Below are positions 1 to 64,000 of a DNA stretch of 64,000 nt, in pieces (the first letter of the stretch is position 1; the number at the start of each line of letters is the position of its first letter). The translations under genes and the position numbers were made by a program. A model generated the notes under the pieces. It was not told where the DNA came from and did no database searches. It worked only from the letters and a program-made list of their open reading frames with translations. This DNA comes from Cliona cf. orientalis (taxonomy: Eukaryota; Porifera; Demospongiae; Clionaida; Clionaidae): contig OZ005706.1 in NCBI GenBank assembly GCA_963930775.1, forward strand, positions 7,246,428 through 7,310,427. The letters are read 5' to 3'.

Positions 1-771
1 CTACTGTAAAAATATACAAAGGTTGAGGAAGTACTGAGAGGATTTATTACTTGGAGGCTTCTACCTTAGTCGCCCTATATTGGTGCTACATGTGGTTATG
101 TATCTCATGCTATGCATATTATGGTTCTCGTATATTTACCTAAGCCCGGTTTTAAAGGATCTCTTCACTGGTGAAGCCATAAACCCATGTTGTCTGCACA
201 TAATTTGATCACGGTTAGAGGACATAGTGCTGAACCTACATGTACAAACATGGCTATAATTTTGTGAACTTCAGAATTAAAATTAGTGGAAATCCTGCTT
301 AATTGTACGTACCGTGGGGTCCCGATGACAAAAAGCACTCTCTCTGCACCAGATCCTTACATGTATATATACCTTATAATATGTTAGATGGGAGTTACCC
401 CCCTTAGATTTGTGTTTGTCCCCCCCCCCCTTTAAAATTTGCTGCTATGTGTTTTTTCCCCCTCTTGATCAAAATCCTGAAATAAAGCCTGGCATGTATG
501 CATGCATATCATTATAATAAGGTTAGATTTGTCCGTTTGTGCGTGTGTCTGTACAAGTGGGAGGTGACCAGAAGTCATTCGACCCAAGCTAAAACATTAG
601 CATTTTACTTCCTCGGCATTGCTCTCTGGGACTCAGGATATTACAATAGACAGTCCACGTAGATTTTCACTAGCTCAAACTCGCCAGCATAGCCAGGTAT
701 GCAGAATAACACTCCTTGTTTGCTATGTACACTTATATATGGATGGATATTGAGACTAATCTTTAAACTAG
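1..771. other. Left flank, no gene recognised
   Basis: No exon could be supported here. The stretch holds a poly-C run (about 421-432) followed by a segment that resembles another at about 5400-5463 (both have a C-rich run, a T-rich stretch and an AAATCCT...AAGCCTGG ending), so it is probably an old dispersed repeat. The 5' exons of the gene that becomes recognisable at 772 may lie here or to the left of the window. Confidence 0.4.
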
Positions 772-3700
772 GCAAGGAAGATGAAGATGCCTCTGGTGAA
801 GAGCCAGGTTCTCAAGAATGTGAAGACACTAGTCAGGGTACTGTGACTGCGAAGGGTATGCCTTGCAATGCTATTAATCTAGAGCTCATCCCAGTTATAA
901 TTGTTATATCTATTCCAGGATTAATGTCTGAAGTTGGTGAGGAGTTGGATAATCAAATACCATCGTCTACTAAGCCTGAAGGAGGGGCTGACGGTGTTCT
1001 GGATGGACCTACTACAATCACCTGTAAGCTAAGCCAGGTCAATTTATCTCTGCAGTTGACTTCATATTTCAGTGATTATTGTAGGTCCCAAACCTAAGCC
1101 CATACATTTGTATAGATATAGTGCTACCTAGTCAACGTTGACTAGGTAGCCCTAATCGTCTTTTACACTCCATACATCTGTTTATTGTTTATTGGCCCTC
1201 ATTGTCTGTCTTGTGTTGAGCCATGTTTTCTCCCTTATTTCTATATAAGGTTTTTCTTTCGTTCATTTTTTTATCATCCTGATGAGGCTAACCATGTTAG
1301 CCGAAAAGCTTCGATGAATTGATTATTGATGAGTGAAAGAAAGTTGCTAGTAGCTATTGTGAGTATTTGCCAGCACACAGTTATTTACACTATATCCATA
1401 TTTCAGTGATTATTGTAGGTCCCAAACCTAAGCCCATACATTTGTATGCTCCTTCTGTTCATATGCTCTTGGTAGTATATGTACATGTACCTATTGATAT
1501 CTTACATGTATGGTGTGTGGGGATTTTTTGGAGGTGGTCCTCCCCTAGAATACCATCCTTACTGTACATGTGTGTATATACATGTAGTATAGATGTGGTT
1601 GTACATGTACATGCAATATCATTTCTGTAATTAACTATCCTCTCCAGGTGAAGGCAAGGAGAACTCTGTCAAAAAGAAGCATGAACCATGGGCTCTCTGG
1701 CGGAACTTGTGCCAGTTCACTGTTCACAATATAATGGCGATACTGGCTTCTTGTGTTAATGCTATAGGAACAGGTACATGTAACTAGAGTCTAGCTCTAT
1801 AGAGCAACATACATTGTATATACTCCGTGTTCGCTGCATCTGCATAGAGAGCTGCAGCATGCACTAGCATGACATTGTATTTGTTGATTGTCTACACAAT
1901 AATTATGCCAGTTATGTATGTCACTTGACCTATAGCTGAGACCTACTGTAATTTATTATCTCTTTCTAGGTGAGGTCAAGCAGGACTCTGTGAAGAAGAG
2001 CCGTGAACCATATGCTCTCTGGTACTGGTGCAGGTTCATTGTACACGTACCTGTATGTGCTACTGCTGGAGCTACAGGTAACTATTACATGTATAGAGCA
2101 ACATACATGTACATTATATATATCCAGCATCTAGAGATAGAGCTACAGGGTGTACTAGCATTAAATTTTATTTTGATCTTTACGTAATCGAAGAGTATTA
2201 TAGGCCTTGGGGTCACTTGATGTATATTATTGTGATACCTTTCCAGGGGGAATCAAGCACAGTTCTGTCAAGAAGAAACGTACATGTACAACACCATGTG
2301 CTCTCAGGCGGAATCTGCTTATTGCATTCGCTGTACTGGCTATGTGTACTACTTCTGTTGGAGCCACAGGTATGTTCTAGTAGCTACCTCTATAGAGGTA
2401 TATTACATCTACCCAGCTCATGAGAGATAGAGCTACAGAATTCACTGGTTTGTTGATTGACCTTTTTCCTGTGTGATATTAGGCCAGTTGTGCCCATGAG
2501 CTGGAACTAACCTTGTACATAGGCTGTTCTCACATTTTCAAACATGGTTATGAGGGTAGAATAGTTGAGCTTTTGAGTAACTTAGTTGCCTAGATCTTAA
2601 TATGTGGCATTACAGTACCCTATTATTATAGTGATGATAATAACAGTACTTGTACATGTTCCGTGTATGATATAGCAAAGATGGCCACATGGTAAGTTGG
2701 ATATTATATAGACATAGCGTGTAAATTATGTGGTGTGGCCATATGCATTATTATTACATAGTTGCCAACCTTATAAGAAACTGATGTGGGACAGATGAGC
2801 TAACGCGCGCAAAGCGCGTGCGAAAATTTGGGGCCACGCCCATTTTTTGCATTGGCACACCCACTGTTTTGGCAACGTCCGCGACTACGCACAAAATCCA
2901 CCTACCATGCATACTAAATCTCGAGATATACGGACAAACACGTGGTAGTATACTAAGGTTATGCTTGTGCCACACCCCTTTTGCGCATTATACATAGTGA
3001 CGTGCTATGATGTCAGCAGATGGAGAATCCGGGACAAGAGCGGGACATATCCAATATTTTCGGGACTATCCCGCCAATTTCGGGACAGTTGGCAACTATG
3101 TTATTATTATTATTGTTCATCAACCAAGACCCTCTGATCTGCATTACATACTTTGCTTGCCTTGTTTCAATATTGTAGGAAACACACAGGAAGGAGTTGT
3201 GTGTGAAAACGATCCACGCAATGAGAGTATTGTCAAGTGTCAGAGCTCGTCAATGGATCGTAGTTTACAGATTTTGAGCATTGCTGACTGTAGCCGCCAA
3301 TTCAGTCCCGGCCAGACAGAGCATCAGTACTGTTACCTTAACAACGTGACTATTGATGGTCATGGGACTGTAGATACGTGTAACTCATCCTTTTGTACCA
3401 ACTTGGTTATTGTGGTAAGAGATCCGGATTTCAGTGGTACATTAAACTACTCAGTCATACGAGATGGCAAAAAGATGAATATAGGAAACTTTACCATATC
3501 AGGTACATAATATAATTATGTATTGTGTACATGTGTGTTACCAAACTACTGTGCTACCTCGATTATCCAGAGCAGTATCAGATGAGTGAAGTAGCCCAGA
3601 TAACTATAAAGTGCTTACTTTTATCAGGGTTGTAGCTAGAAAACTTTTATAAAGCGGTGGAAGCATGGCAGAAACATCTAACATGTACCATAGAAACAGC

Positions 3701-6328
3701 TATCACAGCATGCAGCGGGTATAGTGAATGACCACAGCAGTATTTACAGTGTTACATGGTTGTATGCAATGGCTCCTGTGGTGTCAGTGCCATCTATTGG
3801 CTGCGCTGTGAGCCACAGTGTACCTTCATTACAGTTGAGATCCAGCATTGCAGTACTAAACAGGACCTCTCTAAGCTTAAAATAGTACGAGAATTTTGTA
3901 GTCAGTAGTCCCTCCCCTACAAGTTCAAGCCGTTGGGAGGTAGCTTCGATGCTGACACATTTTATGGAGTCATAGATATGAAAGGTTTCTCTGTACTTGT
4001 AATGACAACTGGCTGGCTGGTAGTAATCAGTAAGTGATACTATGTAGTGTATAGCAGTTCTAGTAGCTTCATACATATGGCCCTACCCATTTCTCGGCAG
4101 GATAGAGCGGCGCGGCACGGTGCCGCTCTACCGTGCTATAGTCCCGGAACATCACTGTTTATTACCCCATGCGCATGCGCAAGGGGGAAAAGTAATCGGT
4201 TGTGTCATCGTTGTTGTTGTTAGCACAAAAATTGCCATATCTCGAGATGCAGGCATCTAAGTGACTCGTAATCACAACGAATCAATCGAATTCGGCGAAA
4301 AACTGGCTTCAGTATGCATCAAATCGAGGGACACGGTCCACGAGTGTCACAAATAGTGCCTTTTTGTTGGCCACTGTAGCCATGCCTATCGACAGTGCCC
4401 ATCAATGCATATGCATACCAATTGTGCTTTCTGCTCATGCGCACAACTGAGTGCCCAAGTATATGACTGGTAAAGATCATCGATGTTCTAAATAGTGCTC
4501 GTGATGTCTACAGTGACTGAAATCTGGAACCAAGCATAATGTAAGACAGCTTTACTACTATTATTACAAAAAAAAATTGGTAGAAATTCGTATCTTCCTA
4601 GTCTGGGCTAGGTCTAGGTGCAGAGAGCACTTTTCAAGTGTCTCCGGAACCCCCAGTAGGCTAAGCAGCACTGATTTCTATTTCTCTGAAGTTTACAAAA
4701 ATTATAGCCATGTACCGAAAGTAAATCTATAGATTGCATAATGTGCGCGCGGGGTATGTGCTCTATAGAGCTCTAGTTAAAATATGCGATCGTGGTCAAC
4801 CACATCATGCACAAACTGTATGTACAATACACTGGTAAACTAGTCTCTCATCTGAACTAGTTGCCAGGGTTTCATTTAGGGGGGGGAGGGACCCTCACCC
4901 CCCCCCCCCCCCCTTTGGAAGCTGGCTGCCGATACAAGCGCTCGCAATCGTCTTTGTTACTAAGCCATACCTACAGAGACTTGGCAAGTAGCATGAGAGA
5001 AAATTATCAGTGTCAAAGATGCTATCAGCTGGATGATAGTGGTTACTGTTGCTTGCTATACTGGAAAGTATTGGCCGCGCTGCCACGATGTTTGTGGCCA
5101 CGCCCATCATCATGGACTCGCATTGTACCATATCACTGTAGGCATTAATTTTCATGGGGGGGAAATTTCGTGACTGCCAAGTCAACCACGAAAATAACGA
5201 AAATTAGCACCCCACGAAAAATATTTAAAAGGGAGGGATATCACTGACAGACAGGCTTCTCCCCATCCGAGTGCTCAGAAGCCACCAGAAACAGTCTCAG
5301 AGGTTATAGCGTTAAAAATTTTCCAACCCCCCTAATGTACTATTCTACATTATAATAATATATTCTTTATGGATGGAAAAACACGAAGTATAGTCCTAAC
5401 CCCCTTTAACTCTGCAATTGTCGCGTTTGCCCCCCTTGATGAAAATCCTAAATAAAAGCCTGGTTACAATAGCCTTATTTTACCGTATTTATGATTGAGT
5501 GAATGTACATGTTTGTGCTAGTGCATCATGTGAGCTCACTTAGCTATTATAATATTATATGAACGTTTATCCTACATACTACTCATGCACACAGCCCCTA
5601 TAGTAAACTGTAGCTCCGTTGAATACTCGGGTGGAATACTCACTGTAGCACTGGACTGTGGCTCCCAAACACTACCACCGAACCAGTTGGTGGTACTCTT
5701 CAGCCCTATCAACTCTAATGAGACTGTATTGAATAAGACAATGAATGCCAACAACTTGACGGTAGCACTTGCCCATGGAGACTTAGTCCCTGGATCATAC
5801 ACCATTCATATAAACGCCAAAAACAACGTTGGCTCGGCATTGGCTTATTGTGAAAAGCCAATAGATATTGCAGAAGCAGGTATGTGTGGGCATGTTATAA
5901 TAAAGAGGGAGAGGTAATTATATATTATAATATTATGTATCCTTCTACATAGGAAATGACGCCTCAAGCAAAAATCCTGAAAAACTAGTAGTAGTGAGCT
6001 TCATTATTATATTATGGTGAGTACTAATCATGGATCCCTGTAGTACATGTACAATGTCATGTAGGTCTAGTACTAGGTATACCTTTGGTTAGAAGTGTCA
6101 ACTTAGGCCATGCATGAATAGTATATTGAGCTATTTGACCACAAAAACTAGCCTAAGGGTGGGTTGGTGGGTTGAACGTGAATACAATTAAGGCATACCA
6201 ATGGGCAGTTATCATTAAAGTGTCTTTTTCTCAGTGCTTCCAGGAAGAGCGATTGGGGGCATTGGATTTATACACTGTATAATAATAATAATATTATAGA
6301 GATTCACAGCATTGATTTCTGTAATTAG
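772..6328 (+). CDS. G1: FN3-like membrane receptor with alternative leader/TM exons (5' incomplete)
   Basis: Exons read from splice sites and phase: 772-837, 919-1023, three related cassettes (1648-1773, 1970-2077, 2247-2369), 3179-3502, 5595-5879, 5953-6016 and 6235-6328. Every junction keeps frame, nearly all at phase 1. The first exons give an acidic segment (GKEDEDASGEE). Each cassette starts with SVKKK/SVKKS-like basic residues and ends in a hydrophobic run, strongest in the third (LLIAFAVLAMCTTSVGAT), so it may act as leader or signal anchor. Exon 3179-3502 is Cys-rich with N-glycosylation sites; 5595-5879 looks like an FN3 or Ig-like fold. A membrane segment (VVVSFIIIL) spans 5953-6016, followed by a tail of about 30 residues that ends at a TAG. 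The start codon was not found. Function is unknown; a surface receptor or adhesion protein is inferred. Confidence 0.6.
1123..1150. repeat. 28-bp perfect palindrome
   Basis: The sequence starts GCTACCTAGTCAAC and continues with its own reverse complement, with no spacer and no mismatch. It sits at the left end of the insert flanked by the 51-bp direct repeats. Its role is unknown. Confidence 0.9.
1273..1318 (+). ncRNA. Hammerhead ribozyme (minimal type I) motif
   Basis: The catalytic core is complete: CTGATGA at 1279-1285, a 7-bp stem II with a 3-base loop (1286-1292 pairing 1296-1302), and GAAA at 1303-1306. Stem I can form between 1274-1278 (TCATC) and 1313-1317 (GATGA). The predicted cleavage triplet is TTC, cutting after 1312. 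Stem III is the self-complementary hexamer AAGCTT at 1306-1311, which has no room for a loop, so it could pair only between two molecules. Minimal hammerheads that work as dimers are known from newt satellite DNA and Penelope-like retroelements. No associated reverse transcriptase was seen, so this is probably a fragment or non-autonomous copy. Confidence 0.8.
1648..2369 (+). repeat. Triplicated cassette exon of G1
   Basis: Three exons (1648-1773, 1970-2077, 2247-2369) share the pattern NSVKKK...ALWRN, DSVKKS...ALWYW, SSVKKK...ALRRN followed by a hydrophobic stretch ending GTG or GATG. All have lengths divisible by three and phase 1 at both ends, so any can be skipped, joined or chosen alone. 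This suggests duplicated, possibly mutually exclusive exons. Confidence 0.65.
2761..3096. mobile_element. MITE-like element with GTTGCCAAC ends, TA-flanked
   Basis: The left end reads TA then GTTGCCAACC (2759-2770) and the right end reads GTTGGCAAC then TA (3088-3098), giving 9-bp inverted ends and a TA duplication. The roughly 336-bp body is GC-richer than its surroundings and has no coding capacity. A related GC-rich segment (AAGCGCG...CACGCCCATT) occurs at about 21750-21790. It lies inside a G1 intron. Confidence 0.6.
3503..5594 (+). other. Long G1 intron with repeat debris
   Basis: This intron between two G1 exons holds no exon I can support. A 110-codon open frame on the minus strand (3744-4076) has no recognisable domain. 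A short near-palindrome (GAGCGGC...GCCGCTC, about 4105-4130) and a MITE-family copy (about 4861-5230) fill part of it. Confidence 0.45.
4861..5230 (-). mobile_element. Degenerate MITE copy, same family as 60882-61311
   Basis: In reverse orientation, this matches the body of the element at 60882-61311: the shared block runs through TTTGTGGCCACGCCCATC, GATAGTGGTTACTG and the TTCGTGACTGCC...CACGAAAAT segment. The ends are eroded, and a poly-C run (about 4896-4913) and other sequence have replaced the left terminus. No coding capacity. It lies in the same G1 intron. Confidence 0.65.
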
Positions 6329-7563
6329 TAGAACTCCTAATTATACTGTAAATGTTCTGGATCTCAGCCTATAACCTATAACTTTATGATATATAATATT
6401 GTGTGGTTTTCCTGTTGTGTCAGTAATCATCTCTTCTTATCTGCAGGTTTTTCAATTAAGAATTGGTGTTGGGAACCTAACTTTGACTATAGTATAGCTA
6501 TAATAATACTTATTATTATGCTTTGTACAGTTACTTAGCATACTGTACAACCTAGCTGCATTACTAAATTTTTTGCATGACATTGTGATACATTAAAATT
6601 TCTGATGACCACAAATTTAATACTATAATAATAATAATACTTATCGCTAGTCTCACAAGTCAGACCCTCACACTGCAGTGTTTAATTCTGAGTTTAGTGT
6701 CGTGACCAAAATTAATAAAATTACGATTGAGATTTAATTTTAATAGCTATCATGCATGATTGTCAGAGACATAATAGTTAAACTAGACTATTAGGCCACT
6801 CCAAATGGGAATATAGTTTCCCGTCCTGGCTTCCTGCATTTTACATGCGGGCGGGCGCCCATTACCATTAACCATTATTATGAATATCATTATGAGCACA
6901 ATGAATATAATTAAAATTCTTGATCCCACAACTGTGCACGTGCGTACAAGGAGAGCATGCTAGCTAGCCTAGCCCTAGCCTAGCCAGCGCTACTGCCAGC
7001 TAGCTAGCGCGCGCTGATAGCAGCACCTTGACAAGAAGGGGCATTATTATCATGAAAGCAAGGTAAGTACACACATCACCATTAGTTACTAGCTTCAAAT
7101 TCATGAAGCAATACTGCTCCTAGCTAGCTACAACCATAAATAATGGACATAATGGTCAAATGAAGCGGTAGCATCAGAGAGAGGCGGGCGGTGGACGGGA
7201 AACTACGTTCTCATTTATATATAGATCTGATTATAAAATAATTAATGTGACCAGTTTTGAACTGATACTGGCAAAATCATCTCTGAAGTGCACAGGGTAA
7301 GGGGTTGCCAAAGCGCCGCGCCATACTGCAAATTGAATTATGTGAAATATCAACCAATTTATAGAACGCAAGCCAAAAAAATAATTACAATTTTGAACTT
7401 TGAACTGAGTTTTGCGCGATTTTCTGGTAAAGGTCGTCACGCACTCCATTATGATAAAAATCCTAGAACTTGCGCTAATTAGATCATGCGTTTTATTAGC
7501 ATAAACACGGTAATAGTTCTCGCTAAGTGCGGGTGATGATCTCTACAGAACGATCTATACAGA
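6329..7563. other. Intergenic between G1 and G2
   Basis: AT-rich DNA with one repeat remnant (about 6796-7225). Its left end (TTAGGCCACTCCAAATGG) matches the terminal repeat type of the elements at 30470-31046, and its right part (GGTGGACGGGAAACTACG) resembles their right interior. A run of CTAG/AGCT-type palindromic units occurs at 6958-7015. No gene was recognised. Confidence 0.5.
6796..7225. mobile_element. Remnant of GGCCACTCC-type MITE
   Basis: The left boundary AGGCCACTCCAAAT followed by a TTTCCCGTCC segment mirrors, in reverse, GGACGGGAAACTACG near 7195-7210. The outermost right terminus is missing, so this is a truncated or decayed copy. Confidence 0.45.
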
Positions 7564-10020
7564 ATGATAAAAATTATTCTTCTAGTGAATGTAGCAATCA
7601 TGTTCTTGTTGATACCACTGAATCATTCAGCGGAATCCAATTCAGGTATCATGCTACAAAGTGATCACAGTAACTATTAATATAATATTATATCACTGGC
7701 GTAAGAAGCTGGGGGGCTATAGTCCCCCATTTTGTCAGCCAAGTGAGCCTAGCTAATATTATGGGATGATATTTATTCTACTAGGCCTTGACATCTTCAG
7801 ATTTATGATGTAAAGTCTACTTTCTACTTGACAGCCAAATTAGCATAATAATAGAAGGCGTATTGTGTGATCCAAAAAAAGTTTTTTGCACGCAATTTTA
7901 TGAACAGTCCCCCTATTCAAAAATATCTTCTTACGCCACTGCATATGGCGCTGCCATGAATATCTCAGACGTGGCTTTTGTACAGGTTTCACAGTTCTCT
8001 GGCCAACTAATGGAGATCATGTTTGTTATGGACAAATCATAACTTATAAATGTACTCTATGTGGTGGAGTGGCGACTGTATGGAGAGGGACGGCTTTTCA
8101 ATGTGTCAACGCAGCAAATAGGATTTCTCTCCCTCATTTCACTGACTTTGCATCTAATCGTGGAGAATGTAACAGTGAATCCGGAGAAATTGTGGCTTTT
8201 GGCATACATTCTGCTAATGGCTGCTATACATCTCATGCAAACATCACCATGAGCCGAGATGTTGAAGGAAGGGAAGTACAATGTGCTCTAGATGATGGAA
8301 GAATACAAACTAGCATGTTAATTACGATAGGGAATTCTACCATCCCAACAATAGGTACATTAAGTTAAATTTTATCCCAAGTGGTCCCTTTCCTTAGAAC
8401 AGGTCACATACAGATGTATATAGATATCGTGATGCTTCATGCACTTGTAATTAATTTTTACCATCAGAAAAACCACCTGCTCCCACTGAAGTACGTTTGA
8501 ACACAACTGTCACATCCAGTCAAGAACATCTTGTTTTCTGGTGGGATGAAGTAGAGGTTATTGACCACTACATTGTCAATGCAACTAACTGTGGTGTCTG
8601 TCCAAATGTAACGATCCTACCAACAGCGAGATGCACGAATATTGATGTCAATGGAAAGAGATGTGAATTTTCGATACACTCAGTCATCTGTGAGATGGTT
8701 TCAAATGCCAGTGATCTTGTATCATTTGCATTAAATGGTATTTTATTTATACTGTAACTAATTATTATTATTAATGCACTTATAATGTGTTTGTTTACAG
8801 CTCCTGTTTTGCACATAATCTCTGCTATCCCATGTTATTCATATCCTGGTGATGATCTTATCAGTATTCAATCCAGTTTCATTGAAAGTGTACGTTTTTC
8901 CCAAATTATTAAATGAATAATCAACTGCCATGAAGGTCACGATCACTGTAAACATCTTTATTTAGAATCCACTACGGGTGTCTGAAGGTAGCAATGTCTC
9001 ATACTTGCCAGCTGTGTATTCAATCATGTACAGTCACAGTCACTCTGATTCCACCAGTGGTGATCATTGCTATTCAATGAATGTAGAGTCAAGTTCTCCA
9101 TTATGCACAAGTGGAACTTGTACTCATGTGTTCAATATATCTTCTTCAACCTGCTCTCCTTCTGTTGACTTAAGGCTAGTTGTCTTCGCCAGAAACTTAA
9201 TTGGAAGTAAATCTCTTATTGGACCACAGTTACATGGTAAAATTGAAAGTGTAAGTAAATATTCTTTTAGTTATTCACTTTGGATTTCTTAATAGGTACT
9301 AACAAGCTTGTTAGAATACACTTCAGCCCATCAAATTCTTACATATATTGTACATTTATTAATCGTCAAAATTCGATGAAAATGTGCTCTGTCGAAATTT
9401 ATAATGATGGAGGTTTCAATAATTGTAATATGGAAGCAGCCCAAGGGGCAACAAAATTGAAAAGTGGGAATTCATCTACAACAGATACTGTTACCATTGC
9501 TCTTGAGCCTTTTCAATTCTCTGAAAGATTATGCTTCACCGTTGTTGCATCCGATTCAATAAGACAAGTAGTCGTCAAGGGAACTCTCAACATCACTGGT
9601 CTAGGATCTGATTCAGGTATTATTTTACTATAGCTAATTCTATATGCTATAAGCAGCCTGGGGATAGGGGATGTATATACATCAATCCCTAATGGTATAC
9701 ATATTCTGTGTTTTTGTTTAGATTTAGGAAACTCTGAAGGGGAAAACTTGAAGCTACCTCTTGTTGCTTCTATCAGCTTGGTAGCTTTACTATTAGTAGT
9801 TGGATCATTCAGTTTTGGTATCTTAATTGTGATATTCTCTGTATCCACAAGAGCCAAAATGAAAGTTATTCGTCATTTAGAATCCGAGGTTCTTAGAGCA
9901 AACACTGAAAATGTCACCTATGAACAGATAGACGTAGCTCGTCAATCAATACAAAATCAAGCCACAATATGCACATCAGAGAACATTGCTTACGAACACA
10001 TTAAGATAAGGCAATCATGA
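7564..10020 (+). CDS. G2: Ig/FN3 receptor with tandem ITIM-like motifs
   Basis: Seven exons with consistent phases (7564-7645, 7986-8354, 8468-8737, 8801-8889, 8966-9236, 9296-9616, 9722-10020) encode about 566 residues. Exon 1 is a signal peptide (IILLVNVAIMFLLIPL). Exon 2 is a Cys-rich Ig-like domain and exon 3 an FN3 (NATNCGVCPN). Exons 4-5 form a second FN3-like unit split at phase 0, matching the layout of G7. Exon 6 is a further extracellular module. Exon 7 has one membrane helix (ISLVALLLVVGSFSFGILIV) and a tail of about 65 residues with VTYEQI (Tyr ~534) and IAYEHI (Tyr ~558). Both fit the (S/I/V/L)xYxx(I/V/L) ITIM consensus and are 24 residues apart. Expected to bind SH2 proteins after phosphorylation; ligand unknown. 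One intron is only 59 bp. Confidence 0.8.
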
Positions 10021-10486
10021 ATTGATATAATTATGCTGCTGCACTCAATAACATCTCTGTTATAGTAGCTAGCTATATAAAGTGATATTATCATGCAGAA
10101 ACTCACTGATAGAGATGTCAACGTACTGTAATGTTCAGTTTACATAATTTCTTATACCGATAATTATAACTTGAATAGCATGCATGCATGAAGTTTTAAT
10201 TGATTTTGTTAAATATTATTATTATGGTTATGCCATGATATACTTCTCCCAAAATTTATACTATCAGAGTATATAGATCTTATGAAGGTGTTTGATTGCA
10301 GGTCGTATATTTCATAATTATTATTATAGCTAGTGGGCCCAGGGAAAGAAGAGGAGGAATTTAAGGGGTGGGGAGGTAAAACGAGGAGGATCTAGGAAGT
10401 GAAAAGAGAGTGTTAGGTACTGTACGTACTTTGATAATTCCATGCATGCAGAGTTTGAATAATAATAATTATAGTATCAGCTAGTG
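10021..10486. other. Intergenic after G2
   Basis: AT-rich, no gene recognised. It contains several short palindromic runs (TGCATGCATG, TAGCTAGCT) and leads into a decayed coiled-coil gene fragment. Confidence 0.4.
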
Positions 10487-10720
10487 GTGAAATGGAGATG
10501 CTGCATCTGTTGACTACGTCCACTGCATGTGGTTGACCCCAAACAGCTTCATAAGATCTACTCCGAAATGGTCTCTCTCTGCGCCAAGATGATATGGGGC
10601 TGGAGCTACAGCTAGGCTCTCTCAAGGTATGGAATATCATTAGTGAATAATGTTATAGCTATAGGTCTGTATCATCAGTGAATACACTTTAGTTATCATC
10701 TGGATACAAAATCATGATAG
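10487..10720 (+). pseudogene. Coiled-coil gene fragment, relic copy U1
   Basis: This matches the last two exons of the fragment at 25389-25654 (GTGGTGAAATGGAGATGCTG, CCCCAAACAGCTTCATAAGA, GTCTGTATCATCAGTGAAT), but has several small insertions that shift the frame, including one that makes CACTGCATGTGG out of CACAGTGG. It sits tail-to-tail with multi-pass copy A. Parent gene not recognised. Confidence 0.65.
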
Positions 10721-10940
10721 GTTTGCTGCTAATTATCATGCATAATGTTATAAAAAATTAATGCATGCATGAGATAAACGTGAAAATAACATAACGTGTG
10801 TGTAGCTATTAAAATAATAATATAGCTATATCTGTCCTGTTCATCTAATATAGCTATGTAGCTTGTATATTCAGCTCTTTTTCTATCTACAATAAATTAA
10901 ATTAAGTTTATGATAGTAATGTTTGGCTAAGGTGATAGTT

Positions 10941-13168
10941 TTATGGATTCATGTCAGCCAATTCATATACATTGCTGTGCTGGCCTGTTGAATCCAAATC
11001 ATCTAGTTTGGGTTGTTGATGGTTTTCTCTACTTGGTGGTAGATTGGTATCCTTGCTAGTCAGTTGCGATGAATTTGGTAATGATGTAGTCGATGCACGT
11101 GGTGAACTTAGTGGTGCAGTCGGTGACGACGTCGTATCAGACATAGCTTGGTCTTGTGGCGATTCATTCTTTGTGGATGATTCGGCAGACTGAGTCTCGT
11201 GGATCTGAGGTACTTCATTTGGTGGTTTTGGTGGCTCTCCGGGTGTATCTGGTTGATCTGGTTGTGTAGCTGGTGTTAGCACATGTGAAGCCTGCACTTC
11301 ACCATCTGGTGTACGTGGTTGTTCTGTTTGTGTGGACAGAGTTCGTGTTGATAAAGGTGGTTCAAAGTCAATATGTGAAAGGAGAGCGTCTCCCAAATGA
11401 ATTTCTTTCTCTTTTTCAGACATTTTCTCCCACTTTTCCCAATTTCCCTGTTTCTTATCTTTCACTCGTTTATCTGCAGCTTTTAAGAACACAGCAAAAA
11501 TGGAATTTGTTGGTCGAAAGACAACTTGAAAAGTGACCAGGGCGGCGAACACTGGTACAGAAGCTTGATGGATGGCATAGATTTCAATTGAGGCCAGATC
11601 GAAAGCATTGTTGATGGGAAGAGTGATCAGTACAGCAACAGTCAGTCCTATGCATATTGTTAGTGCAACAACTACAGCTGTGAAGGAAAAGACTAATACA
11701 CATCTTTTTCCATGGCCTTTGCAATATTGATCATCAGCTCTTATAAGTGCATATATGAAATAGTATGCATTTTGAAAGATAACCACCACTGTGAACAAGA
11801 TCATGATATCTATAGAAGAGCAGGACACTAGTAGCGTGGTAGGGATTGTTGATGAAGGCAAAAAGAATGTGATAAGAGTGAGTATATAGCGATACATGAT
11901 AGGGGTGAAAGAAGAGTGTGCAAGTAATCACTAACTTGCAACTTACATTCACAATTATTTTTGAGCTCGCCACCGCATAAGTTTTTGCAACATTCCTTTG
12001 TACACTTGCACTTACAGCAAGCTACTATGGAAGGGGCAATAATATACAACAAAAATGATAGGACATCAAGAGATAACATTATGAATGGAATCGCACGCAG
12101 GTAAGTAAATGCTTTTGAACTATCTTTGATATATAACGATCAATCTCCTTTGGTAGATAACTGTATTCCACTATGGCAGCGATATCGGTTCCAATGGTGC
12201 CAATTGTGAATAGAATACTTATGGTAACAATAATCCAAACTTTAGAAATTGCTGCAGTTTTTATCTCATCAGATGTGGCATTAGCTTGGCTATTCAGCTT
12301 CTTTCCAAAGTTAATGGGCTCAAACTCAATGAGATAAACGAAGTACAGTACCAAAAATATGCTAGCAAAGATGGGAAATATGCACTGAGATGACAGTACC
12401 AGTCTGCTGACATGTGGATTTTGCATATGCCATTCTCGAAGTGTTTCAAGGCTGTGAGATTTTGCCGTGTATGTAGAATCAATCTGCCCTGTTATTTTCT
12501 GATGCATTGCGAAGAGTTGAAGCTGTTATCAAAGTAGATGGAGGAAGAATAAATAATGCATGTAGCTATTGGGTATATAAAATCTGCATGATCTAAGAAT
12601 CACAAAGTAAGGATAATTATTATTATACCTATAGCTATACTATAGTCTCGTAACTTAACTAAGTATACTCAATGACATGTGCAAGATTGCATCTTACCCG
12701 TTGTGTAAGTAACTTCATGTTGAAGAATCCTCGTGATCGATCAGGATCACTCTCAGAGTGGTAACAGGATGCAGGTAGACGTAGTGACACACTTGTTTGT
12801 TTCATATACGGGTCAGAAAACCCTAAGGAGGTGAACTGAATAATTCGAAGTGGATGATAGAAGAAGTATGCTGATGATGACCAGAACCAAATATGATTGC
12901 TCAAATTCTGGCTAGCTGACTCGGTTTCATTCAGGTTAAAGATGTATGTCACAATGACAAAGTCTGGTCCACTGGTATCAGGAGGAAAGAAGGTGCTCTG
13001 TAGGGCAATGTAGTTGTCTGCGTTCTGCAGTAGTTGCGTAGCCAGTGTCTTGTAGCACTTTGTGCAAGTCAGTTTGTTCTCACACTCAATTTCAATTCCA
13101 AATACTGCTGCAGTTTTGTAAAAATTGCATGCCACAGTGAGCAGCGCAAACAACACCTTGATGAACAT
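10941..13168 (-). pseudogene. Multi-pass receptor family, copy A (frameshifted)
   Basis: Exon 1 (13168-12698) gives a signal peptide and an ectodomain of about 140 residues with four early Cys (ECEN...CTKCYKTLA) and the family block IWFWSSSAYFFYHPLR. Exon 2 starts at 12522 and should encode six or seven membrane helices with the block INNPYHATS. Against intact copy C, its frame breaks three times: near 12129-12136 (TATATATC for TATATC, +2), near 11887-11897 (GCTATATACTC for GCTACTC, +4), and near 11810-11820 (TATAGATATC for TATATC, +4). The last part is a clean 318-codon open frame with a long Pro/Ser/Thr/Gln-rich tail ending SNVYELADMNP. Either a pseudogene, or the indels are assembly or allelic errors. 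The family function is not recognised. Confidence 0.65.
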
Positions 13169-13189
13169 CTTATATTAATCTGCAATTAA

Positions 13190-14700
13190 ATCTGGGCGGG
13201 TTTATTATCGTATCGTTGAGTTAACCTTCTCAGCAAGCTACCTAAAAACTATTGTATAGGATTCTCGTTTATATAGCTGTAGCTAGCTGACAAAATTATA
13301 GCATTAGCTTCTTTTGTCTCTCCAAGTCAGTGACACGTACACACCACAACACAAGAAATATCCGCACCATGAATTTACAATTGGCATGCTCGACTCTACA
13401 AAAACTATTGGGTTATAATACTAATATGGGTTATCTCAGTTGCACTCACTTCTAGGAAATCACCATAATTTGTGGACCTACCATGCATTGTTACATGATA
13501 ATGATTGTGTCCATAGTATTGATCAATAAACACAATACTGCTTTCTATACTTGATCTAAGTTTTGAAAAATACGTGACTCATCTCACATGTTTTACCGGA
13601 ACTTTATGGACTGCAGTAGCTATTATGATTACTATGAAAACGATTACTATCACATAACAATGGCAAGTGAAGGAAACGCTCCAGAACACAAAGAAATATC
13701 CGCACCATGCATGAATTTGCAATTGGCACGCTCGATTCTACAAAAATTATATTGGGTTATAATATTATTAACCTAACATGGGTTATCTCAGTTGCACTCA
13801 CTTCTAGGAAATCACCATATAATTTGTGTGCATCTATACCATTGTTACTTGATAATGATTGTGTCCATAGTATTGATCAATAAACTCAATACTGCTTTCC
13901 GAGGCTATACTTGATCTAAGTTTTGAAAAATATATACGTGACTCATCTTAAAATAATTCACATGTTTTTCCGGAACTTTATGGACTGCAGTAGCTATTGT
14001 GATTAATGATCAATACTATGAAAACGATTACTATCACATAACAATGGCAAGTGAAGGAAAGGGTCTGATGATTTCTTGTCAGCATTTTGTTGACTTGCAT
14101 GTGCTAGAAGCAAGTGCAACTCATGCAGGTAACCCATGGTTATATAGGTTAATATGACCCATGCCACCGATTTACGTATGTATACAAATTAAAGATTATG
14201 ATGATTTCTCATTTTGTTGATTAGCATGTGACTAGAAGTGAGTGCATGCAACTGAGATAATTATAACCCATGTTAGGTTAATATGACCCAATAGTTTTTA
14301 CAGAGATACCCTCATGTGCCATGAATAATTCTGTAACAATTTGTAGCATCGCTACAGGCGAACCCATGGCAATAGCCAAAGGCTAAATTAAATGCGAGGG
14401 GTGCCCCTTGTACAGTAAACATAATATATACACAATGTCACACATGAGATCAACAAAACAAATCTTGCTACGTAATGTCTCTGCTAGTTCTTGAGCGAGT
14501 ACGAACCACAATTGGTGTCGAAAACCAGGCAGACCCACAGCGAATGCTAGCTGCCAGCCAGAGTCTTCATTACAAAGAATGCTGATCTTCTTGCACTTCT
14601 TTAAGTAGTCTACACTATACTCCTCTCCCTATATTTCCTGAGGAGAGAGAATGATTGTGTGGTATGATCATTTTTTCAATGGTAAAGAATCACATCTTTA
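13190..14700. repeat. Upstream spacer of copy A: direct and inverted repeats
   Basis: A block (GGTTATCTCAGTTGCACTCA...AATCACCATAATTTG) appears at about 13427-13480 and again at about 13780-13830. It occurs inverted at about 14200-14290 (GATTTCTC...GAAGTGAGTGCA...GAGATAATTATAACCC). Arms and intervening sequence recur upstream of copy C (about 31960-32600). No gene was recognised. The symmetry may be regulatory or just repeat-derived. Confidence 0.6.
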
Positions 14701-14736
14701 GTTAATGAAGGTGACTTATTCTTTCCTTCCCCTCAG

Positions 14737-15537
14737 GCGCTGGAGACGATAGAGATCCTTGAGAAGCAGCTGGGTCAGGAGCACCAGCTTCGCAAGGCTG
14801 CCGATAGCTGTATACCTCCTCAAGCTGCAGACAGCCAGGCAACACACAGTGGGATGTATGGATTCAGTCAAGGATGCTCAGCAGTGTCAGAAAACACTGC
14901 AAGGCCGTCAGGTAGGAGTGTGTGTACCCACTAATATGCACACCCATGCATCATGATCATAATACATGTACACATGCACCGTGTTATAATTATATAGTAA
15001 CTGACACATACAAAATATGCATAGTATCAAACTTTTGTCCATAGAATGCATGTAGCTACAGTGTAGTTGTAGCAGGCCAACTGCAAGGGATATGGTTTTC
15101 TATTAATAAATACAGTTTCCAAATTTGCCTTCAAATCTTTTATACTTGCTCGTATAATGATTGTTATTAATCACGGGATAATCCCTTTGCCCCTCACACA
15201 ATCATGAGTGTAATTCACTTATTAGTTCCCTGATCATGTCATGTGACACAGGTCCACCCATGGTCGTATCAGTGGTGAGATGGAGACACTGCGTCTGTTG
15301 ACAACATCCACAGTGGTGGATCCCAAACAGCTTCATAAGATCTACTCTGAGGTGGTCTCTCTCTGCGCCAAGATGGGACTGGAGCTGGAGGCTCTATCAA
15401 GGTATAATGTGATTTTCCAACAGCATGCACTGATGGGATAATTATAACTTATTAATCTTACAGGTCTGTGTCTTCAGCGAATGAGAACATAGACACTTTA
15501 GCCTATCATCTGGACTCAAAATCATAGGTTTGATATT
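14737..15537 (+). pseudogene. Coiled-coil gene fragment, copy U2
   Basis: Three exon-like blocks match copy U3: 14737-14911, 15252-15401 and 15474-15537. The first is 175 bases, not 173, because of a 4-base gain (AGCTGTATACC for AGCTATC) and a later loss, so the heptad-like frame EILEKQLGQEHQLRKAADS is broken. The last two blocks remain open to a TAG (SANENIDTLAYHLDSKS). Upstream exons are missing. It sits tail-to-tail with G3. Confidence 0.65.
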
Positions 15538-15770
15538 ACTTATCATGTTATAAATATTTAACACTGAAAAATTATGAGATAAACGTAATTATTATTATAA
15601 CATAATGTGTGTATAATAATCATACATAATGTAGAAAGGTTTAATGTCCTGTTCAATAATATAATACTCATTTACAGCTATAATGTTCTTTAGCTCTTTT
15701 TCCATCTATAAAGGAATTATGTACAATGTCATGTAATAATAATTAATGTTTGGAGTAGAGATGGTAGTTT

Positions 15771-18700
15771 TTATAGTGTCGAAGTACATGTAATATCATC
15801 CATTTCGTAGTCCTTAGGTAGATTGTTCTGCTGGCCTGTTGTATCCAAATCATCTTCAACTTTTGATTGTTGTTTACTTGGTAATAGATCGATACTCACT
15901 ATAGCTGGTTGCAACAATTTTGATGATGTAGTTAGAGCATGTGGTGGACCTGGTGGTGCAGTCTGTGATGATACCGTTGTAATTGTTGGTAGTGATGATT
16001 CAGCTGGCACATGTAGTTCAAGATGCATAGGTGAAAGGATGTCTCTTGAAAGTTTACTTGTAACTCTGTCATTGCCTATTATAATAAGAAGTTCAGAATC
16101 ACCAAGTATCATACGGTAATATAATAATCAACTTACTGGGAATCCTAGCAGATGATGCTCTTTTAAAACGCTTAATCAGATAATAAATAATACATGATAA
16201 TAATATTATTATTCCTAATAAAATGAGAAACATGATAGTGCATATTATTGTAATAGTAATAATTATCGCAAAAAGATTAGGTCCCTTGCAGAAAAGGTCT
16301 ATATTTTGTAGTGTGTTGGATATTCCACTTCGTCCATAGATATCAACAGCTGATACACTGATATCCACTGATAGGTTAAGGTTGATAGTCACTCTATTAT
16401 ACCGGTATACATCTAAGGAAACCAGTTCATGTAGTGCACTGGGAGTGAATGTCCATTCTGTGTTTGTCACGTTAATAATATTATGTCGAATTCCAGGCCC
16501 TACATGTATGGTCACTTCATAGTGATCGATTACTGTTTCATTGTAGCTGCTTGGTGGATCCCAAGTGATTTTTACTGAACTGCACTGCAGGACCTTGGAA
16601 TTATGCTTAATAAATTTTGTATAGTTAAGATTTTCAACTCTCGCTGGTACCACTGCAGGACAGTCATAGCAGAATAATTCCGTAATTTGTATTGTGTTGG
16701 AAGTTCCATTTTGTCCACAGATATTAACAGCTGATACACTGACAGTCACATTATAATATTTGTTGGTACCCACTGAATAATATGCATCAGATTCTAAGGA
16801 AGCCAGTTCAGATAGTTCACTGAGAATGAGCGTCCATTCTGCGTTTATCACATCAGCATGTTGAATGCCTACAGTCACTTCATAGTGATCAATTACTGTT
16901 TCATTGTAGTTGCTTGGTGGATCCCAAGTGATTTTTACTACACTGCACTCCTTGGAATTATGCTTAAATAAGCCTTTAAGTTTATAGTTAAGATTTTCAA
17001 CTCTCACTGGTACCACTGCAGGACAGTCATAGCAGAATAATTCCATAATTCGTATTGTGTTGGAAGTTCCATTTTGTCCACAGATATTAACAGCTGATAC
17101 ACTGACAGTCACATTATAATAATATTCGTTGGTACCCACTGAATAATATGCATCAGATTCTAAGGAAGCCAGTTCAGATAGTTCACTGAGAATGAGTGTC
17201 CATTCTGTGTTTATCACATCAGCATGTTGAATGCCTACAGTCACTTCATAGTGATCAATTACTGTTTCATTGTAGTTGCTTGGTGGATCCCAAGTGATTT
17301 TTACTACACTAGCACTGCTGCAGTTCACCTTGAAACTAAATAAGTTGTTGAAATTATGATGAGATCGATAATATTTCAGATTTTGGACTCTTGCTGGTAC
17401 CACTGCAGGCAGGCATGGAAAGATACCAAGATAAGTAAATTATTGAGGGGGCGAACCTTCGCTCATAATATTATAGACTTTATTAAATAAAGACCAAGGG
17501 ATGAGGAGCATGCATGATTCATCCCCAGTATGTCGGGAGTTTTACTAGTGTGGCTACAGAATTGTACAGCTAGCTAGCTACTGAAATTAGTAGTCCTTGC
17601 ACCCAGACTATAGGTCTAGCCTTCAATTTTGCTGTAGATACTTGTACTGATGCCTTATCTTTTCTTATTTTCTAGCCGTCTACTTGAATGGAGGCGAGCT
17701 GCATCTTTTGGTGAGCTGCATTTAAAGTCAGCGCGGCCAACGTTGACAATCTTTACCGCAATGATTAAGCTTATGCGCATGCACTATGAGCTAGCGAGCA
17801 CGTATCGCTACATACATACAATTACAAGCATATTACATTATTATTATTACGTCCAGAGTCCCAATTCACAAATCGATTCGGCCAACCGATGAGGTAATTA
17901 TGATGAATAATGATGAAACCTATGATGAAACCTATGATGAAATTATGATGAAATTAGGGTGAAAACTGCTTCAAAATATTTAGCTCACATAACAGGGTGT
18001 TGAGACCCAGAATTTGAACCTAGTGTAGAAGAGATCGTGGACTATCGATGAGATATGGCGATTCTCTCAGTTCGCTTTCTTTGGCAAACTCACACTCAGG
18101 GGGGTGGGATTTCCCTATTCAGTCTAGCACATGGCAGGTGGAGGTCACATCCGGGTCAACCGGCTCGAGCCGCGAGCCCCAATATTCGCGTATACGGAGC
18201 ATGCGCAGTTTGTCAATGTGTCCTAGTTCGAATTATGGCGCCGTATTCATGAGGGACTCTGGATGTAGTCTAAGTTTTTCATTACATGCCCAGTATAAAT
18301 TTACTTTTCTGTGGTTATGAGGTAATTATAGTGTAATGTATGATGAAACCTATGGTATAATCTCTTAGGTAGTCTATGAGGTAATTATGAGAAAATTCAG
18401 GGCCTCCATGGAGCCTTTTTGAAGCTTGAAAATCAGTATATATATAGAGTATCTGACGCATGTATCCAGCGAATACATTACAAGCTGAGTGCTACTTTCT
18501 CTGACAAGTACCGCCGGCCAAACTTCACTTGGCTGACGTAATCCCGTGGATAAATAAAGCTAGCCTTGCACTATATATAGCACGCAAGCTGTGTGCCATG
18601 CCGCGACTAACCCGATATTCAGAAGCTGTATGCATATATGGTGCTGTCGAGTTCGTCTCCTGTGATTGAAAATTGTCAGTGTCGAGGTCTGTGATCGATG

Positions 18701-21674
18701 TGGCTTAGACTGTGTACGCACTATATTGACGACCTTTTACCATATGAACCATCATATTATGCAGCTACTGGGCATGTGGTCAAGTTTTCACATATAAGTA
18801 CAGCGATTTTCTCATAGTACTGATTAGTGTGGGGCTCGCTCAGGCTCGCCCCAATAATATAGCTATGACCCTTCTAGATCTGTTCTGTATACACCGTTCC
18901 CTATAGTGTGGTCCTTGCATGCATGTACAATGGCACCCCTCTGTAGCTAGTAATATTGTGCTAGAACTGCTAATCTCTGTGTTAGCAAGCTTGAATAGCT
19001 TCCATGTACTTCACTTATGAGGCCGTCACGGGTCATATTACATCATCAGTTGTAGCGGTAAGCCATACATACCATACTTCAATAACCCCTAAAGAGAGGA
19101 CACCTCGCCACTTTACTGAGTCTGCTAGCCTTTAGCTCTTCATTTTACAAGCGAGTCTGCGAATTTTTCGCCAAAGTGTCCGCTACGAGGATGAATTTAT
19201 ATGGGCAGCGATACTGTTGGGGCCAAGCAAAGTGTCCACCATATGGAGTAGCGGGGTGTCTGCTGTCAAGGGGTTGGAATGTATTGAAGTCTATGGAGAT
19301 ATGATCCGGACATTCAGAATTGTATATAGGTGTCTGTTAAGCGGGGTTCCACTGTATAGCTATTAAAGCTTTTGTACTAATCATAGGGCAATTCAATGGT
19401 CTGTCTGGGCCATCCCCATAATATAGCATGCAATAACAATAATTGATCGGCATGCGAAAAGGTAAAATTAATTCTAATTAAGTCTTACTAGGAAATTTAG
19501 TCTCCAAAAGTGATTGAACCATGGTAACCGTTCCTGATCCAAGATGTGTTGATGGACAAAAAGTTCGGCAAGCAACTGTTATTACTGGTGCTCCTTTACT
19601 TATGATGGGGTTCACAAGGAGAGAAGAATTACACTTGTGTAATACATCTGTAGTGGTATAGTTGACTGTTGTACGGTTGATCAATATACCCCAAAAGTCT
19701 ACACGGAGATGCTCCGAGTCAGATGTCATGGTTGTGTGCTTGACATGATCTGGGCATCGTTTAATGCTGCAGTTGGCAGATGTTCGCCCATGATCCCTAG
19801 GTAAAAATTCAAACAAGGAGCTGTCGTTGACTTGTGGACTTATTAAATTCCAGAGTAAATTTTCTCCAACAACGTCACACGTAACAGTAAATATTTGAGG
19901 GCAGATGAAGTTATTTATTGTCTGTGGACCGTGGAGTTCAACAATCTGCGGTGGTGGACTACTATTGGATGTATCTGTCCATCCTAAGCACAATCTCCGG
20001 TCTGCATCTATAATGTTATAATAATAATAATAATGCATTACTCAATTTTGAAAAATGTGGACTTTTCTGGTAAAGGTCATCAATCACTCCATATATACAC
20101 GTTATGAGAATTTACGTTAAATTACTAAATCCTCGGCACATTGCAGTGCTTATATAATAATATACTTAGTCTAGTAGGTAGCCTATAAACGTGTAAGCTA
20201 TTAAAGCACTAGCTGTCATGGTAAATGAAGCAGAACTCCTGAATAAAGCATTTTAAGTAGAAGCCATGCAACAAACCTCGAAAGCATCCTTAATTAGATT
20301 AAGGCACTAACATTCATAAAACCAAACCCGACAGATGTGTCATATTTTTGACACAAAATTTCATGTATCATGCATGCATGGCATTGCATGCATGGTACAT
20401 GCATGCACCGAGGGTTAATTAGTGGTAGGCAACTCTATAGCACCAGTATGTATTGTTCGCACACAAATTAGACATGGTTTACACAAACAGGAATCAATTG
20501 CACTTAAGGATACAGATACAGGAACCAGTAGCTACACAAGAAGTCTATCTAAGTTCAAGCACTGCATGAGTCAATCAATAAAATGCCAAGTCAGTTTGCC
20601 TATATATTATTCTCTTTAGTCTGAAATTCTTACCCACTATTCTAGCATAATTCCTATATCTGCCTATTAATTATTCTCAATGCCTGTCAACTTGAAGGTC
20701 TACCTGCAAATATGTGAGGATTGATGGGTGAGGCTTATCATAAAAGTCATTTGAGCATGACATTGTGCAAACTATCAAAATGGTATCATGCAGTGAACCT
20801 TAGCTATTACATAGTAATAATATTATGCCGAAAATGATTGTTTACGAAATGAGCTCCTACGATATCAATAATAGTATGACAGCACTGCACTGCACATTAT
20901 AAAAATTAATGGAGTAAACTACTCTGAGGAGTGAAGGCTGTCATGAGATAGCTGAAGAAACTAGTATCTGAAAGAATATTGACAATTTTCACAGGCCTGA
21001 TTCTGACAAGCACTCGAGTTCTCGTGAAATTGATAGATGGAGAATCTGCCCAAGATCGATATCGTTCAGTGAAAGTTAGAAAGCTTCATGGTTTATCTAC
21101 TCCGATATGTGGTAGTGTCTGGCTCATCCCAACTTATAGACCCTATGATTATTATAGCATGCACATGCACAACGGATCAAGTAATCAGTTCTGTCCATCT
21201 TTGTCTGTAGTCTGTCAGCAATGTGTGCGCGGGGTGTATTATTATGCTCTACAGAGCTCTAATTATTAAATTTTATGCTTGGTTATAGTAATATTGACTA
21301 TGGCGCCTGCTCGCCCTGCTGCCATACAAACCCTGCTATTAACCATTTGTACTGGGAACCCAGTCCCTGATCCCTGTTCTAGTTGATCACCAACCCCATT
21401 CGGATGGCTGGTATAATAATAGTATTATAGCTTTCCCGGTACTCTAGCCACAGCAAACACTATGATTATTAATTGAAATGGCCCAACCATCATATGTGGC
21501 TGAAATATTTGAATTGGGGGGGGGGGGGGGGGGGAGGACAAACAAGTAGACAATGGGTGATTACTTACCAGACATAGTAGACTCGTCTACTGTATTAATG
21601 TTCATTGCTGGTTGAGACCCAGTGCACAAGCATGCCACAATGGTGAATATCAGCCATCCCGATGAACAGCTCAT
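15771..21674 (-). CDS. G3: Ig plus three-FN3 receptor
   Basis: Four exons with matching phase-1 joints: 21674-21569 (signal peptide, WLIFTIVACLCTG), 20007-19489 (Ig-like, CDVVGENLLWNL and a late Cys), 17402-16137 (three FN3 domains plus a membrane helix) and 16075-15771 (tail), about 731 residues. The first two FN3 repeats are nearly identical (NETVIDHYEVTVGIQHADVI) and all three plus the TM lie in one exon, unlike the one-domain-per-exon pattern of neighbours. The TM is IIITITIICTIMFLILLGII. The tail is Ser/Thr/Pro-rich and ends DDLDTTGQQNN...KDYEMDDI, clearly related to the tail of copy A (DDLDSTGQHSN..YELADM). Probably a chimera of an FN3 ectodomain with the multi-pass family tail. Introns of 1.5 and 2.1 kb hold nothing recognised. 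Confidence 0.7.
17403..19488. other. Intron of G3, no recognised content
   Basis: No exon was supported. Several open frames at 17650-18320 have no domain. A palindromic GCTAGCTAGCTA run lies near 17570. The rest is unremarkable AT-rich DNA. Confidence 0.4.
20008..21568. other. First intron of G3
   Basis: No exon was supported. It contains a dense run of TGCATGCA/CATGCATG palindromic units at about 20370-20405 and a poly-G tract at about 21517-21534. Confidence 0.4.
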
Positions 21675-22107
21675 GGCGTGTCCTCGTATGATTAGCTTTC
21701 GAAAACAGACTCAGACTCTGAGAAATTGTGGGCGCAAATATAAACAATTGCGTGCGAAGCGCGCGCGAAATTTTAGGGACACGCCCATTGAATTAAAGTT
21801 CAAAGGTCACTCGTGGCGCTCGGTGCTGCTGCTATAATTAATTTTGTCAAAAACAACATAAACAAAGAAATGATAGAAAAGATACAGTGTGATCGATTCT
21901 TGAAGCTATTCTAGGCAGCTTTTGTAGGTTTCTTGATGCATTTGTCATGAAAGTAGCTACTTTATGATGTCACTATGCTTATCATTGTTAAAGTCGAACC
22001 CAGACCCCTCCCTTTTCTGCAGCGCTGGATGTATGTGAAACAGAGATCCTATTGGCGCGTGGTTATGACGCAATCGCGCGCGCGTATAATGTACAATAAT
22101 GGTGGTT

Positions 22108-22156
<49 letters not shown>

Positions 22157-22546
22157 TTCCGCCACTCTGGAAATGAGGACTCATGATACGTACGCAGTAG
22201 ATAATTTCTGACAGGTATATATGCTGCATCTACACAGAGTAGCTTTTCATGCAAGTCCTGTATACAGCTAGTTACACAACACAAAGTCAACAATATTAAC
22301 AAGTACTATATGTACTTGTAATAATTAAATAGTCTCATAGGTCTGAGACCCCGCCCTCTAGGAGGCTTTGGGACGCGACTATGTACTACTAGACTTGTCA
22401 CGATCTGCACGTGCTTCAAGTATAGTAATAAAATTCTTTAATGATGCTGCAGTATTCATAAACGGCGTGCATGATCATAATTTAACTTGTGATCATCCGT
22501 ATTTCACTACTACATGTAGATGATTACAGTGTAGCTGTATGACAGT
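21675..22546. other. Divergent intergenic region G3/G4
   Basis: G3 and G4 start codons face away from each other across about 870 bp, so this region probably holds both promoters. It contains a 45-base pure C tract (22111-22155) and a GC-rich repeat segment near 21750-21790. No motif could be assigned. Confidence 0.4.
22111..22155 (+). repeat. 45-bp poly-C tract
   Basis: Forty-five consecutive C bases. Such a tract is likely length-variable, error-prone in assembly, and could form G-quadruplex structure on the opposite strand. Confidence 0.95.
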
Positions 22547-24450
22547 ATGTTCAGAGAATTATTCATACTTATACTTCTTGTACATACTCGAGGGTTTGGC
22601 AAGGGTAAAGTTATAATATTTTATGAGGATATTAACAGCTATAATCATTATTTTTTTACAGCTGCAAGTTTGGCTCATATTTCAGAAAGTGCAGTTTGCC
22701 CAGGAGAAGAATTGGTCAGCATTTGCACGTCAATTGGCTTCATACAGCGATGGACCATTTATGTGCCATCATTATCACCACTTGAAAAGAGCTTTCTAAG
22801 TGGTGAATCTGAGGGTACCTTATATGTTACAAGCTGGGGTGCTAATCTTGTGTTTAATTTTATGCTTATGTCAAGCAATAGCCAAGAATTTCTATCTTCT
22901 TTGTCATTTGTGATGACAGAAGCACTTGATGACACTCTTATTGTGTGCGCAGGCAGATCCACTGACTCCTTTAGAATCAAACTTGCAGGTTTGTGGATTA
23001 TTTAGTAATCTTGAAGTATGCAGAGAGGGGATGCTAGGTACATAATATACCTTGAGGAAATTTGTTATAGGTCTATGATCACGGATCCAGTCGAATAACA
23101 AAAGATATGCATGAGATAGTTTTGCTTGTGAGCTACTGCATGCATATATTAATTTTGTGCCAAGATATCTCAGTTCAATAAACTGAGAAATTCTAGAGCA
23201 AAAATTGTTGTATATACGTATAATTATACTATAATCATCACCATGGTGCGATGAACTGCATATTACTAGGAGTGATGTTACAAAACCATGCAGGATGCTC
23301 TATATGTATACTATAGATTCAGATCTGCTATAATATAGCTATAGACATGTATTCGCTAATGATAATAAATTTTATAGGATTACCACCTGCTATTGAAACA
23401 GTATACTTCAGTGTGAATGAATATGCTAACAACAGTTCTGCTATAATCTTCTCATGGGAACTTGTAACAGCTACAGATGTCAGAGTTGACTACTACCATT
23501 ATCAACTTTCATCAAGTAGTCTTATGATTACCAATAACATTTCTAATGCGTCGGTTGTAATTTCCAACATTCCTTATAATGAAAATATCACCTTCACAGT
23601 CTCAGTACACAACTGCATTGGTAGGAGTGCTTCATATAGTCATACATTTATTATTGGTAAGTGTAAGAATGTCACACCGGGGGGTAATAGGGTTTGATAA
23701 CAATAATTATAATAATATTATTATTATGCATCTTTATTTGAAGATGGATGTGAGGACCTCCAACTATCGGAGAATTCATCAGACAATAGCATTCTTTTTA
23801 TTAATTCTACATTTGGCCAGGCTCCAGGGATCAGTAAGCTGTATTTTATGTGCAGTGATGAGAGTGAAATCTTTCTGAGCATCTGCGATAACACTGGCAG
23901 ATGGAAACCAGATCCTACAGATATATTATGCAATTCATCAATAACTATTCCTCCTACCATTCCCACCACCAACTCCACTGATATCGATGATGTTCGAGAT
24001 GTCTATAATATTATGCCTACTATGCCAAGGGATCTCATTCCATCTTTCTCACTTTATATTATGGCTGGTTTTGTCCTATTCTTATTTGTTATAACTTTAA
24101 GCATCGCTGCAATCATCTGGCAAAGGCTGAAACGAAATAAAAATGCCTCAATCACTACACAACCAGTAGCAGAGCCCATTTATGAGTCAATAATGGATAA
24201 TGGTGCTGACACTCAAGTAAACATATCCTATCAAGTGTGTGCAAGAGTTGATTTAACCAAGAACGAAGCTTACACTAGTGCTGAGGTAGTAGCACTGAAT
24301 AATCAAACTGAAAATTATAAATCAGCTATCACAATGCATGTGGGAAAAGCAAAGACCTTCAAAGATAACTGTGTGTGCAATGAAGAAACTATTCACAGTA
24401 TGCACACATGTGCACAAACTGTATTTGCTGGTGCCGGTGATGGTACATAA
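22547..24450 (+). CDS. G4: Ig-FN3-sushi receptor
   Basis: Exons 22547-22604, 22662-22988, 23378-23656 and 23744-24450, all joined at phase 1, give about 456 residues. Signal peptide RELFILILLVHT; Ig-like domain (residues ~20-128, VCPGEELVSIC...LIVCAG); FN3 (~129-221, SAIIFSWELV, NITFTVSVHN); sushi/CCP (~222-285, GCEDLQ...YFMCS...GRWKPDPTDILC); Pro/Thr stalk; membrane helix (LYIMAGFVLFLFVITLSIAAII); and a cytoplasmic tail of about 120 residues. The tail holds PIYESI and, 16 residues on, NISYQVC, then EAYTSAEV and ENYKSAI. PIYESI resembles the Src SH2 site pYEEI; with Pro at -2 it is not a strict ITIM. It is divergent from G3 and followed by a coiled-coil fragment. Receptor role inferred. Confidence 0.8.
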
Positions 24451-24887
24451 CATGTTTTGGCTTGGGGATGATCCTCAGAGTTGTGAAGTCTCAATAATAT
24501 TATTATTAGTGGTATCACTGACAGGTGATTAATCAACACAACTCAATAAGCTAGTTCATGCATCACGACTATCATAGCTCATATTTAATTTAGTATATAT
24601 GACCTGTTTTCATGCATGTGAATGATTAACTATATTATTTTGCTAATCATAGGGGACTAGATATTATGTTTGAGTATATGAATATGAAAGCTGTTGTAGT
24701 TGATAGCATCAATAAATTAAATGTAATAAATGCATCATTATCAGGTGAATACTCATGTTCAGATAAACGTAAGTCGGATTCTGCATACATGCATGCATAT
24801 TACATAATGAGTGTTGACAATACAGATGAAAGGACTAGATTGTTGGATACGACCCATAACTCTGACTGTTTGTTCCCTTCCCCTCAG

Positions 24888-25654
24888 GCGCTGGAGATGA
24901 TAGAGATCCTTGAGAAGCAGCTGAGTCAGGAGCACCAGCTTCGCAAGACTGCTGATAGCTATCTCCTCAAGCTGCAGACAGCCAGGCAACACACTGTCGG
25001 ATGTATGGACTCTGTCAAGGATGTTCAGCACAGCATCAACAAACACTGCAAGGCTGTTAGGTAGGGGGACATGTGTACCCATTAATATGCATACCTATCA
25101 TGATCATAAAAATTCACATGCATGTACACATGCACAGTGTTATAATTATACAGTATACTGGCACATACATATTGTATTATGCACAGTATCAAAAGTTTGC
25201 CCATAAAAATTTAATAGGTGTACATGTAGCAGGTCAACAGCAAGGGATATAATTTTCCTGTTTCCAAATTTGCCTTCAAATCTTTACTTGCTCATAATAT
25301 TAATAATCATGGGATAATCCCTTTGCCCCTCACACAATCATGAGTGTAGTTCTCTTGAGTCATTCCCTGATCATGTCATGTGACACAGGTCCACCCACGG
25401 TCGTATCAGTGGTGAGATGGAGACGCTGTGTCTGTTGACGACATCCACAGTGGTCGACCCCAAACAGCTTCATAAGATATACTCTGAGGTGGTCTCTCTC
25501 TGTGCCAAGATGGGGCTGGAGCTAGAGGCTCTTTCGAGGTACAATGTCATTTTCCAATAGCAATGATGGCATAAATTATTGATCTTGCAGGTCTGTATCA
25601 TCAGCAAATGAGAATATAGACACTTTAGCCTATCATCTGGACGTGAAATCATAG
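24888..25654 (+). CDS. Coiled-coil gene, 3' exons, copy U3 (best preserved)
   Basis: Exons 24888-25060, 25389-25538 and 25591-25654 join in frame (phase 2 both times) and end at TAG. The first is heptad-like (EILEKQLSQEHQLRKTADSY), followed by HTVGCMDSVKDVQHSI. The rest reads GRISGEMETL, DPKQLHKIYSEVVSLCAKMG and SANENIDTLAYHLD. I do not recognise the family; a coiled-coil structural or adaptor protein is possible. No start or upstream exons were found, so this may be a truncated duplicate rather than a working gene. It is tail-to-tail with multi-pass copy B about 200 bp away, the same layout as the other copies. Confidence 0.5.
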
Positions 25655-25862
25655 CTCTAGATCTACAAGATCAAATGTCTGTAAGTATTACACATAATTG
25701 AAGGTTAAAAATTAATATAAAAATATAAAGAAATTCTATGCCGAAGTAGAATGCTATAACAATAATTTGTACAATGTCATGTGACTGTGAAACACAAACT
25801 TACATACAATACATGCACGGGCTTGTCAAATTTTCATATTATGGATTTGGTCTAGCTATAGC

Positions 25863-27673
25863 TCAATTTGTACCATTTCGATCTATCTGATCGTCAAACT
25901 TAATAAATGAAAGAATCTGATTGCCTAGATGAGTTTCTTTCTCCTTTTCGGACTTTTCTTTCCATTCTTCTGGTTTTATCTTGTTTTGTTGATTGCCACC
26001 TGAAACACGTTCATCTGCAGCTTTTATAAGCACAGCCAAAATGGAGTTTGTTGGTTGAAAGACAACTTGAAAAGTGACTAGAGCAGCAAACAAAGTCACA
26101 GATGCTTGGTAGATGGCATAGATTTCAGTGGAGGCCAGATCGATAGCATTGTTAATGGGAAGAGCAATCAGTACAGCAACAGTCAGTCCTATGCATGTTG
26201 CTAGTATGCCAATTACCACAATGAAGAAAATGACTAATACAATAATTTTAGATTTAGCTCCTTGATTCTGAAAACAATAATTATATATGATATAGTATAT
26301 TTTTTGAAAGATAACAACCACTACAAATAAGGTCATGATATAGAAGAGCAGGACACTAGTAGCATGGTAGGGATTGTTGATGAAGGCAAAAATGATGTGA
26401 TAAGAATGAGTAGCGATACACGATAGGGGGGAAAGAAGGGTATATAAGGAGTCACTGAATTTAATTTCAAAAGTATACATAATACTTTATAACACTTGGG
26501 TTTGGTACCTATTTGTTCCTGTGCATGAATGCACTGGCAACACTTATTACAAGCTACTATGGAAGGGCAAATAATAAACAAAAAGAATGATACTGAATCA
26601 AAGATTGTCATTGAGATCGGAACCATATACAGGTATTTAGATGCACTATTAGAGTGATCATTGAAATAGCTTTTAATTTCTTCTGGTAGTTTTGTATACT
26701 CCACTAAAGCACCAATATCGGCTGCAATAACACCAGCGGTGAACAGAATGCTAATGGTAACAATAATCCAAACTTTCGATAGTGCCGCATGTTTTATGTC
26801 ATCAGGAGAGCTGTCATCAGCCTGTCTATTCAACTTCTTTCCAAAGTTAACAGGCTCAGACTCAATGAGATAAACAAAGTATAGTACCAAAAAGATACAA
26901 GCAAAGGCTGGAAATATGCACTGAGATGACAGCACAAGTTTACTGACGTGTGAATTTTGCATGTGCCAATTTCTGAGTGTTTCAAGGCTGTGAGATTGTG
27001 CAGTGTATGTAGAATCAATCTGCCCTGTTATTTTCTGATGCCTTGCGAAGAGTTGAAGCTGTTGTTAAATAGTAGAAGAATTCATGCATATAATTTATTG
27101 GTGGTATAGGTCTAAAACTCATAAAACAAGATGCCTTAATTATCAGATTCTATAGCTAGTCTCATAGTACTTGCACAAAAAATATATATGTCTTACCCGT
27201 TGTGTAAGTAACTTCATGTTGAAGGGCCCTGGATCGGCATTACTCTCGGAGTAGTAACAGGATGCAGGTAGATGTAGTGATATACTACTTTGTCTCAAAT
27301 ATGGATCAGAAAACCCCAAGGAGGTGAACTGAATAATTCGAAGTGGATGATAAAAGAAGTATGCAGCTGATGACCAGAACCAAATTTGATTACTCAAATT
27401 CTGACGGACTGACTTAGTTTTGTTCAAGTTTTGTTGATCATCAAAGATATATGTCACAATGACAAAATCTGGTCCACTATCATCAGGAGGAAAGAAGGTG
27501 CTCTGTAGAGCGATGTAGTTGTCTGCATTCTTCAGCAGTTCTGTAGCCAGAGTCTTGTAGCACTTTGTACAAGTATCGTTCTTGCACTCGATGTCAATCT
27601 CTCCATATAACGCTGTAGTTTTGTGGAAATTGTATACCACAGTGAGCAGCAGAAATAGCACCTTCACAAACAT
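25863..27673 (-). pseudogene. Multi-pass receptor family, copy B (one frameshift)
   Basis: Exon 1 (27673-27197, 159 codons) encodes a signal peptide (KVLFLLLTVVYNF) and the family ectodomain (CKNDTCTKCYKTLA, PDFVIVTYIF, IWFWSSAAYFFYHPLR). Exon 2 starts at 27058 (LQLFARHQKITGQID). Against copy C the frame is lost once, near 26480-26490, where AAAGTATTATG replaces AAAATTATG (+2). Downstream, a second open frame continues with CIATHSYHIIFAFINNPYHATS and the remaining helices to DRNGTN and a stop. A single 2-base change separates it from a full-length protein, so it may be a recent pseudogene, a null allele, or an assembly error. Confidence 0.65.
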
Positions 27674-28930
27674 CTTATTATAGTCTCCAATTTTCAGGGT
27701 AGCTATATCTAGCTTTCTCAACTGCCTCAGTATTAGTGTTAGTGGACAAATTCTCTTTTTTATAGCTAGCTGAGAAAACTAAGTAGCTTCTTTTGTCTAT
27801 CCTAGTCACGTATGCACCACAAGATTAGTTGAAGAAATATCCACCCCATGAATTTGCAATTGGTGATAACCTCAATGACATGTGCAGCCATGAATTCACA
27901 CCTATAGTTCCTGAAAGAAAGAAAAATGGGTGGATCCTGTAACTTGTGTGTGATAGTTCAAAGTTTTTGTATCTGTACTTATCTAGATTGACGTATGCAA
28001 ATTAATTTTAGTTCACAATAGCTAATTATTATTATGATAACAATTATTATTCTCACTGAATCTTATTCAGCTAATGCATGGGGAATCGTATCTATAGATG
28101 TAATCGTTAATTATTATCATAGTTGTAGCTATGAACACAAAACAAAGGACATGTTAGTATGATCCGCTATTCATGGAAGGCCGCGTGCAGGGAGATGAAT
28201 TGATAATAATAATATTATTGTTATTATGTATGAGACTGAGGAATGCTTTCATGCATGACAATGTCATGTGAATCTACAATGAGTAATAATTATTATTTAT
28301 AATGAAACATGAGACTAAGGAATATTTTTTATGACTGTCATACAGGATCTGCGCAATGAATAATCAAGGAAAATCAATGACAATTGTTTTAATAAAATTT
28401 TAGGTATAGCTACTCTTACACGCTTACAGCTACTTGCATGTGTTGATCACATGTATCTAGAAACACAGCTAAATGAATAATATAATATTATAGCTAAATA
28501 TTAACATACTATATTATTAGGCAAACTATTGAAACAAAAACAATCATGATTAAATGTGGTTTAAGGAAGTTAACCGCGAATGGAGCGCTTGGCTCCTCCT
28601 TCCACTTACGACATGCATTCACGTGCCTAGCTTATCGGTCATGTCCTTATACCGCTGCTCTCCTTGAAGGGTGAGCCCGACCGTGCCGGGGCAGGACAAG
28701 CAACCTGTCAGCCGGGGCCTTAGTACATACACAGGATCAAGCTGATACCTAGAAAGCGGTAAATGCTAGCTTATTGCTCACTCCATGCATGGTAGATAAT
28801 ATATTAAGCGTATGCCTGTGGCCCTTTGCAGCATGGCCCTTTGCAGCATCTCAGCATAATGAGTGGTTAAATTTTTAACTCCATGTGATGATTATTAATC
28901 GTATAAAATTATTATGGTTATAATAATATA
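27674..28930. repeat. Spacer duplicated at 37790-39053
   Basis: This stretch is nearly identical to 37790-39053, so it belongs to a segmental duplication offset by about 10.1 kb. It is AT-rich apart from a GC-rich block (28560-28760). No gene was recognised. Differences between copies are mostly small insertions that form palindromes (see findings). Confidence 0.75.
28560..28760. other. GC-rich conserved block
   Basis: About 200 bases much richer in G and C than the surroundings, preserved almost unchanged in the duplicate at about 38680-38880. It contains GCGCTTGGCTCCTCC and GTGCCGGGGCAGGACAAGC. There is no long open frame, so a decayed repeat, regulatory block or structured RNA are all possible. 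Confidence 0.35.
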
Positions 28931-28931
28931 G

Positions 28932-29012
28932 GTTCAAAGCTCGTGACTTCATTGGCTGTGTAAATGAGAATATAGACACTTTAGCATAATATTTATCACC
29001 TTGACCAAAATC
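28932..29012 (+). pseudogene. Coiled-coil last-exon relic, copy U4
   Basis: The segment after TATAG contains AATGAGAATATAGACACTTTAGC and CCAAAATCATAG, matching the final exon of copies U2, U3 and U5, but its start is diverged and it is not in frame. It lies tail-to-tail with intact copy C. Confidence 0.55.
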
Positions 29013-29255
29013 ATAGCTATAATAATAATAATAGTATACAATGTCATGTACACTAGATTATGTCCGTTATTGACCTGGCCATACTATTCTATAACAAAAA
29101 TAAGAACATTATTGTATTATTATGGCAGCTATAATATACAGTTTTATTGAACACATACAACGTCATGGTGTAACAACATTTTTATGTGGTCTAGCTATAG
29201 CTAAAAGTATAAAATCACACAATACTAATAATATGCTATAATATACTAGGTTGGA

Positions 29256-31801
29256 TTATCTTAGATTTAATAGCTGTTGGCCTCCAGGGGGTTGAAATCT
29301 GATATGCTTAAGAATAGCTTCTCCTAAATACTCTTCTTTCTCCTTTTCAGACTTTCCTTTCCATTCTTTATTAGAAGGGTGCATATTGTCAGCAGCGTTT
29401 ATGAACACAGTAAAGATGGAGTTTGTATGTCGAACGAAAACTTCAAAAGTGACTAGAGCAGCAACAACTGTCACAGATGCTTGGTAGATGGCATAGATTT
29501 CCTTCGAGGCCAGGTCTATAGCATTATCGTTGGGAAGAACGATTAATACAGTAACTATCAATACTATGAAAAGTGCCATTGCAGCGATTGCTATAATGTA
29601 GAAAAATAGCATACATAAACATTGTGCACACTGATGTTTAATACATTTGTGGACGAGAAAGTATATTTTCTGTAAAATAATCACAACTAAAAATAAAGTC
29701 ATTATGTAGAGGAGTAGAACACTAGTAGCGTGGTAGGGATTGTTGATGAAGGCAAAAATAATGTGATAAGAGTGAGTAGCAATGCATTGTAGGGGTGCAA
29801 GAAGGGTATATAAGAAATCACTAAACTGAATGTCATTTCCACACATAATTTTATAGCAAGCTACAAATGAAGGCACTATAATAAACAATAATGAAAAACA
29901 ATCTAAGGCCAGCATTGTGGCTGGAACCCCGTGCAGGTGAGCAAATGCTATTGACTTGTCATTAATGTAACTTTCGATTTCCTTTGGTAGGTGAGAATTA
30001 TAATATTGTTCTAAGGCAATGGAATCTGCAGTTATGTTGCCAATTGTGAATAGAATGCTTATTGTCATCATAATCCAAACTTTGGATCTTGCTGCAGTTC
30101 GTTCATCTGAAGATTTACTATTAGTCTGGCTGTTCAGCTTCTTTCGAAGGTTAACAGGGTCACATTGAACGAGGTAAATAAAATATGTAATCAAAAAACC
30201 ACCAGCAACCAAGGGAGCTATAACTTGAGAAGATATAACTAATTTGCTGATGTGAGAATTTTCACTGTGCCAGTCCTTAAGAGTTTCAAGACTGTGAGAA
30301 TGTGCAGGGTATGTAGAATCATCGATTTGTCCTGTAATTTTTTGATGCATCGCGAAGAGCTTCAGCTGTCATGATAATAATTGCATGAACATTGACATGC
30401 ACTCTAGCTAATTGATTTATTATGCATGTAAAAACTACCCCCATCTCCAGGCTTCTCCCATGCAGATTTTAAGGCCACACCAAACGAGATTTTAGTTTCC
30501 TGTCCACCCATAACAAGCAACAAGGATGCGGCTAGTCTCGTGACCCCGCCCCTTTTTCGCATGCGTTTTAGGGGGCTGGGTCACGTATTATGTATTACTA
30601 TGAATCTCATTAATATTCCATTGATCTTACCAAATTGAAGACCGGATTTCAGGATTGTCCAATGCAACGATCAGTATCTTCATATTAAATACACTAACGT
30701 TAGTCAGTGTAGCATAATAATGCAATAGCTATTAGGCCACTCCAAATTAATTCATTGTTTCTCATCCCCCCTGAGCCAAAAAACTGATGCGGGCGGGCGG
30801 CTGGAAATGGTCGTTTAATCACAAGTGTGATGGGAAATGGTCGTCAAAACCATAAGTTCAGCAGTCTAAAAAATAGAGGCGGTATACTTTTGTATTGTGC
30901 TGGTGCTGATGGAAATACATGCGGGCGGAAATCAAGGGGGGATGAGAAACAACTAATTGACTTGGAGTGGCCTTACAAAAACAGGCGGCTCACTCAGCAA
31001 GGGACGGGTGGTGGACAGAAAACTAGTCTTATTTGGTGTGGCCTAAAATTAATATGTCTAATATTTATTACTGAGCCTTATGGGGCGCCCTCGATATCGC
31101 GTATTGGGCGCGGCCCGCATTCACGGTTTGCGGCTTCCGTGCGTTGGAACAACTTGCATGAGATTGAAGGGTGTGGGTAGCGAGACTATATAACAAGGGC
31201 ACTGTTTAGATTTTCTTTGAGCATGTACTATTTTTAACGGATATGCATATTAAAGCTATTTATTAATAACAGTTAATTAATAGTTCATGCACACATTATC
31301 CTATATTATTAATTTTAACATAATATTTATAGCTAGTTTAGTTTAGTTGTAGCTTACCCGTTGTGTGAGCAGTTTCATGTTGTCAGATCGAGGATTGTTG
31401 CTATAGCAGGTCACAGGCAGGTGTAGTGATATACCTTTTTGTTTCAAAGATGGGTCAGAAAATCCCAAGGATGTGTACTGAAAAATCCGAAGAGGATGGT
31501 AGAAAAAGTAAGTTGACAATGACCAGAACCAAATGCTATTGTTTAAGGGACTTATGTGTGTTGAGTTGATATCATAGATGTAGGTCACAATGACGAAGTC
31601 TGGTACACTATCAGGAGAGAAAAAAGTGTTCTGTAGAGCAAAGTAGTTGTCTGGATTCTTCAGCAGTTGCGTGGCCAGCGTCTTGTAGCACTTTGTGCAA
31701 GTATCATTCTCACACTCGAGTTCAATCTCTCCATATACTGCTGTAGTTATGTGGAATTTGTATGCCACAGTGAGCAGCAGAAACAACACCTTGATGAACA
31801 T
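29256..31801 (-). CDS. Multi-pass receptor family, copy C (intact)
   Basis: Two exons joined at phase 0 (31801-31358 and 30365-29256) encode about 517 residues with no interruption. Exon 1: signal peptide (FIKVLFLLLTVAYKF) and a luminal/extracellular domain of about 125 residues with CENDTCTKCYKTLA, PDFVIVTYIYD and IWFWSLSTYFFYHPLR. Exon 2: LKLFAMHQKITGQID, then helices at about residues 185-210, 240-265, 300-322, 340-362, 370-395 and 410-440, possibly one more near 455-475. Conserved block CIATHSYHIIFAFINNPYHATS. The short tail is rich in Lys/Glu and ends QQLLNLR, lacking the tyrosine tail of copy A. Family not recognised; an orphan receptor, channel or transporter is possible. The intron contains nested MITEs. 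Confidence 0.75.
30470..31046. mobile_element. Nested MITEs in the intron of copy C
   Basis: The outer element has inverted ends AGGCCACACCAAACGAG (30470) and, at the right, TTATTTGGTGTGGCCT (to about 31046), with matching subterminal TTTCCTGTCCACC/GGTGGACAGAAAACT. Inside it lies a second element, about 30734-30974, with ends AGGCCACTCCAAATTAATT and AATTGACTTGGAGTGGCCT and matching TTTCTCATCCCCCC/GGGGGGATGAGAAAC. Neither encodes a protein. The related termini suggest one family inserting into itself. Confidence 0.65.
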
Positions 31802-32925
31802 CTTAATCTGCAATTAAATCTGGCTGGGTTTATTATCGTATCGTTGAGCTATTTAAACTTCTCAACTACCTCAAAAAACTATTGTATATAGGATTCTCGT
31901 TTATTATAGCTAGCTGACAAAATTAGCTAATAAGCTTTGTCTCTCCAAGTCACGTATGCACCACAACTCAAGAAATATCTGCACCATGAATTTGCAATTG
32001 GCATGTGCATGTATGCATGCATAATAATTAACTCTGCAAACCTAACATGCATGGGTTATCTCAGTTGCACTCACTTCTATAGTCATATGTGATGCTGCAT
32101 GATAAGAAATCACCATAATTTGTACACCTACGTACCATTGTTACATGATAATGATTGTGTCCATAGTATTGATCAATAAGCACAATACTGCTATACTTGG
32201 CATTATCTAATCTAAGTTTTGAAAAATACGTGACTTATCTTAACACAATTCACATGTTTTTCGGAACTTTATGGACTGCAGTATTGTGATTACTGATCAA
32301 TACTATGAAAACAATTGCTATCACGTAACAATGGCAAGTGAAGGAAAGGATCTGATGATTTCTTGTCAGCATTAAATTTTGTTGACTCGCATGTGCTAGA
32401 AGCAAGTGCAACTCATGCAGATAACCCATGTTTAATATATAGGTTAATATGACCCACCGATTTTTGCAGTGGTACGTACGTACGTACATACGTATACAAA
32501 TTAAAGATTATGGTGATTTCTCATTTTGTTGATTAGCATGTGACTAGAAGTGAGTGCAACTGAGATAATTATAACCCATGTTAATTAGCTAGGTTGTACC
32601 CACATGTACGATGTCATGTATGCATACCCACTCACATACACACAATGTCATGACATTCATACATTCAATGGAGTATACAACTATGGAAATTATTAAGCAT
32701 GTAGCCTACTACAAAGGATACGGTTGTCCATTAGTACCTTAGTACCCAAACTTGGCTACAATAATACAATGTCGCTTGATGTCATGTATAGCCATCCAAC
32801 TATTTTACATTTTCAAAATCATGCAATAATCTTTCATAGTCATGCTCATAATCACACAATAGGCCCCTTCCCATAATCGGGGTGTACATGCATGTAGTTC
32901 AATTGTCATTCCCTGATCATGTCAG
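31802..32925. repeat. Upstream spacer of copy C
   Basis: Much of it (31960-32600) repeats the spacer upstream of copy A, including the inverted pair GGTTATCTCAGTTGCACTCA (about 32055) and GTGAGTGCAACTGAGATAA (about 32555). GTACGTACGTAC units occur at about 32473-32490. No gene recognised. Confidence 0.55.
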
Positions 32926-33196
32926 ATCCACCCACGGTCGTATCAGTGGTGAGATGGAGACGCTGCGTCTATTGACAACATCCACGGTGGTGGACCCCAA
33001 ACAGCTTCATAAGATCTACTCTGAGGTGGTCTCTCTCTGCGCCAAGATGGGACTGGAGCTGGAGGCTCTATCAAGGTATGGAATGTCATCAATTTAATAT
33101 CAATGACATGCAGCATAAAATTTATCTTGCAGGTCTGTATCTTCAGCGAATGAGAACATAGACACTTTAGCCTATCACCTGGACACAAAATCATAA
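32926..33196 (+). pseudogene. Coiled-coil gene fragment, copy U5
   Basis: Two exons (32926-33075 and 33133-33196) match the last two exons of U3 and remain open to a TAA (SVSSANENIDTLAYHLDTKS). The heptad exon is absent, so this cannot be a complete gene. It lies upstream of broken copy D with about 2.4 kb of repeats in between. Confidence 0.6.
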
Positions 33197-33227
33197 CTCT
33201 GGTTTAATATTATTATTATTGTTATTA

Positions 33228-33930
33228 ACGCTCGGCGCATGCGCACGAGCGTTACGGTAGTCTCTGTCTGTCTGTCTGTCTGTCTGTCTGTGTGTTACCA
33301 GTCTACTGACTGCATATAAAGTTTATGCTAGAAAATGAACATACCAGCCAACTTTTCGCTGATCTCCAAAGGTTTTCAACTTTGGGATTTCGCTATAAAG
33401 CATTCGTTGAAGAGTTATGGCTCTATTCCGCATTCTTTTTAGCGTGCGAGTCTGCCATTTTGTATTTCCATGTGCATGACGTTATGCTAAACTGTCTATT
33501 AATAGAACATACTATCTATTTATACCACGTACTATTAATAGGTACCCTTGTGGTAGATTGCGCATGCGCTATATAAAGCTCATCTCTTTTCTGCACGTGG
33601 CAGTTCACAGCCTAGCTAGTGGTTAAGTGGAAAGAAGCTTGCTGTATCTGTGGTCAGTTTGTTTGTCTCACTCTCTGTTTCAAGATTGTTAACCCCCTGA
33701 GCATAATAGATTATACTTTAGTTAACAAAAGTGTGTCCTGAATGTTCTGTTAACTTAGTATGAAGAAGTCTGTATGTGATTTAGCCTCGTCCCCAGGCCC
33801 CTCCCTACGCGGGGAGGGGCCTGGGGACTCTTGGTCGAATCAAATCCTCAGCTATATTACAATACATGCCTAACTATTATCATCCGCACAAATTTGTACC
33901 CATGTGGCCCTCCGCCGAGCGTTTTGCACC
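33228..33930. repeat. Candidate element with GAGCG ends and GTCT microsatellite
   Basis: It begins ACGCTCGGCGCATGCGCACG, followed by a (TCTG)n microsatellite (about 33257-33292), and a matching reversed fragment CCGCCGAGCGTTTTGCACC occurs at about 33911-33930. A GC-rich self-complementary segment (CCCCTCCC...GGGAGGGGCC) lies at about 33797-33830. No protein seen. Element status is tentative. Confidence 0.4.
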
Positions 33931-35654
33931 ATGGTGCTTCATTATCTTAGTATTAATACTGAAAGGTTATGAGGTTGTATGTCTAATAATTATTATGTTT
34001 GTGTCTATATGAAGGAGTCTATATTGAATAGGCAAGTGCCGCAGCACAAAGAGTTAAGAGTTTAGAGATGAATATCAATAATTTTGTATATAGTCAAAAT
34101 GGGATAACATATGGAATAAAGATGTGTGCTTATATTATAGGAAAACTGGGGTAGGAAAAAGTACGTATTCACACAAGTAAAGAAGTATTCAAGCCAACAA
34201 TTTGCAAAACATTCTGTAGGATTACAATAATAATCATATAGTTATTTTGTCTCTATACAAAAGTCCCATAGACTAAGTGTGCAATTATTTTCTTAATTGC
34301 ACACTTATTTGCGTAGTAATTGCACACTTAAGCTTACTGACCGACAGCGGCGCGCGCTGGACCAATCAGATCGCTCGTACGATCATAGCAACAAGCACCA
34401 GCCCAGCAACGGCGAACGAGTCCTTGGAGCTGGCCACCATGGCGTTGTGGAGATCAACAGAGAACTCAGAAGGCTTTGTAGAAGTCATCGAGCTAGACCC
34501 TTCCTCTTCGCTTGTATCTATGCGTCTGCTCTGCTGCCCGGCAGAATACTGAGCTCTAGAACGAGCGAGCGAAACGGCGAGCGAAACGGCGACCGACTCA
34601 TACTATTCCTCGTGCATGCATATGACAGTGAGGCGTGGTCAAGACTTCAGTTAGCATGCACAATAGCTTCTTATGACTGTTGAACTCGTCGACCACTTAC
34701 CAACACTGACATTACAGCAACATTCTTGTGGCTGGCCAGTGTGCCTCAGCTACAACAGTGGCTGCCCCACAGCTCCTTTGCTAACTGTACTATATGATTA
34801 ACATGCAATCACATGAATTCTCATGCAATTGTGGGAAATAATTGCACTCGTTATGTATTAGAAGGATAAATTGCACTCGGCTTCGCCTCGTGCAATTACT
34901 TTCCTTCTAATACATAACTCATGCAATTATTTCCCAAATTGCACTCGAATTCATGTGATTACCTATACTAATTATAAGATAAGAGTTATCATAAAGTAGA
35001 ATACCAAAATCTACCAAATTGAATACAAAACAGGCATAGAACTATTGATATCTGGTGACTCACAAAGTATAGGTGTACAATGCATAAACCAAAAGCTATA
35101 TAGCGACATACTGGAAAGATATAATAATTATATCAAAAGACTATAAACCAATTCAAAAGACCATAAAGCAAGCCTATACACTGCATGAACGACTGCAGTG
35201 CACAAGCGTTACACTCCTTGTTCACTTGTAGTTTCCAAGCAGTTTCCAATTGGGAAATGAACTCAGTGTACAAGTAACCACAAATGTAAGATAACATTAA
35301 CTTCCTGAGTGTCCAAGCTTGCACACTGAGTTCATTTCCCAAACTTGGAAACTCTCAGTGAACAAGCCATGGAACTCTTGTGCACTCAAGTCCTTCTTGC
35401 TGTGCTAACAGCCATAAAACCAAAATAATAGAGACAAAGAAAGAATTACATAGCTAACCTATATACTCAAACTCCATGCATGCACAATCAACCCAAACCT
35501 AATAATATTATGAGGCAATATCAACAAAACAAATTACAACCATACACTAATAACAAACTATACTACATGACATTGTATTATAATCATGCACATTATAGCT
35601 ATACATGTATAATAATAAGCTCTTCTTGTAATGTATGGTATAGTTTCTATAGTG
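33931..35654. repeat. Hairpin-rich spacer upstream of the 3' end of copy D
   Basis: Two strong inverted repeats occupy this stretch. Arms at about 34807-34880 and 34887-34960 face each other across a 6-base turn (GGCTTCGCC centre) and share AATCACATGAATTC, GGGAAATAATTGCA and TTATGTATTAGAAGG. A second fold-back covers about 35190-35395, pairing GGGAAATGAACTCAGTGT with ACTGAGTTCATTTCCC. A shorter repeat of TAATTGCACACTT occurs at 34292-34332. Probably non-autonomous elements; no gene was recognised. Confidence 0.55.
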
Positions 35655-37789
35655 TCACCTATCAATTCTGAATCGTTGTATTACTATCTGGAGATTGAGT
35701 TGGTGGTGGCGTAGCTGACTCAACTGACTCAAGTTCTGGTGCTTTAAAGTTAATATGCAAAAGGAGTATATCTCCCAAATGAATTTCTTTCTCTTTCTCG
35801 GACATTTTTCCCACTTCTTCCACTTTTCCTGATCACCATCGCTCTCTTTCAAACGTTGAGCTTGTTGATCTGCAGCTTTTATGAACAACGTAAAGATGGA
35901 GGTTTTTCGTCGAAAGATAACTTGAAAAGCGATCAAGGCAGCAAACAGCGTCACAGATGCTTGGTAGATGGCATAGATTTCAGTTGAGGCCAGATCGATA
36001 GCATTGTTGATGGGAAGGGCAATCAGTACAGCAATACTCAGTCCTATGCATGCTGCTAGTAAAACAATCACTGCTATGAAGGAAGTGGCCAATGCACAAT
36101 CTTCTCCCTTCTGTTTATCTGTCTTATTCCCAGTAGCCTCAGCTCCCTCACCACCTGCCACAATCTCAGCATTATGAGATTTTTGTTTTCTCTTGAAACA
36201 GTTATGGACCAAATAGTACGTTTTTTGAAAGATAACAACCACTACGAATAAGGTCATGATATAGGAGAGCAGGACACTAGTAGCATGAAAGGGATTGTTG
36301 ATGAAAGCAAAGATAACATGATAAGAGTGAGTAGCGATACACGATAAGGGGGAAATAAGGGTGTATAAGGAGACGCTGGCTTTAAACTCACATGCATTCA
36401 CAACAACATAACCATTTGCAACATTTCTTTATGCAACAACATAAATATTTGCAACATTTCTTTATGCAGTTCCGGATCCAACTACATAAACAGTTGCAAT
36501 CAGACTTCTGTGTGCATTTCCAACATGTACACTTACTAGTTTCCTGATTAGCCGTGGAAGGGACATGCTTATCACGACGCGAATTTTTGCAACACTTGCA
36601 ATTGAAGTGAGCTACAACTAAGTAAGGACCATAAATAAACAATACTAGTGATAGGAAATCAAAGCCTAACATTGTAATTGGAACCATGTATAGGTAGAGA
36701 GATGCACTATCAGAGTGATTGTTGAAATAGCTTTTAATTTCCTCTGGTAGTTTTCCATATTCCACTAAAGCACCAATATCAGTTGCGATAGCACCAACAG
36801 TGAACAGAATACTTATTGTCACAATAATCCAAACTATAGAAAGTGCTGCATGTTTTATCTCATCAGATTTGGCATCAGCCTGGCTATTCAGCTTCTTTCC
36901 AAGGTTAATAGGGTCAAACTCAATGAGATAAATAAATTAATAAAGTATAGTACCAAAAAGAAGCTAGCCAAGAAGGGAAATATGAACTGAGATGACAGTA
37001 CAAGTATACTGACATGTGAATGTTTCGTATGCCAATTTCGGAGTGTTTTAAGGCTGTGAGATTGTGCAGTGTATGTAGAATCAATCTGCCCTGTTATTTT
37101 CTGATGCCTTGCGAAGAGTTGAAGCTGCACAATTAATAATTATTATGTCATAATATTGTCACAGAGGAAGAATAATTCATAGGTCTAACAATCACATTAA
37201 GTAATAATAAAATTATAATAATAGTAATATATACATACTATATGCCAATACCTATAGTCTCATAACTCATGCAGTACTCATTGTGTAATATTAATACATA
37301 TTATTAATATTTGTAGCTTACCCGTTGTGTAAGTAATTTCATATTGAAGGGTCCTGGATCAGCATCACTCTCGGAGTAGTAGCAGGATGCAGGCAGATGT
37401 AGTGATATTTTTCTTTGTTTCAAATACGGGTCAGAAAATCCCAAGGAGGTGAACTGAATAACTCGAAGTGGATGATAAAAGAAGTATGCAGATGATGACC
37501 AGAACCAAGTAAGATCACTCAAATTCTGGCTAGCTGACTCAATTTTGTTTTGATCATCAAAGATATACGTTACAATGACAAAATCTGGGCCACTGTCATC
37601 AGGAGGAAAGAAGGTGCTCTGTAGAGCAATGTAGTTGTCTGCATTCTTCAGCAGTTCCGTAGCCAGTGTCTTGTAGCACTTTGTACAGGTATCGTTCTTG
37701 CACTCGATGTCAATCTCTCCATATAACGCTGTCGTTTTGTGGAAATTGTATACCACAGTGAGCAGCAGAAATAGCACCTTCACGAACAT
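35655..37789 (-). pseudogene. Multi-pass receptor family, copy D (three frameshifts)
   Basis: Exon 1 (37789-37322, 156 codons) is intact and almost identical to that of copy B (KVLFLLLTVVYNFHKTTALY). Exon 2 starts at 37124. Against copies A and C the frame is lost near 36935-36950 (+8, in a run reading TTTATTAATTTATTTATC), near 36390-36400 (GAATGCATGTGAG for GAATGTAAG, +4), and near 35808-35812 (one base missing in GGGAAAAATGTCC). Between the breaks a long Cys-rich cytosolic or luminal loop is seen (CKCCKNS...CCKYLCCC). The intended carboxy end would read SPDSNTTIQN. Probably a pseudogene. Confidence 0.7.
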
Positions 37790-39399
37790 CTCCGATTTTC
37801 AGGGTAGCTATATTGTTGATCTAGCTTCCTCAACTACCTCAGTATTAGTGTTAGTGGACAAATTCTCTTTTTTATAGCTAGCTGAGAAAACTAAGTAGCT
37901 TCTTTTGTCTATCCTAGTCACGTATGCACCACAAGATTAGTTGAAGAAATATCCACCCCATGAATTTGCAATTGGTGATAACCTCAATGACATATGCAGC
38001 CATGAATTCACACCTATAGTTCCTGAAAGAAAGAAAAATGGGTGGATCCTGTAACTTGTGTGTGATAGTTCAAAGTTTTTGTATCTGTACTTATCTAGAT
38101 TGACGTATGCAAATTAATTTTAGTTCACAATAGCTAATTATTATTATGATAACAATTATTATTCTCACTGAATCTTATTCAGCTAATGCAGGGGAATCGT
38201 ATCTATAGATGTAATCGTTAATTATTATCATAGTTGTAGCTATGAACACAAAACAAAGGACATGTTAGTATGATCCGCTATTCATGGAAGGCCGCGTGCA
38301 GGGAGATGAATTGATAATAATAATATTATTGTTATTATGTATGAGACTGAGGAATGCTTTCATGCATGACAATGTCATGTGAATCTACAATGAATAATAA
38401 TAATTATTTATAATGAAACATGAGACTAAGGAATATTTTTTATGACTGTCATACAGGATCTGCGCAATGAATAATCAAGGAAAATCAATGACAATAATAT
38501 TATTGTTTTAATAAAATTTTAGGTATAGCTACTCTTACACGCTTACAGCTACTTGCATGTGTTGATCACATGTATCTAGAAACACAGCTAAATGAATATA
38601 ATATTATAGCTAAATATTAACATACTATATTATTAGGCAAACTATTGAAACAAAAACAATCATGATTAAATGTGGTTTAAGGAAGTTAACCGCGAATGGA
38701 GCGCTTGGCTCCTCCTTCCACTTACGACATGCATTCACGTGCCTAGCTTATCGGTCATGCCCTTATACCGCTGCTCTCCTTGAAGGGTGAGCCCGATCGT
38801 GCCGGGGCAGGACAAGCAACCTGTCAGCCGGGGCCTTAGTACATGCACAGGATCATGATCAAGCTGATACCTAGAAAGCGGTAAATGCTAGCTTATTGCT
38901 CACTCCATGCATGGTAGATAATATATTAAGCGTATGCCTGTGGCCCTTTGCAGCATGGCCCTTTGCAGCATCTCAGCATAATGAGTGGTTAAATTTTTAA
39001 CTCCATGTGATGATTATTAATCGTATAAAATTATTATGGTTATAATAATATAGGTTCAAAGCTCGTGACTTCATTGGCTATGTAAATGAGAATATAGACA
39101 CTTTAGCATAATATTTATCACCTTGACCAAAATCATAGCTATAATAATAATAATAATAGTATACAATGTCATGTACACTAGATTATGTCCGTTATTGACC
39201 TGGCAATACTATTATAATATAACAAAAATAAGAACATTGCAATGTATTATTATGGCAGCTATAATATACAGTTTTATTAAACACATACAACGTCATGGTG
39301 TAACAACATTTTTATGTGGTCTAGCTATAGCTAAAAGTATAAAATCACACAATACTAATAATATGCTATAATATACTAGGTTGGATTATCTTAGATTTA
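37790..39399. repeat. Duplicated spacer plus U6 relic
   Basis: Duplicate of 27674-29280. It includes the GC-rich block (about 38680-38880) and a last-exon relic of the coiled-coil gene at 39054-39138. It ends exactly where a MITE has inserted (39400). No gene recognised. Confidence 0.75.
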
Positions 39400-39785
39400 C
39401 CGTAGAATCCCGCGATTACGCCCCCCCCCTCGCGCATAAGCCCCCCCTGCATTTCTAGCTCAAGTTCCTGCATAGTCTCGCGTATAAGCCCCCCCCCCCC
39501 CCGACTGTAAAATGGAGTCCATAAGTCAATAAAAACAGTAGCTACAGCTAGCAAACTAGCTATTTGTGTCATGATATGCCTTACTTTGTCGTTTTTCTCG
39601 AGTTTTGCCCACCAGACTGCCAGAGAAAGTGCAGAGATCGCGCGCCCACGTGGCATTCGACGGTCGGTAATGGTCGTCACACGGAATTGTTAGGATCCCG
39701 CGTATAAGCCCCCTCCCCACTTTTGCCCAATCCTAGCATGCACAAAGGGGGGGGGGGGGGGGGGCGTAATCGCGGGATTCTACGG
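39400..39785. mobile_element. 386-bp MITE, TA duplication, empty site known
   Basis: Its termini are CCGTAGAATCCCGCG and CGCGGGATTCTACGG, and the inverted repeat continues into ATTACGCCCCCCC. TA lies on both sides (39398-39399 and 39786-39787). The paralogous segment at about 29270 reads GATTTAATAGCT with no element, so the insertion and its TA duplication are seen directly. TA targeting and CC/GG ends suggest the Tc1/mariner-pogo group (inference). A relic with the same terminus is at about 46580-46605. No coding capacity. Confidence 0.9.
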
Positions 39786-39791
39786 TAATAG

Positions 39792-40113
39792 CTATTGGCC
39801 ACCAGGGGGTTGAAATCTGATATGCTTAAGAATAGCTTCTCCTAAATACTCTTCTTTCTCTTTTTCAGACTTTCCTTTCCACTCTTTATTAGAAGGGTGC
39901 ATATTGTCAGCAGCCTTTATGAACACAGTAAAGATGGAGTTTGTATGTCGAACGAAAACTTCAAAAGTGACTAGAGCAGCAACAACTGTAACAGATGCTT
40001 GGTAGATGGCATAGATTTCCTTTGAGGCCAGGTTGATAGCATTATCGTTGGGAAGAACAATTAATACCGTAACTATCAATACTATGAAAAGTGCCATTGC
40101 AGTGATTGCTATA
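39792..40113 (-). pseudogene. Multi-pass receptor family, 3' fragment E
   Basis: This is a duplicate of the last part of copy C (ALFIVLIVTVLIVLPNDNAI, IYAIYQASVTVVAALVTFEV) ending at its own stop (QPPGGQ). Homology to C stops abruptly at about 40113, where sequence copied from the TM2D1-like gene begins. Only about 100 codons remain. Confidence 0.8.
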
Positions 40114-40114
40114 T

Positions 40115-40533
40115 ATAGCTAGCTACCTCGGCTACCCAGCCATTGGTGAGTGCATGAACATCCCCCTCCCTCTCAGTGATTATTGCTATAGTGGAGGGAG
40201 GAAATCATATCGAACTATTGAGTCAACTATCTGTAGTCTCATCCCCACACTCTCCTGATATAATATTATGTATCTTCTCATACACTATCAGGAGGGTCTG
40301 GGGACGAGACTAGACTATCTGTGTGTGATGATAGTTGCAAAATATTATCTCCAAAAATATATTTTTTATGCTCTCTATAGTAGTCATAGTCATGGTCTAT
40401 GCAAGACCCCCACCTCTCTCTCTCTCTCTCAGGTCTAATGAAGCTGTGTACATTCGGTTTCTTTCTCATTGGTCATCTAATTGACTTTCTCCTTATCCTG
40501 ATTCAAGTGGTTGGCCCGTCAGACCGGTCTGGC
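40115..40533 (+). pseudogene. TM2D1 gene fragment, duplicated 20 kb from its parent
   Basis: Matches the end of exon 3, intron 3 and most of exon 4 of the gene at 59921-61860 (CTACCTCGGCTACCCAGCC through GTCAGACCGGTCTGGC). It lacks the 430-bp MITE of the parental intron and has only a short TC run (about 40414-40431). Homology begins right at the copy E breakpoint and ends after the codons for PSDRSG. Not functional. Confidence 0.85.
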
Positions 40534-41489
40534 GCAATTGACTTAGCATATCAAATCCAGGATACGCCACTTGTGCATCACAGTCTGCATGGTAAATGAA
40601 ATCATTAGTGACACGTAGCTAGCTATTGTATTCCATACGGGACCATATTAGGAAATAATAGCTAGCACTATGTTTGACGTCATAAAAAATTTAATGATTC
40701 ATGAATTTTGACTCTGATTCCTAAGGTATGTGTCAACAATTAAATTTAATTAATAATATTATTTCTTTTATAATACTATTAAAGCTATCTTGAGTGCTTG
40801 ATTGCATTTAAGATGCATACAATAATAGTAATAATAATAATTATTATTATTAATTATAAGTACTCAATAGTATAACCATATCTGGTCTATTCAATCTCAA
40901 GAAGGGGCTGGTGCATACATGGTTGAGTCTTGGAGCTTTTCGCCCACACTGCGTAAAATACGCTTACCTAGCCCCTCAAACCTATTTCAATAATATTATT
41001 ATAACCTCTGCATATAATATACATCAGTACAGTAAATTAAATTTCATAAATATTATAATATACTCATCGAGTCAACCTCTGCGCATTGTGCTCAACCGCG
41101 CGCGGGGTCGGCTTCTATGACATCGTATAAATTATATGATTCTTATTATGCTGGATTCAGCTGAACATGTAGATCTACATGACAATAATCATCTGACTAG
41201 CTCTTTGCTTTGGTTCGACTCAGAGTCACGGCGAACTCACTGGATAGAGCCAAATTTGGAGCGTATAGTAGCCGCTCCCCCATTAAATCACGAGTATGCT
41301 ATGCCTACGCATTGACGACGCAGGAGGTCTATAAAACGTAAGGGTCGGAGATATCCCATGCAGGCACTCGCAGGCGCTGTCACAAGTTCAGCTCAGAGAA
41401 AATACTGTATAAACCGACGCGAGATCCAGTCGCGAATACCGACGAGCCACAGAAGTTGTCCATATAAAATTTAGTAATTGAATTCGAAG
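40534..41489. other. Intergenic upstream of G5
   Basis: AT-rich, no gene recognised. A palindromic AATAATAATTATTATT run lies at about 40830-40850. The promoter of G5 should be near the right end but shows no clear motif. Confidence 0.4.
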
Positions 41490-43326
41490 ATGGCGCATCA
41501 GATTCTTGTCTTGTTTCTGATTACTTTCTTAACAGCGGACATCACTAGATTAAGTGAGTAAAACAAAATTAATAAATTGACGTGTCTGCATGCATGCGTG
41601 CAACATAGATAGCTAAATGGTGCAACATTGAAAATGTGGGAGTGGCCTCGGGACGGGCTTATTTATATTTATAAAAGTCATGTCTACCTTTATAGGCCTA
41701 TAGGACGGATTTTTTAATTGCGTTCTAAGTAGCCTCAATGCGATGGTTTCACTGCACTGCTGTATCATTCAGCGTGAATTTAAAAGTAAATATACGAATA
41801 ATAATGTTTGGGGGAATTAGGAGCACTTGTAGAGATAATTTTTATAATTATGAGCACGCAGAATGGATCGAAATACGACAGATAATTTGATTCATGCCTT
41901 AGAATTAAGTTACGATTCCCATATTATGTTTGTGAAGCCATGCATTTGCAATGTTTTCCGCCCACGCGCGCACATAAACGTGACGACCTTTACCCAATTT
42001 GGTCAAAATTGGGGTAATGGTTGCCTGCTTGCATGTATGGCTCTACTATGCATCCAGCTCGATTATGTGGTGGTTTCCGGACAATTATTTTTTTTTCTCA
42101 GCGGCTTAGTGTGTGGTCCTCTTGATTAATGTCAATATGTAGCTAGTTACTGAGGTGAAGGGCATGATGTAGCTATTACCCTGCACTGTATTAATTTTGG
42201 TGTATACACACTTTAAGGTACCATTTAATTGCGTGGGCGTGAGCGTCAGGAATGGCTAATTCAATTAGCGAATCGTGAAGGGGCGTGGCCGAAGAGGCCA
42301 TACGAGTGCTTTTGGTCGAAGGTGGGCGTGTCCAGAATCGGCCAGGGATGATTATGCGCGTGTAATTAGCGACCGGAAGTGGCCCCTGAAGAAAACACCG
42401 GTAATTGCCCACATCAAAGCAAGATCAAAGCATTCTTTCTTAACTATTAACCGCAACGACTTAATTACACAACAAGTAGAAAAAAAAAGCAAATTTAAAT
42501 AATAATATAATTAAATAATCTAATTCATGGGGGGTTTGGGAGCACTTGGGGGGATAATTTTTACATGGACACGCAGAATGGGTCAAAACTAGAATTTTGA
42601 TGGCGGGAAATTTTGATTCACACCTTACAATTAAAGTTATGGCCCTTTGAAGTTTCCCCATATGTTTGTATAGGAAGCCATGCATTTGCAATGTTTCCGC
42701 CCACGCGCTACGTGAGGGGCGGGGCTACGCGCGCACATAGACGTGTCGACCTTTACCCAATTTGGCCAAAATTGGAGTATAGGCTGCCTGCTTGCATTGT
42801 ATGGCTCTACTAAGCATCCAGCTCAACTATATCATGGTTTCCGGACAATTTTTTTTCTGCTTGTTGTGTGGTCTCCTTGAAATTAAACACTAAGTAGAAA
42901 AAAAAAGCAAATTTAAATAATTAAATAAATAAATAAATAAATAATTAAATAATCTAATTCATGGGGGGTTTGGGAGTACTTGGGGACATAATTTTTACAT
43001 GGGCACGCAGAATGGGTCGAAACTAGAGATTTGACCTGAAAGAATTTTGATTCACGCCTTTGAATTGAAGTTACGGCCCTTTGAAGTTTTCCCATATGTT
43101 TGTACAGGGAAGCCATGCGTTTGCAATGTTTTCCGCCCACGCGCTACGTGAAAAACGGGGAATCCCCGTTAGGCGCGCGCACACAAACGTGACGACCTTT
43201 ACCTACTTTGGTCAAAATTGGAGTATAGGGTGCCTGCTTGCATTGTATGGCTCTACTAAGCATCCAGCTCAACTATGTGGTGGTTTTGGACAATTTTTTT
43301 TTCTGCTTAGTGTTCTGGTCTCCTTG

Positions 43327-43357
<31 letters not shown>

Positions 43358-46329
43358 TATTAGGCCTAATTAAGCATGTGGGCGTGTTCCTGGCACAGTG
43401 TGGAGTGTGTGCGTGTGCGTTTATGCAGGTTTTATTGCTTCCGATTGGGCGTGGCTTCACGGGCCAGTGCTTGGATATCGGCGCCTAAGACTTGACCTCG
43501 GCGATAGGTGGGCGTGTCCCGGATGCGGTGGTGACCTTTGAACCCCGCCAGGAGGCTTTGGGGGCGTGGCAGGAGGTCAAAGGTGAGGCCATGTCTGTTA
43601 ATGAGGCACTGTACGGCGGTGCGATCGAGGGGCCTGTACGGCCGGACGGAAGCTGACGATGGTTTGAAGCGGATGTGGTTGCGATGACGTGTTGTTACTC
43701 CGCCCACACAGGAAATGAGGTGAGCTCTTGCGTGGGCGGTGTGGCAGAACGGCCTCCAAGTGTTTGTGTGTGTTTTGGCCTTGAGGAAGCTGTGTGTTTT
43801 AATTGGGATTGATTGTGGGCTTCCGGTGGACATCCGGTGGTTAGTAGGCACTTGATTGAGAATGGTGGTCCTTGGGGAAGAGGGTGGGGCTGTTTTGGGC
43901 GTGGCCTGGCCCCTCCCTTCCGGCTCGGCTTCCGGTCCATGGAGGATATTAAATGAACACTTCCGGCTCTAGCAGCCACACCCCTGAGACCTGTGCAATT
44001 AAAAGGGCGTGGTTGCACAACATGCACCTCACTAATGACTTTGATGTGGTTTAGGTGTCATATCCCCCACCTCACGCCCACGCAATTTAATGGTACCTTA
44101 ATAATATATGATATGCAAGCTTGCAAATCTATAGCAATTCACTATAATAATATCAACCACATAGCTAACTAAATCAATAGCATAATATTATTATGTAGAG
44201 GCTCAAGAGCTTATGGATGAACCACTGGTAACTGTTGATCTACAAAGCACATTGGATCGCTATAATGCCGGTTGTCCTGGTGAAACTGTGGTATTTACCT
44301 GCAAAGCTGTTGGAACATTGATTAGGTGGAGAAGTACTACATTGATAGGCGTCGATGAAAGCATACAATTCAGCTCAGCTTTGCATGACGTTGGATCGGG
44401 AATGGTAAAATCTTTACCAAATGGACAGGATACGTTTGCTCAACTTATACAAAAAGATAATACCACCATCGCCAGTGAACTACGAGCTATTATACCAGAA
44501 GATGCTGATGATTCTGATTCATTGCTTGTTACATGTATAAAGCAAGATCAACCAATACATTCTAATATGAGTAACCCTAGAGCTGCAGGTAATTAATAAA
44601 AACTAGTTAATTTGTGCACATGCATGGTGAGGTGATCATAGGAAAATTAATAAAATTTTGATATCTGTCTTTTAATTAATAATCTTGCATTAATTTTATT
44701 CTATTTATAGGTATGATCTTTCCTCCACATATTAACAGTCCTGTCCTGATATATCATGATCCTGTCACCAGGAGAGCATTTTATAATATTTCTTGGAACC
44801 CTCCAAAGGAAGTTGTTCTCATTGATATTGAACGTTATGAAGTCTCCATTGGAAGCTTTGAACAATCAACAAGTGACACATATGTGATTGTAGAACTAAT
44901 GGTTGACGAAGATGTTACTGTCGATATAAGAGTTTCTGTTATCGATCGTTGTAATAGGCGACGGTCTACTCCAATTCCATTCATATTAAAAGTTCCTGAT
45001 AATATGCCTCCTGGTATGTCTATAATTATTAATAATAATAATATTATAATTCTATATAATCGTATAGCTATACAACTTCGCCTGCAGTGGCAGCATGATC
45101 TATCATCATAATAATAATAGTTGTGTGTCTGTCTGTCCGTCACGGGAGGTCAGCGGCATGCAGGTATAGGCAAGTAGATTGGTTCATGAGAAGGTTTTTA
45201 ATTATCTGAGTGGACATCACGGACGTAGTATACTATAGATTCTGACTTTGACTTCTCGCATTCTCAAGTCATATGAGGAGAGCTACGAGCAAGCTAACGA
45301 CTTTATCGGAGAGTAGACTGACTTAGCCAAGTATAGTCTCACAAGCCATGCACATGCACCCTTAATTCAATCTAATAAAGGGGGTGGCTTACAAGACTAG
45401 ATGTTCAAACAGGATACCTGTCACGTGATATTTGGACCCCAGTCATGAGTTATCCTGGCCATGCACGCAATGGAAATGCAATAAAATTATAAATTAAATG
45501 TTTTCTATATAATTAATATATATAGCCCGTTGCTATGTGGTTGCTAATCCTCAAGTTTATAACTATTAATAAATTTTATTACAATTTCAGGTCTTGCATA
45601 TGGTTTCATTGCCACCGGATTTGTACTTTGTCTTATTGCTTTCTGCTTCTTTACACTACTACGGATGGTTCTGTTTTACCTCACCGAGAAACTACCACGT
45701 CGTAAGACTAAAATTAATCTTATGTGCATGAGCTTAATAAACATGCAGATTATGCATCATACTTACGTATACATTACCAGTAACTTATTCAATTTGGTAT
45801 GTAGAGCGTGCAAATCAATCACCTATACTGAAGATATTTATGTGTTTGGGTACTGCTGTCTCCTTTATTTTCTTTGTGGTAAGCTTAGGACTACTGATTA
45901 CTGCGGCATATCGACAAACAAGGACTTGTAAGTGAATATTAATTTTGATGTATTTAATAATAATAACATGAATACTATTTGCAGCATATGCATCCTTTGA
46001 ACAAAACATTATCTTTCCTTCACTTCTATTTCCAATCATATGCATGCTTGTGATCATTGAATTGGTTGGGATGATGGTTCTTGGTGTCATCATGTATACA
46101 AGTAAGCAACGTTTAATACTAAGTATAGACTATATTATTGCTGCATGGTTCTACCATTGTTTAATTTGACCAAAGATTTGGCTTAAAAATAAATAAAATT
46201 ATGTATACGTATACATTTAATTTAGTACGTGATTCTATTTACTTTTAAGCCGAAATACTATTATAATTATACCAACTATTATATTTAACTTATATTGCAG
46301 GGTACGAATTAGAGGTTTCTGCAAGATAG
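41490..46329 (+). CDS. G5: Ig-FN3 receptor on a three-pass membrane base
   Basis: Exons 41490-41553, 44199-44588, 44711-45013, 45591-45701, 45805-45927, 45985-46101 and 46301-46329 all join at phase 1 and end at TAG, about 378 residues. Signal peptide HQILVLFLITFLTA; Ig-like domain (~22-151, CPGETVVFTCKA..IRWRS); FN3 (~152-252, AFYNISWNPP, VDIRVSVIDRC); then three helices, GFIATGFVLCLIAFCFFTLL, FMCLGTAVSFIFFVVSLGLL and FPIICMLVIIELVGMMVLGV; and a very short tail TRYELEVSAR with a YEL motif. An Ig-FN3 ectodomain on three helices is unusual. The alternative readthrough of exon 4 gives a less hydrophobic product, so I prefer the spliced form. Intron 1 carries a 1.9 kb inverted-repeat element. 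Function unknown. Confidence 0.7.
41815..43340. repeat. Three copies of a ~420-bp unit
   Basis: A unit containing CACGCAGAATGG, GAAGCCATGC(A/G)TTTGCAATG, CGTGACGACCTTTACC and GCATCCAGCTC recurs at about 41815-42128 (partial), 42528-42900 and 42960-43330. Copies two and three lie inside the element at 42216-44098; the first lies just outside its left end. A 28-base A tract follows at about 43327-43354. Confidence 0.7.
42216..44098. mobile_element. 1.9-kb terminal-inverted-repeat element in G5 intron 1
   Basis: The left end TAAGGTACCATTTAATTGCG (42214) is matched inverted at the right end by CGCAATTTAATGGTACCTTA (to 44100), with GTGGGCGTGAG continuing the repeat. TA flanks both ends. The interior has two 420-bp tandem units and a GC-rich right half (43380-44090). 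Open frames there have no recognisable domain, so it is probably non-autonomous. Confidence 0.7.
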
Positions 46330-47158
46330 ATAAAACAATTGCAAGTAATAATGTTGTTCAAAATTAATTATATGAGAAAGGTAACAAAGTGACAATTATA
46401 TCATGCAGGAGTATAATAATATGTAATAATAAATTATAATATTGTGACATTGTATTAAAACGTATATTGTATACAGGAGCTATATAGATAGGGCCGTCTT
46501 ATGACATTGTATTAATTTAATATAGGGATTATTATTGTATACCTCAATTGCAATTATTGCAGTATACTCTTGCTACAATACAGTAGAATCCCGCGGTTAC
46601 GCCCCTAGCATTGGGTAAAAGTGGGATACGAAGACTGCATGCATTGAGTCTTAATTAATGTATAATATTATTATAATGTGTATAATATCACTGATGTAAT
46701 ATGGGTGGGCTTATATGCACGAGACAAATTAGTATGCTATAAGCTATACCTATGCACTAGTTTTGTCCCCATGCAGATCTCACCTTCAAAGAGGACGAGA
46801 CTATAGCTGCTACATGTAATATACATGCCCAGAACTTAAGCTAAAAGTTGGTGGCAGCTGGGCTTACTATGATGTGTGAGGGGCCTGGGGCATAATTAAA
46901 ATAATATTGCAGTATACGCCTATATAGCAGCTGGTCCAGAAATAGAGAAGTTCAAGCCTACATGCAGCTGCAGTTGCATGGTCCATAATATGATATTATT
47001 AACATCAAAGTTACTGTAACATGCATATTATTACTGTTTGATATCATCTGTACAACATGGTGTCCCTGTTCTGAATAACTATATTATTAAGATACTCTAA
47101 GACTTTTGTATGCTATAATATGTTCAAGTGTATAGAGTCAGTCAATTTGCTGATCTGT
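46330..47158. other. Intergenic G5/G6
   Basis: AT-rich; no gene. A relic at about 46581-46606 (AGAATCCCGCGGTTACGCCC) shares the terminus of the MITE at 39400. The convergent G5 and G6 genes both end towards this region. Confidence 0.5.
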
Positions 47159-49404
47159 TTAAATGTTAGTCTTTGATGCATATGATATGTTTTCATTCAA
47201 ATCCAGCTTATGTTGTTTTATAGTTACATCCTGAATTTCTTCATACGTAGGATCTGGTACTATATACCTGAGCTCTTTATAATTAGTGCAGTGCACTTCA
47301 AACTGAGAGGATCAGTTTCCCAAGTCCCGTCTGCTAGACACACTGTTATCATTTCTTCTACTGGGATAAAACCATTATTGCACTGAAACGTCACCATGAT
47401 TGTTCCTTCCTCTGTTTCACTAACATTTGTAATGGTACCATTACTTGGTGGTGTAGGAAAGGTGCATGTGTCTGCTGTTGTAAAAGTGTTAGGTTATAAT
47501 AATTAATATGACATTGTTATAAAAATTATTACCAACCTTCTACATGTAAAATGTCATATCTGCATGCAAGAATAGCTGGATTTGGAATCCAGCTCTTATT
47601 AGCATAGCATTCACTCGTCATTATCGATTTTGGGAAGAGTGCATCCTTACACCTGTATGTCATGCTTGATCCAGCTGTTGTAGAGTTGTAAAGGAGTGAT
47701 ACATGACTATTAGATATTGGTGCACCACAGTCAGCTGCATGCATGCATGTAAAATAGATAAATCTATAGATCTCTCATAATTATTCAATACAATAATTAA
47801 GGCTTTGAAATTCATGCAAGTGGTCTCAGTATACTATGCATGGTTTCCTTAGTGTGCTTACCTATGCACTCCACGTTTCTTGGATCTGGAATCCATTCCC
47901 CATTACTGCAAATTGCTTCTGATTGTCCGCTAATTACATAGCCAAGAGGGCAATGAAATGTGGCCGTTGAACCATTGAGTGCTGGAAATGATGTGTTCCG
48001 AATCACGATATTATTATGATGAACCTCAGGGTATTCACATTTTCCTGTATAAAATAATCCAGACTCATGCATTAATAGATATCTGTTTCAACTATAATAA
48101 CAACCTACCAAAGTATAATTTTGATGGAAGCATTTGTACTGCCTTCACAATTTCTCGCAGTGATTGTGACATTATACTGAATATTATAGGATATATAGAG
48201 CAAAACATTTGCATTGGATATTAACATTTCATCGAGAGGAGGATCGCTTTCCAAGGAATGAATTATTTTTCCTTTATTTAGTTCCTGTGTCCACTGCAAA
48301 TGGACAAAGGTACTACTCTCTCCAAAAACATGTGATCTAACACTCAACTAAAATGGGCTAGGAGTTCCTAATGATAATAATCATGATAGTAATAATATTA
48401 TCATTATGGAAAGATTTTAAGTTGAACATAATATTCTTTTTTACCAATGCCTACTGTAGTAATGAATGCCATATCTGTACCACTGTTTCCAGCTGAGCAT
48501 CGTACAAGAGTACCATTTAAGAGCGGTGATGATCTTATTGATAATGTGGACATTAAAGGTGTTGTAGAAATCCGAGATAGAATAAAGACACTAGAACTTA
48601 TCTGTACGGAAATTGTTGGCACTGCTTGAGTTGATGAGATCACTTCATTTTCAGATGTGTGACCAGGAACTACTATGATCCACTGAAGAGCAGTGGTTCC
48701 TGTAGCAGTGCATGTAAATTCGATCCTCTCCCCAGTACATGCGTAATATGCATGTGGAGTCAGTATGATTGCTGCACAATAAAATTATAGTGATTATTAT
48801 AACGTCAGCGCATGACACTGCATGCTTGTATAACTGTTGCAAACAAGATGTGAGTGTATGTATCATGAGAATAATCATATTTAATACCTGTACTAGACTG
48901 TTTTGTACATAATAGCGTGTCCATGAGAGTCCCAAATATTCAAGAGAAAACAACCATATTAATACTACAGCATGCACATGCATTCACATGTGCATGCGCA
49001 AGCTGTATATATATATAAGCCCATAATAGCTATTATAGTCTACATGTACTGCATTTGATGGCACTAAGTTAATTTCTTCATACAAAGTGTTCCCTGGACT
49101 TCAGCTATAGCATAATAATAATATTCCTTGACTCTTGCAACAAGCAGGGGTAGCTAATTGTGGATGGTTATCTAGGAGACATGCTCTCGGCCACCGTAGC
49201 CTATATATAGCTAGCTATGATCCTGCCAAACGGTGCAAGCCATAAATAATATAGATTCATCTATATTCATCATTATTACAACTACTTTAATTATCGATAA
49301 CTAAATTAAAAATTAATTTTAATGATAAGTTTACCTGATTTTACAAGACTAGTAGAGAACAATAATGCAAAGACAGCAACAATAAGGGTAGACATAATAA
49401 ACAT
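47159..49404 (-). pseudogene. G6: broken Ig-FN3-sushi receptor with tyrosine tail
   Basis: Recognisable exons, in order: signal peptide 49404-49335 (STLIVAVFALLFSTS); Ig 48771-48445 (CTGERIEFTCTA...VRCSAG); FN3 about 48365-48109 (FVHLQWTQ, NVTITARNCEG); and three sushi domains, 48044-47862 (GEWIPDPRNVEC), 47734-47537 (CGAPIS...SWIPNPAILAC) and 47474-47268 (GTWETDPLSLKC). A tail segment 47255-47159 reads PTYEEI...NENISYASKTNI and stop. Faults: an in-frame TAG near the FN3 start (CCATTTTAGTTGAG), an FN3 end whose donor is one frame off, and no membrane segment at all between sushi 3 and the tail, which are only about 12 bases apart and out of frame. Therefore a pseudogene; it could still yield a short secreted product. 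Confidence 0.65.
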
Positions 49405-49987
49405 CCCGGCAGTTTATCAGATGGCTTGACTTCCAATTTCAATCGTAAGAGTTGACTTTGTTCTTGATGGCGATTATAATCATGTGATTTATAGCTCATC
49501 CAACTTTTACACAGTTTTGTCATGACAATTTAAGTATAAAAAACATTAATTTTATATTATAAATTATTAGAACTTTATTAAATAAAATTAATGCACTTTA
49601 TAGAGAATCACTGATGTTTTCTATTAGTCAAGTAGGCTATATATAGCTAGCTATAATATAATTTTTGTATCCAAACTCCAGCTATATGGATGAGAGTCAC
49701 TTGGGACCAGACCTGAATCAACAGGTCCAATTGCAAGCTGCTCTAACAGTTACTGTGACCATAATACTAAAACAACTTTCAAAATCTTATCCGGATTTTC
49801 AGCATCATTTCAGAAACTGTTTAAATCGGGTGGATCATATATTATATGCATTAATACTATAGCTGTATAGCTAATGACAATGCATATGAGTTCATGGTTT
49901 CCAAATTAAATGATTCTTTCGGATTTAGCCATGCATGAAATTCAATGCGTAATATGTGCGATAATAAGTCTATAGCTACTTTTATAG
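49405..49987. other. Intergenic G6/G7 with Death-domain relic
   Basis: A segment at about 49687-49730 (GAGTCACTTGGGACCAG, CTGAATCAACAGGTCC) resembles part of the Death-domain exon of G7 at about 50206-50245, so it is probably a decayed copy. The rest is AT-rich with nothing recognised. Confidence 0.45.
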
Positions 49988-52900
49988 CTAGCTGTCTGAC
50001 ACGTGTTCTCTAACAATCTTTTCTGCCAGCTCATAGAGCTCGATCTCCTTCAGTGCATCAGCTACATCCCTCCATGTTGGGTTAGTGTGACGATTCCTCA
50101 GCCACTGGTCTAACACCTCAATAATGCACACCTCTGGGGAGTAGCTGGTGTATCTGTCCAACACCTTCTTATCAATCCCTACGACTAGTCCAAACTGATA
50201 CCACTTGGGAGTCACTTGGGACCGAAGCTGAATCAACAAGTTGTCCAAATTTATAGGACAGCTACGAATACTGTGATCCCCTGCAAACATAATTACCATT
50301 ATTTTATAAACACAAAAATATTATACCATTCCCCCACCCCATCCCCATCGATCCATTCCTCGATCTTAATTTTTCTGATTTCTCTCTCTCTCTCTCTCTC
50401 AGATCAGGTTCTAATTTAAGCTAAACAAGTACAGGCATCACAATCATACCCATTATTGCTTCTCTTTCTAGATCTGTATTCCTTGCTGAATCAGATATTG
50501 TTTTTGTTGTTGCTGGTGCATTTTTGGGACGTCCATTCTCAATTTCAGCATACTCCACTTTATCGTCATCCATAAAAATCGAAAATTGATTATTAGTAAA
50601 TCCAGATGATGTGACAATATCTGCGTAAATCAGTGCATCTTCATCCTGCATTAGCAAATTTAATAAAAGTTCATAAACAGCTATATAGTTCAACTGATAT
50701 TATTTAAGGTACCCTCTGAGTGTTGTTGCTATGTTGAGGTGAACAATTAATCTGCATAATGACAACACATAATGTTATGATTTCTCGACAGCATGTGACA
50801 CTGTGTATACAGTGAATTCCAGGCTCACCTGTGTACTGGAAATTTGTGCCGGAATATCATCGAGCCTGCATGATGGATAGACAGCATAGAAAGCTATGTA
50901 TAATATTATAATAATAATATGTTACAAGTTAGCTTACTCATAAATGTTGCTTGTCTTTGACAGTCCACTACGCCATTTCCTTTTCCTCCTCACAATAATT
51001 ATTATTAGTGTCATGATCGTTAATATTGTCAGAATAATGACAATTACACAAAGTGCAATAAGTGTTGTAGTATCAATGGATGACATTGTATGTTTTGGTG
51101 TGAATGATAATGTAGAAGCTGTTATGGCTGATGATAGCAAAGTATCACCAATCATACTACCCACACCATTAATGTCAATGCTTCCTTCAATGACTACCGT
51201 AGTAATATCTGAAACACAAACTGTTAGTTCGAAACAGAATACAACGTTTACTTGACAAGATGGTGTTGGAAGTTGGAAAAGCAGCATACCCCCTGCAGCA
51301 TCATACAATGGTGTGGACGTAATAATAATATTGTTGTTCTCTTGTAGCATTGTATTATTTTGGGAATCTCTGAGTCTACAGTCATCAAGTGTTTCCGCTA
51401 ATCGATAAAGAAGTTTGTATGTTATGTTTTTGGTTGGGGATTGAAGTGGGATGACATAAACAGTGTAGTTCACAATCGAAGCGTAAACACTCACGTTCAG
51501 ATAAGATTCTGCATGCATGCATGTTGACGATACATATTGAGCACAGATAGAGTAAATTAAATACAGTAATAATAATATAATAATAGCAGTCCCTCACTTA
51601 TGACAATGGGCTCAGATTGTGGACCACTTCCAAGAACGTTAGTGGCATGAGTAGTGATGTTGATATCCACAGTTGGAGGGCAGAGCGATAATGAGACATT
51701 AAACTCAAAAATACATTCACTTTCACAAAGAGAGGCTGGTATGGTGCTCAAGCCACATGGAGTGTCATCAGGAGTATCATCATCATAGTAGTTGATGGTG
51801 TAAGAGGTTGGTGATAGATCAATCATGATATTATTAGACAATGCATATGACGATGAATTCTACACAATGCATACACATAAACACAATCATGACACACACA
51901 CTGGTAGCTACACTAGACTGACTAGATTTTAGAAAGTACTAATGCTAAATAGCATAATAGAGGCCAGTGGCCATGGCCCATGGATCATGCAGCTTTATTG
52001 ACTATTTAACTTACTAGTCTGCAGTGAACAGTGGTCAAGTTTCCCCCTGGGTACGAGTAATGAGGAACACAGTTAGCCACAGGAGTATCTGGAACTAACA
52101 TTTGGAAATTTGCCAATCACACACGATGACATTGTAGTAGCTATAGCTATATATTGTACCACAAACCTCTTAGAATTACTGTGAATGGTGAGCTTGCCTT
52201 GCTGGCATTTTCCCCATTGATCATTGTCTGAACGACGAAAGTACACATTTCTTCCTCTGGAGTCAAATCAGACACTTCACATGTTACAGCTGTGAGGTTG
52301 GCGACTGTAGAGGGACACACTCCACAGTTTGTTGCATGGATCTGATAGTGCACGAGGCATGAGGGCTCTGTGATCACTGGGCTCCAGGTAAATGTTAGTA
52401 GTGCTGTCGAGCCAGTATTGGATATGTTGACAGTGATATTCTCGGGAGGGTGGAGATCTAAGCAATTATTCGAGCATGTGCATTCATGTTAATACTAGCT
52501 ATTATTCCATGCATACAAGCACTAATTAGCTAGTTATGATAAATGTAATACCAATATTGAGGTAAGCTGTAATTTCTTCAGTATTGACTCTGTTGCTGGC
52601 TGCACAGAAGTACGTTCCATTATCATTCTGCTTAGCATCACGAATCACCAGCTGGCCACTTTCTGATAATACGGAGATCCGTCCGTCATTGGAGCTACTT
52701 ATTACTCTCGGTGTCTGATCGTAAGTCAGCCTGAGCCTCCATGTGATTGAATCATGATGGAGAGCAGAACAGTTTAACACCACTGTCTCGCACAGCCTTG
52801 CTTCATAGGTCAGCATTGATTCTGTTATGATCTGAACTCCCTCAAATACCATAGCACTGATAGTCTGATTGAGTATGATATTGCTGTCAGTGGCTGCTCG

Positions 52901-53248
52901 ACAGGCGTACACTCCCTCATCTTCAAAAGTACTTGAGTGCACATCTAGTTTGGCTATGTGTACTGACATGATATTATCAAGTTCAAGTCGTCCATGTGAA
53001 CTTGTGACCTCCCCCAGTGTTGGGTGGATCCAGGAGTGGAATGTGTAGGAGTTGTAGTCACAGGATAATGTAAATGAAGCACCAATCTGGACAAGAAGAG
53101 GCCGAGGATAGCTAGTGATGGTGATTTGACCTGAGATTGCAACCAGGAGAAATCATAATAAGAATTAAGTGCAGATAGGCTTACCTTGTGTGAACATCGG
53201 GTGATGCAGTCCGATGATAAGGAGTATCAAAATAGTCATTATCTTCAT
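49988..53248 (-). CDS. G7: two-Ig receptor with ITIM-like motifs and a Death domain
   Basis: Nine exons, all in frame: 53248-53185, 53130-52552, 52457-52167, 52088-52015, 51859-51598, 51508-50938, 50865-50829, 50645-50450, 50280-49988; about 788 residues. Signal peptide (MTILILLIIGLHH); two Ig domains in one exon (SFTLSCDYNSYTFHSW...YACRA; VVLNCSALHHDSITW...GTYFCAAS); FN3 (LTFTWSPV, NATNCGVCPS-like); a split FN3-like unit; a third module; membrane helix (~570-595, LIALCVIVIILTILTIMTLI) with a basic stop-transfer. Tail: SNIYELDDI (Tyr ~612), LIYADI (~633), VEYAEI (~658), then a Death domain (~692-788: WYQFGLVVGIDKKVLDRY, WLRNRHTNPTWRDVADALKE). LIYADI and VEYAEI fit the ITIM consensus 25 apart. 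Joins tyrosine and death-fold signalling in one receptor (inference). Confidence 0.85.
50370..50404. repeat. Short TC microsatellite in G7 intron
   Basis: A (TC)n run before CAGATCAGG. It lies in the intron between the tyrosine-motif exon and the Death-domain exon on the opposite strand. Confidence 0.7.
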
Positions 53249-55093
53249 TGTACACCACTGAGAAAAACTGACGTGACTCTTACTGGAAAATTAAAGTTAT
53301 AATCATATCATACAGCTATAGTGCTCTGATTGAGCAGTCGCTTGTTTTTTATGGCAAACCTCATAAAAGTTTACTGAAGTGGGTAAACAAGAAAATTAAT
53401 AATGAAAGTCTACATCCTATTATGTATAACACAGACAATGCTCTTTTGAATAAACACAGAATTCCCAAACTATTGCATCAGTGACACGGGTACAACTATT
53501 CTATTAATTTTATAATAAACACACAATAATTAACACAGTGTAGCAGAGCAAGTTCCTAACTGTACACTGCTATAACAATATTAGAGTCTACGATGTGTAG
53601 CATAAGATACATTTGGTTGAGTATCAACATCCACAGGGCACTCACGATGTATATTCACTTCCTCATACACAACTAGATCTTGATCTAGATGCCGTGCAGC
53701 TGGTGTCTTTAACGTTCCCTGTAGCTTTGCTCTGGCTCTACACAAGGCAATACTTAGCACAACAACAGCAAAGGCCATCGTCAATAGAACGAGGAGTACA
53801 CTGCCCAGAGAGATGCCAAGATCTAGAGTAGTCACACCAATGAAATAGCCAGCTGCAAAAAATTAGTGAAACTTATTAAAAATTAGCTATGTTACAGTAG
53901 GGATCCTGCTCTAAACTAGTAGAGTAACTCCTTCCCTTTGTAAATTTCTAAATCAGCCCGGCCCTGAAATCATTATTATTCAAGTGATTAGCTTTGACTC
54001 ACTGCAATCTGCACACTGAGGTGTTCTGCCTGTCCAATTCCCATTCTCAGTGCACATTCTGATGAACGTCTCATAACTAGAACCTGTAAAGTGACAACTG
54101 AGACATGAGTATACTGCAATTGCTCCAGCGTTGATGCCAGTGTAGCATACAATCCCATTCTCTATTCCAAGAGATAGAAGAGATTTCATACCACATATCA
54201 ATGTGTTAGATGACGTTAGGTCTAGCTCAGTGCCATCACTAAGATCAGCAGGATTGCACAATACTGCTGTGGGAGATACCGGTGTGACATTGTCTGCGTC
54301 AGAATTATATGAAATATTAAACACCCTTCTTGTCGTAACAGTAAGTGATCAGCCATTTGTCGCAGTCACATGGAAACAATAGGGGTTGATATCATTGGTA
54401 TCTTGCTCAATGTTCAAGTGAATAATTATTGAATTGTTTGTTGCAATTGTGGAATTTTCACTACTGCTTTGTGATAAGTTGCTGCAGTCCTGGCCTGGCC
54501 CAAATACAGCACTACATGACGTGAGAGTGTTCTCTTGCTGATTGTGAAAACTGCATTCGATACTAGACGCAGTCTGATTGAACTCAATGTTGACAAATTC
54601 TTTAATCAGATCTGTGAAGTGAATAATATATACATAGGTGGATAAAATTGACTTGTAGCTATAAAAACCCTCTCTTCCCAAATGAATAAGCTTCTAGATC
54701 CTTGTTTGGATAGTCAATAGTCACTTAATGTTATTTACCTGTGAATTTAATGACTGAGAGAACAGTTTTGTGTCCAACAGTGCTCCCATGAATCAGTGTT
54801 TGAACTGCAAATATGCATGAATCGTTGCCGAATTCATTTTGAGCTATACTACACATTGCAGTTGTCAAGGTTGTATTAATGGGACATGTGCCACAGTTAG
54901 TTGCATTAATATTATAGATAATATCGGAGCACTGGTGACTGATAGCCAGATCCCAGCTGAATGAAATTTCAGTGAAGTTGATGGCAGTATCGTCAATGTG
55001 GATTGTTGTAGCATGAGGCAATAATTCCAGTGACACCTCTATAATAATGTAATGAGGTAGGAACAATAATAATTATTATGGTTATATAATATG

Positions 55094-55415
55094 ACAAGTA
55101 TAAAAACAATTGAATAAAATTGAAGGATGAAGTAGGGATGGCAGGATCAAAAAGTACATAAACAAGATTTGTAGGGATAATCATATCCACTATACATCCC
55201 TACACTTGCTTTTCTCGATTATCATGCACCTAACCATTAAGCACTCTTGACTTGCGTGTGGAAGATATTACTGTTTTTGCACCCCTCAAAAAGCAAGCGT
55301 AGGGATGTAGCTATAGTGGATATGATTAATATCCCTACAAATCTTGTTTATGTACTTTTTGATCCTGCCATCCCTACTTCATCCTTCAATTTTATTCAAT
55401 TGTTTTTATACTTGT
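55094..55415. mobile_element. Fold-back element in G8 intron
   Basis: Left arm starts ACAAGTATAAAAACAATTG and right arm ends CAATTGTTTTTATACTTGT. The arms are about 125 bp each and nearly perfect (ATGAAGTAGGGATGGCAGGA against TCCTGCCATCCCTACTTCAT), around a loop of about 80 bp. No coding capacity. A smaller relic of the arm (GCCATCCCTACTT) lies near 56257. Confidence 0.85.
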
Positions 55416-56303
55416 TTCTGTTCTTTTTTATTGCTCTCAGTATAATCAAGAGTCAATATCTGCTCAAAATTTGTAGCCACGCCCCTATGCCTATGCGATG
55501 AAGCAGGCTGACAAAGAAAGCAACTTTAGGCGGCCGAAGTAGCTACGAGACTCTTCCGTTTAGGGAGAAAATCAAGTTCTAAGTTTTATTGTTAGCAGCA
55601 GCTGATCTGTACCGTGACCTTACCGCTCCTCAGTCGAGCCTTGCGCAGGCTCCATGCTATCCATGATCATTGATCTATCCAGCGGAGAACTAGCGCTGCA
55701 CGCGCTAGCAAGTAGCTCGCTTATGCCTAGTGCCTAGCGCCTTACCGTTCCTCGAGCCTTGCGTTTCATATCCACGATCGATCGATCCAGCAGAGCGCGA
55801 GCACAAGCGCTAGGGAATCGCCGAGGGCGAGGAAGCTGTCACATGACTTCACCATGGCAACACATTCTGAGCATGCGCATTATATCACAAAATGGCGTAT
55901 CAGACACGCCCAGTGTTGTCAATGCGCCGTACACACCCACTATTAAGTAAATGCCAAGATAACGCGAAATTAGCGTGCCACTGCACTGCGCGCTACTAAA
56001 TGGAATGGATTTATACTCAAACAAAGATGAGAGGTCAAGGCAATCTTGAGCTAGCCCTGGAAACTAGAAAGAAAGAAAGATTGACAAATGGCCATTTTTT
56101 GAACATCTGGTTCTGGCATATACAATTGAGTTGATGGATGATCTTGGTCTTATTAGATAGATAATTTGCTGATTTTCACACTTAGAAATTTCATAAAGTT
56201 ACCTATTTTGAGATATTTGGGTATTTGTAATGTATTACATATATGGCATATCCGTGCCATCCCTACTTATAGAGTCTACCGACTCTATGATATTTCTAAT
56301 TAC
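55416..56303. other. Remainder of the large G8 intron
   Basis: Contains a GC-richer stretch (55490-56000) with CGATCGATCGATC and GCGCTAGC units. It is absent from the equivalent G9 intron (about 90 bp), so this is inserted DNA of unknown type. Confidence 0.45.
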
Positions 56304-57330
56304 CAATAATATTGAGGTATGCTGTAATTTCTTCATTGCTAACTGCGTTGCTGGCAGAACAGAAGTACGTTCCATTATCACTCTGCTTAGCGTTACGAAT
56401 CACCAACTGCCCACTTTCTGATAGTACGGAGATGCGTCCGTCATTGGAGTTATTTACTACTCTCGGTGTCTGATCATGAGTCAACCTGAATCTCCACATG
56501 ATTGAATCATGATGGAGAGCAGTACAGTTTAGCACCACTGTCTCGCACAGCCTTGCTTCATAGGTCAGCATTGACTCTGTTATGATCTGAACTCCCTCAA
56601 ATACCACAGCACTGATAGTCTCATTGAGTATGATATTACTGTTAGTGGTTGCTCGACAGACGTACACTCCTTGATCTTCAAAAGTAGCTGGTTGCACATC
56701 TAGTGTGGCTGTGTGTACTGCCATGATATTATTAAGTTCAAGTCGTCCACGTGAACTTGTGACCTCTCCCAGTGCTGGGTGGACCCAGGAATGGAATGTG
56801 TAGGAGTTGTAGTCACAAGATAATGAAAATGAAGCACCAATCTGGACAAGAAGAGGCCGAGGGTAGCTACTGATGATGATTTGACCTGAAATTGCAACCA
56901 GGAGAAATCATAGAAAAAAATTTAAGTGCATGCAGAGATGCAGGCTTACCCTGTGTGAATACCAGGTGATGCAATCCGATCATGAGGAGTATCAAAATGA
57001 TCATTATCTTCATTGTACACCAAGAAAGCAAACTAATTACATTGTGACTCTTACTGGCAAATTAAAGCTATAGTCATGAATGACATTGTACTGTACAGCT
57101 ATAGTGCTCTGATGAAGCAGTAGATGTCAAACCTCATTAGTTCATTGAAGTGTGCACGTGTAACCAAGAGATAATATTGAAAGTCTACATCATGTTACGT
57201 AAAATAAACAATGCTCACTGGAATAAACATAGAATTCCCAAATTATTGCATTAATAAATTATTATTAAAATTATATAAAGCAGAGCAAGTTCCTAGCTAG
57301 CTATAATATTATTATACACTGTTATAACAA

Positions 57331-59556
57331 TTAAAGTCTGCGATGTGTAGCATAAGATATGTTTGGTTGAGTGTCAACATCCACAGGGCACTCACAATGT
57401 ATATTCACTTCCTCATACACAACTAGATCTTGATCTAAACGCTGTGCCACTGCAGCTGGTGCCCTTAACGTTCCCTGTAGCTTTGCTCTGGCTCTACACA
57501 AGGCAATACTTAATAAAACAACAGCAAAGGCCATCGTCAACAGAACGAGGAGTACACTGCCCAGAGAGATGCCAAGAGTAGTCACACCAAATTGAATGAA
57601 ATTGCCAGCTGCAAAAATTAGACGGAGAAACTTATTAAAAATTATCTATGTAGGATCCTGTTCTAAACTATAGTGGAGTAGCTCCTTCCCTTTGTAAATT
57701 TCCCTAAAATCATAATAATATTCAAGTTATTAGCTTTGACTCACAGCAATCCGCACACTGAGGTGTTGTGCCTGTCCAATTCCCATTCTCAGTGCACACT
57801 CTAATGAACGTCTCATAACTAGAACCTGTAAAGCGACAACTGAGACACGAGTATACTGCAATTGCTCCAGCATTGTTGCCAGTGTAGCACACAATCCCAT
57901 TCTCTATTCCAAGAGATAGAAGCGATTTCATACCACATATCAATGACGTTTGCTCTAGATCTGTGCCATCACTAAGATCAGCAGGATTACACGATACTGC
58001 TGTGGGAGATACCGGTGTGACATTGTCTGTGTCAGAATGTGAAATATTAAACACCCTTCTTGTCGTAACTGTAAGTGAGCCGTTTGTTGCGGTCACATGG
58101 AAACAATAGGGGTTGATATCATTGGTACCGTGCTGATCAATGTTCAAGTGGATAATTATTGAATAGTCTGTTACAATTGTGGAATTTTCACTACTGCTTT
58201 GTGATAAGTTGCTGCAGTCCTGGCCCGGCCCAAATACAGCACTACATGATGTGAGCGTGTTCTCTTGCTGATTGTGAAAACTACATTCGATACTAGACGC
58301 AGTCTGATTGAACTCAATGTTGACAAATTCTTTAATCAGATCTGTGAAATAAATAACGTTCATGGGTGGATAAAATTGACTGGTATGAAAAACCTTTTCT
58401 TCCCAAATGATATAAATTAATCAGCTTCTAGATTCTTGTCTGGATAGTCACTTAATGTTAATTACCTGTGAATTTAATGACTGAGAGAACAGTTTGGTGT
58501 CCAACAATGCTCCCATGAATTAATATTTGAACTGCAAATATGCATGAATGGTTGCCAAATTCATTTCGAGCGATACTGCATGTTGCACTTGTCAAGGTTG
58601 TATTGATGGGACATGTGCCACAGTTAGTTGCATTAATTTTATAGACAACATCAGAGCACTGGTGACTGTCAGCCAGATCCCAGCTGAATGAAATTTCAGT
58701 GAAGTTGATGGCAGTATCATCAATATCAATTATTGTAGCATGAGGCATTAATTCCAGTGACACCTCTATAATAATGTAATGAGGTAGGAAGTGCATTGCA
58801 TTGCATTAAGCCACACAATAATATTATTATGGCTATACATGATGTTTCTACTTACCAATAATATTGAGGTAAGCTATACTTTCCTCATTGCTAACTCTGT
58901 TGCTGGCTGCACATACATACGTTCCATTATCACTCTGCTTAGCATCACGAATCACCAGCTGGCCAATATCAGATGATACAGAGATGCGTCCATCACTAGT
59001 GTTAGTTACGAATCTGGGTGTATGACTATGAGTCAACATATACCACATGATTGAATCATGATGGAGAGCAGTACAGTTTAGTACCACTGTCTTGCACAGC
59101 CTTGCTTCATAGGTTAGCATTGACTCTGTTATGATCTGAACTCTCTCAAATAGCATAGCACTGATAGTCTGATTGAGTATGATATTACTATCAGTGGCTG
59201 CTCGACAGATGTACACTCCCTGATCTTCAAAAGTAACTGAGTGCACGGTTAGTGTAGCTACGTGTACTGCCATGATATTAGTGAGTTCAAGTCGTCCCTG
59301 TGAACTTGTGACCTCTCCCAGTGTTGGGTGGACCCAGGAGTGGAATGTGTAGGAGTTGTAGTCACAAGATAATGTGAATAAAGCACCAATCTGGACAAGA
59401 AGAGGCCGAGGGTAGCTACTGACGGTGATTTGACCTGAGATTGCATGCAACCAGGCGAAATTATAATAAGAATTAAGTGCAGATAGATTTACCTTGTATG
59501 AACATCGGGTGATGCAGTCCGATGATGAGGGGTATCAAAACAATCATTGTCTTCAT
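57331..59556 (-). CDS. G9: two-Ig/FN3/sushi receptor, intact
   Basis: Five exons at phase 1 (59556-59493, 59434-58856, 58765-58466, 58341-57745, 57608-57331) encode about 605 residues. Signal peptide (TMIVLIPLIIGLHH); Ig1 and Ig2 in one exon (LFTLSCDYNSYTFHSW...YICRA; VVLNCTALHHDSIMW...YVCAAS); FN3 (ISFSWDLA, NATNCGTCPIN); a further module followed by a sushi domain (ENGIVCYTGN...NGNWTGTTPQCADC); membrane helix (GISLGSVLLVLLTMAFAVVL); tail with VVYEEV (Tyr ~578) and NISYATHRRL (Tyr ~599). VVYEEV meets the ITIM consensus and resembles the Src SH2 site. Only about 317 bp separate it from G8. Likely an inhibitory or adhesion-type surface receptor (inference). Confidence 0.85.
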
Positions 59557-59920
59557 TGTAAAACAAACTCCATGCATTGCACAAAGCTAATCACCGCATG
59601 TACCATACACCTCTCAGTGGAGTTGCTTGTTGGTGGGGTAAAAACAAACTTCATACACTTTCACGGCTGAAGTGCATGGCAATGCAAGAGGTTTACATAA
59701 ATTATTATGTAGTGACATCGTTCTCAGTTGCACTCTGCATGAATAAAAAGTACTGGTATAAAGTTTCCCAAAAGAATATTCCTTACGTGTGAGTGAAATT
59801 TCGCGAATTCGCAATAATAGAGTACGCTTTATTGACGATCATTTCCTGTTAAAACGAGTAAATGGAGAGAAATATTGAATTTCCCGATTCTCTCAGCTCG
59901 ATGCTCAGTGCTCAGCGATC

Positions 59921-61860
<1,940 letters not shown>

Positions 61861-62264
61861 CTACATTGAGTAAATTTTTTATTTTTAAACTGTCAGTCCT
61901 TCTTGTGTGTGTATGCATGTTGAATACTCTTGATTGGTACAATGTATGAGTAGTGTATACAGTGTCATGGTCATGATTTTACATGACATTGTACATGTAT
62001 ATCAACAAAGGGCGATGAAACTGTGACTCATTTGTGGTATAGTCGCAAAATCAAGATTGTAGGTATTTTAAATTTTTTTCTCATGCTAAAGGTTGGTACT
62101 GTGATAGATACTATGGATTCAAAATGAGTGTGATACAATGCATATTGCAATAATAACAAGTCACATCAAAAATATTAATTTTCCATTAGTTAACAGAAGT
62201 GTATCAGAGATTCAGCTAAGAAATTGAGTGTGAGCTATCTCACCAATGTTGTCTAATTTCTTGA
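61861..62264. other. Intergenic after TM2D1
   Basis: AT-rich; no gene recognised. Confidence 0.4.
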
Positions 62265-62493
62265 TTTGCTGATCACTTTCCCTCTATAGCCAGGCTCACT
62301 ACTGAGAGGGTTCCCACTCACCCACACAACCTAAATAACAAGACCATCAGTATTTTATCAAAAGTGTGGATACAATAATCACAATAAATATTTTAGACGC
62401 TTACAGTTAGATTAGGTAGGGATGTGAGGTGGTCCAGTTCACTGAAGTCACTCAGTTGGTTACGACGGATGTACAGCTCTGTCAGTTTATGAC
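62265..62493 (-). pseudogene. Leucine-rich-repeat gene fragment (CFAP410-like)
   Basis: Two exons on the minus strand (about 62493-62407 and 62328-62265). They read HKLTELYIRRNQLSDFSELD, then HLTSLPNLT joined at phase 0 to VVWVSGNPLSSEPGYR. This LRR plus cap pattern (ELY(I/L)RRN..., LP.L.V.W...NP....YR) resembles CFAP410/C21orf2, a ciliary LRR protein. The frame then hits a TAG (SKSRN stop), while a neighbouring frame reads QQIKKLDNIGEI, the expected LRR-cap continuation, so a small deletion seems to have shifted the frame. Upstream repeats of the gene were not found. Identity moderate, decay probable. Confidence 0.5.
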
Positions 62494-62616
62494 CTGTATC
62501 AGGAGTAGATAAGGGATACATATAATTATATACTGTAGATCACGAAATTTTAACTGTTACAATTATCAAAAATTATATTTAAGTTTACCGGCAAAAATAT
62601 CCCGATCTACGATACA

Positions 62617-63500
62617 TAAAAATGGGTGACATTTTGAGTATAATTTCACACGAATCAGTATATCAGACTTACAGAATCTAAGGTCCTTCATTGGAGGAAA
62701 TTTTATAGTTATATAAAACTGATTTTGGATTTCGTTGTTATTGTGGAGGTTGTTAGAGCAGCAGTGTCAGTTCTCTATCAGGAGTCCTTCCAGTGTACAC
62801 ATGTATACACAAACTGCAGTACTGGTACAATTTTTATGGCCACTTCAATATCTCAGTTGCAACAACTTGGCAAGCTTGCTGTGAAAATCATGCGATGAAT
62901 TAACACAAATTATTTGTCATATGCATTGGGGTTTGATAATTTTGAACCTACCATTCGGTTGCTTCCTGGAGGCTGAAAGGACGGGAAGAGGTCGCCATGG
63001 CCATTTTTCAAACGCTCTATCTCTTCAATGGCAACCCCTATCCCCAGCTGCAGCAGCTAGATCTAGAGCACACTGCCGCCATTCAATTCCAATTAACGCA
63101 CAGGTCAAAGGTTGACTGGCACTGCTGAGCTGGCACATACATGTAGTACATGGTGGGCAAAAAGGACTATGATCCATGACGACAAATAGAGTTATAAAAA
63201 TGGGTGACAGTTTGAGTATAATTTCACACAATTTAATCGGTATCAGACTTGCAGTGAAATCATGCATGACACAATTATTTGTCATATGCATTGAGGTTTG
63301 ATAATTTGAACTTACAATTCGGTTGCTTCCTGGAGGCTGAAAGGACGGGAAGAGGTCGCCATGGCCACTTGATAAACGCTCTATCTCGTCAATGGCAAAC
63401 CCCATCCCCAGCAGCTAGAGCCATTCAATTCCAATTAACGCACAGGTCAAAGGTTGACTGGCACTGCTGAGCTGGCACATAGTGGTGGGCAAAATTAAAA
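62617..63500 (-). repeat. Tandem duplication carrying a duplicated exon
   Basis: Two copies of an exon-like unit on the minus strand, 63414-63316 (GMGFAIDEIERLSSGHGDLF) and 63047-62952 (GIGVAIEEIERLKNGHGDLF), both continue PSFQPPGSNR and end at a GT donor. Flanks also match: AAAAATGGGTGACA...CAGACTT at 62617-62676 and 63196-63255, and AACGCACAGGTCAAAGGTTG at both. Unit length is about 370-580 bp. Family not recognised; it could belong to the LRR gene to its left or be separate. Confidence 0.6.
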
Positions 63501-63570
63501 GGGCTATGATCAGATACATGGAGATGGATACAGAATACTGAGCTGTACGTGGACGACCTCCAGGAATGCT

Positions 63571-64000
63571 ATGGCTAGTTCACTTGATAAGGTGAGTGTT
63601 TCTGATATAAATTAAAAATAATCTTATGTTTGCTGTCCACTGGGAGATCGTGTTCATTGCCGTTCCCTGTTTGTCTTGTTGCATGGCAGGTTGATATCCT
63701 CCACCCCTACGCTGAACTGAAGTGGAGGGAGTGCAGGAGTCTGCCTGTGGGTATGTATGATGCCCATGCAGTGTGGCTGGGGGACAAGCTGTATGTGGGG
63801 GGAGGAGTGACAACAGGAAGTAAAAGAGATCGTGCCAGGCTCTATATCTACACCCCTACCACTGATACATGGAGTCATATCAACACTCCTGTATATTACT
63901 TTGCCCTCACCACCTACCACTCCCAGCTGGTGCTGGTGGGTGGGAGGGAGTTTGTTGGTGATAGGAGAGATGGGCCAGTCACTAATAAACTGTGGACACT
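63571..64000 (+). CDS. Kelch-repeat protein, 5' part
   Basis: Exon 1 (63571-63591) gives MASSLDK, joined at phase 0 to exon 2 from 63690, which runs off the window open. It reads LKWRECRSLPVGMYDAHAVW, then GDKLYVGGG, RLYIYTPTTDTWSHI and SQLVLVGG. These are Kelch blades (double Gly, then Y and W spacing). The short amino end has no BTB domain, so it is not a classical KLHL start; other domains may follow to the right. The start is chosen because it is the first ATG in frame after an upstream untranslated stretch; it is not proven. Confidence 0.7.

Follow-up and report, generated by a model that had tools for sequence, protein, structure and literature searches.

UNC5 is among the nearest described parallels for a receptor that brings together immunoglobulin (Ig) domains, a Death domain, and tyrosine-based signaling. 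In the available text of PMC6080411, tyrosine phosphorylation of this Ig receptor, whose intracellular part holds a Death domain, leads to the recruitment of SHP2; TSP1 and ZU5 domains are present as well. The Botryllus FcoR and Hydractinia Alr receptors resemble the locus described here in having Ig superfamily (IgSF) ectodomains, a transmembrane (TM) segment, tails with ITIM or hemITAM motifs, and clustered genes, and FcoR additionally has Sushi domains; in the available text of the review reporting these features (PMC12065747), the term Death domain occurs 0 times. Sponge IgTIR proteins, according to the accessible portions of PMC12909245 and PMC6208332, join an Ig receptor to an intracellular innate-signaling domain.

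Among vertebrate proteins, receptors of the KIR, LILRB, and SIRP type combine an Ig head, a TM segment, and tandem ITIMs, and death receptors of the TNFR superfamily are single-pass proteins with an intracellular Death domain. The spacing of tandem ITIMs in the former is similar to that reported below and, to our knowledge, these receptors have no Death domain. The initial annotation of the present locus regarded tyrosine-motif Ig receptors and Death-domain receptors as normally separate families in vertebrates, yet among animals the two are not entirely apart, since UNC5, on the available evidence of PMC6080411, already unites Ig domains, a Death domain, and SHP2 recruitment.

Here we describe gene A, located within a 64,000-nucleotide stretch of the genome of the demosponge Cliona cf. 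orientalis (the window), which is predicted to encode an Ig receptor whose tail carries both tandem ITIM-like tyrosines and a Death domain. To the extent that its text was available, the open-licence literature did not yield any account of a sponge receptor combining ITIMs with a Death domain, nor of this combination as a large family.

Gene structure and predicted domains of gene A

Gene A occupies the minus strand from 53248 to 49988 and was modeled as 10 exons, anchored on that strand, with GT...AG borders and agreeing phases. The reading frame is open for 803 amino acids, with its stop at 49988, and encodes in order a signal peptide, two Ig domains, FN3-like modules, a membrane helix, tyrosine motifs, and a Death domain. 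The initial annotation had proposed a single frame joining these parts, and both its outer coordinates and its 50450/50280 junction were exact; only the length differed, having been given as 788 residues. A type I membrane receptor is the best explanation for a predicted protein of this layout.

Exon 1 (53185..53248) holds the start codon and the signal peptide, which was called by eye, with an ATG frame and a GT donor in phase 1, and 74% of its amino acids match exon 1 of the neighboring gene C. Exon 2 (52552..53130; phase 1-1) encodes the two Ig domains that had been noted previously, and the Pfam search placed both over the cut-off (Ig_3, 1.1e-13; I-set, 9e-12; V-set, 3e-10). The first FN3-like module, of the NCGxCP type, is encoded by exon 3 (52167..52457) and resembles modules found 5' of other Death exons in the genome. 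Exon 4 (52015..52094), which was placed by splice borders and phase, contributes the start of FN3-like module 2, and exon 5 (51598..51859), which matches the related loci L047 and L048, the rest of what was assigned to that module. The FN3 assignment, as made in the initial annotation, is less sure than that of the Ig domains. A family profile of module 1 searched against PDB returned FN3-bearing chains as 10 of 13 matches at E≤1, including contactin, fibronectin, Robo3, and RPTP-eta chains, all weak (best E-value, 0.0064); module 2 was ambiguous in the same type of search, and FN3 was absent among the Pfam matches of the gene A protein at E≤1.

Exon 6 (50938..51508) encodes the membrane-proximal part, the transmembrane helix (best 20-residue window, mean hydropathy 3.34), and the residues NIYE, and ends in phase 2. 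Retention of the intron that follows would place a stop immediately behind NIYE. Exons 7 (50829..50865; 37 nt), which completes NIYELDDI, and 8 (50713..50751; 39 nt, phase 0-0), which is possibly optional, were placed by splice consensus and phase alone. By eye, exon 7 is similar to VVYEEIDELQQIP of an L047 gene. Exon 9 (50450..50645) carries LIYADI and VEYAEI as a tandem of ITIM-like tyrosines with a spacing of 25 residues, and exon 10 (49988..50280) the Death domain and stop. Of the three tyrosine motifs listed for this tail in the initial annotation, only LIYADI and VEYAEI conform to the ITIM consensus [ILVS]xYxx[ILV], while NIYELD falls outside it, with N at -2 and D at +3. Thus gene A shares with ITIM-bearing IgSF receptors an Ig ectodomain and, in two of its three motifs, the ITIM consensus.

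TSP1, ZU5, UPA, TNFR cysteine-rich, and TIR domains were all missing from the Pfam matches of gene A at E≤1, on which ground membership in the UNC5 (TSP1, ZU5, UPA), TNFR (cysteine-rich domains), and IgTIR (TIR) families was rejected. UPA is a further domain of UNC5, and we know of neither a tandem ITIM pair nor a large tandem repertoire for UNC5. In place of TNFR cysteine-rich repeats gene A has an Ig head, and where IgTIR proteins have TIR it has a Death domain.

The last exon encodes a predicted Death domain

Searched alone, exon 10 scored 22.2 bits against Pfam Death (E = 1.5e-4), missing the cut-off of 22.6 by 0.4 bits, and within the whole protein the score was 17.1 bits. Across gene A and its 29 next best Death-exon matches in the genome (see below), Pfam Death was detected at E≤0.01 in 26 of 30 members, with any other family found in at most 1 member, and NCBIfam matched nothing among the 30. 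Searches against PDB sequences were weak for this domain. The family profile gave nothing significant, RIPK1 being third of 4 matches with an E-value of 0.42, and the single gene A sequence returned no Death match, only the unrelated 6dtd at E = 0.2. A fold search was therefore used. The AlphaFold2 single-sequence model of the exon consists of six helices, with a mean pLDDT of 74.8 for the best of five models, and when compared with PDB structures using Foldseek, ranks 1-36 among the best 50 of 93 matches (E≤10) were described as Death-domain structures. These included FADD, Fas-FADD, ankyrins, RIPK1, TRADD, TNFR1, and UNC5H2, among others, with probabilities of up to 1.00, query TM-scores of up to 0.76, and E-values that were all 0.06 or above among the matches listed. 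The best matches were FADD and Fas-FADD complexes; ankyrin Death domains also ranked high, and that of UNC5H2 was 33rd. The proposed Death domain is thus borne out by a predicted six-helix death fold with Death-like structural matches, at an HMM score just below the cut-off.

Viral contigs were also searched by tblastn, with both the Death exon and the family alignment, and no relative was found, so that nothing suggests a viral origin of this exon, which was discarded as a candidate explanation.

Tandem tyrosines and Death exons co-occur across a large family

The genome (216.8 Mb, 149 contigs) was searched with the Death exon of gene A, yielding 150 scored matches of 610 candidates, 109 of which, gene A included, had E<1e-12. 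Many of these lie on contig C2 between 11.0 and 13.9 Mb, with others on C3, C10, C1, and C13. A few of the matches contain stop codons. The single unusual design envisaged by the initial annotation is accordingly replaced by a family of which gene A is one member. To the 29 next best copies, which together with gene A make up the set of 30 loci analyzed here, its Death exon is 53-63% identical.

In the 1.2 kb preceding the Death exon, 18 of the 30 loci have a single ORF with the tandem tyrosine pair on the sense strand and 0 of 30 have one on the antisense strand, as identified by regular expressions that were written after the loci had been inspected and so were not blind; leaving gene A out, 17 of 29 paralogues carry the pair. 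With a looser, generic ITIM expression the strand contrast was weaker (16 sense versus 4 antisense in the 30 loci). The joining of intracellular tyrosine and Death parts seen in gene A therefore recurs in related loci. The 12 loci without the strict pair comprise eight with YEN[ND], one with a divergent pair (L020), one with two motifs in different frames (L037), and two with neither (L013 and L038). The YEN[ND] subfamily suggests that the phosphotyrosine docking site has been exchanged while the Death domain stays.

Both motifs conform to the strict ITIM consensus in 15 of the 18 pair-bearing loci, and the two tyrosines are 22-31 residues apart in all 18. The consensus of the pair is LVYADIG...DDDRVEYAxLNH, in which the tyrosines are invariant because the sequences were chosen that way. 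Acidic residues precede the second tyrosine in 18/18, numbering 2-5 within the 8 preceding positions, with E at -1 counted. The best-scoring splice joint between the tyrosine and Death exons is in phase 1 in 18/18, as in gene A; the scoring demands agreeing phases but not phase 1, and the acceptor of L033 is weak. In L012, one uninterrupted ORF, for which no intron is needed, spans the two tyrosine motifs as well as the Death domain. In three pairs of close paralogues, both segments change less at amino-acid than at silent sites (pooled dN 0.072 and dS 0.177 for the tyrosine segment; dN 0.047 and dS 0.186 for Death), although these pairs were picked as close neighbors rather than sampled, and the counts are small, at 33 changes in the tyrosine segment and 54 in the Death segment.

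Exon 9 of gene A, searched alone against the genome, produced 3 matches, namely itself and 2 weak ones. As the exon is too divergent for a whole-exon search, short motif patterns taken from the consensus of the 30 loci, VEYA[EQ]LNH and LVYADIG, were instead scanned across the genome irrespective of Death exons, and distances were measured to the 100 highest-ranking of the 150 Death matches. VEYA[EQ]LNH occurs at 5 places (none in the reversed control), and each of the 5 is followed within 0.6 kb by a Death exon on the same strand. LVYADIG occurs at 18 places (reversed control, 1), of which 14 lie within 1 kb upstream of a same-strand Death exon, a count that rises to 15 at 2 kb and to 17 at 6 kb; for the four places lacking a listed Death exon within 1 kb, the distances are 1.7, 4.2, 5.7, and 99 kb. 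Under uniform placement, approximately 0.001 of the 5 and 0.004 of the 18 would be expected within 1 kb, and within the C2 cluster, dense as it is, such a placement has a probability of approximately 0.007 per place. Some of these places fall inside the loci from which the patterns were learned (2 of 5 and 6 of 18, respectively); with those loci excluded, a Death exon follows within 1 kb at 3 of 3 and 8 of 12 places. The tyrosine pair and the Death exon are associated more than chance would allow.

With this family, which we term TM-YY-Death, gene A shares the Death exon and the tandem tyrosine exon with its phase-1 junction; the N-terminal head of the family (CPG...W...C type) is absent from gene A. 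Membership is thus proposed for the body and tail of gene A only.

The head of gene A resembles those of its neighbors

Two tandem neighbors without a Death domain, gene B (53581..57013, minus strand) and gene C (57331..59556, minus strand), lie at higher coordinates, 5' of gene A on the minus strand. Their bounds are those of ORFs, with further sequence inspection for gene B, rather than of a built exon chain. Gene B encodes an Ig head, Sushi, a TM segment, and a tail with VVYEEV...NVSYATHRRL, and gene C an Ig head and a tail with VVYEEV...NISYATHRRL. Pfam Ig was found in both, and Sushi scored 22.1 bits in gene B, over the cut-off of 20.7, and 15.0 bits in gene C, under it. Each of the two carries a signal-peptide exon similar to that of gene A, and the Ig-Ig exon of gene A is 83% identical in amino acids to that of B and 80% to that of C. 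At the DNA level, a segment of gene A (52535..53478, minus strand) has 84% identity to gene B, beginning at 53478, upstream of the start codon, and stopping at 52535, 17 bases past exon 2; the only other similarity between the two lay where the test segments overlap. Exons 3-10, in turn, resemble the Death family, e.g., L047.

The Ig head exon of gene A has only 4 genome matches at E≤0.001, which are genes A, B, and C and one place on C17, and in 7 family loci it matched nothing with an E-value under 2.5. Four other heads of the family were scanned and gave no Pfam Ig match at E≤0.1. When 7 heads (6 of them taken from family loci and 1 from gene D in the window) were combined into a profile, it matched 26 PDB chains at E≤1, all weakly (best E-value, 0.0017). 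Going by their names, 25 of these are chains of an antibody, nanobody, VNAR, FGFR2, or SIRP alpha, and the remaining one, 230AL-26, is unclear. Given the lack of Pfam Ig matches and the weakness of these profile matches to Ig folds, we refer to the paralogue heads as Ig-like only.

Because the similarity to gene B stops just past exon 2 and exons 3-10 resemble the Death family, gene A is best read as a local recombinant in which a promoter and head of the B/C type sit on a Death-family body, and the exchange would most simply have taken place through a recombination event within the phase-1 intron that follows exon 2. Since exon shuffling appears to have supplied the Ig head locally, the pairing of Ig and Death in gene A is more likely lineage-specific than ancestral, two possibilities that the initial annotation had left side by side.

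A candidate phosphatase in the genome

At least 103 SH2 and at least 186 tyrosine-phosphatase matches were found in the genome. On contig C8, at 9936138-9938107, two SH2 domains and a phosphatase domain (SH2, SH2, PTP) lie in one 2-kb row that includes HCSAGIGRTG, and the stretch holding the second SH2 matches PTPN11 at 1.7e-60. As judged from these features, a SHP2-like phosphatase is encoded in the genome. In the same genome, CGASYAF, which we take to be the active-site signature of silicatein, is encoded at three places on C12, with the Cys form at a fourth, on C19 (reversed control, 0); along with genes of animal type, this suggests a demosponge.

Discussion

Taken together, we consider it probable, with some reserve, that gene A encodes a receptor assembled by recombination from the body and tail of the TM-YY-Death family and a head of the B/C type, in which a SHP2-like phosphatase acts as a brake on Death-domain assembly. 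In such a receptor, the head would bind a self, non-self, or microbial ligand, Src-type kinases would phosphorylate both tyrosines of exon 9, and a SHP2-like phosphatase would dock through its two SH2 domains on the phosphorylated pair, whose members are 22-31 residues apart. The Death domain would assemble with FADD/RIPK/IRAK-like partners, and the phosphatase arm may restrain or tune this assembly, so that one tail would hold both trigger and brake. We infer that the gene A protein could in this way read both phosphotyrosine and death-fold signals. UNC5, with Ig domains outside, a Death domain inside, and SHP2-recruiting tyrosine phosphorylation, is a partial precedent for such a tail, and the likeness to FcoR and Alr is one of architecture.

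The tyrosines might instead form an activating, hemITAM-like tail that recruits Syk-like kinases, with tyrosines and Death domain as co-operating activators. The acidic residues ahead of the second tyrosine in 18/18 pair-bearing loci, and the DEDALIY and DDDKVEY of gene A, would suit this alternative, which we nevertheless regard as doubtful, given that I, L, V, or S, a mark of ITIMs, stands at -2 of both motifs in 15 of the 18, and that the spacing of 22-31 residues exceeds the shorter one of a classical ITAM. Tails of that kind do have a precedent, as FcoR of Botryllus has hemITAMs besides ITIMs, with the same motifs in Hydractinia, in the available text of PMC12065747. The gene could also encode a UNC5-like adhesion or guidance receptor, with the Death domain used for scaffolding or trafficking, phosphotyrosine regulating adhesion, and no role in immunity or cell death. 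This is in keeping with the recruitment of SHP2 upon UNC5C phosphorylation (PMC6080411, available text) and with the high rank of ankyrin Death domains among the fold matches, but is made unlikely by the absence of TSP1, ZU5, and UPA from the Pfam matches of gene A, by the rank of UNC5H2, only 33rd, and by the presence of more than 100 divergent, clustered copies. Repertoires of many divergent, clustered copies are more typical of recognition receptors.

Two further explanations were considered. If the tyrosine and Death exons were used in alternative transcripts, few or no molecules would carry both, and the stop that a retained intron after exon 6 would introduce right behind NIYE offers a route to such transcripts; we judge this highly unlikely in view of the phase-1 junction, which scored best in 18/18, and of L012, where a single uninterrupted ORF spans both parts. 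That gene A is a decaying or accidental chimera with no function would accord with its recombinant structure and with a Death exon under the Pfam cut-off, yet its ten intact exons, 803-amino-acid open frame, GT/AG sites, and retention of both ITIM-like motifs make this the most improbable of the readings considered.

Returning to the receptor with trigger and brake in one tail, a wider and more tentative possibility is that many dozens of surface receptors form a repertoire in this sponge, with a standard tail that couples an ITIM/SHP2 brake to a death-fold trigger; the heads (Ig, FN3-like, Sushi) would swap tail types by phase-1 exon shuffling, and Death-less sisters with VYEEV...SY tails would serve as paired receptors. 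If true, such a system for self/non-self discrimination, placed at the base of the animals, would unite two signaling currencies that are mostly apart in vertebrates. ITIM-type motifs are present on recognition receptors of cnidarians, tunicates, and mammals, according to the available text of PMC12065747, and a demosponge family with ITIM pairs would push ITIM logic towards the animal root. The presence of an ITIM pair and a Death domain in one tail would provide a direct case in which a phosphatase brake on the assembly of the death fold could be tested in cis, and the chimeric gene A illustrates how the heads and tails of such receptors may be reshuffled.

Death-less sister receptors and a possible paired arrangement

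Gene A, the predicted Ig receptor with tandem ITIM-like tyrosines and a C-terminal Death domain, lies in tandem with Death-less genes in the window. Sister receptors B and C (window 53581-59556) and a putative sister, gene D (window 47159-49395), carry tails of the type [VT]YEE[VI]...SY without a Death domain. Elsewhere in the genome, at two loci matching the Death exon of gene A, similar Death-less tails are found upstream of a Death-tailed gene (VVYEEIDE at L047 and PIYEDLLP at L052). This juxtaposition of Death-less and Death-tailed neighbours suggests a possible paired-receptor arrangement.

Between the Ig exon of gene B and the next ORF sits a MITE-like inverted repeat, with 91-nt arms (window 55094-55184 and 55325-55415) that are 98% complementary and separated by 140 nt. 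Two tandem repeats also occur in the window, one at 16511-17316 with a period of 363 and 2.2 copies, the other at 42496-43345 with a period of 434 and 1.9 copies, as well as long TC/CT dinucleotide runs (60482-60631 and 61511-61670).

Tail motifs and candidate signaling partners

Among the 12 of 30 Death-tailed loci lacking the ITIM-like pair, eight (L010, L011, L014, L015, L019, L021, L022, and L025, at C3:4.24-4.36 Mb and C1:11.87 Mb) instead encode YEN[ND], a Grb2-type pYxN motif that was found on the antisense strand at none of the 12. Same-strand SH2 and tyrosine-phosphatase matches were detected at C4:7450163-7460998 and C4:7510920-7513694, and both places possibly represent additional SHP-like genes.

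Genomic clustering

On the plus strand, opposite to gene A, modules at window 8482-9229 resemble gene A exons 3 and 5 (26-36% identity) and perhaps belong to another superfamily member. In the genome search, 44 of the 100 best-scoring Death-exon matches fell within a megabase-scale cluster at C2:11.0-13.9 Mb, making this region a candidate recognition locus.
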